Assembly: GCF_037031285.1 (NCBI RefSeq)
Contig: NZ_JAYEZO010000002.1
Span: 682,001-746,000 of the forward strand
Direction: 5' to 3'
Length of the DNA stretch: 64,000 nt
Source: Halobellus sp. LT62
Lineage (GTDB): Archaea > Halobacteriota > Halobacteria > Halobacteriales > Haloferacaceae
Positions 1 to 64,000 of the stretch are shown here, one piece after another (the first letter of the stretch is position 1; each line of letters opens with the position of its first letter). The position numbers and the translations under genes were made by a program. The notes below the pieces were generated by a model, which made no database searches, had not been told where the DNA came from, and worked only from the letters and a program-made list of their open reading frames with translations.

Positions 1-1019
1 ACCGAATCCTCGCTCATATCGACGATCATATCGACGTGCTCGGCGCTCTCGTTGCGCTCGTTGCCCTCGCCGACGGTCTCCGGGTACGCCGACCCGACGG
101 CCATATGGACGGTATCGCCCATCTTCTCGTCGAAGAGCATATTGTACGTGAACCGGTCGATCGCGCGGTTCATCCCGATTCCGAGTTCGCCGAGGTAGCG
201 CGCGCCCTCGTCGGTCGCGAAGATCCCATCGAGGACTTCCTCGTTTCGCCCCGCGCTGTAGGACTCGACGCGACCGTCCTCGAATCGCACGCGGACGTCC
301 TCGATCTCGCGTCCCTGCCGGTACAGCGGCATATCGAAGTACACCTCGCCGTCGACCTCGTCTCGCACGGGCGCGGTGAACACCTCGCCGCCCGGGAGGT
401 TCTTCTCGCCGAAGTCGTTCAGCGTCTCGTTCCCCGCGAGACTCATCGTCACGTCCGTCTCCTCGCCCGAACGGATGCGGATTTCGTCGGCGTCGTCGAG
501 GATCTCGACCATCCGCTGTTGGTGCTCGCGCTGGGCGTCCCAATCGAGGCTGACGGCGTCCCAGACGAAGTCTTCGTAGGCCTCTGTGCTCATCCCAGCG
601 AGCTGGGCGTTGCCGCTTGTGGGAAACTGCGTGAGACACCACGTCTTCGAGAGCCGCTCTTGGAGCACTGGCTGCATCGCCCGGCGGTACGCCGCGTTGC
701 GCTCGGGGTCGACGTCGGCGGTCTCGGTCGCGTTGACGTCGCCGCGGACGGCGATGTAGGCGTCCATCTCCTCGTACATCGCGAGCAGGTGCTCGGGCGT
801 CTCGAAGTCGCCCTCGCGGTTCCGAAGGAACGCGCGGGTCGCTCGGGAGTCACTGTTGATCGACACCGGGTGTGCGCCGCGCTCTGCGCACTCCTCGTGG
901 AGCGCGACCACCAGATCTTCGGCGGCGGCCGGCGCGCTGATCACGACGCGGTCGCCGGCGTCGATTCCCGTCGAATGGTCGGCGACGATCCGTGCGTGTT
1001 CGCGGATTCGCGGGTCCAT
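1..1019 (-). CDS. M29-family aminopeptidase, C-terminus cut by the window edge
   Basis: The reading frame starts at ATG 1019 and stays open for 339 codons to the left edge, so the C-terminal part is missing. The protein starts MDPRIREHARIVADHS and contains the segments GDRVVISAPAAAEDLV and GEKNLPGGEVFTAP, which are typical of the M29 (AmpS/PepS, thermophilic aminopeptidase) family of metal-dependent cytosolic aminopeptidases of about 360-410 residues. The G-E-x-F-T-A-P segment is the family hallmark and contributes a metal-binding glutamate. The frame closest to the start codon has no signal peptide. It would release N-terminal residues from peptides during turnover. Family confidence is high; substrate preference cannot be read. 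Confidence 0.85.
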   Translation of the reverse strand, partial: MDPRIREHARIVADHSTGIDAGDRVVISAPAAAEDLVVALHEECAERGAHPVSINSDSRATRAFLRNREGDFETPEHLLAMYEEMDAYIAVRGDVNATETADVDPERNAAYRRAMQPVLQERLSKTWCLTQFPTSGNAQLAGMSTEAYEDFVWDAVSLDWDAQREHQQRMVEILDDADEIRIRSGEETDVTMSLAGNETLNDFGEKNLPGGEVFTAPVRDEVDGEVYFDMPLYRQGREIEDVRVRFEDGRVESYSAGRNEEVLDGIFATDEGARYLGELGIGMNRAIDRFTYNMLFDEKMGDTVHMAVGSAYPETVGEGNERNESAEHVDMIVDMSEDS

Positions 1020-1158
1020 ACTCGAAGATCGGCGGTGCGGACCAAACGCCTTTCGCCACGCCGACTGCTGATTTCTGTCGCGGGGGCGGTACTCGAACCT
1101 TGATATGTAGGGCGGTTCGCTTTATGACTCCAGTGCGTTCTTCCGAGAGAGGCACCCT

Positions 1159-1494
1159 ATGATGACCAACCACCCTGATCACCAGCCCGTCGACGACGCC
1201 GACGGCGACTCACTCGTCGATTCGGAAACCGCCGTGTACACTCGTGACCCCGACGAGACTCCTTCCACGAGCGTTATCGAGGCAGTCGCCGAAGCGACCG
1301 GAACCGACGCCATGGCCCTCCCACCGCTCTACGATTCGATCGACACGGACGCGATCGACGATCTCCTCGGCGGACGCTCGGAGCCACGCACCGCCGGGCA
1401 CGTCTGCATCACGTTCCGATTCGCCGACTGCGACGTCGCCGTCTACGCCGACGGGCGGACGATCGTCTCGGAATCGACATCCGAATATCGGTAA
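1159..1494 (+). CDS. HalOD1 output-domain protein
   Basis: A 111-residue acidic soluble protein. After a disordered N-terminus of about 35 residues, the segment SVIEAVAEATGTDAMALPPLYDSID followed by a two-strand end (ITFRFADCDVAVYADG) matches the haloarchaeal HalOD1 domain, a stand-alone output module often encoded near signal-transduction genes. Its molecular activity is not established. ATGs at 1159 and 1162 are both possible starts. It is transcribed alone, between the divergent aminopeptidase and the convergent HTH_10 regulator at 1584-2282, which makes a regulatory role plausible but unproven. Confidence 0.75.
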   Translation: MMTNHPDHQPVDDADGDSLVDSETAVYTRDPDETPSTSVIEAVAEATGTDAMALPPLYDSIDTDAIDDLLGGRSEPRTAGHVCITFRFADCDVAVYADGRTIVSESTSEYR

Positions 1495-1583
1495 TCGCCA
1501 CTGACGCTTCGGTCGGCGGAGTGCCGACTGCGCTCTGGGCGTTGATGAACTCTGGCCGTCGGTGCGCTCTCTCAGTCCGACGC

Positions 1584-2282
1584 CTACTGCGACCCCGCGA
1601 ACAACGTGGTCAGGAGCTTGCGCTCGGCGGCGTGGATGTGCTCCGAGAACGTGGCCGACGTGATCCCGAGTTTTTCGGCGACCGCTTGACCGGTGGTCTC
1701 TCGCGGCCAGTCGTAGTACCCGGCATCGAATGCGGCCTCGATGACCTGTCGCTGTCTGTCGGTCAGGACGTCGTGGAGAATCTGCTGATACCCCGACCGG
1801 GTAAACATCGGCGAAACGCCGTCTTTCTCCCGCTTGCTCGCCAGTTCGACGTCCGGATGCGTCGCGAGGAAGGCGTCGATGATCGGCCTCGGATCGTACT
1901 GCGCTGGGATCTCAGCGACGATTCGCCCCTCGCCGTCCTCGCCGCGAACGGTGCGTGGGAGCGCGCCCAGTTCGGCGAGGTGGTACGCCGGGCAGTCCCC
2001 GGAGACGGTGAACTCGAAGAGGCCGCCGTCCTCGTAGGTACTGAGTAACGCAACATCGGCCGTCTCGTGCTCCGAAGCAAGCGCAGTGATGCGCTCTGGG
2101 TCGACTCCCGTCACGTTAAAGAACTCCGCGTACCGGCCGTCACCGCGATCGATCATCTCGGCGAGCTCGAAGGTACACGATTCGGCCTCCGAGAGCCGGA
2201 CGAACGGGTATCGAGCGCTTCGGAGGGAGAATTCGACTTCCAGCACGGAGTCGTCCCGCTCGCGGTGGGCTTTCTTGGACAT
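1584..2282 (-). CDS. HTH_10 (bacterio-opsin activator type) transcriptional regulator
   Basis: A 232-residue protein in two parts. The N-terminal 155 residues form the conserved haloarchaeal sensory-like domain found upstream of HTH_10. The C-terminal 65 residues contain LTDRQRQVIEAAFDAGYYDWPRE and then VAEKLGITSATFSEHIHAAERK, which is the HTH_10 DNA-binding domain first named in the bacterio-opsin activator Bat. No PAS, GAF or receiver domain is fused, so its signal is unknown. It probably binds promoters directly. The target genes cannot be read from position, since the neighbours are unrelated in function. Confidence 0.87.
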   Translation of the reverse strand: MSKKAHRERDDSVLEVEFSLRSARYPFVRLSEAESCTFELAEMIDRGDGRYAEFFNVTGVDPERITALASEHETADVALLSTYEDGGLFEFTVSGDCPAYHLAELGALPRTVRGEDGEGRIVAEIPAQYDPRPIIDAFLATHPDVELASKREKDGVSPMFTRSGYQQILHDVLTDRQRQVIEAAFDAGYYDWPRETTGQAVAEKLGITSATFSEHIHAAERKLLTTLFAGSQ

Positions 2283-2381
2283 CGCTGCTCCCCTGGTACT
2301 ACCTCGTTTTCGGCTATGAAGGTTTGGTGCGAGGAAGATTTGGTGCGAGCGGCTCCAATCGTCGCCGACGCCACCGGCGGA

Positions 2382-2945
2382 CTACTTCGACCAGTCGCGC
2401 TCGCCGGCGTGAACGGCGGTTTCGAGCCAGTTCTCTTCGGGCGGGAGCGGACACGAGAACGCCTCGCTGAACGCGCAAAATGGCGTGTACGCGAGGTTGA
2501 AGTCGACGACGACGCTCTCATCGTCGGCGAGACCTCCGTCGGGGTGCAGCTCCAGATAGCGACCACCGCGGTATGTCTCCTGCCCGGTCGTCTTGTCGCG
2601 GAACGGGACGAAGATCGGTTCGTCGGCATCCTCGGGGCGCTGTTTGTACCCGTGGAGCCGACGCTGTTGATCGTCGTCGTCGAACGCGAACTCGAAGGTG
2701 ACGACGCGAACGTACCGGAGCTCCTCGCCGGTGTTCGTCTCCATCGGAACGGGTTCGGGATCATCGTGTTTCGTGACGCCCGCCTCGACGCGGTAGGCGG
2801 GGTCCGGTTCGAAGTAGTCTAAGCCGTCGAACCCCTCTCTATCCGCCGGCGGTATCGGCGACTGCGAGTGCGAGCCGAAGAAGTCGTCTTTCTCTCGGCG
2901 GTTCGCGCGGAGCGTCTCGACGTAGTCGTCGTCGGCTTCGGTCAT
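2382..2945 (-). CDS. DUF1684 family protein
   Basis: A 187-residue protein without signal peptide or membrane segment. The order of conserved blocks is that of DUF1684: an N-terminal R-x-x-K-D-x-F-F (RREKDDFFGSHSQSP), a central FVPFRDKTTGQETYRGGRYL, and a C-terminal VDFNLAYTPFCAFSEAFSCPLPP. The Y-x-P-x-C segment is the most conserved part of the family. No enzymatic activity is established for this family as far as I know. It lies 99 nt upstream of the HTH_10 gene on the same strand and may be cotranscribed with it. Confidence 0.85.
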   Translation of the reverse strand: MTEADDDYVETLRANRREKDDFFGSHSQSPIPPADREGFDGLDYFEPDPAYRVEAGVTKHDDPEPVPMETNTGEELRYVRVVTFEFAFDDDDQQRRLHGYKQRPEDADEPIFVPFRDKTTGQETYRGGRYLELHPDGGLADDESVVVDFNLAYTPFCAFSEAFSCPLPPEENWLETAVHAGERDWSK

Positions 2946-3059
2946 ACTCGGTCAATTCACGCCGCGCCGTAACGTTTGACGGTTCGCGCCGGTGCGGTTT
3001 GATGGGTCGCACCGCACGGTTTGACACTCCGCCTCGGCACGTCCGCTTCTGCGGACTGC

Positions 3060-3344
3060 CTACGGAACGGCGTCGCCGCCGCGGTTCCCGTAGCCGTGTC
3101 CCAGCAGGAGTGCGACGACGTTCGCTCCGAGGAGCGCGAGAAAGACGGTCGGTTCGCTCCCTTCGAGCCCGCCGAGGAGCAGCGGCACGTACAGGAAGGG
3201 GAGGGTGACCGCCGTCCAGAACGCGACGAACCGGAGCGGGGCGGCGAGGGCGGTTATCGAGGGCGCGACGGTCGACGACGCTGTGAGTCGTTCGCGAGCG
3301 CTGGCGACGCGCTCGGAGCCGAAGAGGTCATGTAAGTTCGACAT
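3060..3344 (-). CDS. Small membrane protein, two predicted helices
   Basis: I do not recognise this 94-residue protein. ATG 3344 (MSNLHDLFG) is preferred over the upstream start at 3428, because the extra 28 residues (MNGRESTPTLG onward) look like untranslated leader. Residues 36-59 (LRFVAFWTAVTLPFLYVPLLLGG) and 66-82 (VFLALLGANVVALLLG) are hydrophobic and make two membrane segments, with a short soluble N-terminus rich in S, A and R. The tail GYGNRGGDAVP is hydrophilic. Codon use is the same as in its neighbours. Function unknown. Confidence 0.65.
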   Translation of the reverse strand: MSNLHDLFGSERVASARERLTASSTVAPSITALAAPLRFVAFWTAVTLPFLYVPLLLGGLEGSEPTVFLALLGANVVALLLGHGYGNRGGDAVP

Positions 3345-3648
3345 AACGGGGGGATTCTCCATATTGGACTCACGGCGGTATCCCTCATATAGCCGCCCGA
3401 GCGTTGGCGTCGATTCACGTCCGTTCACGGCGTCGAAACGGCGTTAGGCACCTGATTTCGACGCGATTAACGGCGTCGATATCGTTTATCGCGCCCGCTA
3501 ACGCTTTTTCACGTTTATTGTCATATATTCGACTATATCGGACGCACACGACGTCGCAACCGTCTCGTCTGTCGACGCGTGATGTGCTCCCATCCGTCGA
3601 AGCGACGTGCAGTCCAGCGGCTTTTTGTGGTGCGGGGATAAGTCCTCA

Positions 3649-4269
3649 ATGTCTATGACAGACGACGACGTCCCGACGGCGCGGTCGGTCGACAGCAACC
3701 TCTTTATCACGGTTTCGGGACCGCCGGGCTGCGGCGCGACGACCCTCTGTGATGGGCTGTCGGCCGCGCTCGACTGCGGGTACGTCTCCGGTGGGGACAT
3801 CTTCCGCGAGCTCGCCGACGATCGGGATATGTCCCTGTCGCAGCTCATCGCGAAAACCGACGAGACCGACGAGATCGACCGCGCGCTGGACCGTCGCCTC
3901 CGAACGATCGCCGAAAAGTGGGGCGCGGCGAACAAGCCGTTCATCCTCGAATCCCGGCTGGCGGGCTGGCTCGCCGGCAACCGCGCGGACCTCCGGATCT
4001 GGCTCGACGCTCCCGAGGAAGTGCGCGTCTCGCGAACGCGGGACCGCGAGGAGATGGAAGCGGAGATGCGCGTCCGCGAGGTCAGCGAGGCCGGCCGGTA
4101 CAAGTCGTATTACGACGTCGACGTCTCCGATCAGTCGTTCTACGACCTCTCGGTCAACACCGCACGCTGGAGCCCCGCGGCGACCTTGGAGATGATCCTC
4201 ACCGCCATCGAGGAGTACGATCCGGAGGTCGACGAGGGCGCGTTCCGGACGAAAGACATCGAGCTTTAA
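3649..4269 (+). CDS. Cytidylate-kinase-like P-loop protein with altered Walker A
   Basis: A 206-residue protein with the archaeal CMP kinase layout: P-loop near residue 19, VSGGDIFRELA at about 45, ESRLAGWLAG at about 100, R-rich lid (DREEMEAEMRVRE) and a C-terminal YDLSVNTARW. The P-loop reads GPPGCGATTL, so the invariant lysine of GxxxxGK[ST] is alanine. Genuine archaeal Cmk proteins have GPPGSGKST. The protein is otherwise full-length and intact. It may therefore be a nucleotide-binding or regulatory paralogue rather than an active kinase, and a normal cmk should exist elsewhere in the genome. ATG 3649 (MSMTDDD) or 3655 is the likely start; the 14 residues upstream look non-coding. Confidence 0.75.
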   Translation: MSMTDDDVPTARSVDSNLFITVSGPPGCGATTLCDGLSAALDCGYVSGGDIFRELADDRDMSLSQLIAKTDETDEIDRALDRRLRTIAEKWGAANKPFILESRLAGWLAGNRADLRIWLDAPEEVRVSRTRDREEMEAEMRVREVSEAGRYKSYYDVDVSDQSFYDLSVNTARWSPAATLEMILTAIEEYDPEVDEGAFRTKDIEL

Positions 4270-4298
4270 CGGCCAGTTACCGAGCGATGGGGCCCGTG

Positions 4299-5228
4299 CT
4301 ACGGTCGCGACACCATCTTCCGGAGCCGCGGCACCTCCGCGCGGATCGCCCGGCGCTTGAGGAGGAGAAAGCCGACGAAGATGACGACGAAGCCGACGAC
4401 GGTGAAGGCGGTCGGCACCTCGTCGAGGACGACCCAGCCCGCGAGCGCCGCGAAGACCGGCGCGACGTAGGAGACGAGATTTATTTCTATCGCGCCCAGC
4501 CGATCGAGCAGATCGAAGTAGATGAGGAAGCCGAGCGCGCTCGCGACGAGGGAGAGATACGCCAGCGCCGCCACCGACTCGACCGTCCAGACGGCGTCGG
4601 CCATCGACTCGCCCATCCCGGCGCTCACGCCGTGCATAATGAGCGCGCCGCCGATCATCGACCACGCCTCCATCGTCTCGATCGGGATATCGGCGTCGAC
4701 GCGGCGGGTGAGCACAGAGCCGAGTGCGAACGCCGCCGCCGCGCCGAAGATCAGGAGCTTCGCGACCGCGCCGCCCGTCAAGAGGTTGTTCGGATCGGGG
4801 TTCGAGAGGATCACCACGCCGACGAGGCCCAGCAGTAGCCCGGCGACCCCGACGGCCGTGAGCCGCTCGTCGGGGAGAAACAGACGCGCGAATCCGCTCG
4901 TCAGGACGGGGCTGAGGCTCACGATGACCGCCGCCGCCGCCGAGGTGACGGCCGGGTCGGTCTCGCCGATGAAAAGCAGCGTGTGATAGCCGGCGATGAG
5001 CAGCGTCGCGCCGATGGCGACGACGGTCCACTGCGCTCGGGTCCGCGGGAGCGGGTCGTCGGTGGCGTAGAACGCGTACGCGAGCATCAGCACGCCCGCG
5101 ATGTCGTAGCGGAGCGCGGCGAAGAGCACCGGCGGGATGTACGCCAGTCCGGCCTTGATGGCCATGAAGGCCGACCCCCACGCCGCGGCGAGGAGGGCGA
5201 ATAAGAGGAGATTTCGGTACCGAGTCAC
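4299..5228 (-). CDS. EamA/DMT-family transporter
   Basis: A 309-residue protein of about ten hydrophobic helices in two homologous halves, each with the EamA pattern: first half LAAAWGSAFMAIKAGL, second half AAAFALGSVLTRRV and LASALGFLIYFDLLDRLGA. These drug/metabolite transporters export amino acids, nucleobases or other small metabolites across the cytoplasmic membrane; the substrate cannot be read here. The start at 5228 (MTRYRNLLLF) leads directly into the first helix. It faces the kinase-like gene tail to tail with a 29-nt gap. Confidence 0.88.
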   Translation of the reverse strand: MTRYRNLLLFALLAAAWGSAFMAIKAGLAYIPPVLFAALRYDIAGVLMLAYAFYATDDPLPRTRAQWTVVAIGATLLIAGYHTLLFIGETDPAVTSAAAAVIVSLSPVLTSGFARLFLPDERLTAVGVAGLLLGLVGVVILSNPDPNNLLTGGAVAKLLIFGAAAAFALGSVLTRRVDADIPIETMEAWSMIGGALIMHGVSAGMGESMADAVWTVESVAALAYLSLVASALGFLIYFDLLDRLGAIEINLVSYVAPVFAALAGWVVLDEVPTAFTVVGFVVIFVGFLLLKRRAIRAEVPRLRKMVSRP

Positions 5229-5322
5229 AGCGAAACTGTCGCGGCGGTCGTCCTGAACGTTTCGTTACGACGACGCGTTCGGTGGGCGACTCGAGCGCTT
5301 CAGACGCTCGCTCTCGCGATGC

Positions 5323-5844
5323 TCACTCGGCGTCGCCCGCTCGCCGCTGGTCACGAACCGCTCGGATGACGTCCTGCCGGGCGACGATCCCGACGAGTTC
5401 CCCGCCGTCGACGACCGGCAACCGGTTGATGTCGCGCTCCTCGTCGGCGAGGAGGTCGAGGATCTCGTCCAGCGACGCGTCGGGTGCGACGGTGACGACG
5501 TCGGCGGTCATCACCTTCCGAATCGGTTTGCTCGTGTTCCGCAGCAGGTCGATCCCGAGGTCGAGGTCGTCCCACGAGACGTCGACCGCGTAGGTGAGCG
5601 TCTCGAGGAACGGCGGGAAGCCGACCGGGATCCACAGCGTCCGGTCTTTCGTCTGGAACAGTTCGACGAGGTCGTGTTGGGTGACGATCCCGACCACCCC
5701 GCCGCCGTCGTCGACGACGGGAAAGCCGTTGAAGTCCGCGCGGGCGAGGCGACCGAGCACCTCGCTCACGTCGTCGTCGGGAGAGACGGTCTCGACGTCC
5801 GTCGTCATCAGATCACGCGCTGTCAGCGATGTGATATTCGCCAT
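5323..5844 (-). CDS. Twin CBS-domain protein
   Basis: A 173-residue cytosolic protein made only of a CBS pair. CBS1 is about residues 8-63 (ARDLMTTDVETVSPDDDV, FNGFPVVDDGGGVVGIVTQHDL) and CBS2 about 108-168 (VMTADVVTVAPDASLDEILDLL, INRLPVVDGGELVGIVARQDV). A loop of about 40 residues with VGFPPFLETLTYAVD separates them. Such stand-alone pairs bind adenosine nucleotides or S-adenosylmethionine and usually act on partner proteins. The partner is unknown, and the neighbouring RNase H gene (divergent) gives no clue. Confidence 0.88.
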   Translation of the reverse strand: MANITSLTARDLMTTDVETVSPDDDVSEVLGRLARADFNGFPVVDDGGGVVGIVTQHDLVELFQTKDRTLWIPVGFPPFLETLTYAVDVSWDDLDLGIDLLRNTSKPIRKVMTADVVTVAPDASLDEILDLLADEERDINRLPVVDGGELVGIVARQDVIRAVRDQRRAGDAE

Positions 5845-5963
5845 AGCCGACCTTCGTCGTCCGGCGGCCTAACGATTGTGGCGATGTAACTCGATAGCGT
5901 TCCGACAGACTGCGGCACCCTCGGCTGAGATATCTTTATGATCGTCCGCCGATTAGCGATGGT

Positions 5964-6641
5964 ATGGCCGCTCACGGCCGTCCGACCCTCCGTGACCTGT
6001 TCGACGACTCGCCGACCCCACACATCGCGCACCCGCCGCGCACTCATCACCGACACTTCTACGTCGCGACCGACGGGTCCTATCGCCGGAACGGCGGCGA
6101 CGGCGGCCTCGGCGTCGTCATCGAGACGCGGGGCGGAACGCGCGTCGCGCGGGTCTCGCTTCCCGACGTCCCCCCGAACAACAACGTCGCGGAGTACCGC
6201 GCGCTGCACCTCGGTCTCGACGTGCTCGCGGCCCGGGCACCGAAACACGCGCGCGTCGGCGTCCTCGTCGACCACGACGATCTCGCGGCCGCGATCAACG
6301 GCGAGGTGTTGGTCGACGCGAGTGGGGACACCGGCTGGCGACCGGGTGACGGGCCCCGGATTCCCGCCGGTAGCGAGTCACACTGGCGCGGTATCCGGGC
6401 GCGCATCGCGGGGTTCGCCGAACTGCGGGCGGCGCGGATCGACAGTCGGGACAACCCCGCGCACCCGCTCGCGAACGCGCCGGAGGCCTACGCCCACGTG
6501 AACCGCAGTGCGGACCGCTGCATTCTCCCGGATCCGACCGACGGCGTCGACAACGTGACCGGCCCGACGGGTGCGGACGCCGAGAGCGCCGATCCGCAGT
6601 TCCCGCCGCCGTCGCGGTTCGAGGGTCGCGCGAGCGATTAG
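5964..6641 (+). CDS. rnhA: RNase H type 1-like protein
   Basis: A 225-residue soluble protein. The RNase H fold spans roughly residues 32-180. Visible catalytic acids are Asp in YVATDGSYR, Glu in NNNVAEYRALHLGLDVL and Asp in LVDHDDLAAAING, with a late acidic position in IDSRDNPAHPLAN. The pattern D...E...D with NN-x-A-E-Y matches the RNase HI group that cleaves RNA in RNA/DNA hybrids. About 40 residues at each end are extensions; the C-terminal tail from about residue 185 is acidic and probably disordered. The start at 5964 was chosen for coding character and a nearby AT-rich stretch (atatctttatga at 5931). Confidence 0.8.
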   Translation: MAAHGRPTLRDLFDDSPTPHIAHPPRTHHRHFYVATDGSYRRNGGDGGLGVVIETRGGTRVARVSLPDVPPNNNVAEYRALHLGLDVLAARAPKHARVGVLVDHDDLAAAINGEVLVDASGDTGWRPGDGPRIPAGSESHWRGIRARIAGFAELRAARIDSRDNPAHPLANAPEAYAHVNRSADRCILPDPTDGVDNVTGPTGADAESADPQFPPPSRFEGRASD

Positions 6642-6690
6642 CGGATACGACCGCAAAGCGAAAGCGAAACGATCGAAACCGAGCGGACTC

Positions 6691-8934
6691 TCACTCTTGG
6701 GCGTCGACGACGGCGACCCCCGCGAGGTTGACGATGTCCTTCACTTCGTCGCCGCGCTGGAGGACGTGCACGGGTTTGTCCATCCCGACGAGCATCGGGC
6801 CGATGGCCTCCGCGCCGCCGAGGCGCTGCAGCAGCTTGTAGCCGATGTTGCCCGCTTCGAGGTTCGGGAAGACGAGGACGTTCGCGGGCTCGTCGAGCTG
6901 TGAGAACTCGTAGGTGCCTTCGAGGATGTCCTCGACGACGGCGGTGTCGGCCTGCATCTCGCCGTCGACCGGGAAATCGACCTCGCTGTCGCCGTGGAGC
7001 GTCGAGACGGCGTCGCGGATCTTGCGCGTCCCCGCGTTGTCGACACTGCCGAAGTTCGAGTACGACAGCATCGCCGCGCGCGGTTCGACGTTGAACCGGC
7101 GTGCGAGTTCGGCGGTGTGTTTGGTGATCTCCGCGAGCACGTCGGAGTCGGGATCGAGGTTGACCGTCGTGTCGGCCGCGAAGATGATGCGATTCTTGAA
7201 CGTCAGCAGGTAGACCCCGGCCGCGTAATCGGCCTCGGGCGCGGTGCCGATGATCGATAGTGGCGGGCGCAGTGCCGAAGGGTAGTGGTGCGTCAGCCCC
7301 GTCAGCATCGCGTCGGCGTCGCCCTGCTCGACCATCACGCTGGCGAAGAAGTTGCTGTCGCCGCGGATCAGCTCGTGGGCCTCGTTCTTCGTGATGCCCT
7401 CGCGCTGTCGCAGCTCGTAGAGGCGATCGGCGTAGTGGTCCCAATCGCCGCTGCGCGGGTCGACGATCTCGGGGTCGAAATCCAGCCCGAGCGATTCGGC
7501 CGTCCGCTGGATCTTCTTCGCGTTCCCGACGAGAACCGGGTTGGCGATCCCCTGCTCTTGCATCTGGTAGGCCGCGCGGATGATCTTCTCGTCGCCGCCC
7601 TCCGAGAGCGCGACCCGTTTGGGATCGGACTTCGCCTTGTTGAGGACGACGCGCATCATCTCGCGGGACTTCCCGAGTCGGGCCTCCAGCCGTTCCTCGT
7701 AGGCGTCGGGGTCGACCTCGGTGCGCGCACAGCCCGAGTCCATCGCCGCCTCGGCGACGGCGGGCGCGACGGTGAAGAGCACCCGCGGGTCGAGCGGCTT
7801 CGGGATGACGTAGTCGGGGCCGAACTGCAGCGGCTGGTCGCCGTAGGCCTTCACGACCGCGTCGGGGACGTCCTGTCGCGCGAGATCGGCGAGCGCCTCA
7901 GCCGCCGCGCGCTTCATCTCCTCGTTGATCTCCGTCGCGCGCACGTCGAGCGCGCCGCGGAAGATGAACGGGAACCCGAGGACGTTGTTCACCTGATTCG
8001 GGTAATCGGATCGCCCGGTCGCCATGATGACCGTGTCGTCGCGTGCGGCCTTCGCGTCCTCGTAGGTGATCTCGGGATCGGGGTTGGCCATCGCGAAGAC
8101 GATCGGGTTCTCGGCCATCGACGCGACCATCTCTTGGGAGACGATCCCGCCGACGGAGAGGCCGACGAACACGTCTGCGCCTTCGAGCGCGTCTTCGAGC
8201 GTGTCGTCGTCGGTGTCGGCGGCGAACTCCGCTTTGAACTCGTTGAGGTCCTCGCGGTCGGTGCCGATGACGCCCGAGGAGTCGCACATTACGATGTTCT
8301 CGCGCTCGACGCCCAGCGAAGTGTAGAAGCGGGCGGTCGCGATCGCGGAGGCCCCGGCACCGGAGAAGACGACGTCGAGGTCCGAAAGTTCCTTGTCGAC
8401 GACGTCGGCCGCGTTCAACAGCGCCGCGCCGGAGATGATCGCCGTGCCGTGCTGATCGTCGTGGAAGACGGGGATGTCGACCTCCGACCGCAACCGTGAC
8501 TCGATCTCGAAGCACTCGGGCGCTTTGATGTCCTCGAGGTTGATGCCGCCGAAGGTCGGCTCCATCGCGCGCACGGTGTCGACGATCTCGTCGGGGTCCT
8601 CCAGATCGAGTTCGATGTCGAAGACGTCGATGTCGGCGAAGCGCTTGAACAGGACACCCTTCCCCTCCATCACTGGTTTCGACGCCTGCGCGCCGATGTT
8701 ACCCAGTCCGAGCACGGCGCTGCCGTTCGAGACGACGCCGACGAGGTTCCCCTTCGCCGTGTACTCGTATGCGCGCGCGGGATCGGCGTCGATGTCGCGG
8801 CACGGCGCGGCGACCCCGGGAGAGTACGCGAGTGACAGGTCGCGCTGGGTGTTCGTCGGCTTCGTCGTCGAGATCTCGATCTTGCCGGGCGGCTCCTCGC
8901 GGTGATACTCTCTCGCGTCGTCGTCTAGTCCCAT
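6691..8934 (-). CDS. maeB: Malic enzyme fused to phosphotransacetylase-like domain
   Basis: A 747-residue MaeB-type enzyme that oxidatively decarboxylates malate to pyruvate with NAD(P). Residues 1-430 are the malic enzyme: YSPGVAAPC near 37, [20 protein letters not shown] (malate and metal site), [16 protein letters not shown] (dinucleotide fold) and [11 protein letters not shown]. Residues 430-747 form a phosphotransacetylase-like module ([35 protein letters not shown]), which in this class is allosteric and binds acetyl-CoA rather than catalysing. The length matches complete MaeB proteins. It joins the TCA cycle to pyruvate and supplies reducing power. Confidence 0.93.
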
Positions 8935-8969
8935 AGCGGCGGCTTCCTCACCGGCACAAAAAAAGCTAT

Positions 8970-8991
8970 CTGTCGAATCCTCATTCGACAG
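8970..8991. promoter_or_regulatory. Perfect 8-bp inverted repeat between maeB and ctaA
   Basis: CTGTCGAA, a 6-nt spacer, then TTCGACAG lie 36-57 bp upstream of the maeB start codon, beside an A-rich tract (cacaaaaaaagc). In a divergent intergenic region this could be an operator or a DNA hairpin. No regulator is linked, so the role is a guess. Confidence 0.35.
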
Positions 8992-9135
8992 ACGACGAAC
9001 TAGCGTTCGACGTTGAAACTATAGTAGCGTCCGACGTCGACTCTTCGGATCGATCTACGCACGGAACGGTCGTCTAGTCCCAACGAGTTACCTCCGAAAG
9101 AGCGATTCAAGTAGCTCCGCCCCCGACGTGCGCGT

Positions 9136-9984
9136 ATGGACGCGCGTCTCCGACGGTTCGTCGGCGTTTCCGCCGCGCTCACGGGTATTCTGATGGTGCT
9201 CGGCGTGTACACGGCCTCGACGGGTGCAGGACTGACTTGCGCCGGTCGCTGGCCGTTCTGCGACGGCTTTCTGGGGCTGTTTCCCGCGAACTGGAGCAGC
9301 TTCATCGAGTGGTTCCACCGGCTCGTCGCGATGATCACCGGCTTCGTCGTCCTCGGTACGACCGTCTCCGCGTGGCGGCGGGATGCGGACCGGCGCGTCC
9401 GGCTCGCGCTCGCCGGCGCGACGATCCTCCTGCCCTCCCAGATCATCCTCGGCGCGCTCACCGTGACGACCTACGAGTGGGCGATCCTGCTCGCACACTT
9501 CGGAACGGCGGCGATCATCTTCACCGGCGTCGCACTGGCGTTCGCGTGGGCGTACGAGCCCGCGAGCGGAACCGACACGATCGATCGGATCCGCCGCCCG
9601 CTCGTCGTCGCGTCCGTTCTGCTACCCGTGATGCTCGTGTTAGCGCCTCACGCCTTTGTCACGTTCGGGCCCGAGGTCCAAGCGACGTACTACTCCGCCG
9701 GGCTCACAACGTACGCCGCGCTGCTCGTGGCGGCGGTGTGGATTGCGCCGGCCGCAGGAACCGCCGGCACCCGACCGCGCCGACTGATCCGTCGACTGAG
9801 CTCAGTCGCCGCGGTCGCGGTCGTCTCGCTGTTGGTCGTCGGCCGATTGGTATATGGCGGGACGCTCCAGTACGTCTCGATCGGCGGCACGGTCGTCGTA
9901 CTCGGCCTCGTGGCCGCGGTATGGGTCGCCGCACGCAGTGACGGTGTGGCGGCTGACGCCGGGACGGCTTTCGGGAGCGACTGA
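9136..9984 (+). CDS. ctaA: Heme A synthase (CtaA/COX15)
   Basis: A 282-residue membrane protein with about eight helices that oxidises the heme O methyl group to make heme A for aa3-type terminal oxidases. Seen: the extracellular cysteine pair in LTCAGRWPFCDG, the heme-ligand histidine in EWFHRLVAMITG (second helix), and a further histidine in LLAHFGTAAI. The length matches the short archaeal CtaA form. Its partner, heme O synthase/ctaB, and the oxidase genes are not in this window. Start ATG 9136 directly precedes the first helix (FVGVSAALTGILMVLG). Confidence 0.9.
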   Translation: MDARLRRFVGVSAALTGILMVLGVYTASTGAGLTCAGRWPFCDGFLGLFPANWSSFIEWFHRLVAMITGFVVLGTTVSAWRRDADRRVRLALAGATILLPSQIILGALTVTTYEWAILLAHFGTAAIIFTGVALAFAWAYEPASGTDTIDRIRRPLVVASVLLPVMLVLAPHAFVTFGPEVQATYYSAGLTTYAALLVAAVWIAPAAGTAGTRPRRLIRRLSSVAAVAVVSLLVVGRLVYGGTLQYVSIGGTVVVLGLVAAVWVAARSDGVAADAGTAFGSD

Positions 9985-10045
9985 CGCCCGGCCGGCTTCT
10001 GAGAGCGATTGACGCGCGCCGCGTCCGGAAGCGATTGACGCGTCT
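9973..10045 (+). repeat. Three degenerate tandem repeats over the ctaA stop codon
   Basis: The motif GAGCGA[CT]TGACGC occurs near 9975, near 10002 and, as GAAGCGATTGACGC, near 10030. The spacing is about 27 bp. The first copy contains the ctaA stop codon. The copies are imperfect and look like an old local duplication of the gene's end. Confidence 0.45.
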
Positions 10046-10145
10046 GTGGGCTCCGCGGTGCCGCGTTAGGGAGAGCCAAACCGGCCTCCGAGGCCCGTAT
10101 GCGACGTGTGACGGGTGGAAAGACGCAAATCGAAACGACACGTTG

Positions 10146-10151
10146 TTATAT
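10146..10151 (+). promoter_or_regulatory. Box A of the amino-acid ABC operon
   Basis: TTATAT lies 25-30 nt upstream of ATG 10176. That spacing puts the transcription start at or beside the initiation codon. It implies a leaderless mRNA, the usual haloarchaeal arrangement, and supports 10176 rather than upstream starts. Confidence 0.55.
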
Positions 10152-10175
10152 GGCTCTCTATTACGGGGCGATGTT

Positions 10176-11069
10176 ATGGACAGACGGACCTACGTGAAGA
10201 CCGGCGCTGGCGTGCTCGCTGGCGGTCTGCTCGCCGGATGTACTGGCGGCGGAGACGGCGATCAGACTGCGGAACCGACGACCGAGAGCGGCGATTCCGG
10301 CACCGAGTCGACGGAGACCGAAGCAGCGACGACCGAATCGGTCGTTCCCTCGAACGTCGTCATCGGCTCGGACATCCCGTACCGTCCGTTCGAGTATGAG
10401 ACGACCTCGGGCGAGCTCACCGGGTTCGACGTCGACATCGCGGCGGCGATCTTCGAGGAGCAACTCGGCGTCGACTACGAGTTCAAGCCGACCAGTTTCG
10501 ACTCGATCATCCCCTCGCTCAACAACAACAACTTCCGGATCATCATGTCCGCGATGACGATCAACGACACGCGGGCCGAGGAAGTGGACTTCTCCGACCC
10601 GTACTTCACGGCCTACCAGACCGTCATCGTCCGCGACGACGGCGAGATCTCCTCGAAGGAGGACCTCCGCGGTAACCCGGTCGGCGTCCAGAAGGGGACG
10701 ACGGGAGCCGGCGCGGCCGAGGAACTGCGAGAGGAGTTCGACGGCGAACTCGACATCAAGAGCTACGACCAGATCAACGGCGCGTTCCAAGCGCTGATCA
10801 ACGGCCAAGTCAACGCCGTCATCAACGACAACACGGTCAACGCGGGATTCGCCGAGGACCGCGACGACGTCGTCTTCCTCGAAGGCGACGGTGCCGCCGC
10901 CGAGAGCGACCAAGAAGCGCCGCCGTACCTCACGCTGACGATCGAAAACTACGGTATCGCCTTCCGACAGGACGACGACGAGTTCCGCAAACGCGTCAAC
11001 GAGGCGCTCGCCGCCATCAGAGAGGACGGCACGTACGACGAGATCTACTCGGAGTACTTCGCCGGATAA
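10176..11069 (+). CDS. Amino-acid ABC transporter substrate-binding lipoprotein
   Basis: A 297-residue secreted lipoprotein. The N-terminus MDRRTYVKTGAGVLAGG carries a twin-arginine signal and ends in the lipobox LLAGC, so it is folded in the cytosol, exported by Tat and anchored by a lipid on Cys. A T/E-rich linker of about 40 residues follows. The mature domain is the family 3 solute-binding fold for polar amino acids: VIGSDIPYRPFEYET, LTGFDVDIAAAIFEE, EVDFSDPYFTAYQTVIV, VGVQKGTTGAGAAEEL. It feeds the permease at 11103 and the ATPase at 11927. Confidence 0.92.
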   Translation: MDRRTYVKTGAGVLAGGLLAGCTGGGDGDQTAEPTTESGDSGTESTETEAATTESVVPSNVVIGSDIPYRPFEYETTSGELTGFDVDIAAAIFEEQLGVDYEFKPTSFDSIIPSLNNNNFRIIMSAMTINDTRAEEVDFSDPYFTAYQTVIVRDDGEISSKEDLRGNPVGVQKGTTGAGAAEELREEFDGELDIKSYDQINGAFQALINGQVNAVINDNTVNAGFAEDRDDVVFLEGDGAAAESDQEAPPYLTLTIENYGIAFRQDDDEFRKRVNEALAAIREDGTYDEIYSEYFAG

Positions 11070-11102
11070 TATAACTCGGTTCCGTCCCACAACTTCGCAA
11101 CT

Positions 11103-11930
11103 ATGGCTGATTCATACTCCGGTGCATCGCCCGAAGCCAACGCAGCCGCTGACGGGCTCTTCGACGATCAGACGCTGAAGTACCTCGGCGTCGGCCTGTC
11201 GAGTCTCGTCGCGCTCGGGATCGCGCTGCTCGTGCTGTACATTCTGGCCGTTCAGGTCGATTACGCGCTCATCCCCACGGTCCTGCCGCAGTTCATCGAC
11301 GCCTACGTATTGGTGCTCGGCATCGTCGTCACGGCCAGCGTGCTGTCGGTGACCTCGGGAATCTTCGTCGGCCTCGCGCGCGTCTCGAAGACGTCGATCA
11401 CGAGCGGGATCTCGGCGGCCTACGTGCAGTTCTTTCGCGGGACGCCACTGCTGTTTCAGATCTTCGTCGTCTACTTCGGCATCCCGACGCTGTGGCCCGG
11501 AACGTTTCCGATCTCGAACTGGGGCATCCCGACGGCGATCATCGCGCTGACGCTGAATCACGCGGCCTACGTCGGCGAGGCGGTCCGGGGCGGAATCGGC
11601 GCGGTCCACGACGGCCAGATGGAAGCCGCTCGTTCGCTCGGGATGGGCTACGTCCAAGCGATGCGGGAGGTCGTCATCCCGCAGGCGTGGCGCAACGCCT
11701 TGGCGGCGGTCGGCAACGACCAGATCATCTTGGTGAAGGACACCTCGCTTCTGACCGTCATCGCGGTGCCGGAGCTCATCCAGCAGTTCCGCGACGTCAA
11801 CAGCGCCACGTTCGACCCGTGGACGCCGCTGGTGCTCGTCGCCATCGCGTACCTCTCGATCACGATTCCGATGGGCCGACTCGTGGAGTACCTCGAAGAC
11901 CGCGCGGACTGGGGCGGTGATTCACAATGA
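11103..11930 (+). CDS. Amino-acid ABC transporter permease
   Basis: A 275-residue HisM/GlnP-type inner-membrane permease with about five to six helices. The EAA loop that docks the ATPase is [23 protein letters not shown] near residues 176-198. [17 protein letters not shown] is the other signature of polar amino-acid permeases. It has a cytoplasmic N-terminal tail of about 30 residues. It starts 33 nt after the binding-protein gene and overlaps the ATPase start by 4 nt (ATGA), which indicates coupled translation. Confidence 0.93.
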
Positions 11931-12718
11931 CCGACGCGACGCAAACCGACGGCGACGGAGAAACTGCCGGCGACGGGCGAACCGACGAACACGCGCTGCT
12001 CGAATTCGACCACGTGGACAAGTACTTCGGCGAGACGCACGTCCTCAAGGACGTCTCGCTCGACATCGAAGATGGCGAGGTGTGCGTCGTCGTCGGTCCC
12101 TCCGGTTCGGGCAAATCGACGCTGCTGCGGTGTGCGAATCGGCTCGAAGAGATCCAGAACGGTGAGATTCGGCTGGACGGCCGATCCATTTCGGACCCCG
12201 ACGCCGACATCAACCGGCTCCGTCAGCGCATCGGGATGGTCTTTCAGTCGTTCAACCTCTTCCCGCACAAGACGGCGCTGGAGAACGTGACGCTCGCGCC
12301 GCGGAAGGTCCGGGGAATCCCCGATGCAGAGGCCCAAGATCGCGCCGAAGAACTCCTCGACGACGTCGGCCTGCTCGATCAGGCCGACTCCTACCCGAAT
12401 CAGCTCTCCGGCGGCCAACAACAGCGCGTCGCCATCGCTCGCGCGCTCGCGATGGACCCGAAAGTGATGCTCTTCGACGAGGTCACGAGCGCGCTGGACC
12501 CCGAACTGGTCGGGGAAGTGCTCGAAGTGATGCGCGGACTCGCGGCCGACGGGATGACGATGATGGTCGTCACCCACGAGATGGGCTTCGCCCGCGAGGT
12601 GGGCGACCGCATCGTCCTGATGGACGAGGGCCGGCTCGTCGAGAGCGGCGATCCCGAGTCGTTCTTCGACCATCCCGAAACCGAGCGCGGCGAGCAGTTC
12701 CTCTCGAAAATCCTCTGA
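11927..12718 (+). CDS. Amino-acid ABC transporter ATPase (GlnQ type)
   Basis: A 263-residue ATPase that powers the upstream permease. Motifs: Walker [14 protein letters not shown] near residue 63, Q-loop [16 protein letters not shown], signature [15 protein letters not shown], Walker [15 protein letters not shown] and the switch histidine in VVTHEMGFA. The full signature LSGGQQ and the length are those of GlnQ/HisP proteins for polar amino acids. The first 25 residues are a disordered acidic extension. The exact amino acid transported cannot be determined. Confidence 0.94.
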
Positions 12719-12794
12719 GCTGCGGCGCTATCGCGTTCGGTTCCGTTCGTCGTTCCCGACAAAGCACTTACCAACCGTCCGCGTAGCCCCGCCC

Positions 12795-13337
12795 GTGACA
12801 AACGTCCCCGGGATGGGCTTCGTCGTGCTGCTCGCGATGATCGCGGCGCTCGTCGTCCTCCCCCTCTTGGCCGCGGTGGGCCTGCTCGTCGCCCGAGCAA
12901 CCGGAATACGGATCGAGTGGACGCTGGTGGGAACGAACGCCCTCGCGATCGTCTGCGGCGTCGCGATCGCGGTCGCCAGCCCGCTCGGGCTCGACGAGTT
13001 CACGGTCGGCGCGCTCGTCGGCCTCGCCAAATTCACGGCGGGCGTGCTCGTCGCGGGGCTGTTCTTCGCGACGGTGTTCGAGGGAATACCTATCGCGACT
13101 GGGGCCGCGCTGACGGTCGTGTTCCGCGACGTGTCGTGGTCCAGCGCGCTTCAGTACGCGACCGCGGGATACGCCCTCGGCGGGATCGGCGGCGCGCTCG
13201 CGGGACTGGTACTCACGAACGCCGCCGAAGCGGCGGCGCTCGGTGCGCTACTGGCAGTTCCCGGCGCGCTCGGGAGCGTCCTTCTGGTGATCGCTCTCTC
13301 GAAGTTCCGAGGGGAACGAAGCGTATCGACTCCTTAA
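12795..13337 (+). CDS. Unrecognised integral membrane protein
   Basis: A 180-residue protein of about five to six hydrophobic segments with few polar residues outside loops. Translation begins at GTG 12795 (MTNVPGMGFVV) or at ATG 12813. Segments include VVLLAMIAALVVLPLLAAV, LAIVCGVAIAVASPL, FTAGVLVAGLFFATVFEG, ALGGIGGALAGLVL and PGALGSVLLVIAL. The repeated GG-x-GGALAG packing motif suggests tight helix contacts. I cannot assign a family. It stands alone, 77 nt after the ABC operon and convergent with rfcL. Confidence 0.7.
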   Translation: MTNVPGMGFVVLLAMIAALVVLPLLAAVGLLVARATGIRIEWTLVGTNALAIVCGVAIAVASPLGLDEFTVGALVGLAKFTAGVLVAGLFFATVFEGIPIATGAALTVVFRDVSWSSALQYATAGYALGGIGGALAGLVLTNAAEAAALGALLAVPGALGSVLLVIALSKFRGERSVSTP

Positions 13338-13364
13338 ACGTCGCCCTCGCGTTTCGCCGCGATC

Positions 13365-14849
13365 TCACATAAAGTCCGAGAGCCCGGACTGACCGTCGTC
13401 CGCTTCGTCTTCGCCCTCGATATCCGCCGCCGACTCGTCGTCTCGGTCCAACACGTCGGCGTCGAGGGTCTGTTGGTCCTCGCTGTCGTCCTCACCGTCG
13501 TCGCTCTCGGTACCGGCGGCGTCCGCCGCGTCGACCCGTTCTCGCCCGACGAACGCGTCGCCCGCGTGCGCTTCAACCGCCTCGGAACGGAGTTCGCCGG
13601 CGTCCTCGACGATCGATTGGACCTTATTGGTCGTCTCGCCGCTGCCGGTGACGTAGGAGACGGCCGCCTCGTCGAGGTCGTACCACGCGGCCATCGCGAC
13701 GGTCAGCTTCCGGGGCTTGCAGTGGTGCGTCATCGCCGAGAGAAACGGCAGGACGTCGAGACGCGCGGTCGTCATCGAGAAGCCGCCGGACTCGGCGATC
13801 GAGCGGACGACGTCGTCGCGGGTGCTGTCCCGCGTCGAGCGGTAGGGCGCGCCGCCGTACTGCGTCCAGCCGCCGCGAGTGCGATCGCGCGCGGCCGCGA
13901 CGCCGCCCGCGAGGTTGTCAGTCGCGTAGCGCCACCACGAGTAGTCGAAATCCGTCGAATACACCCGACTCGTCCAGACCTCGGCGTTCGAGAGGAACTC
14001 GTAGGCGCGGACGAGCTCCTCGCCCTCGTACACCAACGACACCTTGTCCTCGACCCACTGGAGCAGGTCGTCGGGCGTCTCGTCGACGTCGTAGGCGGTC
14101 CGCAGCGCTTCCTCGGCTGACTTCTCCTTCAACACGGCGTCGAGGAACTCGAAGAGGCCAACCGCGCGGTTTCGCGACCCGGTCGTCACGTCTTCGAGCG
14201 TCACCTTCTGGCGGCCCTCGGTGGTCGCTTGGAGGTCTTTCACCGCGGCGCGAAGGTCGCCGCTGTTCGCCTCGGCGATGCGTTCGAGCGCCTCCTCGTC
14301 GAACTCGACTCCCTCCTTTCGGAGGATGTCCCGCAGGACGGGGACGATCGAGCGCGCGGAGACGTCGCGGAACTCGATCTCGCGGGCGGCGTTGCGCAGC
14401 CCGTTCGACATGTCGTAGTACTCGTTGGCGATCAGGACGATCGGCTGGCTGGCCTCCTTCAAGAGACTCGTGACCGCGCGCTTGCCGCCGCGATCGTACT
14501 GGTAGTGGATGTTGTCCGCCTCGTCCATAATGACGAGTTGGCGACCGCCGCCGTTGCCGCCGAGCGACCCCGCGAGCGTCGCGTTGCGCGAGGCGCGCCC
14601 CGCGAAGCGCTCGATGGCGTCGGCGGTCCGCTCGTCGGAGGCGTTGAGTTCGACGACTTCCCAGCCCATATCGTTCGCCAGTGCGTGCGCCGCGGAGGTC
14701 TTGCCGACCCCCGGCGCGCCGTGGAGGACGACCGGCTCGCGGTGCTCAGACCACGTCTCCGCCCACTCCTTCAGGGCGTCGCGGGCCTTGTTGTTACCGC
14801 GGACCTCCGAGAGGGTGGAGGGACGATACCGTTCGGTCCAGTCGGTCAT
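13365..14849 (-). CDS. rfcL: Replication factor C large subunit
   Basis: A 494-residue clamp-loader large subunit that loads PCNA on primer-template DNA. The AAA+ domain carries Walker A GAPGVGKTSAAHALAN near residue 45 and Walker B LVIMDEADN near residue 106. The lid and collar follow to about residue 400. The last 90 residues are strongly acidic and probably disordered, and end in QSGLSDFM, a PIP-box-like PCNA-binding tail of the QxxLxxF kind. The start at 14849 (MTDWTERYRPSTLSEV) is the family's normal N-terminus. A 216-bp element is inserted 48 bp upstream. Confidence 0.94.
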   Translation of the reverse strand: MTDWTERYRPSTLSEVRGNNKARDALKEWAETWSEHREPVVLHGAPGVGKTSAAHALANDMGWEVVELNASDERTADAIERFAGRASRNATLAGSLGGNGGGRQLVIMDEADNIHYQYDRGGKRAVTSLLKEASQPIVLIANEYYDMSNGLRNAAREIEFRDVSARSIVPVLRDILRKEGVEFDEEALERIAEANSGDLRAAVKDLQATTEGRQKVTLEDVTTGSRNRAVGLFEFLDAVLKEKSAEEALRTAYDVDETPDDLLQWVEDKVSLVYEGEELVRAYEFLSNAEVWTSRVYSTDFDYSWWRYATDNLAGGVAAARDRTRGGWTQYGGAPYRSTRDSTRDDVVRSIAESGGFSMTTARLDVLPFLSAMTHHCKPRKLTVAMAAWYDLDEAAVSYVTGSGETTNKVQSIVEDAGELRSEAVEAHAGDAFVGRERVDAADAAGTESDDGEDDSEDQQTLDADVLDRDDESAADIEGEDEADDGQSGLSDFM

Positions 14850-14867
14850 TGTCGGGTGAAAGAGCGA

Positions 14868-14884
14868 GGCCCGTTTAGCTTCTG
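14868..14884 (-). promoter_or_regulatory. rfcL: Candidate rfcL promoter beside the inserted element
   Basis: On the minus strand the AT-rich GCTAAACG lies about 27-30 nt before ATG 14849, preceded by purine-rich AGAA as a possible BRE. Only about 15 bp separate it from the end of the element at 14898, so upstream control DNA has been displaced while the core promoter remains. Confidence 0.4.
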
Positions 14885-14897
14885 CGGGTCTCCAGTC

Positions 14898-15113
14898 GGT
14901 CCTGTTTAGTTAGGAACGAACTGGTCGAGATTGATACAGAGAAGGTGACGGAAGCCCCCGCGCTCTCGACTCCCAGAACTCGCTGCGGTCCTCGGCGCTC
15001 GCGGTGCTCGCGCCTGCGGTCCTTACGTCGTTCGGGTTCGTCGAGAGCGCGGCCCCTTCCAATCCCACCCATTGGCGGTTTTTTGGCCTGCCATCGCTTA
15101 ACTAAACACGACC
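14898..15113. mobile_element. 216-bp non-autonomous transposable element (MITE-like)
   Basis: The left end GGTCCTGTTTAGTTAGG (14898-14914) and the reverse complement of the right end, GGTCGTGTTTAGTTAAG (15097-15113), are 17-bp terminal inverted repeats differing at two positions. Both sides are flanked by the direct repeat CTCCAGTC (14890-14897 and 15114-15121), an 8-bp target duplication; the next base is G on both sides, so 9 bp is possible. No transposase frame exists inside. The interior is GC-rich without a convincing ORF. Eight-bp duplications and ends beginning GG..CTGT recall IS6-family and some IS5-group elements, but the family is an inference. A matching lone end lies at 36568. Confidence 0.75.
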
Positions 15114-15243
15114 CTCCAGTCGCTGCGTGCGGTGACCGAAGCTGCCACCCCTCCCCCTGCTGCTCGGCTACCACTTCGTTGCGCATACTCGCATTTGTTC
15201 TACTTGAGCGACAGTTTAACCGTTCACAGCGCAAACGACGAGT

Positions 15244-15702
15244 ATGACCGACGACGAGAGCGCCGTCGTGCTCGACGACGAAGAAATCGACGAACTGCTC
15301 GGGACCGGCGGCGTCGGGGTATTGGCGCTCGCCGACGAGAGCGATCCGTACGCGATTCCCGTGTCCTACGGTTACGACGCCGACCAGCAGGCGCTGTATC
15401 TCCGACTCGGCTTCGGGGACGACTCCGAGAAGGAGCGGTACCTCGAACGGTCGGATCGGGCAGCCCTCGTCGTAACTACCGAGGGTGTCGAGGGCTGGGC
15501 GTCCGTCGTCGCCCGCGGTCCCCTATCAGAGATTCCGGAGGCGACGATCGACGGGACGGTCGTCGAGGCGATCCGCTCGATCGACATCCCGTTCGTGACG
15601 ATCTACGAGGACGCGCCGCGGGAACTGGAGTACCGCCTGTACCGACTCGATCCCGACGAACTCACCGGCCGCCAAGAGAAACCGCGAGTCGGCGTCGAAT
15701 GA
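15244..15702 (+). CDS. Pyridoxamine 5'-phosphate oxidase-like flavin-binding protein
   Basis: A 152-residue split-barrel protein of the PNPOx-like (Pyridox_ox_2) group. The block LLGTGGVGVLALADESDPYAIPVSYGYD is the conserved first half of the FMN-binding barrel, and WASVVARGPLSEIPE is the central strand pair. The C-terminal half is shorter than in true pyridoxamine oxidases, so flavin binding with an unknown reductase activity is more likely than vitamin B6 synthesis. It stands alone; AGTTTAAC at about 15210 could be its promoter. Confidence 0.82.
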   Translation: MTDDESAVVLDDEEIDELLGTGGVGVLALADESDPYAIPVSYGYDADQQALYLRLGFGDDSEKERYLERSDRAALVVTTEGVEGWASVVARGPLSEIPEATIDGTVVEAIRSIDIPFVTIYEDAPRELEYRLYRLDPDELTGRQEKPRVGVE

Positions 15703-15767
15703 CAGAGGTCTGAAGCGCTTCGGGAGTAACCAGAAAATACCTATGTGGGCGTGCCGACCTCGCAACG

Positions 15768-16355
15768 ATGTCACGCCCTGAATCGACGACGTCGCGCGGT
15801 GGAATCGCACCGAACGGCCGAACGCTCGGTACCGCGACCGTGGCCGGGGTGCTCTCGTATCTCGTCACCTACGCGCTCACCTACGCGATGACCGGGCAGC
15901 AGATCGCGAACTCGCTGGCGGCGCGCGTCCTCGAACTCGCGACCGGCGATCCTGGCACGTGGAAACTCGTCGGCTGGGTGTTCTACAGCGCCCACTACGT
16001 CACCAGCGAGATCCCCGGCCTGTTCGGATCGACGTCCGTGAACCTCATCAGTCGCGGCGACGCGTTCTCGCCGGCGCTCTTCGTCCTCCCGCCGGTCATC
16101 CTCTTGATCGCGGGCGCGCTCGTCGCAGTCGCGGCGCGCGCGGAATCGCCGCTCTCGGGTGCGGTCGGTGGCGCGTCGGTCGCGTTGGGGTATCTCCCGC
16201 TCGCGATCGCCGGCGCGCTCGCGTTCTCGATCTCTGTCGGCGACTCGAACGCGGGGCCGACGCTCGTGACTGCCGTGCTGTTAGCGGGGATCGTCTACCC
16301 GCTGGTGTTCGGCGGCGTCGGCGGCGCGCTCGGATCGCTCGCATCGAATCGCTGA
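15768..16355 (+). CDS. Haloarchaeal membrane protein, four to five helices
   Basis: A 195-residue protein I do not recognise. After a polar start of about 22 residues come the hydrophobic segments ATVAGVLSYLVTYALTYAM, LFVLPPVILLIAGALVAVAA, ASVALGYLPLAIAGALAFSI and VTAVLLAGIVYPLVFGGVGGALG. A polar loop of about 50 residues (residues 47-95, with KLVGWVFYSAHYVTSEIPGLFGSTSVN) separates the first two and probably faces outside. It looks like the type of small conserved halophile membrane protein often labelled transporter without evidence. Confidence 0.7.
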   Translation: MSRPESTTSRGGIAPNGRTLGTATVAGVLSYLVTYALTYAMTGQQIANSLAARVLELATGDPGTWKLVGWVFYSAHYVTSEIPGLFGSTSVNLISRGDAFSPALFVLPPVILLIAGALVAVAARAESPLSGAVGGASVALGYLPLAIAGALAFSISVGDSNAGPTLVTAVLLAGIVYPLVFGGVGGALGSLASNR

Positions 16356-16399
16356 CCGGTCGAATGCCGGTTTTTCCCCGCTTTCCCTCTGTCGTCCGA

Positions 16400-16957
16400 C
16401 TACAGTTCTCTGGCGACCATCTCTCCCCAGTGCTCGAAACCGTACCGGCCGTAGAACGCCCGTGCCCGGTCGTTCTCGCAGTCGACGTCGAGCACTAGCC
16501 GATCGAGCGGCAGGTCCTGCGACCGGGCGCACGCGAGGACCGCGTCCATCAGGTCGTCGGCGACGCCGGTCCCTCGGTAGTCGGGCGCGACGAAGACCTC
16601 GTTGAGGACTGCGGCGTCCCAGACGAACGCCAGCGATTCGGGAAGGACGAAGGCGTAGCCGACGAGGTCGACGTCGGGCGCTCGATCGTCGATCGGTGTC
16701 GTCTCCGCTCCCGCCCCGTCGACGGCGACGATCACGCACCCGGGGTCGTCCTCGACACAGCGGTCGACCCAGTCGAGCCACCGCTCGCGGTACCCCGACG
16801 TTAGCTTCTCCTCGTAGACTGTGCCTTTCTCGTCGCCGCCGGTCTTCGCGCCGATTCCCAACTCGAAGCCGCGTTTGAGCCCCCAGAGCCCATCGGTGTC
16901 GCTCTGTGTGTCGAACGGGCGGACTATAACCGCCGAATCCGTCGAGCGTTCGGTCAT
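16400..16957 (-). CDS. GNAT-family N-acetyltransferase
   Basis: A 185-residue acyltransferase. The acetyl-CoA-binding core is VFVAPDYRGTGVADDLMDAVLACA (motif A, R-G-x-G-V/A pattern) followed by DVDCENDRARAFYGRYGFEHWGEM (motif B with the FYxxxGF signature). The N-terminal 60 residues, with GLWGLKRGFELG, are the variable substrate side. The acceptor could be a small molecule or protein N-terminus. ATG 16957 (MTERSTDS) is preferred over a TTG at 16984. Confidence 0.85.
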   Translation of the reverse strand: MTERSTDSAVIVRPFDTQSDTDGLWGLKRGFELGIGAKTGGDEKGTVYEEKLTSGYRERWLDWVDRCVEDDPGCVIVAVDGAGAETTPIDDRAPDVDLVGYAFVLPESLAFVWDAAVLNEVFVAPDYRGTGVADDLMDAVLACARSQDLPLDRLVLDVDCENDRARAFYGRYGFEHWGEMVAREL

Positions 16958-17149
16958 CGATCGGTCTCCGGGCGCAGTCGACAAGAGCGCTGGTATCTCG
17001 TGCGGGCGACGATTCCGCCCGAGGAGGCGGACACTCCCGCTCCGATATCGGCGTTCGTCGAACCCCTTCTTCGATACGCTTTTGCGGCCACCTCACCCAG
17101 ATGGGACAGAAATGGACCGAGAGAGCCCGGTTGCCGGGGGCGTTCGAGT

Positions 17150-17857
17150 ATGACGACGGTGCCGAGAGAGGATCTCGCGCGGCGAATCGCCGGAGAAATC
17201 ACGTTGAGTGACGATCCCGGCGCGACGCTCCGGAAGTGGCGAACCGACTTCGACGTCTCTCAGACCGCACTCGCCGAGCAGCTGGACGTTTCCTCCTCCG
17301 TGATCTCCGATTACGAGAGCGGCCGCCGCGAGAGCCCCGGTATCGGCGTCGTCCGTCGGATGGTCGAAGCGCTTCTCGACATCGACGAGTCGCGCGGCGG
17401 CGGCCGGATCCGCCAATACGCCCGCGTCATCTCGGCGGGCTTCGAGAGCGACATCGTCCAAGACCTCCGCGAGTACCCCACGTCGATCCCGCTGGAGACG
17501 CTCTACGAAGCGATGGACGCGACCGAACTCGTCCGCGGCGATCAGGACCGGATCAGCGGTCACACGGTCATCAACAGCATCGAGGCGATCACGCGGCTCT
17601 CTTCGGAGGAGTTCTACCGCCTCTACGGCCAGTCGACGTCGCGCGCGCTGGTGTTCACGGGCGTCACCCGCGGGGAGTCACCGCTGGTGGCGATGCGCGT
17701 CGTCAACCCCACGCCGAACGCCGTCATCCTCCACGGCCTCACCGAGGAAGACCTCTGGGAGCACGCCCCGGCGCTCGCGACGATCGACGGCTTCTCGCTG
17801 GCGATCTCGAATCGAGACTTAGACGAGATGTTGGAAGACCTCCGGCGACTGCCGTAA
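17150..17857 (+). CDS. XRE-type helix-turn-helix regulator (COG1709-like)
   Basis: A 235-residue cytosolic regulator. The HTH occupies about residues 24-75: LRKWRTDFDVSQTALAEQLDVSSSVISDYESGRRESPG, a textbook XRE/Cro fold. A C-terminal ligand or dimer domain of about 140 residues follows (EFYRLYGQSTSRALVFTGVTRGESPLVAMRVVNPTPNAVILHG), which is the archaeal COG1709 arrangement. ATG 17150 is chosen; the 50 codons upstream in the same frame lack coding character. Its targets are unknown. Confidence 0.86.
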   Translation: MTTVPREDLARRIAGEITLSDDPGATLRKWRTDFDVSQTALAEQLDVSSSVISDYESGRRESPGIGVVRRMVEALLDIDESRGGGRIRQYARVISAGFESDIVQDLREYPTSIPLETLYEAMDATELVRGDQDRISGHTVINSIEAITRLSSEEFYRLYGQSTSRALVFTGVTRGESPLVAMRVVNPTPNAVILHGLTEEDLWEHAPALATIDGFSLAISNRDLDEMLEDLRRLP

Positions 17858-17925
17858 GTTGTTCGACGTCGGGGCATCTCTCTCTTTCCTCAACCTCTCT
17901 TCTACCTCTCTTCCCACTCGCTCGC

Positions 17926-18297
17926 TCAGCAGGGTGAGACCTCGGTCCCGTCGAGACGCCGCGTTTCGTTCTCGCTCACGAGATATTTCGCCTCCGACCC
18001 GACATCCGCTTCCGTTTCTGCCGTCGAGTACCAGAACGGTTGGCTCACGTCGACGTACACGCCGGCTGACGTCTGATTGATCACCGCGGCTTCTCGCTCG
18101 ACGCCGGTGTAGGACTCCAGCCCCCAGTCTTCGACGCAAGAGGCGTTCTCGAACTGATCGATGACGTGCGCCTCCTCGGCGGCGAGCGCCCGCTCTTTCG
18201 CCTCGTTTGTCGTTATCGAGGATCCGCCGAGACAGCCAGCCGTTAGCAGCATCGCTACGAGGGCGAAGTGTACGGGTTTTCGGGCGTGGAGGGCCAT
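17926..18297 (-). CDS. Small secreted lipoprotein
   Basis: A 123-residue protein with a Sec-type signal (HFALVAMLLTAGC) and lipobox LTAGC at residues 18-22, so it is probably lipid-anchored on the cell surface. The mature part of about 100 acidic residues has one Cys in NASCVEDW and one as the final residue, which could form a disulphide. No family recognised. There is no twin arginine, unlike the ABC binding protein at 10176. Confidence 0.68.
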   Translation of the reverse strand: MALHARKPVHFALVAMLLTAGCLGGSSITTNEAKERALAAEEAHVIDQFENASCVEDWGLESYTGVEREAAVINQTSAGVYVDVSQPFWYSTAETEADVGSEAKYLVSENETRRLDGTEVSPC

Positions 18298-18372
18298 TAT
18301 GCCAGACTCTGGACCGTTGAGTAAATGCCTTCTGTCGGTTGCTAGATCACAGCCTCGTCGTGTACCTACGGC

Positions 18373-19710
18373 CTACTCGATGTACTCGTAGCGCCGCTCG
18401 TTCATCCGGCCCCAGCCCGTGAAGACGAACTCCGCTGCGGGTTGCGTGAACTCCTCGACCTCGACTTCCTTCTCGTGGTTGTGCACGTCGTGGACGAGTT
18501 CGTACTCGTCGTACGAGAGGTCGTACCGGCCGTCGAGTTGGTCGTCGACGTCGACCGCGTCGACGGCTTCTCGCCAGCCGTCTTGGACGGTCTCGGCGTG
18601 GATCTCCGCCTGTGCGCCGGAACCGTACGAGCCGACGAGCAGCTTCTCGCCCGCGAGGTCGACGTCCGCCTCGGCGGCCGCTTTCAGCGCCGACAGCCGC
18701 GCGACGTGCACGGAGCCGGTGTACCAGTTGCCGACCTGCCCGGCGATCTGGATCGTCGGCTCGATCGCCCGCTCGTACCACTCGCGGTAGCGACGCGTAC
18801 CCTTCAGTTCGTCCATATACGCGCGGATCGCCTCCTCGTAGTCCTCCCGCGAATCGAAGTCGTCCTCGCGGGGTTGCATCCCGATGTCGTCGGCGAGGAT
18901 GTCCTCGATCTCGGTGTCGCGCGTGATGTGACGGTAGCCCAGCAACGCGGCCTTGCGGACCATTCCCGGGTACGGCGTGTGGAACGGGAAGTAGACGAAG
19001 TCGTCGGGGTGGGTGTCACCCGCGACGGACTCGTAGTCTTCGAGGGCCTCGCGCATCCGCGCGAGGTACACTTGGATCGAGCGCTTGCCGTCGACGCTCG
19101 GGAACTGTTGATTGGGCTTCAGAAAGTCGGTCTCGTCGGCGCTGCCGTACCCCTGCTCCGTCGAGAGCGCGACAATATCGGGGTCCTCGTCGATGAGCAT
19201 CGCGACCGCACCGGCACCTTGGGTCGCCTCGCCGGGGTCACCGCGCTCGTACAGCGCGGTGTCGGTCGCGACCACGAGCGCCGCGCGCCCGCGGTTGCGA
19301 CCCGCGCGGATCCAGTTGTACGCGTCGTCGATGACTTGCGTTCCGGAGAGACAGGCGAACTTCCGCTCGCCCTTGTTCGCGTGGTGGAAGTCGCCGTCGT
19401 AGATTTGCTCTAAACAGCCGGCGATATAGGTGGAAACGGGTTTGGAGTTGTCGAAGGCGGACTCGGTCGCGACGTCGATGCGGCCGATGTCGTCCGGCGT
19501 GAGGCCCTTTCGGTCCAGCAGGCGCTTGGCGGCGTTCGCGCCCATCGTAACGATGTCTTCGTAGACGTCCGGCAGCGAGGAGTTCTCGATGCCGATTCCT
19601 TTCGTGTACTTCTCGGGGTCTTCGCCCTTCACCGGTGCGAACGTGTCGGCGAGATCCAGCCGGAGCTTTCCGGTCCGGAACTCGATGGCGTCGATGCCGA
19701 CGGCTGTCAT
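18373..19710 (-). CDS. hmgB: Hydroxymethylglutaryl-CoA synthase
   Basis: A 445-residue enzyme condensing acetyl-CoA and acetoacetyl-CoA to HMG-CoA in the mevalonate pathway that makes archaeal isoprenoid lipids. It is a two-half thiolase fold. The catalytic cysteine is in ERKFACLSGTQVIDDA near residue 119, the catalytic Glu is likely in DVATESAFDNSKP near residue 83, and the histidine loop is FVYFPFHTPYPGMVRKA near residue 240. Size and sequence resemble the bacterial/eukaryotic-like form used by haloarchaea, which differs from the roughly 350-residue form of most other archaea. Confidence 0.92.
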   Translation of the reverse strand: MTAVGIDAIEFRTGKLRLDLADTFAPVKGEDPEKYTKGIGIENSSLPDVYEDIVTMGANAAKRLLDRKGLTPDDIGRIDVATESAFDNSKPVSTYIAGCLEQIYDGDFHHANKGERKFACLSGTQVIDDAYNWIRAGRNRGRAALVVATDTALYERGDPGEATQGAGAVAMLIDEDPDIVALSTEQGYGSADETDFLKPNQQFPSVDGKRSIQVYLARMREALEDYESVAGDTHPDDFVYFPFHTPYPGMVRKAALLGYRHITRDTEIEDILADDIGMQPREDDFDSREDYEEAIRAYMDELKGTRRYREWYERAIEPTIQIAGQVGNWYTGSVHVARLSALKAAAEADVDLAGEKLLVGSYGSGAQAEIHAETVQDGWREAVDAVDVDDQLDGRYDLSYDEYELVHDVHNHEKEVEVEEFTQPAAEFVFTGWGRMNERRYEYIE

Positions 19711-19877
19711 ACCTGCGGTATCCCGCGTCGGGTTTATGTCTTTGTCGATGGCTCGCTCGACGATCGTCTACACCCCCGATCGCCGTCGGCTGTCATCCCG
19801 GCAGTGCCCCAAAACACCCCATCACTCATCTGCGCCGGAATCGACGACAGCCGCGGGGGCCCCACACCCGAGGCGCG

Positions 19878-21584
19878 TCAGGACTGTTCGAAGTAGAACG
19901 TCTTTCGCGTTCCGTCGGACGCTTCGAGGATCACGTACAGCTCCGCGGTCGACGTCGACGAGTCGGGAGCGTACTGGAGCGTTTCGAGCGTGCCTCTAGC
20001 GACGTTGTCCCCGTTGCCGTCCTTGAGCCCTCTGAACTCGACTGCTGGCGTGTCACCCGGGATGATGGTCGCGTTGACGTCGAGCGGATGGGTCGTCCCA
20101 TCAGCGACGTACGGTCCGCTGTCGGCCTCGCCGTTTCCGAGGCCGAGTTCCAGTTGGTTGCCCGCGTCGAGCGTGTCCACGAGCGTCCCGCCGACGCCGA
20201 ACTCAACCACCTCGACGTCCGTGCTACCGACGTTCTCGATGCCGAATCTGAACCGTCCATCGTTGCTGCTCTGGATCGTCCCGTTCCCGCCGAAGGACAG
20301 CTGATCGGCGCTTCCCGTCCCGTCGCCGTCGCCACCGCCGCCTCCGCCGCCTCCACCGCCACCGCCGGCCTGCACGTCGAGGTCGTACTGGACGTTCTCG
20401 ACCCTGTCGCCGTCGAAGTCGCCGCCCCCCACGTCGTATGCGGGGTCGCTCGAGCCGACGCGGGAGGTAACCTTCACCGAGTCGTCGCCGGCCGTGCTCG
20501 GCGCGGTGTACTCGTATCGGTATCGACCGGGCTCGACGACGACGCCGTCGGAGACGGTCCCGCGGATCGCCCCTGCCTCGACCGACGTCCCGATCGGGTT
20601 GTTGTACTTGTCTCGGGACTCGACGGTGAAGGGGTACGCCCGATCGGTGAACGGGCTCGCGGGCGGGTCCTCGACGCTCGTCAGGTACGCGGGTTCGGTT
20701 CCCGTGACGTTCGCGCCGACGCCCACCTTCGAGAGTTTGAGCTGATAGGTCGTCCCCGGCTCGAAGAACAGTTCGACGCCGTCGGGTCGGTCGGCCACCC
20801 GGTAGACGTACGCGTCGTTCGCCGAGTCCGCGCTCGGATCGTACGCGCCGCTTCGATCGAGGAGGTCGCGCCAGTCGTCGGCCCCGAGTCGAGAGGGGAC
20901 GTACACCGAGACGTTCTCGCCCGCGTCGGTGACGCTGACCGTTCGGGTCGAGACGCTCACCGCCCGAGGGTCGACCGACAACGTGGTGCTACCGCCGCGA
21001 GAGAGTTCTCCGGAGAGCGCGACGAGCGAGATGCGCTTGCCGGCGACGAGCGGCTGGCCCGTCTGCGTGACGTTCCCGCCGTCGAAGCGGTTGTACACGA
21101 TGCCGTTCTCGTAGACGGTCGTCGGCGCGGCGACGTAGTTCGCGTAACTGGGGCGGTACGAGAGCGTCCGCGTCTCGTAGGTGCGCGTCGTCCCGTTCCA
21201 GAAGTCGGCCGTCTCGGGGGAGTCAACCCCCGGAGTGGTCGTGTCGTCGGCCGTCGCGTTCCGCACCTCGATCGATCCCAACGCGTTCGTCGATAGCGTT
21301 CCGCCCGGTGGCGCGGGGTTGACGGCAACGGTCCGTGTGGGGTAGCGCGTCCCGAGTTCGATTCCGACGGGTGCGCCCGATCCCGTCGCGGCGACGCCCA
21401 AAATCGCGTTCCGCAGTTCGACGAGATCCGACTGAACCTGCTGGTTGTGCTGGAACTCCACCTGCCGGTTCTCCGCGGGGACGACGGTGGCTTGATACAG
21501 CGACAGCGAGACGACGAGAAAGCCGAGGAGGAGCACCGCCCCGATCTGGACGGTCACGCCCCTGTCGTCGCCTCGGAGCATCAT
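19878..21584 (-). CDS. Large secreted/pilin-like surface protein with glycine linker
   Basis: A 568-residue exported protein. The N-terminus (GVTVQIGAVLLLGFLVVSLSLYQA) is one hydrophobic helix after a short charged stretch (MMLRGDDR), resembling the type IV pilin-like N-domains of haloarchaeal envelope proteins. About 370 residues of Thr/Val-rich beta-type sequence follow with several N-x-T/S sites. Then a run of twelve Gly precedes GDGDGTGSADQLSF and a final domain of about 160 residues. The tail KTFYFEQS is not a PGF-CTERM anchor. No catalytic motif is visible. It is transcribed alone. Confidence 0.72.
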   Translation of the reverse strand: MMLRGDDRGVTVQIGAVLLLGFLVVSLSLYQATVVPAENRQVEFQHNQQVQSDLVELRNAILGVAATGSGAPVGIELGTRYPTRTVAVNPAPPGGTLSTNALGSIEVRNATADDTTTPGVDSPETADFWNGTTRTYETRTLSYRPSYANYVAAPTTVYENGIVYNRFDGGNVTQTGQPLVAGKRISLVALSGELSRGGSTTLSVDPRAVSVSTRTVSVTDAGENVSVYVPSRLGADDWRDLLDRSGAYDPSADSANDAYVYRVADRPDGVELFFEPGTTYQLKLSKVGVGANVTGTEPAYLTSVEDPPASPFTDRAYPFTVESRDKYNNPIGTSVEAGAIRGTVSDGVVVEPGRYRYEYTAPSTAGDDSVKVTSRVGSSDPAYDVGGGDFDGDRVENVQYDLDVQAGGGGGGGGGGGGDGDGTGSADQLSFGGNGTIQSSNDGRFRFGIENVGSTDVEVVEFGVGGTLVDTLDAGNQLELGLGNGEADSGPYVADGTTHPLDVNATIIPGDTPAVEFRGLKDGNGDNVARGTLETLQYAPDSSTSTAELYVILEASDGTRKTFYFEQS

Positions 21585-21759
21585 ACTCCGGATTCCGCAG
21601 GTCCCGGATAAAAACGTGCCGCCGTGGGGTGTCGAACCGGGGCCGGTGGAGGGGTGTCGGTTCCGCGCGCGCCGGAGGTTCGCGGTTCGATCGCACCCGT
21701 CTGAATCCGTCGGCCCGCTGCGCCTGCTCGCTCGGCGGGCGCATCACGGCGAGGGTTTC

Positions 21760-22356
21760 TCAGTCCTCTTCCTCGACGACTTCGGGGTCGCTCATCGCGC
21801 TCTGGAGGCTGTCGAGGCCGTTGACCCACTCGGAGACGAGGCCGTATTCGAGCTCCTCGGCGACGGTCATATCGAGCTCGTCGCCGGCGATGATGCGCGT
21901 CCCGGCCTGCACGAGGTAGCCCAGCGCCGCGTCCATATCCTCGTCTCGCTCGGCCGCGGCGGCGGCTTCCACGTACTCTTCGAGGGGCGCTTCCTCGGCC
22001 GCGCCCGCGACGATGTACTCCTCGGCCGCGTAAAAGACGCAGACGAGGCTCGTCTGAACGCCGTCGATGAGCATCGCCTTGTCCGCTCTCGCGTCCTCGT
22101 CTTCGATATCGAGTTCGGGCTCCGAGAGGACGATCGTCCGGACGCGTTCGAGCTCCTCGATCGCCTCCTCGTCGCCGAGTCTGCTCTCCTCGTACGCGGA
22201 GACGATCTTCGCGACCGCGATGGCGGCGTCGTCCTGCAGGTTCAAAAGCAATCGCGCGGAGTCTTCGTTCTCGGGGTCGAGCTCCTCTTCCTCGACGCGC
22301 GCGAGCCAGTTCTGCCAGCGGTCTTCGGTGTAGTAGGTCTCCTCGGCCTCGGTCAT
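21760..22356 (-). CDS. DUF2150 family protein
   Basis: A 198-residue, very acidic, soluble, mostly helical protein (MTEAEETYYTEDRWQNWLARVEEEE). The order of helices LLLNLQDDAAIAVAKIVSAYEE, VCVFYAAEEYIVAG and ALGYLVQAGTRIIAG matches DUF2150, a haloarchaeal family without known activity. ATG 22356 is used; 25 extra codons upstream are not family-like. It lies 175 nt upstream of the pilin-like gene on the same strand. Confidence 0.83.
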   Translation of the reverse strand: MTEAEETYYTEDRWQNWLARVEEEELDPENEDSARLLLNLQDDAAIAVAKIVSAYEESRLGDEEAIEELERVRTIVLSEPELDIEDEDARADKAMLIDGVQTSLVCVFYAAEEYIVAGAAEEAPLEEYVEAAAAAERDEDMDAALGYLVQAGTRIIAGDELDMTVAEELEYGLVSEWVNGLDSLQSAMSDPEVVEEED

Positions 22357-22485
22357 ACACCACCATTCCCGCCGGGATTCAAATGCCTTTCTTGTCGGTA
22401 GCCACGTGACGGATGCCACCGGATGCCGCACCGAACGCGAATCTGGACCGTTTCCACGCGTCCGCGACGCCCTCGACCGCCCCGA

Positions 22486-23334
22486 TCACCGCGACAGCGT
22501 CGCTCGCGTGTCGATACCGTAGACTCGCTCCGGCGTGTCGACGTGCGCGCGCTCGACCGCGTCGTCTCGGCCCTCGTCAAGTAACCACCGCACGCGACGC
22601 GGCACGGTCTTCGGTCCGAGCACCGCGCCTGGTCGGTCCGGGTCGTCGACGAAGTCCGTTTCCATCAGGAACGGCTCGCCCGCGTCGGCCGCGGTGAGCA
22701 ACCAGTCTTTCTCGCTCATCACGCTCGGCGTCGGCCCCGCGAGCGTCCCGCCCGCGTAGTGCTTGACGACCCGGTGCGCCGGCAGTCCGCGGTCCTCCGC
22801 CCACTTGGCCACCTCGCGGAGGTCGTCGGTCGCCTCGGTGTGCAACTGGACGGCGCAGTCGAGTTCGGCACCCAACTCGAAGGCGTGTTTCATCACGTCG
22901 TTGGAGGCGTCCCACACCGCGTCGGTCACTTCGTAGTGCGGGCGACCGGATTTCAGCGCGAGCGCGTCGTCCCCGCGAACGAACTCGGCCGCGCAGTCGA
23001 GTCCCGCCTTCATCAACTCGCTCGCTTCCGCGGGCGAGAATCCGCGGTCGTCGACGAGTCGGGAGACGAGTCCGGGGTGGACGCCGAGGACGGGCCACGC
23101 GCGGCCGGGGAGGGGCCCGTTCGCCTCGCTGACCACCTCGCAGGTCGTCTCGAAGACCGGGCGAAAGTCCGCTCCGGAATCGGGTTCGACCCCGAGGAGC
23201 CACGAGGGCTTGTTCACCACGAGGAGGTGCGTGCCGCCGAGGCGAACGAAGTCGTCGACGGCGTCGATTCCCCTGCCGTGTTCGGGATCGAGGTGGAGGT
23301 GGTTGTCGAGCACCGGCGTACCGAGGTCTTCCAT
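22486..23334 (-). CDS. TatD-family metal-dependent hydrolase
   Basis: A 282-residue TIM-barrel amidohydrolase of the archaeal TatD-related group (COG1831). Metal ligands seen in order: H-x-H in LDNHLHLDPEHG at residue 12, an acidic position in CAAEFVRGDD, His in AVQLHTEATDD, His in VVKHYAGG and Asp in FLMETDFVDDPDR. Bacterial TatD proteins are DNases acting in repair. The archaeal members are less studied, so nuclease activity is likely but not proven. The downstream DUF2150 gene lies 129 nt away. Confidence 0.85.
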   Translation of the reverse strand: MEDLGTPVLDNHLHLDPEHGRGIDAVDDFVRLGGTHLLVVNKPSWLLGVEPDSGADFRPVFETTCEVVSEANGPLPGRAWPVLGVHPGLVSRLVDDRGFSPAEASELMKAGLDCAAEFVRGDDALALKSGRPHYEVTDAVWDASNDVMKHAFELGAELDCAVQLHTEATDDLREVAKWAEDRGLPAHRVVKHYAGGTLAGPTPSVMSEKDWLLTAADAGEPFLMETDFVDDPDRPGAVLGPKTVPRRVRWLLDEGRDDAVERAHVDTPERVYGIDTRATLSR

Positions 23335-23450
23335 AGGCGCTGTGACGTGCGCGACGCAAAAAGTCCGCCCGCTTTCAGCGCGGTCGTCTCCGGCTCACTC
23401 GGTGGGAGTCGATTCAGCGGTTCGCGCTTGACTCAACCGCCCGTGCCCTA

Positions 23451-23963
23451 CTATTCGTCGTAGCCGACGAGCGTGGGACCGTCATCGTCGCGCTCCTCGA
23501 TCGTGATCTCCTCGGTCGCCGCGTTCCGCAACGCGTCCGAGCGACCGAACTCGCCGGGCGCGATCGCGAACGTTCGGCAGCCGTAGGCGTTCGCGGTCTC
23601 GATCGCGGGCTTGAAATCCGTGTCGCGGGAGGCGATGGCGATGACGTCCGCGCGGTCTTCGATCGCGAACTGGGTCACGTCGATCGCTAGACGGACGTCG
23701 ACGTCACCGCTCGTGACGACGACCTCGAACCCCCGCGCCTCCGCGGCCTGAATCAGCCCCGGGGTCGCGTGCTCGTCGAGGTACAGTCGGAGCGCCGTGA
23801 TCTGTCCCGCGGTCGCGCCCGCCTCGCGGACGTCGTCGAGATCGACGTCGAACTCGTCGCGGAGGACGTTCGGCCCGTCGACGAAGAGCGCGACGCGCCG
23901 CTCTCCGTCGTGGCCGCCGTCCGCGACGAACTGGCGTCCCTGTGGATCCATACCCCCACTCAT
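23451..23963 (-). CDS. NYN-domain (PIN-like) protein
   Basis: A 170-residue protein with the NYN nuclease-like fold: RRVALFVDGPNVLRDEFDVD (first acidic site), LRLYLDEHATPGLIQAAEARGFEVVV, DVRLAIDVTQFAIE and VIAIASRDTDFKPAIETANAYGCRTFAIAP (third acidic site). All acidic positions expected for metal binding are present, so it should be an RNase or RNA-binding enzyme, although no haloarchaeal substrate is known. ATG 23963 or 23951 could be the start. Confidence 0.85.
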   Translation of the reverse strand: MSGGMDPQGRQFVADGGHDGERRVALFVDGPNVLRDEFDVDLDDVREAGATAGQITALRLYLDEHATPGLIQAAEARGFEVVVTSGDVDVRLAIDVTQFAIEDRADVIAIASRDTDFKPAIETANAYGCRTFAIAPGEFGRSDALRNAATEEITIEERDDDGPTLVGYDE

Positions 23964-24054
23964 TCGGGCGAGGGCATAACGCCGACGAATCAGGTTTGCG
24001 GGTTAGTGGCCCGACGGGATACTCGTTGAGCAATGGTGAAATTTCATATCGCAC

Positions 24055-24066
24055 TATATAATTTAT
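24055..24066 (+). promoter_or_regulatory. gcvT: AT-rich promoter region of the glycine cleavage operon
   Basis: TATATAATTTAT is the most AT-rich block in a 175-bp gap upstream of gcvT and could be box A, giving a leader of about 45-55 nt. A weaker candidate (CCAAAACATT at about 24103) lies closer. No riboswitch-like structure was recognised. Confidence 0.4.
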
Positions 24067-24138
24067 TAGTTCTCGAAACGATCCGGGTTCACGCCCGACA
24101 TACCAAAACATTTCTTGCCGTAACCCCACGCTCCGAGT

Positions 24139-25233
24139 ATGGCCCTTCGGAAGCCGCCGCTGTACGACGTGTACGCCGCGGACGCGAGTTTCACCGACTT
24201 CGGCGGGTGGGAGATGCCCGTCGAATTCGACTCGATCCGGGCGGAACACGCGGCCGTTCGGGAATCAGTCGGCATCTTCGACGTGTCGCATATGGGCGAG
24301 ATCGTCGTGCGTGGATCCGACGGGACCGCGTTGATGCAGCGGCTCACGTCGAACGACGTGACCCGTCTCTCGCCGGGGGAGTCGCAGTACTCGACGATCA
24401 CCGACGAGTCGGGGATCATCATCGACGATACGATCGTCTACCGGCTCCCCGGCGAGGGGGACGCGGAGTACCTCTTCGTCCCGAACGCCGGCCACGACGA
24501 GGAGATTCATCGACGTTGGGTCGACCACCGCGACGAATGGGGGCTCGACGCCGACGTCGACAACGAGACCGAGGCGTGGGCGATGGTAGCGGTACAAGGG
24601 CCAGACGCGGAATCGACCGTCGCGAAAACGACCGAGACCGACGTCGCGTCGCTGTCGAAAGGTGACGTGGTCGACGCCGACGTCGCAGGGGCGGACTCGC
24701 TGGTCGCCCGAACGGGCTACACCGGCGAAGACGGCTTCGAGATCCTCTGTTCCACCGAGGACGCCGAAGCCGTCTGGACCGCCTTCGCGGACGACTGCAC
24801 GCCCTGCGGGCTCGGATCGCGGGACACGCTCCGGACCGAGATGGGCTATCTCCTCTCGGGACAGGACTTCGACTCCGAGGACGAACCGCGAACGCCATAC
24901 GAGGCCGGTATCGGCTGGACCGTCGCGCTCGACACCGAATTCGTCGGTCGCGACGCGCTGGCGGAGATCGAAGCCGAGGGCGTTGCGGAGACCTTCGTCG
25001 GCCTCGTCCTTCGCGAGCGCGGAATCGCCCGCCACGGGTACGACATCGTCGCCGACGGCGAGGTCGTCGGGCACGTGACGAGTGGGACGATGAGCCCCAC
25101 GCTGGGCGAGGCGATCGCCCTCGGCTACGTACCGACGTCGCTTTCGGAACCCGGAACGGAGCTTTCGGTCGTCGTTCGCGACCGAGAGAAGCGCGCTGAA
25201 ATCGTTTCTACACCATTCATCGAGGACCACTAA
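24139..25233 (+). CDS. gcvT: Glycine cleavage system T protein (aminomethyltransferase)
   Basis: A 364-residue aminomethyltransferase that moves the glycine methylene group from the H-protein lipoyl arm to a tetrahydropterin-type C1 carrier, releasing ammonia. Family blocks: [44 protein letters not shown] and [19 protein letters not shown], with the C-terminal beta domain [17 protein letters not shown]. It is the first gene of a four-gene operon; its stop codon overlaps the gcvH start by one base (TAATG). Confidence 0.94.
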
Positions 25234-25613
25234 TGTTCGAAGTACCAGAAGACCGCAAGTACCTGGAATCGCACGAGTACGCAACCACCGACGGCGAGAC
25301 CGCGACGATCGGCATCACCGACTTCGCGCAGGACGAACTGGGCGACGTCGTGTTCGTCGAACTGCCGGAGGTCGGCGACGAGATCACACAGCACGAGGAG
25401 TTCGGCGTGGTCGAGTCGATCAAGGCCGTTTCGGACCTCTACGCGCCGATTTCGGGGACGGTCACCGCCGTCAACGAGGCGCTGTTCGATCAGCCCGAGT
25501 TGGTCAACGAAGACCCATACGGCGAGGGTTGGTTGCTCGAAGTCGAGGTCGCCGACGCGTCGGAGTTCGACGACCTCCTCGGGCCCGAGGAGTACCGCGA
25601 GCAAACCGAGTGA
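25233..25613 (+). CDS. gcvH: Glycine cleavage system H protein
   Basis: A 126-residue lipoyl carrier that shuttles the aminomethyl intermediate among P, T and L proteins. The lipoylated lysine is in [15 protein letters not shown] near residue 64, within the ESxKA signature. Other landmarks are [24 protein letters not shown] and INEDP-like [15 protein letters not shown]. Length and sequence are complete. It is followed by gcvPA after 70 nt. Confidence 0.95.
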
Positions 25614-25683
25614 GTGGCCGTGAACGGGAACGCCGCTTCGCCGGTAAACCGAGTCGAAACCGTTCGATCGAGGGGAGCGATAC

Positions 25684-27030
25684 ATGACTGATACGTCCAG
25701 ACACGAACACAGCGACGGAAGTCCGTACGCGCCGCACACACCCGACCAGACCGAGGAGATGCTCGCGGCCGTCGGCGTCGAGAGCGAAGCAGACCTCTTC
25801 GACGTCCCGGCGGAAGTGCGGTTCGACGGCGACCTCGGAATCGAATCACGGAGCGAGCGCGAACTCCGCGCGGAGCTGTCGGAGACCTTCGCGAAGAATC
25901 AGAACATAACGGAGTTCCTCGGTCGCGATCACCACTCGCACTACGTGCCGTCGCTGGTCGACGACCTCTCGCGGCGCTCGGAGTTTCTGACCTCCTACAC
26001 CCAGTACCAACCGGAGATCACGCAGGGGTTCCTGCAGGCGCTGTTCGAGTACCAGTCGCTGCTCGTCGAGCTCACGGGGCTCCCGGTCGCGAACTGTTCG
26101 ATGTACGACGCCGCGACGGGGCTCGGCGAGGCCGCTCGTCTCGCCGGACGCGTCCGGCAGGCGTCGGGAACGACGGTGTTGATCCCCGAAATCCTCCACG
26201 AGAACAAGCGCGGAGTATTGGAGAACTACATCGACGGCACCGACTTGGAGATCAGAACGTACCCGATGGACGACGGCAACGTCGATCTCGACGCGCTCGC
26301 GGATCTCGCCGGCGAGGAGACGGTGATGGTCTACGCGGAGAACCCCACCGTCCGCGGCACGATCGAGGAGCGCCTGACCGAAATCGGCGAGATCGCCGAC
26401 GAGGCCGACGCGCTGTTCTGTCTCGGGACCGACGTCGTCGCGCTCGGCCTGCTCGAAGTGCCAGAACGCGTCGGTGCGGACGTCGTCGTCGGCGAGGCCG
26501 ACGCGCTCGGCCTTCCGACGGCCTACGGGATGGGGCTCGGCATCTTCGCCACCCGCGAGACGTTCCTCAGACAGGTTCCCGGACGGCTCGTCGGCGCGAG
26601 CGAGGACGCCGCCGGCAAGCGAGCGTTCACGCTGACGCTGCAGACGCGCGAACAGCACATCCGGAAGGAGCGCGCGACGTCGAACATCTGTACGAATCAG
26701 GCGTGGGTGGCGCTGCGGACCGCGATGCACATCGCGTATCTCGGGCCCGACGGGCTCGTCGATCTCGCGGGGCAGTGCGTCCGCGAGGCCGAGTCGCTTT
26801 CTGACTCTCTGAGCGACCTGCGCGGCGTCAAAGCGCCCGTTCACGACCGACACCACTTCCGAGAGTTCCTCGCGCGAACCGACCAGCCAGCCCCGGCGAT
26901 CGCGCGGGATCTCGAAGCGAGCGGCTTCGCCGTCCACGTCGTCGACGACCACCTGCTGCAGGTGTGCGTAACCGATGTGAACGCCGCTGAGACCGAGGCC
27001 CTCGTCGAGGCGTTCGAGGAGGCACTATGA
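25684..27030 (+). CDS. gcvPA: Glycine dehydrogenase (decarboxylating) subunit 1
   Basis: A 448-residue N-terminal half of the split P protein, which decarboxylates glycine with pyridoxal phosphate and loads the remaining aminomethyl group on GcvH. Seen: [64 protein letters not shown] and ICTNQAW. The subunit lacks the PLP lysine, as expected, since that sits in GcvPB. Its last four bases overlap the gcvPB start (ATGA), matching equal production of the two subunits. Confidence 0.94.
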
Positions 27031-28502
27031 ACTACGATCAAGCGCGCTACGGCGACGAGGACCGATACGAACCGCTGCTCTCCGAGAAGGATACGACGAG
27101 CGTCGACGTAGTCGGACGCAGTCCGACAAGCAACCAGAACTCTTCAAGTTCTGGTGACGTCGGCGAGACGTCGCCGCTGCCGGACGATCTGACCCGCGAC
27201 AGCCTCGAACTGCCGGGGCTCTCAGAGCCCGAGCTAGCCCGCCACTACACGCGACTCTCGCAGATGAACTGGAGCGTCGAGAGCGGGCCGTACCCGCTCG
27301 GATCGTGTACGATGAAGTACAACCCCTCGTTCACCGAGGACGTCGCGGCCGATCCGAAGGGTGCCGTCCACCCCGACCGCTCGGACGGAACGATCCAAGG
27401 GACGCTCGAACTCCTCTACGACCTGCAGGACTACCTCGCCCGAATCGGAGGAATGGACGCGGTGACGCTGCAGCCGCCCGCCGGGGCCGCCGGCGAGTTC
27501 ACAGGCATCCTCGTCGCGAAGGCGTATCACGAGGCCAACGATGACGAGGAGCGCTCAGAGGTAATCGTGCCCGCATCGGCGCACGGGACGAACTTCGCGA
27601 GCGCCGCGATGGCCGGCTACGACGTCGTCGAGTTGCCTTCCGGCGAGGACGGCCGCGTCGACCTCGATGCTCTCGATGCCGCTGTCTCCGAGGAGACCGC
27701 GGCGCTGATGCTGACGAATCCCAACACCGTCGGCGTGTTCGAGCGCGACATCGAGGAGATCGCCGACATCGTCCACGACGCCGGCGGACTGCTCTACTAC
27801 GACGGCGCGAACCTCAACGCGCTGCTCGGACAGGCTCGCCCCGGCGACATGGGCTTCGACGTGATGCACTACAACGTCCACAAAACCTTTGCGACGCCGC
27901 ACGGCGGCGGCGGGCCGGGAGCCGGCCCCGTCGGCGTCACCGAGGAGCTCGCCGAGTTCCTCCCCAGCCCGCAGGTCCGCGAGCGCGAGGGCCACTACGA
28001 GCTGTACGAGCCCGATCGGAGCATCGGGAAAGTCCACGGCTATCAGGGTAACTGGCTCGTGTTGGTGAAGGCGTACGCCTACATCGCTCGGCTCGGCGAT
28101 TCGGGACTGAAAGACGCCTCCGCGAAGGCCGTGCTGAACGCGAACTACCTCGCCTCACAGATCGATTACGAGATCCCGTACGGACCGTTCCACCACGAGT
28201 TCGCGGCGACGGCGGGCGATCGCGACGCCGCGGACGTCGCAAAGAGAATGCTCGATTACGGCGTCCACCCGCCGACGACGAAGTGGCCCGAACTCGTCCC
28301 CGAGGCGATGCTCACCGAGCCGACGGAGGCTGAGAGCCTCGATTCGCTGAACGACCTCGCGGCCGCCTTCGATAGCGCGATGGCTGATTCGGACGAGGAA
28401 CTCGAATCCGCGCCCTCGAAGACGACTGCGGGCCGGATCGATCAGGCGACCGCCGCGCGAAACCCGCGGCTCTCGTGGCGCGCGCTGGGTGAGGAAGAAT
28501 AA
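27027..28502 (+). CDS. gcvPB: Glycine dehydrogenase (decarboxylating) subunit 2, with an in-frame insertion
   Basis: A 491-residue C-terminal half of the P protein. The PLP-binding lysine is in [18 protein letters not shown] near residue 289; other family blocks are [21 protein letters not shown] and [17 protein letters not shown]. Residues about 29-50 ([16 protein letters not shown] region) are not family-like. They are encoded by two DNA hairpins, at 27111-27127 and 27134-27154, and look like an inserted short palindromic element that kept the frame. The insert sits in a loop before [15 protein letters not shown] and may be tolerated. Confidence 0.92.
27111..27154. repeat. Two adjacent DNA hairpins inside gcvPB
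   Basis: GTCGGAC-gca-GTCCGAC (27111-27127) is followed after six bases by CCAGAACT-cttca-AGTTCTGG (27134-27154). Both stems are perfect. Together with their spacer they encode about 15-20 residues that interrupt the usual GcvPB N-terminus without a frameshift. Paired short hairpins are typical of IS200/IS605-type ends and PATE-like haloarchaeal elements; that origin is inferred. Confidence 0.6.
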
Positions 28503-28517
28503 CGTTCCGTCTGCGAC

Positions 28518-28679
28518 TTATGCTTTTGCGGTGCTGATTCCGTTGATCTCGATGAAGCCGTAGCCGCACTCGTTGCAGCGCCACTTCGTCTTCGTGCCGA
28601 GGTGGATCGTCATCGACGCTGTCTTCCAGAAGCCGTCGTGTCCGCACTCGGGGCACTCGTCGTCGCGTTCGAGGCTCAT
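28518..28679 (-). CDS. Small zinc-finger protein (two CxxC motifs)
   Basis: A 53-residue protein, MSLERDDECPECGHDGFWK..., with two zinc knuckles CPECGHDG (residues 9-16) and CNECGYGF (residues 35-42), 26 residues apart. This is the CPxCG-related zinc-finger type that is common and mostly uncharacterised in haloarchaea. The coding ATG is 28679; the much longer open frame that continues upstream (to 29525) is the shadow of the divergent SDR gene. It converges with gcvPB across 15 nt. Confidence 0.75.
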   Translation of the reverse strand: MSLERDDECPECGHDGFWKTASMTIHLGTKTKWRCNECGYGFIEINGISTAKA

Positions 28680-28859
28680 ACGCGAGCACTTCGCGTGGAG
28701 CGTGTTGAAGATACTGATTTGGGAGACCGACAGCCTTTGATATATCTTATACCGCGATATCAATACTATCTGCATTGCGACGAGAGCGAATAGGATCGTG
28801 AATCGGCTGCGCTTTCCGGTCGCCGCTACACTTTTGTTGAATAATTGCGATTTTTCTAT

Positions 28860-29621
28860 ATGAGCTCGTTTACCGATGGCGTCGCGATCGTCACGGGCGG
28901 CGGATCTGGAATCGGCGAGACGACGGCGATAGAATTCGCCGAGCGCGGGGCCAGCGTCGTCGTCGCCGATGTCGACGTCGAGGGCGGCGAGGCGACCGTC
29001 GAGACGATCGAGGAGGCCGGCGGTGACGCCCGGTTCGTCGAGACCGACGTCACCGATCCCGACGCGGCGAGAGGGATGGTCGACGTCGCGGTCGACGAAT
29101 TCGGTGGGCTCGATTACGCGTTCAACAACGCCGGTGTCGGCGGCGCACAGACGCCCATCACCGACTACGACCCTGAGGATTGGCAGGCCGTCATCGACGT
29201 GAATTTGCTCGGCGTGTTCAACTGCCTGAAACCCGAAATCGAACAGATGCAGGAACAGGAAAGCGGTGCGATCGTCAACAACTCCTCGATACTGGGGCAC
29301 GTCGGCTTCGAGTCCGCATCGGGCTACGTCGCGGCGAAGCACGGTATCTTGGGGTTGACGAAGACCGCCGCCTTGGAGAACGGTGAGACCGGGGTCCGTA
29401 TCAACGCCGTCTGTCCGGGATTCATCGAGACGCCGCTGTTGGAGGAAGGCGGAATCACGTCCGATCCGGAGCTGCGGAAACAGATCGAGAGCCGCCACGC
29501 GATGAACCGACTCGGCACGCCACAAGAGATCGCCGACGCGGTTTGTTGGCTCTGCTCTGCGGAGGCGTCGTTCGTCACCGGCGAGGCGCTCGGCGTCGAG
29601 GGCGGCTATCTGAGTCAGTGA
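28860..29621 (+). CDS. Short-chain dehydrogenase/reductase
   Basis: A 253-residue classical SDR. Cofactor motif TGGGSGIGETTA near residue 14, NNAG in YAFNNAGVGGAQ near residue 87, catalytic Ser in NNSSILGHVG and the Y-x-x-x-K pair in GYVAAKHGILGL near residue 155. Asp after the first beta-strand (VVVADVDVEGGE) favours NAD over NADP. It resembles the FabG/glucose-1-dehydrogenase-like group; the substrate is unknown. ATG 28860 (MSSFTDG) follows a very AT-rich stretch (ATTGCGATTTTTCTAT) that may hold the promoter. Confidence 0.88.
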   Translation: MSSFTDGVAIVTGGGSGIGETTAIEFAERGASVVVADVDVEGGEATVETIEEAGGDARFVETDVTDPDAARGMVDVAVDEFGGLDYAFNNAGVGGAQTPITDYDPEDWQAVIDVNLLGVFNCLKPEIEQMQEQESGAIVNNSSILGHVGFESASGYVAAKHGILGLTKTAALENGETGVRINAVCPGFIETPLLEEGGITSDPELRKQIESRHAMNRLGTPQEIADAVCWLCSAEASFVTGEALGVEGGYLSQ

Positions 29622-29690
29622 TCGTCCGCGTTTCTCGTCTTCGCGATTCCACGCGTCGGCGCAGCCTACTCTGTGTTCACCGTTGGCCGT

Positions 29691-30125
29691 TCAGTGTTCC
29701 CCGTTGGCCGCTTCTCTGAGTTCGATCGCCCGCTCCGTGGCGATTTCGAGGTCGGGGACCGGCGTCGGCTTGTTGTCGTCGTCGATCGCGACGTAGATGA
29801 AATGCGACTCCGTCGTGAGTTCGGTCTCGCCGGAGAGCGGGTCTTCGCTGAAGACCCGGAGGTAGACGCTCACGCTCGTCGTGCCCGCGTCGTAGACGTA
29901 GGACTTGATCAACGCCGCGTTGCCGCGGGGGATGGGCCGGTGAAAGTCGACGCTCTCCATATTCGCCGTGACGACCGTCTCGCCCGCAAAGCGCATCGCG
30001 GACATCGCGCCGACCTCGTCCATCCACTTGACGACGTTGCCGCCGTGGGCAGTGTCGTTGTTGTTAGTGTCGTTGGGCTGGACGAGCACGCGGTTCTCGA
30101 TGTACGTCTCTTCGAGCGAAATCAT
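29691..30125 (-). CDS. Hotdog-fold acyl-CoA thioesterase
   Basis: A 144-residue thioesterase of the YciA/BFIT-like acyl-CoA hydrolase group. The active-site segment DTNNNDTAHGGNVVKWMDEVGAMSAMRFAGETVVTA contains the conserved N-x-x-x-T-A/H-GG pattern and the acidic residue of the hotdog helix; VDFHRPIPRGNAALIKSYVYDAG is the next signature. It releases free fatty acid and CoA. ATG 30125 (MISLEETYIENR) is the family start; 31 upstream codons are leader. Confidence 0.87.
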   Translation of the reverse strand: MISLEETYIENRVLVQPNDTNNNDTAHGGNVVKWMDEVGAMSAMRFAGETVVTANMESVDFHRPIPRGNAALIKSYVYDAGTTSVSVYLRVFSEDPLSGETELTTESHFIYVAIDDDNKPTPVPDLEIATERAIELREAANGEH

Positions 30126-30257
30126 TACCTGACGTTCCGCGAGGCCCGTAATTGATCTGTCGTCTCGAAATGGCCGCCGCTGCCGACTGCCGACTGCTGA
30201 CTGGATGCCGATCGTCACGCCGGGACGCTTACGGTTCTCGACCGCCCTTGTTCACTC

Positions 30258-30788
30258 GTGGACGAAGACGGACTCGTCATCGGACTCACCGCGGTACTCG
30301 CCGGGACGACGGTGCTGTTCGTCGTCCTCGGATTCGCGTACCAGCCGCTGCTGTTGCTGTTCGCGACGATATTCGGGGCGGCGACGTACTCCCTGTGGTA
30401 CCACGCGAGCGGACGGCTCGGCGAGCGGGTGGAGCGGACGGCCGCGAGCACCCGACGCGGTCGTCGACAGCGCGCCAACGCGGCGGGGCGCGGTCCGCGG
30501 GAGTTCCAAGGCTTCGGTCCCGGGCGACGTGCGTCGGCCGAGGGTCGGCGTCGACAGCGAGGCCGGACGGCCGGCGGCCAAGGACGCGCCGACCGATCGC
30601 GACGAGAACCGAACGAACCGACGCTCGCGGAGGCGTACCGGACGCTCGGCGTGGACGCCGACGCCGACGACGCGGCGGTGAAAGCGGCCTACCGCGAACG
30701 AGTGAAGACGACGCACCCCGACACTGACGATGGCGACGAAGAGCAGTTCAAGCGCGTGAACCGCGCGTACGAACGGATCCGAGAGTGA
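30258..30788 (+). CDS. Membrane-anchored J-domain protein
   Basis: A 176-residue protein starting at GTG 30258. Residues 7-45 form two membrane segments (LVIGLTAVLAGTTVLFVVLG, LLLLFATIFGAATYSLWYH). A basic, Arg/Gly-rich disordered linker of about 70 residues follows, then a C-terminal J domain (LAEAYRTLGVDADADDAAVKAAYRERVKTTHPDTDD). The HPD motif that stimulates DnaK ATPase is intact. The basic linker is unusual among these acidic proteomes and could bind RNA or lipids. It probably recruits Hsp70 to the membrane. Confidence 0.85.
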   Translation: MDEDGLVIGLTAVLAGTTVLFVVLGFAYQPLLLLFATIFGAATYSLWYHASGRLGERVERTAASTRRGRRQRANAAGRGPREFQGFGPGRRASAEGRRRQRGRTAGGQGRADRSRREPNEPTLAEAYRTLGVDADADDAAVKAAYRERVKTTHPDTDDGDEEQFKRVNRAYERIRE

Positions 30789-30915
30789 CATCCTCCCGGA
30801 TCTGAACACGATGCCTCCGCGACCCGAACCGTCGCCGCGGCGTCTCTACGAGTACTGTGACACGGTTACACACACCACGAAAAGGGTTTTAGCGGGTCGT
30901 TCCCTACCCGCGGCT

Positions 30916-32535
30916 ATGAGCGCTGATCGGGCCGTTCTGGAATCGGCCCTCGAGCGCGGCGAGGAGGAGGGCGGCAACGTCGAGTTCAAAGAGCGGCTCT
31001 CGCGAGAGCTCCACCTCGCCGACGGCCGCTTGGAGAGTCTGGCGGCGCAACTGCGCCACCGCGTGCTCTCCGGCGACGGAACGGCGACCTACGTCGTCGG
31101 CGTCACCGACGACGGCGGGATCGCCGGCATCGAGCCCGACGAGTTCTCCGAGTCGATGGACGTCCTCTCAATTCTCGCAGAGGAGGCTGGCGCACACATC
31201 GAAGACGCCGAGACGTGGGGCGTCGGCGACGGCGGCGACCGCGGACTCGTCGGCGTGGCGACCGTCCAAGAGGGTGCGATGCTCGACGTCGACGAGGACC
31301 ACATCGTCGTCGGGACCGCCGGTCACGTCGATCACGGGAAATCGACGCTCGTCGGCTCGCTCGTCACCGGCACCGCCGACGACGGGCAGGGCCAGACGCG
31401 CGGTTTCCTCGACGTCCAGCCCCACGAGGTCGAACGCGGGCTCTCAGCGGACCTCTCCTACGCGGTCTACGGATTCACCGAGGAGGGACCGGTCCACATG
31501 GACAACCCGCACCGCAAATCCGACCGCGCGCGCGTCGTCGAGGAGTCCGAGCGGCTGGTCTCGTTCGTCGACACGGTCGGTCACGAGCCGTGGCTGCGGA
31601 CGACGATCCGCGGGCTCGTGGGGCAGCGCCTCGATTACGGCCTGCTCGTCGTCGCCGCCGACGACGGGCCGACGAAGACGACGCGAGAGCACCTCGGCAT
31701 CCTGCTCGCGATGGAGTTGCCGACGCTCGTCGCGATCACGAAGGCCGACGCGGTCGAGGCGGATCGGCTCGCCGCCGTCGAGCGCGAGGTCGAGCGGCTG
31801 CTCCGGGACGTCGGGCGGACGCCGCTGCGGGTCGATCGCCACGGCGTCGACGCCGCCGTCGAGGAGATAAGCGATTCCGTCGTCCCGGTGCTCACGACTA
31901 GCGCGGTCACGATGGACGGCCTCGGCGACCTCGATTCGATGTTCGAACGGCTTCCGAAGACGACGCGAGAGTCCGGCGCGGACTTCCGGATGTACATCGA
32001 TCGGAGCTACTCGGTGACGGGCGTCGGCGCGGTCGCCTCCGGCACCGTCAACGCCGGAAGCGTCGAGGCGGGCGACGAACTCCTGTTGGGGCCGATGCCC
32101 GACGGGGACTTCCGCGAGGTCGAGGTCCGCTCGATCGAGATGCACCACCACCGGGTCGATCGGGCGAAGGCGGGGCGGATCGTCGGCATCGCGCTGAAGG
32201 GCGTCAGCGAGGCGGAGATCGAGCGCGGGATGGCGCTGCTCTCTCCGGCGGCCGACCCCGACGCGGTCCGCTCCTTCGAGGCGGAAGTAATGGTGTTGAA
32301 TCACCCGACGCGGATCCGCGAGGGGTACGAGCCCGTCGTCCACCTCGAAACGGTGAGCGAGGCGGTCGTGTTCAAGCCCGAGGGCGGTCAGTTGCTCCCC
32401 GGTGACACCGGGACTGCGGAGGTCGAGTTCAAGTTCCGGCCGTACTTCGTCGAGGAGGGCCAGCGGTTCGTCTTCCGCGAGGGGCAGTCGAAGGGTGTCG
32501 GCACCGTCGTCGACGTCGGCGACGAGATACACTGA
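30916..32535 (+). CDS. GTPBP1-like translational GTPase
   Basis: A 539-residue GTPase of the archaeal COG5258 (GTPBP1/2-like) group, related to EF-1A and SelB. An N-terminal domain of about 110 residues (LESALERGEEEGGNVEFKERLS) precedes the G domain: G1 GTAGHVDHGKST, G3 DTVGHEPW and G4 TKAD. Domains II and III follow, with SVTGVGAVASGTVNAGSVEAG and FKFRPYFVEEGQRFVFREG. All GTP motifs are intact. Mammalian homologues aid mRNA turnover and ribosome rescue; the archaeal role is unknown. ATG 30916 is chosen because the 35 codons before it are not conserved-looking. Confidence 0.88.
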   Translation: MSADRAVLESALERGEEEGGNVEFKERLSRELHLADGRLESLAAQLRHRVLSGDGTATYVVGVTDDGGIAGIEPDEFSESMDVLSILAEEAGAHIEDAETWGVGDGGDRGLVGVATVQEGAMLDVDEDHIVVGTAGHVDHGKSTLVGSLVTGTADDGQGQTRGFLDVQPHEVERGLSADLSYAVYGFTEEGPVHMDNPHRKSDRARVVEESERLVSFVDTVGHEPWLRTTIRGLVGQRLDYGLLVVAADDGPTKTTREHLGILLAMELPTLVAITKADAVEADRLAAVEREVERLLRDVGRTPLRVDRHGVDAAVEEISDSVVPVLTTSAVTMDGLGDLDSMFERLPKTTRESGADFRMYIDRSYSVTGVGAVASGTVNAGSVEAGDELLLGPMPDGDFREVEVRSIEMHHHRVDRAKAGRIVGIALKGVSEAEIERGMALLSPAADPDAVRSFEAEVMVLNHPTRIREGYEPVVHLETVSEAVVFKPEGGQLLPGDTGTAEVEFKFRPYFVEEGQRFVFREGQSKGVGTVVDVGDEIH

Positions 32536-32585
32536 TTGGAACGACGCCGCGACGTTGAAGTCCGCTCGGGTCCGACGGTCCGGTA

Positions 32586-33878
32586 ATGGTATCTACGGCC
32601 GCGTTCGCGCTCGTCGCTCTTTTGGGGGGCGTACAGCTTCTCGAGACGGTCCTCGACCGGCTGAACCTCCGGTACGGCGCTCGCGCCGTCCGCGAGGCCG
32701 ACGAGTGGGTCCGCTCTGCGCTCGACGTCGACGACCCCGAGGAGATGCTGGCGTATCAGCGCTCGAAAACGGTTCTCTCCAACCTACAGTCGTGGCTCGG
32801 CGTCCTCGTCGTGCTGGCGGTCGTGGTGTCCGGTCTCTACGGCGACATCGCGACTGCGCTGTCCGAGACCGGACTGCCGAGCGTCGCACAGGGCGTCTTG
32901 CTCCTCGCCGCTGCCGTGGTGGCAGGCCGACTGTTCTCCGTTCCCTTCGACCTCTACGAGACGTTCGTCATCGAGGAGCGCTTCGGGTTCAACAACCAGA
33001 CGCCGCTCCTGTGGCTGCGGGACCTCCTCGTCGGAACGGTCGTCGCGCTCGTCATCGGCGGTGTCGTCGCCGGCGCTGTGCTCCTCGCCGTCGAGTCGCT
33101 TCCCGCGCTCTGGCCGGTCGTCGGCTGGGCGCTCGTGGTCGGCTTCTCGCTCCTGATGATGGTCGTCTACCCGCGCGTCATCGCGCCGCTTTTCAACGAC
33201 TTCGAGCCGATCGAATCCGGCGAGCTCAGGGAGGCCGTCGACGACGTCTTCGAGCGCGCGGGCTTCACCTGCGAGCAGGTATATGAGATGGACGCCAGCC
33301 GTCGATCCTCGCACTCGAACGCGTACTTCGTCGGCTTTGGAAAAACGAAGCGCGTCGTCCTCTTCGACACGCTCGTCGAGCAGATGGATCGGGAGGCGAT
33401 TCAGGCCGTGTTAGCCCACGAACTCGCCCACTGGAAGCGAAACCACATCTGGAAGCAACTGGCCGCTTCGGCCGTCCAGATGGCGGTCGTCTTCGCGTTC
33501 CTCTGGTGGGTGACGACCTCTCAGTGGGTGTACGCGGCGTTCGGCCTGCCCGCGGAGACGTACGCCGCGCTGGGGCTCGGACTGCTGTACGCCGGGCCGC
33601 TGCTCTCGCTTTCCGCGCCGCTGACGAACCAACTGTCACTCGCGCACGAGCGCGAGGCGGACGACTTCGCCGCGGGGACGATGGGCGAGATCGCGTCGAT
33701 GACGCGCGCCTTAGAGACACTCGCCGGCGAGAATCTCTCGAATCCGTTCCCGCATCCGGCGTACGCCGCGTTCCATATGACGCACCCGCCGATCCCCGAG
33801 CGCATTCGTCGGCTGCGAGAGCAACACGATGGCGATGGTGCAGATCCCGATGTCGATGTGCCGCCGTCGGCGACGTAG
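32586..33878 (+). CDS. M48-family membrane metalloprotease (Ste24-like)
   Basis: A 430-residue membrane protease with the Ste24/CAAX-protease order of helices. The zinc motif HELAH is in AVLAHELAHWKRNHIWKQ near residue 280, and the third ligand Glu is in HEREADDFAAGTMGE near residue 355. SNAYFVGFGKTKRVVLFDTL is the conserved segment before the active site. Several helices lie on either side of the HExxH. It should degrade or process membrane proteins. The last 12 residues (DVDVPPSAT) are disordered. Confidence 0.9.
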   Translation: MVSTAAFALVALLGGVQLLETVLDRLNLRYGARAVREADEWVRSALDVDDPEEMLAYQRSKTVLSNLQSWLGVLVVLAVVVSGLYGDIATALSETGLPSVAQGVLLLAAAVVAGRLFSVPFDLYETFVIEERFGFNNQTPLLWLRDLLVGTVVALVIGGVVAGAVLLAVESLPALWPVVGWALVVGFSLLMMVVYPRVIAPLFNDFEPIESGELREAVDDVFERAGFTCEQVYEMDASRRSSHSNAYFVGFGKTKRVVLFDTLVEQMDREAIQAVLAHELAHWKRNHIWKQLAASAVQMAVVFAFLWWVTTSQWVYAAFGLPAETYAALGLGLLYAGPLLSLSAPLTNQLSLAHEREADDFAAGTMGEIASMTRALETLAGENLSNPFPHPAYAAFHMTHPPIPERIRRLREQHDGDGADPDVDVPPSAT

Positions 33879-33903
33879 CGAATGTCTCTCGCCGATCGCC
33901 CCG

Positions 33904-34401
33904 CTATTCGACCCGCACGTAGCCGCCGTCACGCTCGTCGGCGAGGTCAAGCAGAATCGCCCACCCGAGGATGCGCTCGACGCGCTCGCGCCAGATATCC
34001 CGCCAGTCGCCGGCGGCGCGGTGGGTCTCCCAGACGGGGACGCGTTCCTCGAATTCCTCGAACACCTCGTCGACGGTGCGGGGTTCGTCGCTCGCGAGGC
34101 TGTCGAGCACTTCGCGCGCGCCGTAGACGCGGTCTCGAAACGCCTTTCTGATCCCCTTCGGCGTCGGCTCCGTCGACTCCCGAACGAAGCCCGAGGGGGT
34201 TTCTTCGGCGAGTTCGAGCGCGCGAAGGAAGGTGAGCCACGTTCGCGCGACGTCGCGACTGGGGAAGTCGAGCCGGTGCATCAGACGCGCGCAGCAGTCG
34301 TCTTCCGTGCCGGGAACGAGCGGGACTGCGCGCTGGGCGTCGGCGACGAACTCGAGCGAGTCCGGCGGTTCGGGGAGGAGTTTGAAGCGCATCGTGCTCA
34401 T
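33904..34401 (-). CDS. Conserved haloarchaeal protein downstream of mch
   Basis: A 165-residue soluble protein (MSTMRFKLLPEPPDSLEFVADAQRAVPLVPG) that I do not recognise as a named family. It is rich in alpha-helix with two Cys side by side in EDDCCARLMHRL. Its start lies six bases after the mch stop codon, so it is almost certainly cotranscribed with mch and may have a role in the same pathway. No nucleotide or metal motif is evident. An alternative start is ATG 34404. Confidence 0.68.
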   Translation of the reverse strand: MSTMRFKLLPEPPDSLEFVADAQRAVPLVPGTEDDCCARLMHRLDFPSRDVARTWLTFLRALELAEETPSGFVRESTEPTPKGIRKAFRDRVYGAREVLDSLASDEPRTVDEVFEEFEERVPVWETHRAAGDWRDIWRERVERILGWAILLDLADERDGGYVRVE

Positions 34402-34407
34402 CACCCG

Positions 34408-35352
34408 CTACGATCGGTAGCCGAAGGAGTCCGCCAGCAGTTCCTCGCTTTTCTCGCCGAGGACGTACGTCGGGCCGTCGACGACGTCGACAGTCACCTT
34501 CGCGGGCGCGAAGATCGTCTCGGGGACCTCATAGAAGTCCCAATCGGCGTCGTCGAAGATCTGCTCGAACGGCGTGCCGTACTCCTCACGGGCGCTCGAC
34601 GGCACCTGATCGAACTCCTCGAAGTCCTCGGCGACGGTGAGATGCACTTCGCCGCCGTAGGCGACGGCGTCGTTCGTGCGGGCCATCGCGACGCTCTCGT
34701 CGTAGCTGACCGGCGCGATCGGCGCGGAGCCGAACGCCGACTGGACGTTGCGGACGTCGTAGCCGAGCTCGAAGAGTCGGAAACACGCGAGTTCGGCCGC
34801 ACGGGCCGCTCCCGTGACGCTCCCGACGGTCGAGCCCGTCGCGTACGCGGGGAGGAAGACGGCGCTGGGTTCGACGCCGGCCTGTTCGGCGACGTGCTCG
34901 GCGATCTGATCGCCCGGGAGGTCGATGCTCTCGACGGAGAGGACCGTGAGGTCGAACTCGTCGAAGTACTCCATCGCGTGGAACTCGTCCTCCTCGGCGA
35001 CGAGCGCGCGGGCGGGACCGGAGCCGAGGCCGTCGAACGGCGGCTCGGCGAAGGTGAGCTCCCAGCCCGCCTTCTGCGAGCCCAGTAGCGAGAGCGCGGG
35101 GTGATCGGTCTGCAGTTCGACGTATGGGGTGGGCGCGCCCGCGACGTCGTCCATCCGGGTTTGGACGGTCGAGAGGCCCGCCGTCTGGATCTCCGCGAGC
35201 AGCATTCCGGCCTCGACGCCACCTGGCGAGTCGACGCCGAAGTCGAGGACGGTCGCCCCCGACTCCAGTTCGTGTGGTACGACGCGGAGCTCCTCCGCGA
35301 AGTCGATGGCCTCGTCGACGAGTTCGATGGCCATCCGGTTGATCGAATCCAT
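34408..35352 (-). CDS. mch: Methenyltetrahydromethanopterin cyclohydrolase
   Basis: A 314-residue enzyme that hydrates 5,10-methenyl-tetrahydromethanopterin to the formyl form and back. The family blocks are SGATVLDFGVDSPGGVEAGMLLAEI, VELQTDHPALSLLGSQKAGWEL, SGPARALVAEEDEFH, ATGSTVGSVTGAARAAELACFRL and SAFGSAPIAPV. Haloarchaea lack methanogenesis, and this gene is part of their C1-carrier metabolism, which also receives the methylene group made by the glycine cleavage operon at 24-28 kb. The full length matches the family. Confidence 0.93.
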   Translation of the reverse strand: MDSINRMAIELVDEAIDFAEELRVVPHELESGATVLDFGVDSPGGVEAGMLLAEIQTAGLSTVQTRMDDVAGAPTPYVELQTDHPALSLLGSQKAGWELTFAEPPFDGLGSGPARALVAEEDEFHAMEYFDEFDLTVLSVESIDLPGDQIAEHVAEQAGVEPSAVFLPAYATGSTVGSVTGAARAAELACFRLFELGYDVRNVQSAFGSAPIAPVSYDESVAMARTNDAVAYGGEVHLTVAEDFEEFDQVPSSAREEYGTPFEQIFDDADWDFYEVPETIFAPAKVTVDVVDGPTYVLGEKSEELLADSFGYRS

Positions 35353-35429
35353 ACGCGGTGGTTGGGCGTGATGAGGTAAAGACGTTGGTTGTGTGTCGGT
35401 GAGATTGCGCCGTCGGATCTACAAAGGGC

Positions 35430-35480
35430 CAAGGCGAATGCCCGGGGCTTGACCCCGAGGTCGGGTGACTCCGACTACAA
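35430..35480. repeat. GC-rich palindrome related to the element at 55.5 kb
   Basis: The sequence AAGGCGAATGCC followed by CGGGG-cttga-CCCCGAGG (hairpin 35443-35457) repeats the outer arms of the structured element at 55525-55603, where AAGGCGAGTGCCTCGGGG and CTTGACCCCGAGG are separated by an insert of about 58 bp. Here the arms are joined. The rest of the gap (35481-35667) contains no convincing gene. This looks like the end or remnant of a palindrome-rich mobile element. Confidence 0.5.
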
Positions 35481-35667
35481 CCTCAGCTTACCGCATCGAA
35501 TCGGTCTGGTACCCGTCGAAACCCACATTTCTCGGGGGATACGACCCCGTCTCCGCTCGCTGCGTTGTGACGTAACGTCGGCTTACGCGATCGTGAGCGG
35601 GACCGGGGGTGTCCTCCACGGGTGAACTGCGTCCATTACAAATACGCTCTCGGTGGTGTCGTATCCT

Positions 35668-35907
35668 ATGGCACGCACGATGCCACACACAGCACAGGAA
35701 TGGGTCGCGTGGTTGAGTCCCGGGATGATGATCCTCGTCGGTGCGATCCTGTTTTTCATCCCCGCGCCGCCGACCTCGCTGGTCGGAATCGCACTGATCA
35801 TCGTCGGAGGAGTCCTCTGGCTCGTCGACTACTTCGGCGGCGACGAACCCGACGAGCGCGAGACGATGGGAGGCGGGATGGAAGGCGAAGACATCGAAGC
35901 CGAGTAG
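35668..35907 (+). CDS. Small two-helix membrane protein
   Basis: A 79-residue protein (MARTMPHTAQEWVAWLSPG). Residues 17-32 (LSPGMMILVGAILFFIP) and 38-55 (LVGIALIIVGGVLWLVDYF) are membrane helices, followed by an acidic tail of 20 residues. The family is not recognised, but this architecture is common in haloarchaea. ATG 35668 or 35680 may be the start; a GTG at 35653 is also in frame. Confidence 0.65.
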   Translation: MARTMPHTAQEWVAWLSPGMMILVGAILFFIPAPPTSLVGIALIIVGGVLWLVDYFGGDEPDERETMGGGMEGEDIEAE

Positions 35908-35940
35908 GCGGAGCCGCGCGGTCGGTCAGCCCGCAGTCAC

Positions 35941-36501
35941 TCATTCCTCGGAATTCGCGAGGTTGTCGAGGAGGCGGTCGCCGAACAGGAGCACGAAGAG
36001 CGCGCCGACGAGGTCGAACACGAGGTCGAGGATGGTGTCCCGCTTGCTGTAGACGACGAGGATCGGTTCGACGCCGAGGCGCTTTGCGACCGCGTGGATC
36101 GCGTACTCGACCGCCTCCCAGAGGAGGCCGCAGCCGAGGACGACGCCGAGGACCCGCGGGCGGGGATCTCGCCCGCGACGCTCGGACGCCGCGAAGGTGA
36201 TCCCGCCGAGAACGCTCGCGGAGAGCGCGTGCGTGAGGTGATCCCACCACGGCACGTCGTCGTACGGGCCGAGCATCCCCACCGCGTGGGCGATCATCGC
36301 GGTATCCACGTACGCGCGCTGCCACGGCCTGCACTCGACGTCGCCGACGCGCTCGGCGACCGCGGGGAGGTACGTCCCGGCGAGCGCGAGGAGCGCGTTC
36401 GCGACCGCGCCGGGGTTTCGATCGCGGACGCCGACGAGGAACACCGCGAGGAGGACCTCCCTGCTCCGGCGATCGATGTCTCCGTTTGTGGGTGGCCACA
36501 C
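35941..36501 (-). CDS. DUF2238/YjdF-like membrane protein
   Basis: A 186-residue membrane protein with about five helices. The segment GPYDDVPWWDHLTHALSASVLGGITFA and the following CGLLWEAVEYAIHAV and KRDTILDLVFDLVGALFVLLFGDRL match DUF2238 (YjdF-like) proteins: a conserved W-D-x-L-T-H, then W-E-x-x-E-Y, then D-T-x-x-D-L. The function of the family is unknown. The gene is convergent with 35668-35907. Confidence 0.75.
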   Translation of the reverse strand: MWPPTNGDIDRRSREVLLAVFLVGVRDRNPGAVANALLALAGTYLPAVAERVGDVECRPWQRAYVDTAMIAHAVGMLGPYDDVPWWDHLTHALSASVLGGITFAASERRGRDPRPRVLGVVLGCGLLWEAVEYAIHAVAKRLGVEPILVVYSKRDTILDLVFDLVGALFVLLFGDRLLDNLANSEE

Positions 36502-36567
36502 GGGTTTGTCACTGGCTCCTACGGGACGGAGGATCGCGGCCGGAAAAATAGGTTGCGTTCGTTCGGT

Positions 36568-36584
36568 GGTACTGTTTAGTTAGG
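36568..36584 (+). mobile_element. Lone insertion-sequence end
   Basis: GGTACTGTTTAGTTAGG matches the terminal inverted repeats of the 216-bp element at 14898-15113 at 16 of 17 positions. No partner end is found nearby, so this is a remnant left by deletion or by a one-ended event. It abuts the truncated PIN gene at 36585. Confidence 0.6.
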
Positions 36585-36691
36585 GGGAAAATAGACGAGA
36601 GTACGACATCGACCACGTCTTCACGTTCGACCACGCCGACTTCCACACGCTCGGGTTCACCGTCGTCCCCACCGACGTCGAGATCGCGTGA
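36585..36691 (+). pseudogene. 3' fragment of a PIN-domain (VapC-type) toxin gene
   Basis: The frame reads ENRREYDIDHVFTFDHADFHTLGFTVVPTDVEIA and stops at TGA 36689. The D-x-V-F-T-F-D...F-x-x-L-G-F-T-V-V-P pattern is the C-terminus of haloarchaeal PIN proteins, including the last acidic active-site position. The upstream coding part is missing; the frame ends exactly at the lone IS end, so the gene was beheaded by an insertion or IS-linked deletion. No product is expected. Confidence 0.7.
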
Positions 36692-36912
36692 CTCGCCACG
36701 AACGGATCAACGCTACTGTCGGCCTGTGGGTCGAGTTCGTTGACGAGCGCGGACGCAAGCGGCCGGTCCTTCACGGCGGGAGCGAGACCGTCGATTTTTC
36801 CAGTAGTATCTCTCGGGATTCTGTGGACGATCGAAACCCCGCGTCGGCGTGGCGACGAATATTGGCTAGACAAAATTTATATCCTATTGCACATATTCAG
36901 ATAGTGTCTGAT

Positions 36913-37593
36913 ATGAAGAAACGAGATATAAAAATCTGCATCGACGCCTATCCGACCACGGAGGGTACTATCTTTCGTATTCGGGCTGCAGACGAGATAC
37001 TCCGGTTGTTGGCCGATGCACACGAGACGGAGTTCACGATTCCAGACCTCGTCAACGCAACCGAGGTCAGCCGATCAACGGTCTGGCGGGCTGTCGAGCT
37101 CTTAGATGACATCGGCGCGCTACAGATCCGGGAGACTCCACAGCGAAACTACGTCTCGATCGATCCGACTCGACTGCAGAAAGACGATCCGATACTCGCG
37201 ATCGAGCAATCGGAGTTCCACGCGCCGCTCCGCGCGTTTGTCGAACGGGCCCAAACGGCACTCATCGATATGTCCGATGTCGATGCAGTGCTCGGAATCA
37301 CTGTCTTCGGAAGTGTCGCTCGCGGTGAGGCAGACCGTCAAAGCGATATCGACGTGTTCGTCGTCGTCGAGGGGGACCGAACGAGCGCCCGGCGAGCGAT
37401 CGCGGACGTCTGTGCCGAGCTCCGCACGGAGCGCTTCGACGGGGATCGGTTCGAATTCGAGCCGTACGTCGAGTCGGTGAACAGTGCGCGCCGGGCCGGA
37501 TCAAAGCTCCGCGAAATCCTGACCGAGGGAGTAACCGTGTACGGGGGCCCGAAGTACCACACCCTCCGAAAAGAGGTGTTGGCAGATGAGTAG
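36913..37593 (+). CDS. Winged-HTH nucleotidyltransferase, MNT-type antitoxin candidate
   Basis: A 226-residue protein. The N-terminal 75 residues hold a winged helix (ILRLLADAHETEFTIPDLVNATEVSRSTVWRAVELLDDIGALQI). The rest is a pol-beta-type nucleotidyltransferase domain with GITVFGSVARGEADRQSDIDVFVVV, the GSxxRG...SDxD signature with both metal-binding Asp. Such MNT proteins are antitoxins of HEPN/MNT pairs and can modify the toxin by AMPylation. The HTH suggests autoregulation. The stop overlaps the HEPN-like gene by 8 nt. ATG 36913 follows AT-rich AAAATTTATATCC at about 36875-36887 and a short repeat TCAGA-tagtg-TCTGA next to the start codon. Confidence 0.8.
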   Translation: MKKRDIKICIDAYPTTEGTIFRIRAADEILRLLADAHETEFTIPDLVNATEVSRSTVWRAVELLDDIGALQIRETPQRNYVSIDPTRLQKDDPILAIEQSEFHAPLRAFVERAQTALIDMSDVDAVLGITVFGSVARGEADRQSDIDVFVVVEGDRTSARRAIADVCAELRTERFDGDRFEFEPYVESVNSARRAGSKLREILTEGVTVYGGPKYHTLRKEVLADE

Positions 37594-38077
37594 TACGGAG
37601 GTCGATCACCTCATCGCGGAGGTGCAAGCCGCATTCGACCGACGACCGGAAGCGATCGAACCCGAACTCGACGTCGGGGACGCTGCGCTGCTTCAACTGC
37701 GGAAAGCGTGCCGATTGCTCGCCGGTGCCGGAGCACTTCGCGATGCGCGCTACGACACGCTCGTGATCGAAGCGTCCTTCGTGGCGATCGAACGGACAGT
37801 CGAGTTCCGACTGCTGGAACGCGGGACGATGCACCCAGACGATCTCCCGGGCACCCACCCGGGAGTCTACCGCGAAGCCGCGGCCGTCGGTATCTTCAGC
37901 GAATCGACCACCGAAGACCTCGCTGATCTCTGGCGAGAACACCGGGCAAAGACGTACTATCAGGACGGGCTCGCCTCAGGGGCCCGTGCCGAAGCGCTGT
38001 ACGCACTGGCCAGCGAAATACACGCCTACATCGGTGGACGGTCTCGACAGGGCTACGAGTGTGTCTGCGGAAACTGA
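37586..38077 (+). CDS. HEPN-like protein paired with the nucleotidyltransferase
   Basis: A 163-residue helical protein overlapping the MNT gene by 8 nt, the arrangement of HEPN/MNT toxin-antitoxin pairs. The candidate active-site segment is LWREHRAKTYYQDG. HEPN RNases have Rx4-6H; here the spacing R-A-K-T-Y-Y puts Tyr where His is expected. So the protein may be a non-canonical or inactive member. Two Cys close the protein (YECVCGN). Assignment to HEPN rests on gene pairing, helicity and this motif, so it is moderate. Confidence 0.6.
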   Translation: MSSTEVDHLIAEVQAAFDRRPEAIEPELDVGDAALLQLRKACRLLAGAGALRDARYDTLVIEASFVAIERTVEFRLLERGTMHPDDLPGTHPGVYREAAAVGIFSESTTEDLADLWREHRAKTYYQDGLASGARAEALYALASEIHAYIGGRSRQGYECVCGN

Positions 38078-38109
38078 CCCGTCGGCACCGCGTACGTTCA
38101 CCGCCGTTC

Positions 38110-38232
38110 TCAGCGTGGCTCGTCGATCTCGGTGTCGTCGCGGTGGATCAACTCGTCTGTCGTCAACGACCACTCGGACGACGGACCGACGACGAACGCC
38201 CGCACGCGGGCCCGCGAACGAACAATATTCAC
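38110..38232 (-). CDS. Possible small ORF (40 residues), weak
   Basis: From GTG 38232 the frame reads MNIVRSRARVRAFVVGPSSEWSLTTDELIHRD... and stops at 38110. It is acidic at the C-terminus and has haloarchaeal codon use, but there is no recognised family and no clear promoter. It occupies the gap between the MNT/HEPN pair and the csg promoter. The remainder of 38233-38370 shows no gene. Confidence 0.3.
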   Translation of the reverse strand: MNIVRSRARVRAFVVGPSSEWSLTTDELIHRDDTEIDEPR

Positions 38233-38370
38233 CCCTGACGTCGCCCGCGATTCTTCCCGCCAACGCCCTCGATCATCCCCGGAATCGCCGCTATTCAGTG
38301 TGTGAACAATTCTCACAGAATTCGGGCTTTTAGCGCACTCTCGCGGCCGATTAGCGTCTGACGACTACAC

Positions 38371-38380
38371 AAAGTATTTA
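38371..38380 (+). promoter_or_regulatory. csg: Core promoter of the first S-layer gene
   Basis: AAAGTATTTA is the TATA-like box. The motif TGGTTG begins 20 nt after TATTTA, exactly as in the second gene (41043/41063). A short pyrimidine-rich run CCCGTACCCCTAC follows, so transcription probably begins near 38400. This leaves a leader of about 110 nt, unlike the leaderless mRNAs common elsewhere in the window. Confidence 0.6.
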
Positions 38381-38517
38381 CCGGACGTGGTACTTGGTTG
38401 TCCCGTACCCCTACCCATGGTGGCATCAGCGAGTACTGCGGACCACCCGATCGGCCTTTGGGCCGAGTTCCGGTGCGCGTAAAACTGCTGTCGCCGAACG
38501 TGGTAACACAACAAACT

Positions 38518-40881
38518 ATGACAGGAAATACAAACAAGTCCCGCGCGGTGTTCCTCGCGGTGCTGATGGTTCTCAGCGTCTTCGCTGGAACCGTGGCATT
38601 CACGGGGAGCGCGGCTGCGGATGCGGAATACGCCGGTGGTGCTGTTGAATATAACAACAGTACTGACTGGATCATTGAGGTACCGATTGAAGATGGCGCA
38701 GTCGACCCTGCTGATGTCGACCAAGACAATATCACTCTCCTTGACGGTGGTGAAGATATTAACGACGAATCTGTCGACAATATTTACACCACCAACAACA
38801 ACGGAACCGTCGTCCTCACCCTGAGTGAGAGGGTTTCGTCTAATGATCTGGAGGTTGAATTCGACGATACTTTCAGTTCGAGCCTTGAGGGAACCTACTC
38901 GGTCGCCTTCGCGGCTGAGTCGTACGATCTCACGTCGCTCGGTGGCGACAATAACACGTATCAGGGAACCACCGTCGCCTTCTACAATGACTCCAACGAG
39001 GAAGACTTCGAAATCGAAGGTGACGACACCAACTACTTCCAGAGCTATGGTACCGGTACGAACAGCAGCGTCTTCTACGTTGACACCGGTGACCTCGAAC
39101 TGGACACCTACGATCTGAACGGTGAAGCGAACCTCACCGTTCGCGACCTCGGACTTAGTGTTGAGGTCGACGACGTGAACGTCACAACCGAAGAAACCAT
39201 CGATGGGACTGTTGAGGCCAGTGCTTCCAACAGACCGGTTACCATCGAGTTGCTCGATAGCAACGATGAAGAAGTCGCAAACCAGACAACCACCCTCAGC
39301 GGTCAAGGTAACTACGACTTCAGCTTCTCCGCGGTTAGCGAAACTGGCGATTACACCGTCGAAGTGACTGACGACAACTCCGGTGTCACTACCGAGTCGT
39401 CAACGATCACCGTCAGCGAGGCTGCTGATGATGATGCCGACTTCGTCGAGAACACGATCACCGATCAGCGCGGTGACGTCGCCGAGGTCTCTGTCGAAAT
39501 GGACAGTACTGACACGGCAACTGTCACACTCGGTACGTCTAGTCAAGGTGTCGTCTCCAACGTGACCGTCGAAGACGGTGACAACGATGGAGAGGTCACT
39601 TTCTTCGTGAACACGTACCAGCTCCAGCAGACGGAAACGACTAGCGGCACGCTGGGCGAGAGTGACGGTTATAACATCTACAGTGTCGACTCTGACAGCG
39701 ATGATGAGATCGTCGCATCTGATCTCACCACCAACGTCTCGAATCTGATCGACGCTGGTGAGTACGACCTCGAAATCACCGCGGGCGATAGCGCCACGGC
39801 CGATTCGACGGGCGTCGGAACGCTTATCCTCGAAGAACGCGACACAACCGAGTTCCGTACGTGGACCGCACCTGACGGTGCTTCCATCTCGGACCTCGAA
39901 GACGTTAGTGAAGCAGTCGAAGACGGTGAGCTGACGCAGTCCTCTGAGATCGCCAACGGCGATGTCGTTGTTCACGAGCTGCAGGCCTCCGGATTCGAGG
40001 GTGCCCTCGGTGCGCAGTCTAACGAGGACGTTACTGATACGTTCTTCAACAACGTTGGACCGAGCAACGGCATCTACAATCTCCAAGTTGAGCAGACCGA
40101 TGCTGGTGCAAACCAAGAGCCGTGGTCGGTCAATGTTGGCTCTGATAACACGACTGTCGTCGCTGACGGGGACAACGACACGTACTACGTGTTGTTCGAC
40201 ACCGACAACGTCAACCTGACTGGCGAAGACGCTCCGAGTAGCGGTATCCCGGACGACGAGAGCCTAACGGCCAACTTCACGGTCTACGACAACTCGTCGA
40301 CTGACTTCCTCGCGGACGATGCCGACGAGGATCAGTCGACGACCGTTGATTACGATGTTGTCGAACCCACGCTCTCGGTGAGCGCACCGTACAACGTCAC
40401 GAACGCGGCCGAACAGGATGTGGGCGGTACGACCTCGCTCGCACCCGGCACGGAACTCAGCCTCCGCGTGCGCAGCACGGACGGCACGAGCCCGAGCTTC
40501 CTGAAGACGGCCTCCCCCGTCGTGCAGCCTGACGGCACGTGGAGCGCGTCGCTCGACTTCAGTGAGCAGAGCGTCGGCGACACCTACGAGATCGTCATCA
40601 ACGACGGTTCCGGTGGCGCTGAGGAAGTGACCGAAGACGGCGAAGTCGTCGAATCTGTCGGCACGGTAACGGACGAGCCGACGACGGAAGAGCCGACGAC
40701 GGAAGAGCCGACGACGGAAGAGCCGACGACGGAAGAGCCGACGACGGAAGAGCCGACGACGGAAGAGCCTACTGAGGGCGACTCCGACGGAGACTCCGAC
40801 ACGTCCACGCCCGGCTTCGGTGTCGTCGTTGCGCTGACGGCACTCCTCGCCGCGGCACTTCTCGCTACGCGTCGCAACTAA
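38518..40881 (+). CDS. csg: S-layer type cell-surface glycoprotein, copy 1
   Basis: A 787-residue secreted glycoprotein that probably builds the S-layer. The signal peptide ends near AAADAEYAGG (residue 34). The body is beta-rich with many N-x-T/S sites. Blocks shared with copy 2 are YNVTNAAEQDVGG, LAPGTEL, TDGTSPSFLKT and a final domain identical at DNA level over 135 bp (40519-40653). Six TTEEP repeats (40681-40770) form a Thr linker, followed by GDSDGDSDTSTPGFGVVVALTALLAAALLATRRN, the PGF-CTERM tripartite signal for archaeosortase A and lipid attachment. It starts at ATG 38518, the family N-terminus (KSRAVFLAVLMVLSVFAGTVAF). Confidence 0.9.
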   Translation: MTGNTNKSRAVFLAVLMVLSVFAGTVAFTGSAAADAEYAGGAVEYNNSTDWIIEVPIEDGAVDPADVDQDNITLLDGGEDINDESVDNIYTTNNNGTVVLTLSERVSSNDLEVEFDDTFSSSLEGTYSVAFAAESYDLTSLGGDNNTYQGTTVAFYNDSNEEDFEIEGDDTNYFQSYGTGTNSSVFYVDTGDLELDTYDLNGEANLTVRDLGLSVEVDDVNVTTEETIDGTVEASASNRPVTIELLDSNDEEVANQTTTLSGQGNYDFSFSAVSETGDYTVEVTDDNSGVTTESSTITVSEAADDDADFVENTITDQRGDVAEVSVEMDSTDTATVTLGTSSQGVVSNVTVEDGDNDGEVTFFVNTYQLQQTETTSGTLGESDGYNIYSVDSDSDDEIVASDLTTNVSNLIDAGEYDLEITAGDSATADSTGVGTLILEERDTTEFRTWTAPDGASISDLEDVSEAVEDGELTQSSEIANGDVVVHELQASGFEGALGAQSNEDVTDTFFNNVGPSNGIYNLQVEQTDAGANQEPWSVNVGSDNTTVVADGDNDTYYVLFDTDNVNLTGEDAPSSGIPDDESLTANFTVYDNSSTDFLADDADEDQSTTVDYDVVEPTLSVSAPYNVTNAAEQDVGGTTSLAPGTELSLRVRSTDGTSPSFLKTASPVVQPDGTWSASLDFSEQSVGDTYEIVINDGSGGAEEVTEDGEVVESVGTVTDEPTTEEPTTEEPTTEEPTTEEPTTEEPTTEEPTEGDSDGDSDTSTPGFGVVVALTALLAAALLATRRN
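40681..40770 (+). repeat. Six 15-bp tandem repeats coding TTEEP
   Basis: The unit ACGACGGAAGAGCCG is repeated six times with almost no variation. It codes the surface-proximal O-glycosylation-type linker of the first S-layer protein. Near-identity at DNA level means recent expansion by slippage or unequal exchange. Confidence 0.95.
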
Positions 40882-40893
40882 GCGACTGAATCA

Positions 40894-40908
40894 CCGGACC
40901 TAGTCCGG
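40894..40908 (+). terminator. Hairpin after the first S-layer gene
   Basis: CCGGAC-CTA-GTCCGG begins 12 nt after the stop codon and is followed by pyrimidine-rich DNA (TTTCGACTTCCC). The same hairpin follows the second gene at 43975, so it is a conserved 3' element, probably terminator or mRNA-end structure. Confidence 0.65.
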
Positions 40909-41039
40909 CTTTCGACTTCCCATTTCTTTCGACGCGCTACGCTCTGAGCGACGGTGTTAGCGCGGAATGCGTCCTCAAACGCAGATTTGATCAGTGTAGA
41001 TTCAGCAGAAATCGATTCACTGCGAAATTCCACGAAGAA

Positions 41040-41048
41040 AAATATTTA
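41040..41048 (+). promoter_or_regulatory. Core promoter of the second S-layer gene
   Basis: AAATATTTA is the TATA-like box. TGGTTG follows 20 nt after TATTTA, and then ATCCCTAC, matching the first promoter. The expected leader is about 70-75 nt, shorter than copy 1. A separate promoter and the terminator at 40894 indicate independent transcription. Confidence 0.6.
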
Positions 41049-41143
41049 CTCCTCCGGTTAGCTGGTTGTAGTATCCCTACAAGGGGGGCCTAACCTAGCG
41101 CAAAATGGGGACCGTCCATAGTGCTGGGTGGGGAAATACTACT

Positions 41144-43957
41144 ATGACAGATAATACGACGAAGCACCGTGCGGTGTTCCTCGCGGTGCTAATGGTTCTG
41201 AGCGTTGTCGCCGGAACTGTAGCATTCTCGGGGAGCGTCGCGGCGGTCAACGATCCGCGGACGGACGGCGGCAGTATCACGAATACGACCGTCACTGAAT
41301 CGAGCACCAACACGCATTCGGTCCAGCTCAATGCGACGCTCAATACGTCGAACAGCTCTTACGTGAATTACAACCTCTCGTTCCCCAATTCGGCGGATTT
41401 CGATCTTTCGGGTGCTGACAACAGCACGGTTCAGGTCAACGACGGGACCAACGTCGCCATCGAAAATACGGCGATCGACGACGGGAACAACAATTTCACC
41501 GTTAACGTATCGACGAGTGGCGGTGGGCTCGACGATGAGCAGATCAACCTCACGTTCGATCTGACAGGGGTGACCGCTCCCTCCGTTTCGAGCGATCAGA
41601 ACTACCCCGTCGCGTTCGCGCTCGACAACGGAACGGACGGAACAGTCGAAAGTTCCACAACCATCGGGACGCTGACGGTCGAAGACACGGCCGCTGGTGA
41701 ACCGGAACTGAGTAGTGCAGTCCATTACGTCGACACCGGTGACGAAGGTGCGGGTGTCGAACTCGTGTTCAGCGAGCCTGTCAACATTCCCAACAGCGAC
41801 GACGTCACGCTCTACGACGACGGGAGTGAGGTCACGGGCACGTCGCTCTCGCCTGCACCGGGCAGCACGGCCAGCCGCTACTTCCTCAACACGAGCGGAG
41901 CGGTCGTGACCGGCAACGTTGAGGTTAGTCTCTCCGGTGACATCGAGGACGCCGATAACAACGCGCTCACGAACTCCGGCAACAACTCGGTCACTGTCGC
42001 GCCGGTCACAGTGCAGGAGAACGACGACAAGAGCACCTACAGGGGCGGCAACACAGCGATCGTCAGCGACGGAACCGACGACTCGGTCGAAATCGAAGGC
42101 CCTGACGGGTTCTACTTCGACGGATCGACCGGCGCGAACAGCGAGGTGTTCGTGTTCAACACGAGCGGCCAAGCGCTCGGTGACTACGAAGTCAGTATCG
42201 ACGGCAGTACCATCGGAGACACGCAGTTCACGCTGTATGAACTCGGACTCGAACTGACCGTCGACGACACCGAAGTCACGACAGCCGACACGATCGAGGG
42301 AACTGTCACGGCCCGCGATTCCAACCGCGACGTGACGCTCGAACTGCTCGACAGTAGCGGCGACACCGTCGAGGGATCGACCACCAGCGCGACCCTCAGC
42401 GGACAGGGCGAGTACGACTTCAGCTTCGATACGTCCAGTTCGGGACTCGGTCTCGACGCAGACAACTACACCGTCCGCGTGATTGACGACTTCTCCGGCG
42501 TCGAGGCCGAATCCGACGAAATCGTCGTCACCGAAGCTGACGACGAGGACGCCGCGTTCGCAGAGAACGTCATCTCCGATCAGCGCGGTGACGTCGTCGA
42601 ATACACCGTCGAGATGCAGCAGACGAGCACGGCGACGGTCACACTCGGCAGCGAATCTCAAGGTATCGTCTCCAATGTGACCGTCGAAGACGGTGACGGC
42701 GACGACGAGGTGACGCTGTACCTCAATACGACTGCGCTCTCAGACGCCGAAGCGACCTACGCCGACGGCGGGAACGTCTACTCGCTTGACGCCGACAGCG
42801 ACGACGAGATCGTCACTGCCGATGTCGGCACCAACGTCTCGAATCTGATTGACGCGGGCGAGTATGATCTCGAAGTTAGACCCGGTGAGGACGAGACCGC
42901 GTCGTCGACTGACGTCGCGACGCTCGCTCTCGAAGCACGCGGAACGACCGGAATCAGCACGTGGACGCTCCCAGCTGACGCTACTCCCTCGGATCTCGAA
43001 GACATCAACGAGGCCATCGAGGACGGAGAGCTGACACAGACGTCCGAGATTGCTAACGGCGACAAGGTCGTCCACGCGGTCGAGAGCACCGGCCTCGAAG
43101 GTCTGCTCGACGCACAGAACAACGAAGGAATCACCGAGACCTTCCTCGATAAGAGCGCAGCGGGTACCGTCTACAATTTCTCGATCGAACAGACGAGTCC
43201 CGGTGCGAACCAAGAGGCGTGGGCACTCAACCTCACGGAGCAGAACACGACCGTCGTCGCCGACGGTGACAACGACACGTACTACGTGATCGTCGACACC
43301 GGCGAGGAACTGACGTACGACGGGGAATCGATCCCGGACGACGAGGGCCTGACCGCGAACTTCACAGTCTTCAACAACGACAAAGACTACACCGCTGAGG
43401 ATCTCGACAGCGACGAAAACGAAGAGACACTCGTCGACTACGAGATCGTCGAACCCACGCTCTCAGTCACCGAACCGTACAATGTCACGAACGCGGCCGA
43501 ACAGGATGTGGGCGGTGCGAGCTCCCTTGCACCCGGCACAGAACTAACTCTTCGAGTGAGCAGCACGGACGGCACGAGCCCGAGCTTCTTGAAGACGGCA
43601 GCGCCTGTCGTGCAGCCTGACGGCACGTGGAGCGCGTCGCTCGACTTCAGTGAGCAGAGCGTCGGCGACACCTACGAGATCGTCATCAACGACGGTTCCG
43701 GTGGCGCTGAGGAAGTGACCGAAGACGGCGAAGTCGTCGAAGCCGTCGAGACGCCGACGGCAACGGACGAACCGACGGACGAGCCAACCGACGAGCCGAC
43801 AGATGAGCCGACGGATGAGCCAACCGACGAACCGACGGACGAGCCTACTGAGGGCGACTCCGATGGCGACTCCGACACGTCCACGCCCGGCTTCGGTGTC
43901 GTCGTTGCGCTGACGGCACTCCTCGCCGCTGCGCTCTTGGCAACCCGTCGCAACTAA
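41144..43957 (+). CDS. S-layer type cell-surface glycoprotein, copy 2
   Basis: A 937-residue paralogue of the upstream gene, about 150 residues longer at the N-terminal side. The signal peptide (HRAVFLAVLMVLSVVAGTVAF) ends near residue 32 and N-x-T/S sites are frequent. Residues after about 330 align with copy 1 (DGFYFDGSTGANSEVFVFNTSG, FAENVISDQRGDV, DDEIVTADVGTNVSNLIDAGEYDLEV). The linker has seven TDEP units (43763-43846) instead of TTEEP, and ends in the same PGF-CTERM segment with a charged tail. It has slightly different codon use from copy 1. It may replace or mix with copy 1 in the S-layer. Confidence 0.9.
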   Translation: MTDNTTKHRAVFLAVLMVLSVVAGTVAFSGSVAAVNDPRTDGGSITNTTVTESSTNTHSVQLNATLNTSNSSYVNYNLSFPNSADFDLSGADNSTVQVNDGTNVAIENTAIDDGNNNFTVNVSTSGGGLDDEQINLTFDLTGVTAPSVSSDQNYPVAFALDNGTDGTVESSTTIGTLTVEDTAAGEPELSSAVHYVDTGDEGAGVELVFSEPVNIPNSDDVTLYDDGSEVTGTSLSPAPGSTASRYFLNTSGAVVTGNVEVSLSGDIEDADNNALTNSGNNSVTVAPVTVQENDDKSTYRGGNTAIVSDGTDDSVEIEGPDGFYFDGSTGANSEVFVFNTSGQALGDYEVSIDGSTIGDTQFTLYELGLELTVDDTEVTTADTIEGTVTARDSNRDVTLELLDSSGDTVEGSTTSATLSGQGEYDFSFDTSSSGLGLDADNYTVRVIDDFSGVEAESDEIVVTEADDEDAAFAENVISDQRGDVVEYTVEMQQTSTATVTLGSESQGIVSNVTVEDGDGDDEVTLYLNTTALSDAEATYADGGNVYSLDADSDDEIVTADVGTNVSNLIDAGEYDLEVRPGEDETASSTDVATLALEARGTTGISTWTLPADATPSDLEDINEAIEDGELTQTSEIANGDKVVHAVESTGLEGLLDAQNNEGITETFLDKSAAGTVYNFSIEQTSPGANQEAWALNLTEQNTTVVADGDNDTYYVIVDTGEELTYDGESIPDDEGLTANFTVFNNDKDYTAEDLDSDENEETLVDYEIVEPTLSVTEPYNVTNAAEQDVGGASSLAPGTELTLRVSSTDGTSPSFLKTAAPVVQPDGTWSASLDFSEQSVGDTYEIVINDGSGGAEEVTEDGEVVEAVETPTATDEPTDEPTDEPTDEPTDEPTDEPTDEPTEGDSDGDSDTSTPGFGVVVALTALLAAALLATRRN
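43763..43846 (+). repeat. Seven 12-bp tandem repeats coding TDEP
   Basis: Degenerate units ACGGACGA(A/G)CC(G/A) make seven TDEP repeats, at the position of the TTEEP array in copy 1. The sequences flanking both arrays are identical or nearly so between the paralogues, while the arrays differ completely. Confidence 0.92.
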
Positions 43958-43974
43958 ACTAAGCGACTGAATCA

Positions 43975-43989
43975 CCGGACCTAGTCCGG
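43975..43989 (+). terminator. Hairpin after the second S-layer gene
   Basis: The same CCGGAC-CTA-GTCCGG hairpin as at 40894, extended here to ACCGGAC...GTCCGGT. The flanking TAAGCGACTGAATC and TTTCGACTT...CATTTCTTTCGAC are also shared. The unit has been copied with the gene's 3' end. Confidence 0.65.
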
Positions 43990-44116
43990 TCCTTTCGACT
44001 TCATTTCTTTCGACACGCTACAACAAAGAGCGGCAGCGCTGATGCCGCAAACCCGTCGATGAAGCACCCGCTACGCTGGATTTCGAGAATTGATAGAGTC
44101 GTGGCCCGCGGACTCC

Positions 44117-44462
44117 CTATTCCGAATCGTCGTCGGACTCCTCGCGCCCTTCGATGATCTCTCTCGCGACGTCCGCGACGTGCCGTCGGTGCGCGGCCGA
44201 CGTCCCGACGCTCTGAGCCGCGTCGAGCTGGTCGTTGACGATGGCGTTCTGCTGTGGGCCCCACGTCTCCGGCGGTTCCGACTCGATGTATAGTAGCATT
44301 TGCAACTGATCTCTCATCTGATCGCACGCAGTCGTGCGATCGAGTGAGTGGAGACTTGCAAATGCTACTATATTCGACCCAGCGCTTGATCGCCTCGATG
44401 CACTGCTCGCGGTTTCGTTCGTGCTTCGCAGCCAAGCGCTCACGCGCGTTTGAGTTGCTCAT
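44117..44462 (-). pseudogene. Small gene split by an 80-bp element
   Basis: From ATG 44462 the protein begins MSNSNARERLAAKHERNREQ CIEAIKRWVEY and is broken at 44371 by the element. After the element the frame continues ESEPPETWGPQQNAIVNDQL DAAQSVGTSAAHRRHVADVA and stops at 44117. Deleting the 80-bp element plus one TA joins GTC GAA TAC ATC GAG in frame and restores a charged protein of about 87 residues. The family is not recognised. Without excision, translation from 44462 continues out of frame. Confidence 0.7.
44291..44370 (+). mobile_element. 80-bp double-hairpin element, copy 1
   Basis: Ends TAGTAGCATTTGCAA and TTGCAAATGCTACTA are a perfect 15-bp inverted repeat. A second inverted repeat, GATCGCACG-cagt-CGTGCGATC, lies in the centre. 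The flanks are TA on both sides, consistent with a TA target duplication. Two other 80-bp copies lie at 46153 and 47614. There is no ORF inside. It disrupts the small gene at 44117-44462. Confidence 0.85.
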
Positions 44463-44548
44463 ATTCCGCCTCGACGTCGAGTCGCGTTACCAACGAGTCG
44501 AGTGGATGGTCATAAGAATATGTGCAAAATGGAAACCACTGTTAGAAG

Positions 44549-44704
44549 TGCCCGGGGTGGGCTCCGAACCCACGATCTCCGCATGTCCCAGGTCCGAGGC
44601 TCGGCGGGCCCCGTGGGGAGCGGGCGGAGGCTTCCAAGGCGTACCGCACCGAATCTCAGGAAACCCTATGAGTGCGGCGCTATGTCCAGCTAAGCCACCC
44701 GGGC
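44549..44704 (-). tRNA. trnM: Elongator tRNA-Met (CAU) with an intron
   Basis: The minus strand begins GCCCGGGTGGCTTAGC and ends GGAGCCCACCCCGGGCA, giving a seven-pair acceptor stem (44698-44704 with 44550-44556) and discriminator A at 44549. The anticodon CAT is at 44668-44670 in CTCATA. The anticodon stem CCGCA/TGCGG closes only if an 82-nt intron (about 44585-44666) is removed after position 37, as in other archaeal tRNAs. The T-arm is GTGGGTTCGGAGCCCAC. It is the methionine elongator type seen with introns in haloarchaea, not the initiator. Confidence 0.88.
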
Positions 44705-44727
44705 TCATCTCCTCGTTGGCCGATGAC

Positions 44728-44738
44728 GTTCTTAAACC
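44728..44738 (-). promoter_or_regulatory. Box A of tRNA-Met
   Basis: On the minus strand GGTTTAAGAAC lies about 25-34 nt upstream of the mature tRNA 5' end, the distance expected for a haloarchaeal tRNA promoter. Confidence 0.55.
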
Positions 44739-44863
44739 TTCGCAAGTCAGACGACGGCGCGGCCGTCGACGGATCCACGCGGTACCGCACACGACGACGA
44801 ACTCACGCGCCTTCGGCGTCCGCTTCCGCCTCTGCTTCCGCCTCCGCCTCGACGGTCGCCTCA

Positions 44864-45556
44864 CTACCGATCGACGCCGCTGTCGTTCGCACCGTCCGTA
44901 CGCTCACCCGCCTCGTCGCCGTAGCGATCACAGTACCACTCGTAGGCGGTCGGTCCGACCAAGAGCGCGGCGGTCGCGCCGGCGGCGACGACCACGCGGA
45001 GGTCGAACACGTCCAGTACGTCGCTCGCGACGAGCGACTCCGCGGACGCGCCCGCGAGCACGCCCGCGACGACCCACGGGATCTCGCCGATCGCCGTTCC
45101 GAGGAGGAACGTCGAGAGCCGAACGCCCGCGATGCCGGCGGCGACGCTCACGACGTCCGAGGGCGCGGGTACGAGGCGGCTGGCGACGACGCTCCGGACG
45201 CCGCCCGTGTGATCGACGAACGCCTCGCCCGCGTCGGCGAGCTCTCCTACCCGCCCGTAGCGCCGCGCGAGCAGAAACGGCGGGACGCTGGTCAGCGTGA
45301 CGAGCGCGAGCGCGAGGGGGAACCCCGCGAGGCCGAGGCCGTAGCCGAGCAGGACGGCCAAAAGCGTCGTCGGCCACGCGAGGAGCGGCCGCACGGCTGC
45401 GAGCGCGATGGAGGCGAAGATGAGGCGCACTGGATCGGCGACCAGCCACGCGGCGCGCGCGAGCACTACGTCCGGCGAGGCGACGACCGCGACCGCGACG
45501 ACGGCGGCGATCGTCCCCCCGAGCGCGACGCGCACGCGCAGGCGGGAGCGGTCCAT
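44864..45556 (-). CDS. TVP38/TMEM64-family membrane protein
   Basis: A 230-residue membrane protein with about six helices. WPTTLLAVLLGYGLGLAGFPLALALVTLTSVPPFLLARRYGR and ASRLVPAPSDVVSVAAGIAGVRLSTFLLGTAIGEIPWVVAGVLAG are the conserved halves of the SNARE-associated (DedA-related VTT) domain. These proteins are thought to move lipids between leaflets or carry ions; the archaeal role is unknown. Downstream, an Ala/Glu repeat tail lies in another frame (44803-44870), hinting that the C-terminus was once longer. Confidence 0.83.
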   Translation of the reverse strand: MDRSRLRVRVALGGTIAAVVAVAVVASPDVVLARAAWLVADPVRLIFASIALAAVRPLLAWPTTLLAVLLGYGLGLAGFPLALALVTLTSVPPFLLARRYGRVGELADAGEAFVDHTGGVRSVVASRLVPAPSDVVSVAAGIAGVRLSTFLLGTAIGEIPWVVAGVLAGASAESLVASDVLDVFDLRVVVAAGATAALLVGPTAYEWYCDRYGDEAGERTDGANDSGVDR

Positions 45557-45626
45557 CGTCTCCCCGTCGCCGCCCCGCGGGCATAACAGTTATTTTGTCG
45601 CTGTGGCTCCGAGAGAGGGTCAGACC

Positions 45627-46148
45627 GTGGCCGACGACGAACAGCGAGATCTCGCGGCGTTCGACGAGGACGGTAGCGAACGCGACGCCGAGATCGACGG
45701 CGAACGAGACTCTGAGAGCGACTGCACTGTCCCTGGAGCCGACAGCGACCCGGCCATCCCGAGCGAGGGCACACCCGTCGCTGAACTCGATCAGCGCGAA
45801 CGCGTCGAACTCGGCGTCGACCTCCTCGCGCATATCGAAACCGAGTCGCTCTCGCTTTCGGACGCCGTCGACAGAATCGAGTCGGTGACGACGAACCCCT
45901 CGCTCACGAGAGAAATTCTCGATACCGCGGAAATGCGGGGAATCATCGAACGCGAAGAGGGACGCCTTCGGACGCGACGCGGCGGGACCTACGTCAGATT
46001 CGAGCAACAGGTCGTCGAGCGCGACGGCGACTTCGAGTGTCGGCGCTGCGGAGCGAGCCTCTCGACGGGGCACTTCGTCCGGTTCGAGGCGGGTGAACTC
46101 GGCCCGTTCGGCCCCTCGTGCGTGCGGAAGATTCTCGGACGGGAGTGA
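45627..46148 (+). CDS. DUF5830 family zinc-ribbon protein
   Basis: A 173-residue protein starting at GTG 45627. The first 55 residues are acidic and disordered. The core VELGVDLLAHIETESLSLSDAVDRIESVTTNP forms a helical, winged-helix-like segment, and the C-terminus FECRRCGASLSTGHFVRFEAGELGPFGPSCVRKI has a CxxC and a later Cys typical of a zinc site in DUF5830. It may bind nucleic acid; activity is unknown. The 80-bp element copy 2 begins four bases after the stop codon. Confidence 0.8.
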   Translation: MADDEQRDLAAFDEDGSERDAEIDGERDSESDCTVPGADSDPAIPSEGTPVAELDQRERVELGVDLLAHIETESLSLSDAVDRIESVTTNPSLTREILDTAEMRGIIEREEGRLRTRRGGTYVRFEQQVVERDGDFECRRCGASLSTGHFVRFEAGELGPFGPSCVRKILGRE

Positions 46149-46152
46149 GGGA

Positions 46153-46232
46153 TAGTAGCGTTTGCAACTGATTATCCATCTGATCGCACGACAGCGTGCG
46201 ATCGAGTGGGTGCAGACTCGCAAACGCTACTA
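46153..46232 (+). mobile_element. 80-bp double-hairpin element, copy 2
   Basis: The ends are TAGTAGCGTTTGC and GCAAACGCTACTA, a perfect 13-bp inverted repeat. Relative to copy 1 the A-T pair of GCATTTG/CAAATGC is G-C here, in both arms. The centre is GATCGCACG-acag-CGTGCGATC. It lies between the stop codons of two convergent genes, separated by only 3-4 bp on either side. The right flank has TA and the left GA, so one copy of the target repeat may be altered. Confidence 0.83.
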
Positions 46233-46235
46233 TAG

Positions 46236-47486
46236 CTACCGCCCGCGACGGAGTTCTTCGATGAGCTGTTCGACCAACTCGCGCTGGGCCCGCAGTTCGG
46301 CGTTCTGCCGCTCGACCGTCTCTCGGAGCTCGGAGAGCGCTTCGAGCATCTGCTCGTCGGCCGTCGGAGCGGCCGCCTCGAAGCCCGAACCCGCGAATCC
46401 GGGATCGGGGGATTTCGACTCGCCTTCGCCGGTCGCCTGCGTCCGTTCGAGCGCGTCTGCCGTCTCGGACCCGTCGTCGATCGGTTCAGTCAACTCCGAT
46501 TCCGGCGGTTCAGCGCCCGAAGCGGACGGGTCGACACTTGCGTCAGTGGCATCGGCGTCGACGCCGGAGTCGCGCTGGGGGCTTCCGCCGCGAGTCTGTA
46601 CCGGTTCGGGATCCGCGCCCGCGTCCGCCGGTCCGTCTTCGGGGGGCCGCTCGACCTGTTGGGCGAGCGCGTCGACGTCCTGTCTCGTCGGTTCCTCCGA
46701 CGGCGACGCTTCGGCCTCACGCGTCGCGTTCGACGGCAACTGCTCGGGCTCGTCGGGATCGGCGATCAACGGATCGGGGCCGTCGCCGAAAGTGACTTCC
46801 TTGCTCTCTGTGTCGTCTGCGGTCTCTGCGTCGGCCTCGTCATCGTCGGGCTCTGCGGCGGCCCGAAGCTCCTCGATCGAGTCGACGTCCCAGTAGGCGA
46901 GAAGCGTCGTCTCCAGGGCGGCGCGAACCGCGCGCGCGTCGTCGTTGGGCGCTTTGAACCGCTCCTGCCGGCCGTTGACCGTCAGGACGACCGACGTGGC
47001 GACGCTGCCGTCCTCGAACGTGAGGTCGGTGACGTCCCCGAAGTGATACGACTCGAAGTCCTCGTCCCACAGGTTCGACCCGATGTGGCGCACGACGCGC
47101 TCGCCCGCGATGGCGACCGTGAGATCGCTGAAGCGGAAGAGCCGCTCCATCGGTTCGTCGGGTTCGAGAACCGCGTTGGCCTTGAGCACGCCCTCGACGA
47201 TCGGGTGGAGGGCGCGTTCGAATCGCTTCGCGGGAAGCGAGATGGTCTGTTCGCCGTCGAGACCGTAATCGAGCGTCACCTTCGCCTTGCGGCGGCCCTC
47301 CGAGACCGTGATTCGTTCTGCCTCGTGGGAGTACTCCTCGACGGACTCATCGGAGAGCAAGCCTTCCGCGCGATAAAGCAGCGTCCGCGTCGGCGTCACG
47401 TACAGTTCGTCCTCGCCGCCGAGGTCGACTCGTGCGACCACGTCCTCGTCGGCGAGGTCGGTCTGGACGATCTCCGGTTGGCTCAT
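46236..47486 (-). CDS. DUF7115-like halophile protein with C-terminal coiled coil
   Basis: A 416-residue soluble protein. Residues 1-215 form a folded domain with repeated beta strands (GGEDELYVTPTRTLLYRAEG, LFRFSDLTVAIAGERVVRHIG, GDVTDLTFEDGSVATSVVLTV), which recalls the PH-like halophile DUF7115 proteins. Residues 215-365 are a long acidic, disordered linker. The last 45 residues (MLEALSELRETVERQNAELRAQRELVEQLIEEL) are a coiled coil. It probably oligomerises through that end. ATG 47486 (MSQPEIVQTD) is chosen. Function unknown. Confidence 0.72.
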   Translation of the reverse strand: MSQPEIVQTDLADEDVVARVDLGGEDELYVTPTRTLLYRAEGLLSDESVEEYSHEAERITVSEGRRKAKVTLDYGLDGEQTISLPAKRFERALHPIVEGVLKANAVLEPDEPMERLFRFSDLTVAIAGERVVRHIGSNLWDEDFESYHFGDVTDLTFEDGSVATSVVLTVNGRQERFKAPNDDARAVRAALETTLLAYWDVDSIEELRAAAEPDDDEADAETADDTESKEVTFGDGPDPLIADPDEPEQLPSNATREAEASPSEEPTRQDVDALAQQVERPPEDGPADAGADPEPVQTRGGSPQRDSGVDADATDASVDPSASGAEPPESELTEPIDDGSETADALERTQATGEGESKSPDPGFAGSGFEAAAPTADEQMLEALSELRETVERQNAELRAQRELVEQLIEELRRGR

Positions 47487-47613
47487 AGATCCGTCCACCG
47501 CCCGTTTCGTCATAAATCCGTGGGTCTTTCCGGCGGTCATCGCCGATCGTACCCACGCGATCGGTGGTCTATCTTGTCGCCGTGGGTGCAACGGATTTGC
47601 ACGGCCGATACTA

Positions 47614-47693
47614 TCGTAGCATTTGCAAATCTTCACTCACACGATCGCACGCTGTCGTGCGATCGGATGAACAATCAGTTACAAATGCTACGA
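47614..47693 (-). mobile_element. 80-bp double-hairpin element, copy 3, inverted
   Basis: Ends TCGTAGCATTTG and CAAATGCTACGA form a perfect 12-bp inverted repeat. TA dinucleotides flank both sides. The centre is GATCGCACG-ctgt-CGTGCGATC. Relative to copies 1 and 2 the outer base pair A-T is C-G in both arms and the spacers read in the opposite orientation. It sits between the DUF7115-like gene and the divergent K+ channel gene. Confidence 0.83.
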
Positions 47694-47760
47694 TAGTCGC
47701 GTGCGACGAAGGTCTCTCACGCCCCGTTCGGTACCCGGTATTTATTCGAACGGGGGCGCA

Positions 47761-49440
47761 ATGAGCGGTCGAGATCTTCGAATGCGGGAACTTCGAGACA
47801 TCAGAGGGTTGCATCCACGGAACCTGACGCAGCGACAGCGGTTGCTAGTGATCTTCGTCACCGGACTCGCTGCCGTCGTCCTCTTTTACACGGTCATCTA
47901 CAACTGGGGGATGGAGACGCTCGAAAACCGGCCGCAGTCGATCTTCCGGTCGTTTCAGACGGTCGTCGAGACGATGACGACGACGGGATACGGCGCGGAC
48001 TCGCCGTGGACGACCCCGGTGATGAATGTGTTGATGGTGACGATCCAACTGACCGGCGTCGTCATCGGATTCGTCACGCTCCGCGTGCTCGTGATCCCGC
48101 TGTTCGAGCGGACGCCGTTGAACCTCGACGACCGCCTCACGTCCAAGAACGACCACGTGGTCATCGCGGAGTACCGCCGTGACACGTACGTTCTCCTCGA
48201 CGAACTCGAAGAGTTAGACGTCGAGTACGTCCTCATCGAATCCGACGAGGAGGAGGCGAAACGCCTCTCCGACGACGGATACCAGGCGATCAACGGCGAT
48301 CCCGAGGAGCGGGCCGACCTCGACCGTGCGTCGATCGAACGGGCGTCGCTTCTCATCACCGACGCCGGCGATCGGACGGCGAGCATCGTCCTGACCGCAC
48401 TGGAGGCGAACGAGGACCTCCGGGTGATCAGCTTCACCGAATCAACGCGACGAAAGGCGGCGCTCGCGGAAGTCGGCGTCGACCGGAGCGTCGCCCCCCA
48501 CGCGCTGATCGGCGAGCGGCTGGCCGAAAAGGCGACGACGCCGGTCGCCGTCGGTGCGTCGCCGGAACCCGGCGACGTCGACATCCGAGAGATACTCGTC
48601 CGTCGGGACAGCCCGCTCCACGGCGTCCGCGTTCGCGATTCGCCGATCGCCACGCATCCGAACCTCACGCTCGTCGCGGGGTGGTTCGACGGCGAGCTGC
48701 GGCTGCCGCCGTCGCCCGATGAGCCCCTGACGCCGAACACCGTCTTGGTCGTCGCCGGTCCCGGCGGGGAGATCGACGAGATGGCCACCGAGATCTCGGG
48801 GATCCGCGCGCGACGCCTCGTGGCACCCTCCCGGGTGATCGTCGCCGGCCTCGGCGAGGGGGGCATCGCGGCCGTCTCGACGCTCCCCGACGACGTGGCA
48901 GTGACGACCGTCGACGAGTCCGCCGAACGGGATCCGGACTACGTCGGCGACGTGAGCGAACCCGAGACCCTTCGAGCGGCCGGTATCGAGGAGGCCTCGG
49001 CGCTGATCGTCACCGTCAGCGACGATTCGATCGCGCTGTTGACGATCGCTATCGCCCGGTCGCTCTCCGACGATGTCGAGATCCTCGCGCGCGTCACCGA
49101 AGCGGCGAAGACGAGAGCGGCGTTCAGAGCCGGCGCGGACTACGTCCTCTCCACGCAGCGAGTGTCCGCCCGACTCGTCGCTTCGGAGGTCCACGGGGAG
49201 CGGGTGATGGATCCGACGAGCCAGATCCGCATCGTTCGCGCGGAGGCCGCCCCGTTCGCCGGCGAGACGCTCGGGGATGTCCGACAGAACGGCGAACGCG
49301 GCTGGACCGTCGTCGCCGTCTCACGCGACGGTGCCGTCCTCACCGACGAGCGGACCGCTATCGAGCGTGACGACGAAGTGTTCGTCGCGGGGAGCGACGA
49401 CGGAATTCAGGCGTTCGATCAGACGTTCCGACCCGGCTAA
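47761..49440 (+). CDS. TrkA-type potassium channel with two regulator domains
   Basis: A 559-residue K+ channel. The selectivity filter is TMTTTGYGADSP near residue 80, between two helices (LLVIFVTGLAAVVLFYTVIYN and VLMVTIQLTGVVIGFVTLRVL). After the pore come an RCK/TrkA-N domain from about residue 130 (DHVVIAEYRRDTYVLLDELEEL), a TrkA-C (IREILVRRDSPLHGVRV), a second TrkA-N (RVIVAGLGEGGIAAVSTLPD) and a second TrkA-C. The tandem RCK arrangement resembles ligand-gated K+ channels. High-salt archaea keep molar K+, and this may gate its flux. Confidence 0.9.
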   Translation: MSGRDLRMRELRDIRGLHPRNLTQRQRLLVIFVTGLAAVVLFYTVIYNWGMETLENRPQSIFRSFQTVVETMTTTGYGADSPWTTPVMNVLMVTIQLTGVVIGFVTLRVLVIPLFERTPLNLDDRLTSKNDHVVIAEYRRDTYVLLDELEELDVEYVLIESDEEEAKRLSDDGYQAINGDPEERADLDRASIERASLLITDAGDRTASIVLTALEANEDLRVISFTESTRRKAALAEVGVDRSVAPHALIGERLAEKATTPVAVGASPEPGDVDIREILVRRDSPLHGVRVRDSPIATHPNLTLVAGWFDGELRLPPSPDEPLTPNTVLVVAGPGGEIDEMATEISGIRARRLVAPSRVIVAGLGEGGIAAVSTLPDDVAVTTVDESAERDPDYVGDVSEPETLRAAGIEEASALIVTVSDDSIALLTIAIARSLSDDVEILARVTEAAKTRAAFRAGADYVLSTQRVSARLVASEVHGERVMDPTSQIRIVRAEAAPFAGETLGDVRQNGERGWTVVAVSRDGAVLTDERTAIERDDEVFVAGSDDGIQAFDQTFRPG

Positions 49441-49459
49441 GGCGACTGTCCGCAGACGC

Positions 49460-50533
49460 TCAGTCGTCTGCGACCGGGTGACTGCTCTCGACGCCGGCCC
49501 CCGTCATCGCGAGGACGTCGTCGAAGAAGCCCAGCGAGTCGTGCGGGCCGGGGTGGGCCTCGGGGTGGTACTGCCGGGTGATGACGTCGAGGTCGTCGTT
49601 CGCGAGGCCCTCGGCGGTGCCGTCGTTGACGTTGACCTGCTTGACGTCGAGCTCGTCGCCGGGGTCGCCGACGGTGTAGCCGTGGTTCTGCGTCGTCATC
49701 ACGACCTGTCCGGAGTCGAGGTCGCGGACGGGCTGGTTGACGCCGCGGTGGCCGAAGTCCATCTTTTCGGTGGTGCCGCCGAGCGCGCGCGCGACGACCT
49801 GCTGGCCGAGGCAGATGCCCGCGATGGGGACCTCGCCGACGTACTCTTCGACGAGCGTCTGGGCGGCCTCGAAGTTCGCCGGGTCGCCCGGGCCGTTCGA
49901 GATGAACAGCAGGTCGGGGTCGATCTCGGCGAGTTCCTCGGGCGTGGTGTCATAGGAGAGCACGTCGACGGTCGCGTTCCGCTCGACGAGCGACTCGACG
50001 ATCGACAGCTTCGCGCCGCAGTCGATGAGCGCGACGTCGATGTCGCCGTCGCCGTAGGTCGTGTGCTCGACGGTGGTGACTTGCTTGCCGATGTCGACGT
50101 GTTCGCTCATCCCCTTGCACTGCTTCAGTTCGGCTTTCGCATCCTCGGGGGTCACGTCCTCGCCGACCGCGATACCGCACTTCATCGCGCCCTCCTCGCG
50201 GATGGAGGTGACGAGATCCCGCGTGTCGATGTGATCGATCGCGGGCACGTTCTCCTCGCTCAGCCACTCGGCGACGTCCTCGGTGAACTCGTGGGCGACC
50301 GCCGCGCGCGGGTGGACGCGGTCGGACTCGAATCGCTCTTCTCGAACGCCGTAGTTTCCGATGAGCGGGTACGAGAAGGTGAGGACCTGTTCCTCGTAGG
50401 AGGGGTCCGTCAGGCTCTCTTCGTAGCCGGTGTACGCAGTCGTGAACACTAACTCGCCGCGGGTCCGTCCCGGAGCGCGTCCGCGGGCCTCGATTACGCG
50501 GCCGTCCTCCAGGGCCAGATAGGCGTCCGACAT
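49460..50533 (-). CDS. carA: Carbamoyl-phosphate synthase small subunit
   Basis: A 357-residue glutamine amidotransferase subunit that supplies ammonia to CarB for arginine and pyrimidine synthesis. The class I active site is IAGICLGQQVVARALG (Cys nucleophile near residue 242); FISNGPGDP is the oxyanion segment and QYHPEAHPGPHD carries the His/Glu pair. The N-terminal CarA domain is intact (ALEDGRVIEARGRAPG, FTTAYTGYEESLTDPSY). carB is not in this window. A TATA box at about 50559-50566 implies a leaderless mRNA. Confidence 0.94.
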   Translation of the reverse strand: MSDAYLALEDGRVIEARGRAPGRTRGELVFTTAYTGYEESLTDPSYEEQVLTFSYPLIGNYGVREERFESDRVHPRAAVAHEFTEDVAEWLSEENVPAIDHIDTRDLVTSIREEGAMKCGIAVGEDVTPEDAKAELKQCKGMSEHVDIGKQVTTVEHTTYGDGDIDVALIDCGAKLSIVESLVERNATVDVLSYDTTPEELAEIDPDLLFISNGPGDPANFEAAQTLVEEYVGEVPIAGICLGQQVVARALGGTTEKMDFGHRGVNQPVRDLDSGQVVMTTQNHGYTVGDPGDELDVKQVNVNDGTAEGLANDDLDVITRQYHPEAHPGPHDSLGFFDDVLAMTGAGVESSHPVADD

Positions 50534-50558
50534 TACGAGAAACGCACGGTATCTGGGG

Positions 50559-50566
50559 GTATAAGT
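50559..50566 (-). promoter_or_regulatory. carA: carA box A
   Basis: On the minus strand CACTTATA/CTTATACC sits about 28 nt before ATG 50533, consistent with transcription starting at the initiation codon. Confidence 0.5.
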
Positions 50567-50583
50567 GTTACTTTCGTAGTTCA

Positions 50584-50600
50584 GTTACGATTTTCGTAAC
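50584..50600. promoter_or_regulatory. 17-bp palindrome, candidate Lrp operator
   Basis: GTTACGA-ttt-TCGTAAC is a perfect palindrome in the 97-bp gap between divergent carA and the Lrp-family gene. It lies about 18-40 nt beyond the carA box A and overlaps the position expected for the lrp box A (28 nt upstream of 50631). Half-site fragments (GTTACTTTCGTA at 50567) are next to it. Confidence 0.6.
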
Positions 50601-50630
50601 CGGTAAGCCCCCAGCGCTCGTTGGGTCCGT

Positions 50631-51053
50631 ATGGACGACCTCGACCGGCAGATCCTCGACATCCTGCGACGGGACGCGCGGACGCCCTACACCGAGATCG
50701 CCTCCCAGATCGGGACCTCCGAGGGGACGGTCAGGAATCGCGTCGAGCGGCTGACCGAGGACGGCGTCATCGAGCGGTTCACCGTCTCGACACGGACAGG
50801 AAATATCAAAGCGATGATCGAGGTCTCGGTGAAAGTCGACGTCGACACCACCGAGATAACAGACCAAATGACTGAGTGGGAGCAGGTCGACTTCGTCTGG
50901 CAAGTTTCGGGAGAAGAGGACGTCGTCCTCGTGGTCGACGCCGCCGACACGCGCGCGGTGAACCAACTCATCACCCGCGCGCGCGAGCTCGACGAGGTGA
51001 AGAACACGAAGACGCGACTCATCCTCGACGAACAACTGGGGCGGTCGCCGTAG
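50631..51053 (+). CDS. Lrp/AsnC-family transcriptional regulator
   Basis: A 140-residue one-component regulator. The HTH is MDDLDRQILDILRRDARTPYTEIASQIGTSEGTVRNRVERLTEDGV; the C-terminal RAM ligand domain begins near residue 65 with IKAMIEVSVKVDVDT and VDFVWQVSGEEDVVLVVDAADTRAVNQLITRAREL. It is divergent from carA, so carA and its own promoter are likely targets through the palindrome at 50584-50600. The effector may be an amino acid, perhaps one tied to arginine or glutamine supply, by inference. Confidence 0.9.
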   Translation: MDDLDRQILDILRRDARTPYTEIASQIGTSEGTVRNRVERLTEDGVIERFTVSTRTGNIKAMIEVSVKVDVDTTEITDQMTEWEQVDFVWQVSGEEDVVLVVDAADTRAVNQLITRARELDEVKNTKTRLILDEQLGRSP

Positions 51054-51121
51054 GCATCGATTGTGCAGTCTCGCGGGCCCGGAACGAATCGTTTTAGTGC
51101 TCGCTGGGGGAAAGAGGGGAT

Positions 51122-51322
51122 ATGGCGATCAAACCCAAATACGTCAAACAGCTCGGAAAGCTGCTCTTAGAGAAGTACCCCGAAGCGTTCAACACGGACT
51201 TCGAGACGAACAAAGAGAGCGTCGCGTCGCTGACGAACGTCGAATCGAAGGGCGTCCGCAACCGCATCGCGGGCTACATCACGCGAAAGAAGGCCGGCTC
51301 GGCTGCCGCTGCCTCGGCGTAA
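51122..51322 (+). CDS. rps17e: 30S ribosomal protein S17e
   Basis: A 66-residue protein. IKPKYVKQLGKLLLEKYPEAFNTDFETNKESVASLTNVESKGVRNRIAGYITR is the archaeal S17e sequence, including the conserved K-x-V-R-N-R-I-A-G-Y-I-T. A short Ala-rich tail replaces the longer eukaryotic end. GTTTTAGTG about 28 nt upstream is a plausible box A, which gives a leaderless mRNA. The function is to bind the small ribosomal subunit. Confidence 0.96.
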   Translation: MAIKPKYVKQLGKLLLEKYPEAFNTDFETNKESVASLTNVESKGVRNRIAGYITRKKAGSAAAASA

Positions 51323-51402
51323 TTGGATATCCGATTCTTGGTAGTTGTCGACGTTGCGAGCGACAGTGCTGGTTCGCTGGATGTCAATCCCCTCGCAACG
51401 AT

Positions 51403-52470
51403 TCATTCCGAAACGAACTCGACGTCGGTGATCTCGAATCGCGCGCCACCGGTGGTCCCGTCGACCACTCGAAGGCTCCACCTGTGGGCGTCGGCCACCC
51501 GCTGGACGATGTGCAGGCCGAACCCGGTTCCCTCCGACGCGGTCGAGTACCCGGGGTCGAACACGCGATTGCGCTCCTCCGGCGGAATCCCTTCGCCTTC
51601 GTCTTCGATGTAGAAGCCCGACTGGAGCGATCCCAGCGTCACGGACACGTCGTGGTCGCCGTGTTCCACCGCGTTCCGATAGAGATTCTCCAAGAGCTGC
51701 TGGAACCGGAGCCGATCGGCGCGGATCGATCGATTCGTCTCGATCGTGAGCGTCGCGTCGGCGGTCGCGACGTTATTCCAGCAGGTTTCACCGAGGTCGG
51801 CGAGATCGATCGTCTCGACCTCCGTCGTCCGGTCGCCGTCCCGTGTATCGGTTAACAGCCCTGAGACCAGTTTCTCCATCCGCGCTAAGGCGTCTTCGAT
51901 GGACTCGTGGTGATCGCTCGGGGCTTCCGCCTCGGCCAGTTCGAGATAGCCCTGTGCGACGCTGAGCGGGTTGCGGAGGTCGTGGGCGACGACGCTTGCG
52001 AACTCGGCCAAGCGTTCGTTCGTCCGCTTTCGGTTCTGTTCTCGCTGCCGGCGCTCGGAGACGTCGCGAGTGTTGACGACGTAGTACCCCTCCGGCGTCG
52101 GATCAGCCGAGGCGACCGATTCGACCCACGTGTACGACCCGTCCGCCCGCAGGTGGCGGTACTCGACCGGTTCGACGGTGTGGATATCGCTTTCGACGAC
52201 GCGCCGAAACGCGTCGACGACTCGCTCGCGGTCGTCCGGATGGAAGTAGTCTCGGACCGCGTCACCGACTAACGCGTCCTGATCGTATCCGTAAATTCGT
52301 TCGATCGACGGGCTTTCGTAGGCGATTGCCCCGTCCGCGTCCAGTACCGTGAGCAGGTTCGTCGAGTGAAGCGGTATCTCTTCGAGCGGGACGGCGGCGT
52401 CGGTGTTGGAGTCGATGTTGGCATTGGCGTCGCTCGTCGACGGCGATTGGGACCCGCTGTCGTCGACCAT
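51403..52470 (-). CDS. PAS sensor histidine kinase
   Basis: A 355-residue soluble kinase. A disordered N-terminus of 30 residues is followed by a PAS/PAC (LLTVLDADGAIAYESPSIERIYGYDQDALVG, FHPDDRERVVDAF, YRHLRADGSYTWVESVASADPTPEGYYVVNTRDVSERRQ). The HisKA H-box is FASVVAHDLRNPLSVAQGYLELAE near residue 160, and the ATPase has N box LLENLYRNAVEHG, G1 EDEGEGIP and G2 GFGLHIV. No membrane helix is present, so the signal is intracellular. The partner regulator is not adjacent. Confidence 0.92.
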   Translation of the reverse strand: MVDDSGSQSPSTSDANANIDSNTDAAVPLEEIPLHSTNLLTVLDADGAIAYESPSIERIYGYDQDALVGDAVRDYFHPDDRERVVDAFRRVVESDIHTVEPVEYRHLRADGSYTWVESVASADPTPEGYYVVNTRDVSERRQREQNRKRTNERLAEFASVVAHDLRNPLSVAQGYLELAEAEAPSDHHESIEDALARMEKLVSGLLTDTRDGDRTTEVETIDLADLGETCWNNVATADATLTIETNRSIRADRLRFQQLLENLYRNAVEHGDHDVSVTLGSLQSGFYIEDEGEGIPPEERNRVFDPGYSTASEGTGFGLHIVQRVADAHRWSLRVVDGTTGGARFEITDVEFVSE

Positions 52471-52534
52471 ACCCAGTGCTTCACATGTCGTGTCTTATGT
52501 CTTTGTGCGGCGGTGTGCTTTCGATGCCGACTTC

Positions 52535-52876
52535 TCAGAAGCGCTCCGCTCGCGCCGCGGCCGTCCACTTCTCTCGCGGCGCGCCGTCGGGCACGCGTCG
52601 GAGGCGACGCCCACTTGTCACCTCGACGCGCCCCGCGAAGGTCCATTTCTCGCCGTTCCACGAATCTCCGGATCTGGCGGCCGCGGCGACTGCGGCGGCC
52701 GCCCGTTCGCCGTCGGCAATGTGCGCAGCCACGGCGACGGCGATGGCGGCGGCCTCCTCCTCGTCAGCGTCGTCAGGGATCGACAGGCAGTCGGCGAGGT
52801 CGGCTCCCTCGCCGGACTTGTCGACATTCTCGTCGACGACGTCGATTTCCTCGGCGGCGACTTTCTCTTCGACCAT
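52535..52876 (-). CDS. pccX: Small subunit of propionyl/acyl-CoA carboxylase (PccX type)
   Basis: A 113-residue acidic protein encoded 6 nt after the pccB stop codon, in the position of the haloarchaeal PccX subunit described for Haloferax propionyl-CoA carboxylase. The sequence has [49 protein letters not shown]. That resembles the small epsilon-like subunits of acyl-CoA carboxylases, with a helix ending in W-x-x-x-x-W. It is needed for holoenzyme activity in the described case. The biotin-carboxylase partner pccA is not in the window. Confidence 0.82.
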
Positions 52877-52882
52877 CGGCGA

Positions 52883-54433
52883 TCAGATCGGGAGGTTCCC
52901 GTGCTTTTTGTCCGGGAGCGACTCGCGCTTCGAGCGGAGCAGTTCCAGATCGGAGACGAGCCGCGCGCGCGTCTCCGGCGGTTCGATCACGGCGTCGATA
53001 AAGCCGCGATCGGCGGCGGTGTAGGGGTTCGCGAACTCCTCTCGGTACTCCTCGATCAGCTCCTCGCGGCGCTGTTCGGGATCGTCGGCCATCGCGAGTT
53101 CGTCGCTGTAGAGGATGTTGACCGCGCCCTGCGGGCCCATCACGGCGATTTCGGCGGTCGGCCACGCGTAGTTGACGTCGGCTCCGAGATGCTTCGAGGC
53201 CATCACGTCGTAGGCCCCTCCGTAGGCCTTCCGCGTGATGACCGTCAGAAGCGGAACCGTCGCCTCCGAGTAGGCGTACAGGAGCTTCGCGCCGTGGCGG
53301 ATGATCCCCTCGTGCTCTTGGTCGGTTCCGGGGAGGAATCCGGGCACGTCGACGAAGGAGACGATCGGGACGTTGAACGAGTCGCAGATCCGGACGAACC
53401 GGGCGGCCTTCTCGGAGGCTTCGATGTCGAGCGTCCCGGCGTTGACGCGCGGCTGGTTGGCGACGACGCCGACGGAGTGACCGTCGAGGCGGGCGAAGCC
53501 GACGAGGACGTTCTTCGCGAAGTTCTCGTGGACCTCGAAGAGGGAGCCCTCGTCGAGGACGCCGTCGACGACGTCGCGCATGTCGTAGGGCTTTCTGGGT
53601 TCGTCGGGGACGACAGAATTCAGCGACTCGTCGGCGCGCTCGGGGTCGTCCCACGGCTCGACGCGCGGGGGGTCCTCGACGTTGTTCGGCGGGAGATACG
53701 AGAGGAGCCGCCGGATGTCGTCGAGGGCCTCCTCCTCGCTCTCGCAGGCGAACTGCGCGACGCCCGAAGTCGAGGCGTGCGTGACCGCGCCGCCGAGGTC
53801 CTCGAAGCTGACCTCTTCTCCAGTTACGGTCTTGATCACGTCGGGTCCCGTGATGAACATGTGGCTCGTATCTTTCACCATAAAGGTGAAGTCGGTGAGG
53901 GCGGGCGAGTAGACCGCGCCGCCGGCGCAGGGACCCATAATCGCCGAGATCTGGGGCACCACACCCGACGCCTCCGTGTTCCGGCGGAAGATCTCGCCGA
54001 ATCCCGCGAGCGACTGGACGCCCTCCTGAATGCGCGCGCCCGCGGAGTCGTTGAGCCCCACGACCGGCGCGCCGACCTCGACGGCCTTGTCCATTACCTT
54101 CGTGATCTTCTCGGCTAAGACCTCACCGAGTGAGCCCCCGAAGACGGTGAAGTCGTGCGCGAAGACGAACGTCTTTCTCCCGTCGACCTCGCCGTAGCCG
54201 GTCACGACGCCGTCGCCCGGAAGCTGTTTTTCCTCCATCCCGAAGTTGTGGTTTCGGTGGGTCCGGAGCTGGTCGATCTCGCTGAACGTCCCGTCGTCGA
54301 GGAAGTAGTCGATCCGCTCGCGGGCGGTCATCTTGCCCTTGTCGTGTTGGGCCTCGATGCGCGCCTCGCCGCCGCCTTTCAGCGCGCGCTCGCGCTTCTC
54401 GCGTAGCTCCTCGATACGGTCCTCCATCGTCAC
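52883..54433 (-). CDS. pccB: Propionyl/acyl-CoA carboxylase carboxyltransferase subunit
   Basis: A 516-residue carboxyltransferase that moves CO2 from carboxybiotin to propionyl-CoA (or acetyl-CoA), making methylmalonyl-CoA. Family blocks: [78 protein letters not shown] and the C-terminal [27 protein letters not shown], with [13 protein letters not shown]. The length is right for a single crotonase-like pair. ATG 54433 or 54427 starts it. Methylmalonyl-CoA leads on to succinyl-CoA, handled by SucCD at 61.8 kb. Confidence 0.94.
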
Positions 54434-54603
54434 GTCGGACCACCTCCGATCATCGTCCCGTACGTACCGACGGGAGGCAAAAGGGTTTCCGCAATCCGAT
54501 AAGGGAAGGTTCGTCGAACGTCGATAATTCTCGCGAGAGCGGCAATTACAATTAAAAAATGATTATATTTATCGGGATGGGGATCGTGGTAGACAGTAGC
54601 ACA

Positions 54604-54801
54604 ATGGCGAGCGCGTACAGATCTCCGTTCGAGCGGCTGAAGACGCGGTACAGCGATGTCGACCTCGTCTGTCCGAAGTGCGGCTACGACGACGACGACG
54701 GCGAGTGGCAGGCCGTGACGACGGGTCACGTCGTCCAGTATCGTCACATCTGCCCGAGTTGCGGCGCGATCCGTCGGCGGACCATCTCACTCGGGCACTG
54801 A
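54604..54801 (+). CDS. Small zinc-ribbon protein with two CPxCG motifs
   Basis: A 65-residue protein: MASAYRSPFERLKTRYSDVD then LVCPKCGYDDDDGEW, a linker, and HICPSCGAIRRRTISLGH. The two CPxCG knuckles 28 residues apart are the halophile zinc-finger microprotein type. ATG 54604 is chosen; the AT-rich block AATTAAAAAATGATTATATTTAT at about 54550 may hold its promoter. The role is unknown, but such proteins influence stress and biofilm traits in Haloferax. Confidence 0.8.
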   Translation: MASAYRSPFERLKTRYSDVDLVCPKCGYDDDDGEWQAVTTGHVVQYRHICPSCGAIRRRTISLGH

Positions 54802-54868
54802 CAGTTCACCGCGCCGCGGTACCCCGCCGAAACACCGAAGTCGATCGGATGTATACACCGATGTATAA

Positions 54869-55081
54869 ATGGCTGATAAAACTATTCGAGTGTCCGAGAA
54901 GACGTGGCGAAAACTCCGGGCACGAAAGCGGGGAGATGAGAGCTTCGAGGCGGTGATCGAGCGAGAGTTAGAAGACGACGATCCACTCGCTGGTTTCGGC
55001 GCGTGGAGTGACACCACCATCGACGAGTCGGTCCGAGCGGTCAAGCGAGAGATGGACGAAGATTTCGAAGCAGGGCCGTGA
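54869..55081 (+). CDS. vapB: VapB-type antitoxin
   Basis: A 70-residue protein beginning MADKTIRVSEKTWRKLRARKRGDESFEAVIEREL, a ribbon-helix-helix-like N-terminus that binds DNA and regulates its own promoter. The C-terminal half (PLAGFGAWSDTTIDESVRAVKREMDEDFEAG) is acidic and should wrap the toxin. Its stop codon overlaps the toxin GTG start by 4 nt (GTGA). It is the upstream gene of the pair, as in most vapBC operons. Confidence 0.87.
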   Translation: MADKTIRVSEKTWRKLRARKRGDESFEAVIERELEDDDPLAGFGAWSDTTIDESVRAVKREMDEDFEAGP

Positions 55082-55464
55082 AGGTTCTCGACAGCAGCTT
55101 CTGTGCCGATTTCCTTCGCGGCCGAGAGTCAGCGAAAGCGTACCGTCTCGACCACCGCGACGAGAGTATGATTCTCACGTCCATCGGCTACTACGAACTG
55201 TATCACGGTGCGGTGAAAGAAGGCCGCAACCCGGCGCTCGTCGAGGACGATCTCCCGTGGGTCGACTACCTCGAATACGAACGGTCACACGCGCTCGAAG
55301 CCGCGCGGATCCGTCAAGAACTGGAATCGAGCGGGCAGCGGATCCAGCATCCCGATATGATGATCGCCGGTGTCGCCCGATCGCTGGACGTTCCTGTCGT
55401 TACTGCCGACGGTGGGTTCGAACACATCGACGGGCTCGACGTCGAGAACTACCGTCGGCTCTGA
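55078..55464 (+). CDS. vapC: VapC-type PIN-domain toxin
   Basis: A 128-residue PIN RNase starting at GTG 55078. Acidic site residues are in MKVLDSSFCADFL (Asp5), TSIGYYELYHGAV (Glu near 41), DMMIAGVARSLD (Asp near 98) and VVTADGGFEHI (Asp near 117). All four positions that coordinate Mg are present, so it should be active. It cleaves RNA when not held by VapB. No promoter of its own. Confidence 0.87.
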   Translation: MKVLDSSFCADFLRGRESAKAYRLDHRDESMILTSIGYYELYHGAVKEGRNPALVEDDLPWVDYLEYERSHALEAARIRQELESSGQRIQHPDMMIAGVARSLDVPVVTADGGFEHIDGLDVENYRRL

Positions 55465-55524
55465 TCGCTACTAAAATCCGCGTCGGTTCTTCGATCTACG
55501 ATCTACAGATAAACAAGGCGAGTG

Positions 55525-55603
55525 CCTCGGGGTCGTCCGAAACGGCGTAGCCGTTTCGTGATGACGAGAGACTGTAGGTCTCTCGAACCACTTGACCCCG
55601 AGG
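55525..55603. repeat. Nested three-stem palindromic element
   Basis: An outer inverted repeat CCTCGGGGTC (55525-55534) and GACCCCGAGG (55594-55603) encloses two perfect hairpins, CGAAACGGC-gta-GCCGTTTCG (55538-55558) and CGAGAGAC-tgtag-GTCTCTCG (55565-55585). Both DNA strands could fold into a three-way junction. It lies between convergent vapC and the NSS transporter, ending 4 bp from the transporter stop codon. The outer arms and flank AAGGCGAGTGCC match the palindrome at 35430. It could be a PATE/IS200-IS605-like remnant, a small RNA or a bidirectional terminator. Confidence 0.7.
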
Positions 55604-55607
55604 CGGT

Positions 55608-57041
55608 TCACACCAGCGACCGATCGGTCCGGACGCCGAGGAACGCCGCGGCACCGACGAGGACCGCGACGCCGACCGTGGGCCAGAAGCCGATGCTCGC
55701 GTCGACGCCGAACGTCGTCAAGAGCGTGAAGAGGAGGAAAATCGGGAGCACGACGCCGGCGGCCAAGAGCCACGGCGTCGCGAGCGCGTCCGTCAGTCCG
55801 CCCGCACCGGAACGGAGCTCCGCGACGGCGTCGCGACCCATCACCCAGCCGACGAAGACGAGCACCGCGGCCAGCCCGGCCGTCAGCAGGGTGTCGACGA
55901 GCGGCCCCGCGACGAAGCCGAAGACGCCGACGCCCGCGACGGTGGGGTTGATCGCGCAGATTCCGCCGGTCACGACCACCGCGACGGTAACGAGCGTGAC
56001 CGCCTGCGGCCGCGAGAGACCGTACTCGTCGACGAGGAACGAGACGGGAATTTCGAGCATACTGATCGACGAGGAGAGCGCCGCGAGCACGACCACGCCG
56101 AAGAACGCCGTCGCGACGAGCGCGCCGGCCGGGAGTTGGGAGAACGCGCCCGCGAGACCGACGAACAGCGCGCCGGGGCCGGGTGCGGTCTGCGTGGGGT
56201 CGACGCCGAGCGAGAACAACAGCGGGAAGACGACGAGTCCCGCGAGCACGCCGACGAGCGTGTTGAGGACGGCGATGACGGTCCCGTCGAACGGCAGCGA
56301 GCGGTCCTCGTCGATGTACGAGGCGTAGGTGATCATCGTCCCCGCCCCGAGCGAGAGCGTGAAGAGCGCCTGTCCGGCCGCGGGCGCGAGCACGTCGAAG
56401 AAGTTCGCGCGGACCGTCGCGACGTCGAAGCTGAGGTAGAACGCGTAGGCCTCGGCCGCGCCGGGACGCGTTCCGGCCCAGACCGCGAGGCCGATCAGGA
56501 GCGCGAGTACCGCGGGCATCATCACTTTCGTCCCGAATTCGATCCCGCGGCGGACGCCCGCGTAGACGACGAGCGCGGTCAGTCCGAGAAAGAGCAGATG
56601 AAAGCCGAGCGCGTCGAGTCCGGCAGAAGCAGCGCCGAAGTAGGCTCCGGGTTCGGAGAAGTACGCGGGCTGTGCGCCCGCGAGTCCGAGCGCGCTCTCG
56701 CCGAAGTACCGGAGGATCCACCCGCCGACGACGCTGTAAAACGAGATCAGCGCGATGGCGGTGACGACGTAAAAGACGCCCCAGAGCCCCCACGTTTTGG
56801 AGCCAGAGAGATCCCGTAACGCGCCGACGGGGCTCTTCTTGCCGCGTCGACCGACGACGAACTCCCCGAGTAAGCCGGGGACGCCGACGAGCAGTACGAT
56901 GCCGAGATAGACTAATAAAAAGGCGCTGCCACCGTTGTCGGCGGTCACCCACGGGAATCGCCAGATGTTCCCGAGGCCGACCGCCGATCCCGCCGCGGCG
57001 AGGATGAAGCCCGCGCGCGTCGCCCACGTCTCACGTGTCAT
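55608..57041 (-). CDS. NSS-family sodium-dependent transporter, copy 1
   Basis: A 477-residue secondary transporter (SLC6/LeuT fold) with about 12 helices that uses the Na+ gradient to import amino acids or similar solutes. TM1 is WATRAGFILAAAGSAVGLGNIWRFPW, with the Gly/Asn sodium and substrate site and the Arg gate intact. GGWILRYFGES and SLPFDGTVIAVLNTLVG are family-typical. It is divergent from trkA. The stop codon is 4 bp from the three-stem element. Confidence 0.92.
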   Translation of the reverse strand: MTRETWATRAGFILAAAGSAVGLGNIWRFPWVTADNGGSAFLLVYLGIVLLVGVPGLLGEFVVGRRGKKSPVGALRDLSGSKTWGLWGVFYVVTAIALISFYSVVGGWILRYFGESALGLAGAQPAYFSEPGAYFGAASAGLDALGFHLLFLGLTALVVYAGVRRGIEFGTKVMMPAVLALLIGLAVWAGTRPGAAEAYAFYLSFDVATVRANFFDVLAPAAGQALFTLSLGAGTMITYASYIDEDRSLPFDGTVIAVLNTLVGVLAGLVVFPLLFSLGVDPTQTAPGPGALFVGLAGAFSQLPAGALVATAFFGVVVLAALSSSISMLEIPVSFLVDEYGLSRPQAVTLVTVAVVVTGGICAINPTVAGVGVFGFVAGPLVDTLLTAGLAAVLVFVGWVMGRDAVAELRSGAGGLTDALATPWLLAAGVVLPIFLLFTLLTTFGVDASIGFWPTVGVAVLVGAAAFLGVRTDRSLV

Positions 57042-57295
57042 TTCCTCTCAGTCCACCGCTCGCGAGTAAGTGACTTTCGGACCGCATCTCTCTCAAATGG
57101 CCGATAGGACGGACGTTCGTGACGAATTCGACGGATCGTCTCGAAAAATCGATAGCTGTCTCGCAAATTCGGCGAGTCGATTCATCCCGAATATCGACGT
57201 CACGAGGGCGTCGAGACGACCCGCTGTGCGTCGCCACTTGAAGACCATCAGTTACTCGGGTGGACGCTTATTCTCTCCCACTATAATGAACAACT

Positions 57296-57946
57296 ATGAC
57301 TGATGCGGAGCACGTCGTGATCGCCGGGAGCGGACGAGTCGGACATCGGGTCGCACAGCACTTCGCCGACCGCGGGCGTGCGGTGACCGTCATCGATCCC
57401 GACCCGAACGGGGCGATCGAGGGCGAAGAAGTCGAACTCATCGAGGGCGACGCGACGAAGCCGTCGGCGCTCGAAGCGGCCATCACTGATCGGACGGGCG
57501 TCGTCGGCGCGCTCACAGACAGTGAAGACACGAACCTCGTGGTCTGTATGGCCGCCAAGCGGTACGCGACGGGGCTCCGGACCGTCGCCCGTATCGAAGA
57601 GCGCGCCGGCGACGAGTACGAGGAGTTCGTCGACGAAGTGTACTTCCCCGAGCGCGCCAGCGTCCGCGCGGCGGTCAACGCACTCACCGGCAGCGACGTT
57701 CGTACGTTCGAGGAGGTGACTGGCGAGCTCGAAGTCCTCGATATTCGAATCGATTACGACGCGCCCGCCGCGGGGGAAGTCGTCTCGGACGCGCTCCCGG
57801 AGGGCTCGGTCGTCATCGCCGAATCCGGCGGGCACGTCGCCGTCCAACACTCGACGACACTGGTGAACGGACGTCGCTATCTCATCGCTGCGGACCGCGA
57901 CGTCGTCGGCGAGGTCATCGAGCAGTGTCGTGGCGAGCGTTCGTAG
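57296..57946 (+). CDS. trkA: TrkA-family potassium uptake regulator
   Basis: A 216-residue soluble RCK protein. The TrkA-N Rossmann motif is VVIAGSGRVGHRVAQHFADRGRAVTVIDPDP (GxGxxG), with DATKPSALEAAITDRTGVV binding the adenine end. A TrkA-C domain follows from about residue 135 (EVLDIRIDYDAPAAGEVVSDALPEGSVVIAESGGHVA). It would bind NAD(H) and gate a Trk/Ktr membrane subunit. No TrkH gene is nearby. It sits between two NSS transporters. Confidence 0.9.
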   Translation: MTDAEHVVIAGSGRVGHRVAQHFADRGRAVTVIDPDPNGAIEGEEVELIEGDATKPSALEAAITDRTGVVGALTDSEDTNLVVCMAAKRYATGLRTVARIEERAGDEYEEFVDEVYFPERASVRAAVNALTGSDVRTFEEVTGELEVLDIRIDYDAPAAGEVVSDALPEGSVVIAESGGHVAVQHSTTLVNGRRYLIAADRDVVGEVIEQCRGERS

Positions 57947-57989
57947 CACGACTGCGATTCTCCGGAGGAAACAGTCGGTTGCGGCCCGC

Positions 57990-59363
57990 TTACAGCGGCG
58001 GGACGATCGCCGGACTCTCCGCGAAGAACAGCGTCTGGACGCCGAGCGCCAGCGTGAGAACCACGCCGAGGACGACGACGGTCCGAACGAGCCACAGCCA
58101 CGTGAGGCCGACGCCGCTCCCGACGGAGGAGCCCGAGAGGAGTTCCTCGACGGCAGGGCGACCGTACACCCAGCCGATGAAGAGGAGAATTCCGAGCACC
58201 GACAGCGGGAGCAGCAGTTGGTACGCGAGGTTGTCGAACCACGTGAGCCACGCGGTGTCCCACGCCGAGGGGATGCCGAGCAGGAAGATGAGGCCGCCGA
58301 GCGCGGCGGCGACCTGCGGGCGGTTCGCACGGTAGTTGTCGACGACGTAGGAGGTGACCACTTCCAGCAGGCTGATCGCCGACGACAGCGCCGCGATCAG
58401 GACCACCGCGAAGAAGACCGCGCCGACGAGTCGGCCGGCCGGAAGCTCCGCGAACGCGGTCGCGAGGCTGACGAACAGCGCGCCCGCGCCGCCGCTTCCG
58501 GGCTCGATGTCCTGCACGAACAGCAGGGGGATGACGACGAGGCCGGCGAGGACGCCGACGGCGCTGTTGAACACGACGACGGTGATGCTGTCGCCGAAGA
58601 GGCTCTGATCCTCGCCGACGTAGGAGGCGTAAGTGATCATCGCGCCCATCCCGAGCGACAGCGAGAAGAACGCCTGACTCACCGCGAAGGGGATGATCTC
58701 CGTGAGCGGGCCGCTAAAGGACGGGAGCGGGTCGAAGGAGACGCTCAAGCTGAGCTGGGAGAGGTCGGGCGAGAGGAAGTAGCTGTAGCCCGGTCCGGCC
58801 CCCGGAAGGGTGAACACCCAGACGGCGAGCACGCCGAGAATGACGACGATGCTCGGGACCATCAGCTTCGTCGCCTTCTCGATTCCGTCCTTGACGCCGC
58901 CCGCGACGATGGCGATGACGAAGGCCATAAACACCGCGTGTAGCGCGAGCGCTTCGGGACCGGCCGAGACCTGTCCGAAGTACTCCCCCGGAGCGGCGAA
59001 GTACGCGCCGGTGAGACTGCCGCCGATGTAGCGGAGCACCCACCCGCCGACGACGCTGTAATACGACAGGATCCAGAAGCCGGTCGCGACGCCCAACACC
59101 CCGACCCACTTCCAGCTGCGGTGTCCCAGTTTCTCGAACGCACTGATGGCGTTCAGGTTGCTCTTTCTCCCGATGACGAACTCCGCGAGCATCGCCGGGA
59201 GCCCGATTCCCAGCGCGGCGACCAGATAGACGACGAGGAACGTCGCCCCGCCGTACTCGGAGGTTTTGAAGGGAAACTGCCAGATGTTTCCCAGTCCCAC
59301 TGCCGAGCCGACGGCCGCGAGGATGAAGCCCGCGCGCGTCGCCCACGTCTCTCGTTGACTCAT
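57990..59363 (-). CDS. NSS-family sodium-dependent transporter, copy 2
   Basis: A 457-residue paralogue of the gene at 55608. The TM1 segment is WATRAGFILAAVGSAVGLGNIWQFPF; the family arginine of NIW-R-FP is glutamine here. The rest (GGWVLRYIGGSLTG, SLFGDSITVVVFNSAVGVLAGLVV) is intact. The changed gate residue may alter substrate coupling or be a natural subfamily feature. Pairing of two such genes around trkA suggests shared osmotic roles, by inference only. Confidence 0.91.
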   Translation of the reverse strand: MSQRETWATRAGFILAAVGSAVGLGNIWQFPFKTSEYGGATFLVVYLVAALGIGLPAMLAEFVIGRKSNLNAISAFEKLGHRSWKWVGVLGVATGFWILSYYSVVGGWVLRYIGGSLTGAYFAAPGEYFGQVSAGPEALALHAVFMAFVIAIVAGGVKDGIEKATKLMVPSIVVILGVLAVWVFTLPGAGPGYSYFLSPDLSQLSLSVSFDPLPSFSGPLTEIIPFAVSQAFFSLSLGMGAMITYASYVGEDQSLFGDSITVVVFNSAVGVLAGLVVIPLLFVQDIEPGSGGAGALFVSLATAFAELPAGRLVGAVFFAVVLIAALSSAISLLEVVTSYVVDNYRANRPQVAAALGGLIFLLGIPSAWDTAWLTWFDNLAYQLLLPLSVLGILLFIGWVYGRPAVEELLSGSSVGSGVGLTWLWLVRTVVVLGVVLTLALGVQTLFFAESPAIVPPL

Positions 59364-59526
59364 ATCGGCTCCGACTAATCAGTGGGGAAGTGATAAGACA
59401 CGCGATTATCGGCCGCGACCGGCGTGAAAAGTGTACACACACGTCTCAGAACGAACAGTTCTGTACGTTCGTCGAGAGTGGTTCAATAGGTTTCCCTATC
59501 ACCGCCGCGTTTCGAGGGAAGCGAGA

Positions 59527-59994
59527 TCAACGGCTGAGATACTGGTTCAGCTCACGGAATTGATCGGACGAGAGAATCACCTCAGTCTCGAATGCATCAA
59601 ATCTCTCGAAGTCGTCATCAATCGTCAAGACAGTATTTACACCCTCCTCAATCGCTACTCCCGCGTAGTAGCCGTCCCACCCGCCGACATTCGCATCGCT
59701 GGCTTGGGAGAACGCGTTTCGGACGACAGTGTGGGTGATTTCGTCGTGCCAATGGATCCGTTTCGCATCCAAGAAATTCTGCAAAAGTCGAGACGCCTCC
59801 GCATTCGAGCGTCCGTAGTACGTCGTCAAGACGTTATGGGCCCCGATTACTGCGGGATTTGGAACGACAACATCAATCTCACCGAGGATTCCCGCTTGGA
59901 CGTATTCGAGTGCAGCATCGCGAACTGGGGCGTCCGTGTGAGCGAGCGCGATTACTCCAACGTCGAAGAGATACGGGCCATCCAACTCACTCAT
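59527..59994 (-). CDS. vapC: PIN-domain toxin of the AbrB/PIN pair
   Basis: A 155-residue PIN protein. Acidic positions: Asp in DGPYLFDVGVIALAHTD, Glu/Asp in DAALEYVQAGILGEIDVVVP, Asp in VGGWDGYYAGVAIEEGV and Asp in TVLTIDDDFERF. This resembles the archaeal PIN toxins with the final T-x-D-D-D-F. ATG 59994 overlaps the upstream antitoxin's stop by 8 nt (ATGAGTGA), so translation is coupled. Two-gene operon with the AbrB-type protein. Confidence 0.83.
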   Translation of the reverse strand: MSELDGPYLFDVGVIALAHTDAPVRDAALEYVQAGILGEIDVVVPNPAVIGAHNVLTTYYGRSNAEASRLLQNFLDAKRIHWHDEITHTVVRNAFSQASDANVGGWDGYYAGVAIEEGVNTVLTIDDDFERFDAFETEVILSSDQFRELNQYLSR

Positions 59995-60271
59995 CGCCGT
60001 CTCGCTCCGCACCGCTTCGAACAGCGTCTCTGTGTCTCTGGGCGATCGGATCGAGATCTGCATCGAGTGGTCTGGTCTCCTCACTCGCAGGCGAGGTATC
60101 CGCAACGAGCTCTTCCATTCGCTCGATGATCTCTTGGGGGTCGTCTTCCGGTTCGACGATCGCTTTCCCGTCCTCCTCGTGAACCGTCACCTCGGTCCCG
60201 GGATCGATACCGAGCCGCTCCCGCACGCTCTGTGGGAGGACGATTCGCCCTTTTGAATCCACTTTTGCCAT
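59987..60271 (-). CDS. vapB: SpoVT/AbrB-type antitoxin
   Basis: A 94-residue antitoxin. MAKVDSKGRIVLPQSVRERLGIDPGTEVTVHEEDGKAIVEPE is the swapped-hairpin AbrB DNA-binding domain; the acidic tail of 50 residues should bind the PIN toxin. Its own start codon is immediately preceded by a perfect 8-bp inverted repeat (60272-60292) and a TATA box, so autoregulation is likely. Confidence 0.88.
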   Translation of the reverse strand: MAKVDSKGRIVLPQSVRERLGIDPGTEVTVHEEDGKAIVEPEDDPQEIIERMEELVADTSPASEETRPLDADLDPIAQRHRDAVRSGAERDGDE

Positions 60272-60292
60272 ATTCCCACTTACGGTGGGAAT
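60272..60292. promoter_or_regulatory. Operator next to the AbrB/PIN start codon
   Basis: ATTCCCAC-ttacg-GTGGGAAT is a perfect palindrome that touches the initiation codon. The inferred TATA box (GTATAATTG on the plus strand, 60295-60303) is 28 nt from the ATG, so the palindrome covers the transcription start of a leaderless mRNA. Binding here would block initiation. Confidence 0.7.
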
Positions 60293-60384
60293 TAGTATAA
60301 TTGTGTTGCTCAGAGCGACTAGACACCCGTCGCCTCCGCAATCGTAGAAATCGAAGCGTATCGGTCTTCCCCAAAGCGAACCGT

Positions 60385-61341
60385 CTACGGCGTGACGACC
60401 AATTTCCCGAGGAAGCTGTCTTCCAAGACGGCACGCTGCGCTTCGGCGGTCTCGTCGAGGTCGTACGTCTCGTAGATCACGGGTGCAACTTCGCCGCGTG
60501 CGCAGAGATCGCCGAGCCGTGCTAACACCGCGCCGATGTCGTCGGCGTTGTACATCGACATGAACTGATAGCGGATCTCCTTGCCCTTCGTGATCCCGAT
60601 GTCGTCGAACGAGCCGTTGGAAGTGTCGTTGCCGATGCCGACCACGCGCGCGGCGGGGTTCGCGACGTTCGCGTTGAATTGGAGGTACTGATCCATATGC
60701 AGGTCGATGACGACGTCCGCGCCGCCGGCGTCGACGACGGCCTCTTCGAGATCGTCGCGCGAGTAGTCGAACACCTCGTCCGCGCCGAGGGATTCGAGGT
60801 CCGCGGCGTCTTCGGGCGAGGCCGTCGCGTGGACGCGCGCGCCCATCGTCTCCGCGAGTTGGATGGCGACGTGGCCGACGCCCCCGCTGCCGCCGTGGAC
60901 GAGCACCGTTTCGGCGGGCTCGGCCGCGGCGTGGTGGACGAGCGCCTGCCACGCGGTCGTCCCGACGAGTGCGAGTGCCGCGGCGGTCTCGAAATCGACC
61001 TCGTCAGGAAGATGTGCGAGGTTGCCTACGGGGGCCGCAACGGCCTCCGCGTACGAGCCGGGACGGCCGTTCCCGAGTCCCGTCCCGAACACGCGGTCGC
61101 CGACCGCGAACGCATCGACGCCGTCGCCGACGGCGTTGACGACGCCCGCGACGTCCGAACCGCCGATGAACGGGAGGTGGGGCACGGGATATTCGCCCTC
61201 GCGGAAGTACGTGTCGACGGGGTTGACCGCGGCGGCCTCGACGTCGACGACGACCTCGCCATACGCTGGTTCGGGCTCGTCTACCTCGTCAACCGTCAGT
61301 ACCTCGGGTCCGCCGTGCTCGTGGAATCTGACTGCGCGCAT
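60385..61341 (-). CDS. NADPH:quinone reductase-like zinc-independent MDR
   Basis: A 318-residue medium-chain reductase. MRAVRFHEHGGPEVLTVDEVDEPEP is the quinone-oxidoreductase start; VLVHGGSGGVGHVAIQLAETMGARV is the NADPH-binding Rossmann motif. The zinc-binding cysteines of alcohol dehydrogenases are absent. It likely reduces quinones or enones. It is transcribed alone, 113 nt upstream of the AbrB operon on the same strand. Confidence 0.88.
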   Translation of the reverse strand: MRAVRFHEHGGPEVLTVDEVDEPEPAYGEVVVDVEAAAVNPVDTYFREGEYPVPHLPFIGGSDVAGVVNAVGDGVDAFAVGDRVFGTGLGNGRPGSYAEAVAAPVGNLAHLPDEVDFETAAALALVGTTAWQALVHHAAAEPAETVLVHGGSGGVGHVAIQLAETMGARVHATASPEDAADLESLGADEVFDYSRDDLEEAVVDAGGADVVIDLHMDQYLQFNANVANPAARVVGIGNDTSNGSFDDIGITKGKEIRYQFMSMYNADDIGAVLARLGDLCARGEVAPVIYETYDLDETAEAQRAVLEDSFLGKLVVTP

Positions 61342-61410
61342 ATGGTGCGGCGTTCGGGCGGCCGGCGATTAAATGGGCCGGAACCGGACGGACGTCGCGG
61401 TCATCCTCCC

Positions 61411-61698
61411 TCAGTCATCGCGCTCGGTCGTTCCGTCGGTCTGTCGAAAAAGGGCGTCGCCCGCGTCTGTTGGCGTCGTGTCCTTCCACTCGCGACGTCC
61501 CGATGTTGCGGTTTCCAGTTTCGCGCTCGGCTTTGGATTGATTGTTAGTATCGACCCGACGAGCGTCGCGGGGATCTCGTCATCTGGTTCGATTCCTAAC
61601 TGCTCTTGGATCCCCTTCGGGAGCGTAATCCGTCCTTTGTCATCCACTTTGAGTCTGAGTTGCTTCTCGGGATTTGTACTGGACGACGCTTTTCCCAT
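61411..61698 (-). CDS. Orphan SpoVT/AbrB-domain protein
   Basis: A 95-residue protein. Residues 11-57 (LRLKVDDKGRITLPKGIQEQLGIEPDDEIPATLVGSILTINPKP) form an AbrB DNA-binding domain, followed by an acidic, polar tail. There is no toxin gene next to it, unlike the pair at 59.5-60.3 kb. It could be a stand-alone regulator or an antitoxin that lost its toxin. ATG 61698 (MGKASSSTN) is chosen; the frame also opens at 61719. Confidence 0.78.
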   Translation of the reverse strand: MGKASSSTNPEKQLRLKVDDKGRITLPKGIQEQLGIEPDDEIPATLVGSILTINPKPSAKLETATSGRREWKDTTPTDAGDALFRQTDGTTERDD

Positions 61699-61832
61699 AT
61701 TTACTCTCCTATTTTTCATTCAGATGCGCGGATATATTCAACGCGCCTCGGCCGGTGATTCGATTGAAATCGCCGTCGCACAGAGAGCGAAATCGACGGG
61801 CTTTATGCGCGCGCACGCCGCATTCTCGGACG

Positions 61833-62978
61833 ATGCGCTTACACGAATACCAGGCGAAGCAGGTCTTCGCCGACGCCGGTATTCCGGTACCCGAATCGCA
61901 CCTCGCGACCACTGTCGAGGAGGTCGTCGAGGCGGTCTCGGAGATCGGATTCCCGGCGGCGATCAAAGCACAGGTGCACGTCGGCGGACGGGGCAAGGCC
62001 GGCGGGATCAAGATCGCGACCAGCGAGGAGGAGGCCCGGCAGTACGCCGACGAGATTCTCGGGATGGACCTCAAGGGGTACACCGTCGAGAAGGTCCTCG
62101 TCGAGGAGGGAGTCGACTTCGAGAACGAACTCTACGTCGGAATCACGATGGACCGCGGCGAGGGCGAGCCCGTCGCGATGGTCTCTACTGAAGGTGGGGT
62201 CGACATCGAGTCCGTCGCCGAGGAGACGCCCGAAGCGATCGCCCGCGAGCACATCGACCCCGCGTTCGGTCTCCATCCCTATCAGGCGCGGAAGGTCGTC
62301 TACGACGCCGGGATCCCCCGGGGCGTCGCCGGCGACGTCGCCTCGATCCTCTCGACGCTCTATGATCTCTACGAGTCGAGGGATGCTTCGGAGATCGAGA
62401 TCAACCCCGTGATGATCACCGCGGATCGGGAAGTGGTCGCCGCCGACGCCGTGATGAACATCGACGAGGACGCGCTCTTTCGGCAACCGGACCTCGCGGA
62501 GATGGAAGACGAGGCCGCCGCCGACGAGCTCGAGGCGAAGGCCAACGAGTACGGCTTCGACTACGTTCGACTCTCGGGGAACGTCGGCATCATCGGCAAC
62601 GGCGCGGGCCTCGTGATGACGACGCTCGACCTCGTCGATCACTTCGGCGGGAAGCCCGCGAACTTCCTCGACATCGGTGGCGGTGCGAAGGCCGAGCGCG
62701 TCGCGAACGCCCTCGATATGGTGTTCGCCGACGAGAACGTCGACGCGGTCGTCTTCAACATCTTCGGTGGTATCACCCGCGGCGACGAGGTGGCGAAGGG
62801 GATCAACGAGGCGCTCGAATCCTTCGATGAGATCCCGAAGAAGGTCGTCGTCCGCCTCGCCGGCACCAACGCCGAGGAGGGGATGGAGATCCTCAACACC
62901 GATCTCGTCGAGGTCGAATCGACGCTCGAAGACGCGGTACAGCGAGCGGTCGAGAACGCACAGGAGGCAGGACAATGA
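61833..62978 (+). CDS. sucC: Succinyl-CoA synthetase beta subunit
   Basis: A 381-residue ADP/GDP-forming subunit with an ATP-grasp N-terminus ([53 protein letters not shown]). The C-terminal CoA-ligase half has [36 protein letters not shown], then [27 protein letters not shown]. It catalyses succinyl-CoA to succinate with nucleotide phosphorylation in the TCA cycle. The overlap with sucD is 4 nt (ATGA). Confidence 0.95.
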
Positions 62979-63844
62979 GCATCTTCGTCGACGACGACAC
63001 GCGCGTTGTGGTACAGGGAATCACCGGTGGGGAGGGCAAGTTCCACACCGAGCAGATGATCGAGTACGGCACGAACGTCGTCGCGGGCGCGGTCCCCGGC
63101 AAAGGCGGCCAAGAGGTCGCGGGCGTCCCCGTCTACGACACGGTCGATCAGGCCGTCGAAGCCGAGGACGCCGACGCCTCGGTTGTGTTCGTCCCGCCGG
63201 CCTTCGCCGGCGACGCGGTCTTCGAGGCCTTGGACACCGATCTGGATCTCGCCGTCGCCATCACCGAAGGCATTCCGACGCAGGATATGGCGAAGGTCAA
63301 CAAGCGTCTTTCGGAGGTCGATACCCGTCTCATCGGTCCGAACTGTCCCGGGATCATCACGCCCGGCGAGGCGAAGTTGGGCATCCTCCCCGGCAACATC
63401 TTCGAGTCCGGCGACGTGGGGCTCGTCTCCCGCTCGGGGACGCTGACCTATCAGGTCGTCTCGAATTTAACTGAAAGAGGCATCGGCCAGACCACCGCCA
63501 TCGGCATCGGCGGCGACCCGATCATCGGGACGTCGTTCGTCGACGCGCTGGAGGCCTTCGAGGCCGATAGTGAGACAAAGGCGGTCGTGATGTGCGGCGA
63601 GATCGGCGGCGAGGACGAAGAGCAGGCCGCGAAGTTCATCGCCGAGAATATGGACACGCCCGTCGCGGGCTTCATTGCCGGCCGCACCGCGCCGCCGGGC
63701 AAGCGGATGGGGCACGCGGGCGCGATCGTCTCCGGATCGGGCACTGGGACTGCAGCGTCGAAGATCGACGCGCTCAACGACGCGGGCGTCCCCGTCGGCG
63801 ACACGCCGAACGAGGTCGCCGACTACATCGAAGACTTCCTCTAG
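62975..63844 (+). CDS. sucD: Succinyl-CoA synthetase alpha subunit
   Basis: A 289-residue partner of SucC. CoA-binding Rossmann domain: [35 protein letters not shown]; ligase domain: [44 protein letters not shown], with the phosphohistidine in [21 protein letters not shown]. The length is normal. The operon ends here. Confidence 0.95.
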
Positions 63845-63948
63845 CGACGGGATCTCTCGCAGAACGGCCGTCCTTTCGCTGCTTCTGTTCTTTTCTCTCT
63901 GCACTCTCAGACGCAGAAGCACCGCGAAACCGAAGATCTACTGCGACG

Positions 63949-64000
63949 TCACGAAACCGTCAGCGACGCGCTTTCGGACTCGAAGAACGCGGTCTCGTAG
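63949..64000 (-). CDS. Possible 3' end of a gene entering from the right
   Basis: The minus frame ends YETAFFESESASLTVS then TGA at 63949 and stays open to the edge. Sixteen codons cannot be assigned. The rest of the gap after sucD (63845-63948) shows no feature. Confidence 0.35.
   Translation of the reverse strand, partial: YETAFFESESASLTVS

Follow-up and report, generated by a model that had tools for sequence, protein, structure and literature searches.

Three nested palindromes in Halobellus sp. LT62: a probable MITE family with IS630-type ends and co-varying arms

What is an 80-bp palindrome nested around a second palindrome, and why do its arms change in matched pairs from one copy to the next? 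The question arises in the window, i.e. the whole 64,000-nt stretch of Halobellus sp. LT62 DNA that was analysed, in which a first-pass annotation had placed three 80-bp double-hairpin copies at 44291-44370, 46153-46232 and 47614-47693; they are indeed found there. We consider it about 93 % probable that these copies are those of a non-autonomous MITE and that a haloarchaeal transposase of the IS630 family (Tc1/mariner superfamily) recognises its ends. The features concerned are the following.

44117-44462, minus strand: small host gene interrupted by copy 1; 87 aa once 82 bp are removed, and intact in H. captivus
44289-44290, no strand: left TA target duplication of copy 1, from the H. captivus comparison
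44291-44370, plus strand: copy 1 of the probable MITE (80 bp); a single TA stands at the matching point in H. captivus (L110)
44291-44305, plus strand: left terminal inverted repeat of copy 1, TAGTAGCATTTGCAA; rank 1 in the window with the IS630-end matrix, counted from 44289
44320-44341, plus strand: central hairpin of copy 1, GATCGCACG-CAGT-CGTGCGATC, from the core pattern search
44356-44370, minus strand: right terminal inverted repeat of copy 1; rank 2 with the IS630-end matrix, counted from 44372
44371-44372, no strand: right TA target duplication of copy 1, from the H. captivus comparison
46153-46232, plus strand: copy 2 of the probable MITE (80 bp), between convergent genes; flanked by GA on the left and TA on the right
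46182-46203, plus strand: central hairpin of copy 2, loop ACAG, from the core pattern search
47614-47693, minus strand: copy 3 of the probable MITE (80 bp), inverted, between divergent genes; TA on both sides
47643-47664, minus strand: central hairpin of copy 3, from the core pattern search

Counted with its flanking TA, the unit measures 84 bp and consists of a 17-bp arm, a 14-bp spacer, a 9-bp arm and a 4-nt loop, followed by the same parts in reverse. Its terminal inverted repeats (TIRs), announced as at least 12 bp long, measure 15 bp, or 17 bp with the TA. The core GATCGCACG-N4-CGTGCGATC, described as a central hairpin common to all copies, occurs exactly three times without a mismatch, while only 0.24 occurrences would be expected even if three mismatches were allowed, and the single-strand folds of the copies lie far below those of shuffled sequences (z = -6.8 to -9.5). 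The first-pass annotation was also right about the paired arm differences (GCATTTG/CAAATGC versus GCGTTTG/CAAACGC, and TAG/CTA versus TCG/CGA), about the TA on each side of copies 1 and 3, and about the inversion of copy 3 relative to the other two, with which the asymmetric spacers agree. Its statement that the copies lie between genes or inside a small gene holds for copies 2 and 3, which are intergenic, but needs amending for copy 1, which interrupts its gene. The gene between copies 2 and 3 encodes a protein that is 85-95 % identical in most named Halobellus species. Two other features of the neighbourhood may be mentioned. The segment 44550-44704 (minus strand) looks like an intron-containing elongator tRNA-Met with an anticodon arm CCGCA-CTCATAG ... 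TGCGG; ARAGORN, run over the whole window in its bacterial setting, reported no tRNA. Moreover, 38398-40881 and 41105-43957 (plus strand) are two tandem paralogous surface-glycoprotein-like genes, in both of which a PTDE/PTTE repeat tract precedes a C-terminal hydrophobic tail.

The element is by no means confined to the window. A search of the LT62 genome returned 40 full matches (65 candidates at first look) and 51 intact cores with at most two mismatches, compared to none for the reversed control pattern, so that the many genomic copies looked for amount to a family of about 50. It is thus short, devoid of a transposase gene, bounded by matched TIRs, multi-copy and dispersed, as MITEs are. 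Its distribution over the genus Halobellus is patchy, ranging from none to about 60 per genome, and beyond the genus it is sporadic, occurring on plasmids of Halostella, Haloplanus, Natrialba magadii, Haloferax mediterranei and others. The phage records searched gave no match to the element, and a TIR scan of viral contigs yielded scattered single matches among the matches listed. In genome G014, identical 84-bp copies carrying the same asymmetric arm mutation occupy several places (L041, L058 and G014:C16:81940; two were read and the third has the same score), which suggests recent transposition there. The same genome harbours 165-bp composites (L255, L256, L258 and L267) in which another palindromic element, about 80 bp long (TAGGGAYTATCGTAA...TTACGATARTCCCTA), is inserted in the spacer of the MITE; since the composite is found at four places, it probably moves as a unit. 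At the other extreme, minimal forms of about 54 and 38 bp (L259, position 509, and L289, position 1510) comprise little beyond the two terminal repeats.

How the copies came to their places is most clearly seen at copy 1. The H. captivus ortholog of the interrupted gene contains a single TA where the window reads TA-[80 bp]-TA, which implies insertion of 80 bp plus a duplicated TA. The H. captivus frame is open across the site (...IKRWVEYIRSEPPEKWG...), whereas its window counterpart is broken between WVEY and IESEPPETWG; a Pfam search of the small gene gave no match. Copy 2 is absent from relatives, although the exact empty site is blurred, and the flanks of copy 3 are too diverged there for a clean one. 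Two further copies have precise 82-bp empty sites: at G000:C1:236695 two bases stand in place of the copy at seven loci in relatives, and at G000:C2:782565 the empty site is found in one relative. Both read TC where TA is expected, so that the pre-insertion TA is deduced from the flanks. The search for empty sites in relatives therefore yielded three clean ones, with the exact TA in one. The copy at G000:C1:236695 (L020, 1501-1584) lies within a ParE-like toxin gene and interrupts it; the open frame upstream resembles the antitoxin of this gene, and relatives carry uninterrupted sequence at this site. The family has thus interrupted genes. TA is present on both sides of 55 of 76 copies, and the flanks read C-TA-G in 20 of 76, compared to 1.2 expected from the TA sites of the window (p = 3e-19). 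Duplication of a TA target is a property of IS630/Tc1-mariner elements, and a preference for CTAG has been described for IS630; in IS630 elements from the same order, C precedes the TA at 33 of 40 ends.

The ends provide the link to a particular transposase family. IS630-family elements of haloarchaea, including Halobellus, were first located via the protein family and not via their ends; they are about 1.06 kb long, and their overlapping frames encode an HTH protein and a DDE_3 protein. On the C-terminal side of the transposase the end is TATAGTAG-N3-TTAGAA-N4-TTRCTCA and on the opposite side TATAGTAA-CCG-TTAGAA-CTTT-TTACTC, while the ends of the MITE read TATAGTAGCRTTTGCAA-CTGA-TTGCTCA and TATAGTAGCRTTTGCAA-GTCT-TCACTCA, with boxes and spacing in register. 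When about 128,000 window positions were scored with a matrix derived solely from 37 IS ends, the six ends of the element ranked 1-5 and 7, and the subterminal boxes matched the IS C-end so closely that shuffles did as well in only 3 and 11 of 20,000 cases. The assignment to an IS630-type MITE is made because the ends agree in register and rank in this way. Descent of the left and right spacers from the C- and N-ends of an IS, respectively, was also considered and failed (44/74).

The search for an IS with the same ends thus succeeded as regards the in-register match, but 392 sampled genomes yielded no IS630 whose end carries exactly TTGCAA, the known IS having TTAGAA. A TTGCAA match in G017 turned out to belong to a MITE about 110 bp long, and no transposase lies beside the solo ends L069 and L070, considered as autonomous partners. 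A masked TIR-only BLAST of plasmids found nothing, and a search for a TIR followed within 28 bp by a start codon retrieved sister MITEs and no IS. These sisters (L276, L277, L284, L285, L291 and L376, from G017 and G044 of genus g2) are about 110 bp long and share the 17-bp ends around a different interior. The LT62 genome itself yielded no DDE_3 gene, only IS5-like DDE_Tnp_1 transposase remnants, a point against present-day mobility of the element in LT62; candidate IS630 elements do occur in other Halobellus genomes. Since neither the exact TTGCAA IS nor a DDE_3 gene in LT62 was found, the transposase is placed at the family level only.

In outline, an IS630 transposase supplied in trans would bind the bipartite ends, made up of TATAGTAG and the TT--AA box followed by the TTRCTCA box, excise the element by cut and paste and insert it at a TA; the matching gene would since have been lost from LT62. 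Precedents for the mechanism are available (PMC2170065, PMC8604942). The first-pass suggestion of a TA-target MITE of the IS630/Tc1-mariner type is accordingly supported: there are many copies, relatives have empty sites, and one IS family has ends that match.

The matched arms call for a separate explanation. The covariation seen in three copies persists in a larger alignment: among 74 distinct copies, paired changes number 27 in the outer arms (6.6 in shuffles, maximum 14) and 12 in the core hairpin (2.6, maximum 8), whereas the spacers show no excess (36 compared to 30, maximum 39). The loop occurs in both orientations, as judged from the direction of the spacers (CTGT 16 and ACAG 17; CCGT 8 and ACGG 2), inverted loops being found between copies that are only four bases apart elsewhere (median pair distance 12), and CTGT and ACAG interchange at least 11 times on a tree that is weak, with 76 columns. 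Furthermore, the core stem extends by 5-7 bp into the normally mismatched spacer in five copies. The two outcomes described for template switching at inverted repeats are precisely arm homogenisation and spacer inversion (PMC8604942). Covariation accompanied by repeated loop inversion and by conversion tracts that run outward points to template switching in quasi-palindromes. During replication, one arm would be copied from the other, and the loop would flip as well, which would in part keep the arms matched and make the covariation mainly mutational. On the available alignments, the paired changes most likely come from such copying and not from an RNA function. In all 74 copies the position immediately internal to the 17-bp arms shows a mismatch, so that the left/right asymmetry is kept.

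Alternatively, the arms could match through selection by the transposase for similar ends or through exchange between subfamilies, with little template switching, a possibility that concerns the covariation only and that we regard as rather unlikely. One transposase would bind both ends, and the A-T and G-C states at position 10 could represent old subfamilies. Position 10, however, falls within the N3 of the IS630 ends, which is variable and differs from one end to the other of a single IS. Both states of position 10 occur across spacer and loop backgrounds, with 12 changes on the weak tree; loop inversion, moreover, is left unaccounted for. A transposase that favours similar ends may contribute to arm matching, but this is not sufficient, because position 10 is free in IS630 ends and the loop flips are not explained.

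The remaining explanations do without an IS630-type transposase. In the first, the palindrome is a binding site for a host protein dimer, a regulator or a nucleoid protein, spread by conversion and not by transposition. The core hairpin is conserved in the element, absent from IS630 elements and common to elements with changed ends in distant haloarchaea (Natrialba, Haloferax and others), and protein binding could be a secondary role of this core. As an account of the whole element it is very improbable, given the precise 82-bp insertions with TA duplication, the CTAG preference and the match of the ends to IS630. A conserved structured RNA, be it a small RNA or a cis-regulatory hairpin whose pairing is kept by selection, has in its favour the paired changes above shuffles in both stems and the great stability of the folds, and yet we give it hardly any credence. 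There is no plausible Rfam match; the copies interrupt genes, and their places are not orthologous and have empty counterparts in relatives; the loop inverts freely, and the 14-bp spacers remain mismatched. An RNA also predicts an excess of G-U on one strand, and the wobble excess is not consistent (G-T versus A-C is 30/13 in the TIR but 14/19 in the hairpin). The first-pass proposal that covariation reflects a conserved RNA or protein-binding structure is thus not supported, as the copies do not sit at conserved orthologous loci, and loop inversion with arm conversion accounts for the paired changes on which it rested. Finally, a REP/PATE-like element moved by IS200/IS605 single-strand transposases is the least credible of all, for although hairpins are present and such elements are common in haloarchaea, PATEs are without terminal inverted repeats or target duplications (PMC3119063), and the element has both.

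Beyond this family, matched changes between the arms of a DNA palindrome do not by themselves prove a functional RNA, for the same trace is left by arm conversion together with loop inversion. The loops and arms of the roughly 50 copies in LT62 also provide a natural record of template switching in archaea. Speculatively, and we rate it as unlikely, the nested palindrome might be a self-repairing design, in which template switching keeps the ends matched and the element transposable without selection for structure, the loop flips record the events, and the central hairpin seeds the correction or serves transposition. The family, spread as it is across haloarchaea, appears undescribed; its sequences were not found in the literature searched.

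Among known systems, the haloarchaeal IS630 family comes close, with TA duplication, CTAG preference and TATAGTAG-N3-TT--AA-N4-TTRCTCA ends in the same register; the element differs by its 80 bp, the lack of a gene, a second box TTGCAA instead of TTAGAA and the extra central GATCGCACG hairpin. The CTAG preference of IS630 is stated in the title of Tenzen and Ohtsubo 1991, cited in PMC2170065. ISY100 and IS630 likewise insert at TA by cut and paste, but they are autonomous and bacterial (PMC2170065). The MITEs of Haloquadratum walsbyi, compared by description only, are similarly short, share inverted ends with a transposon, duplicate their target and sometimes lack an intact transposase, whereas the present element has 80 bp with a nested central palindrome (PMC3119063). 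The SMRs and PATEs of Haloquadratum are also short, transposase-free haloarchaeal repeats, SMRs having about 110 bp and inverted ends; unlike the element, which possesses both features, they show no target duplication, and the SMR ends match no transposon (PMC3119063).
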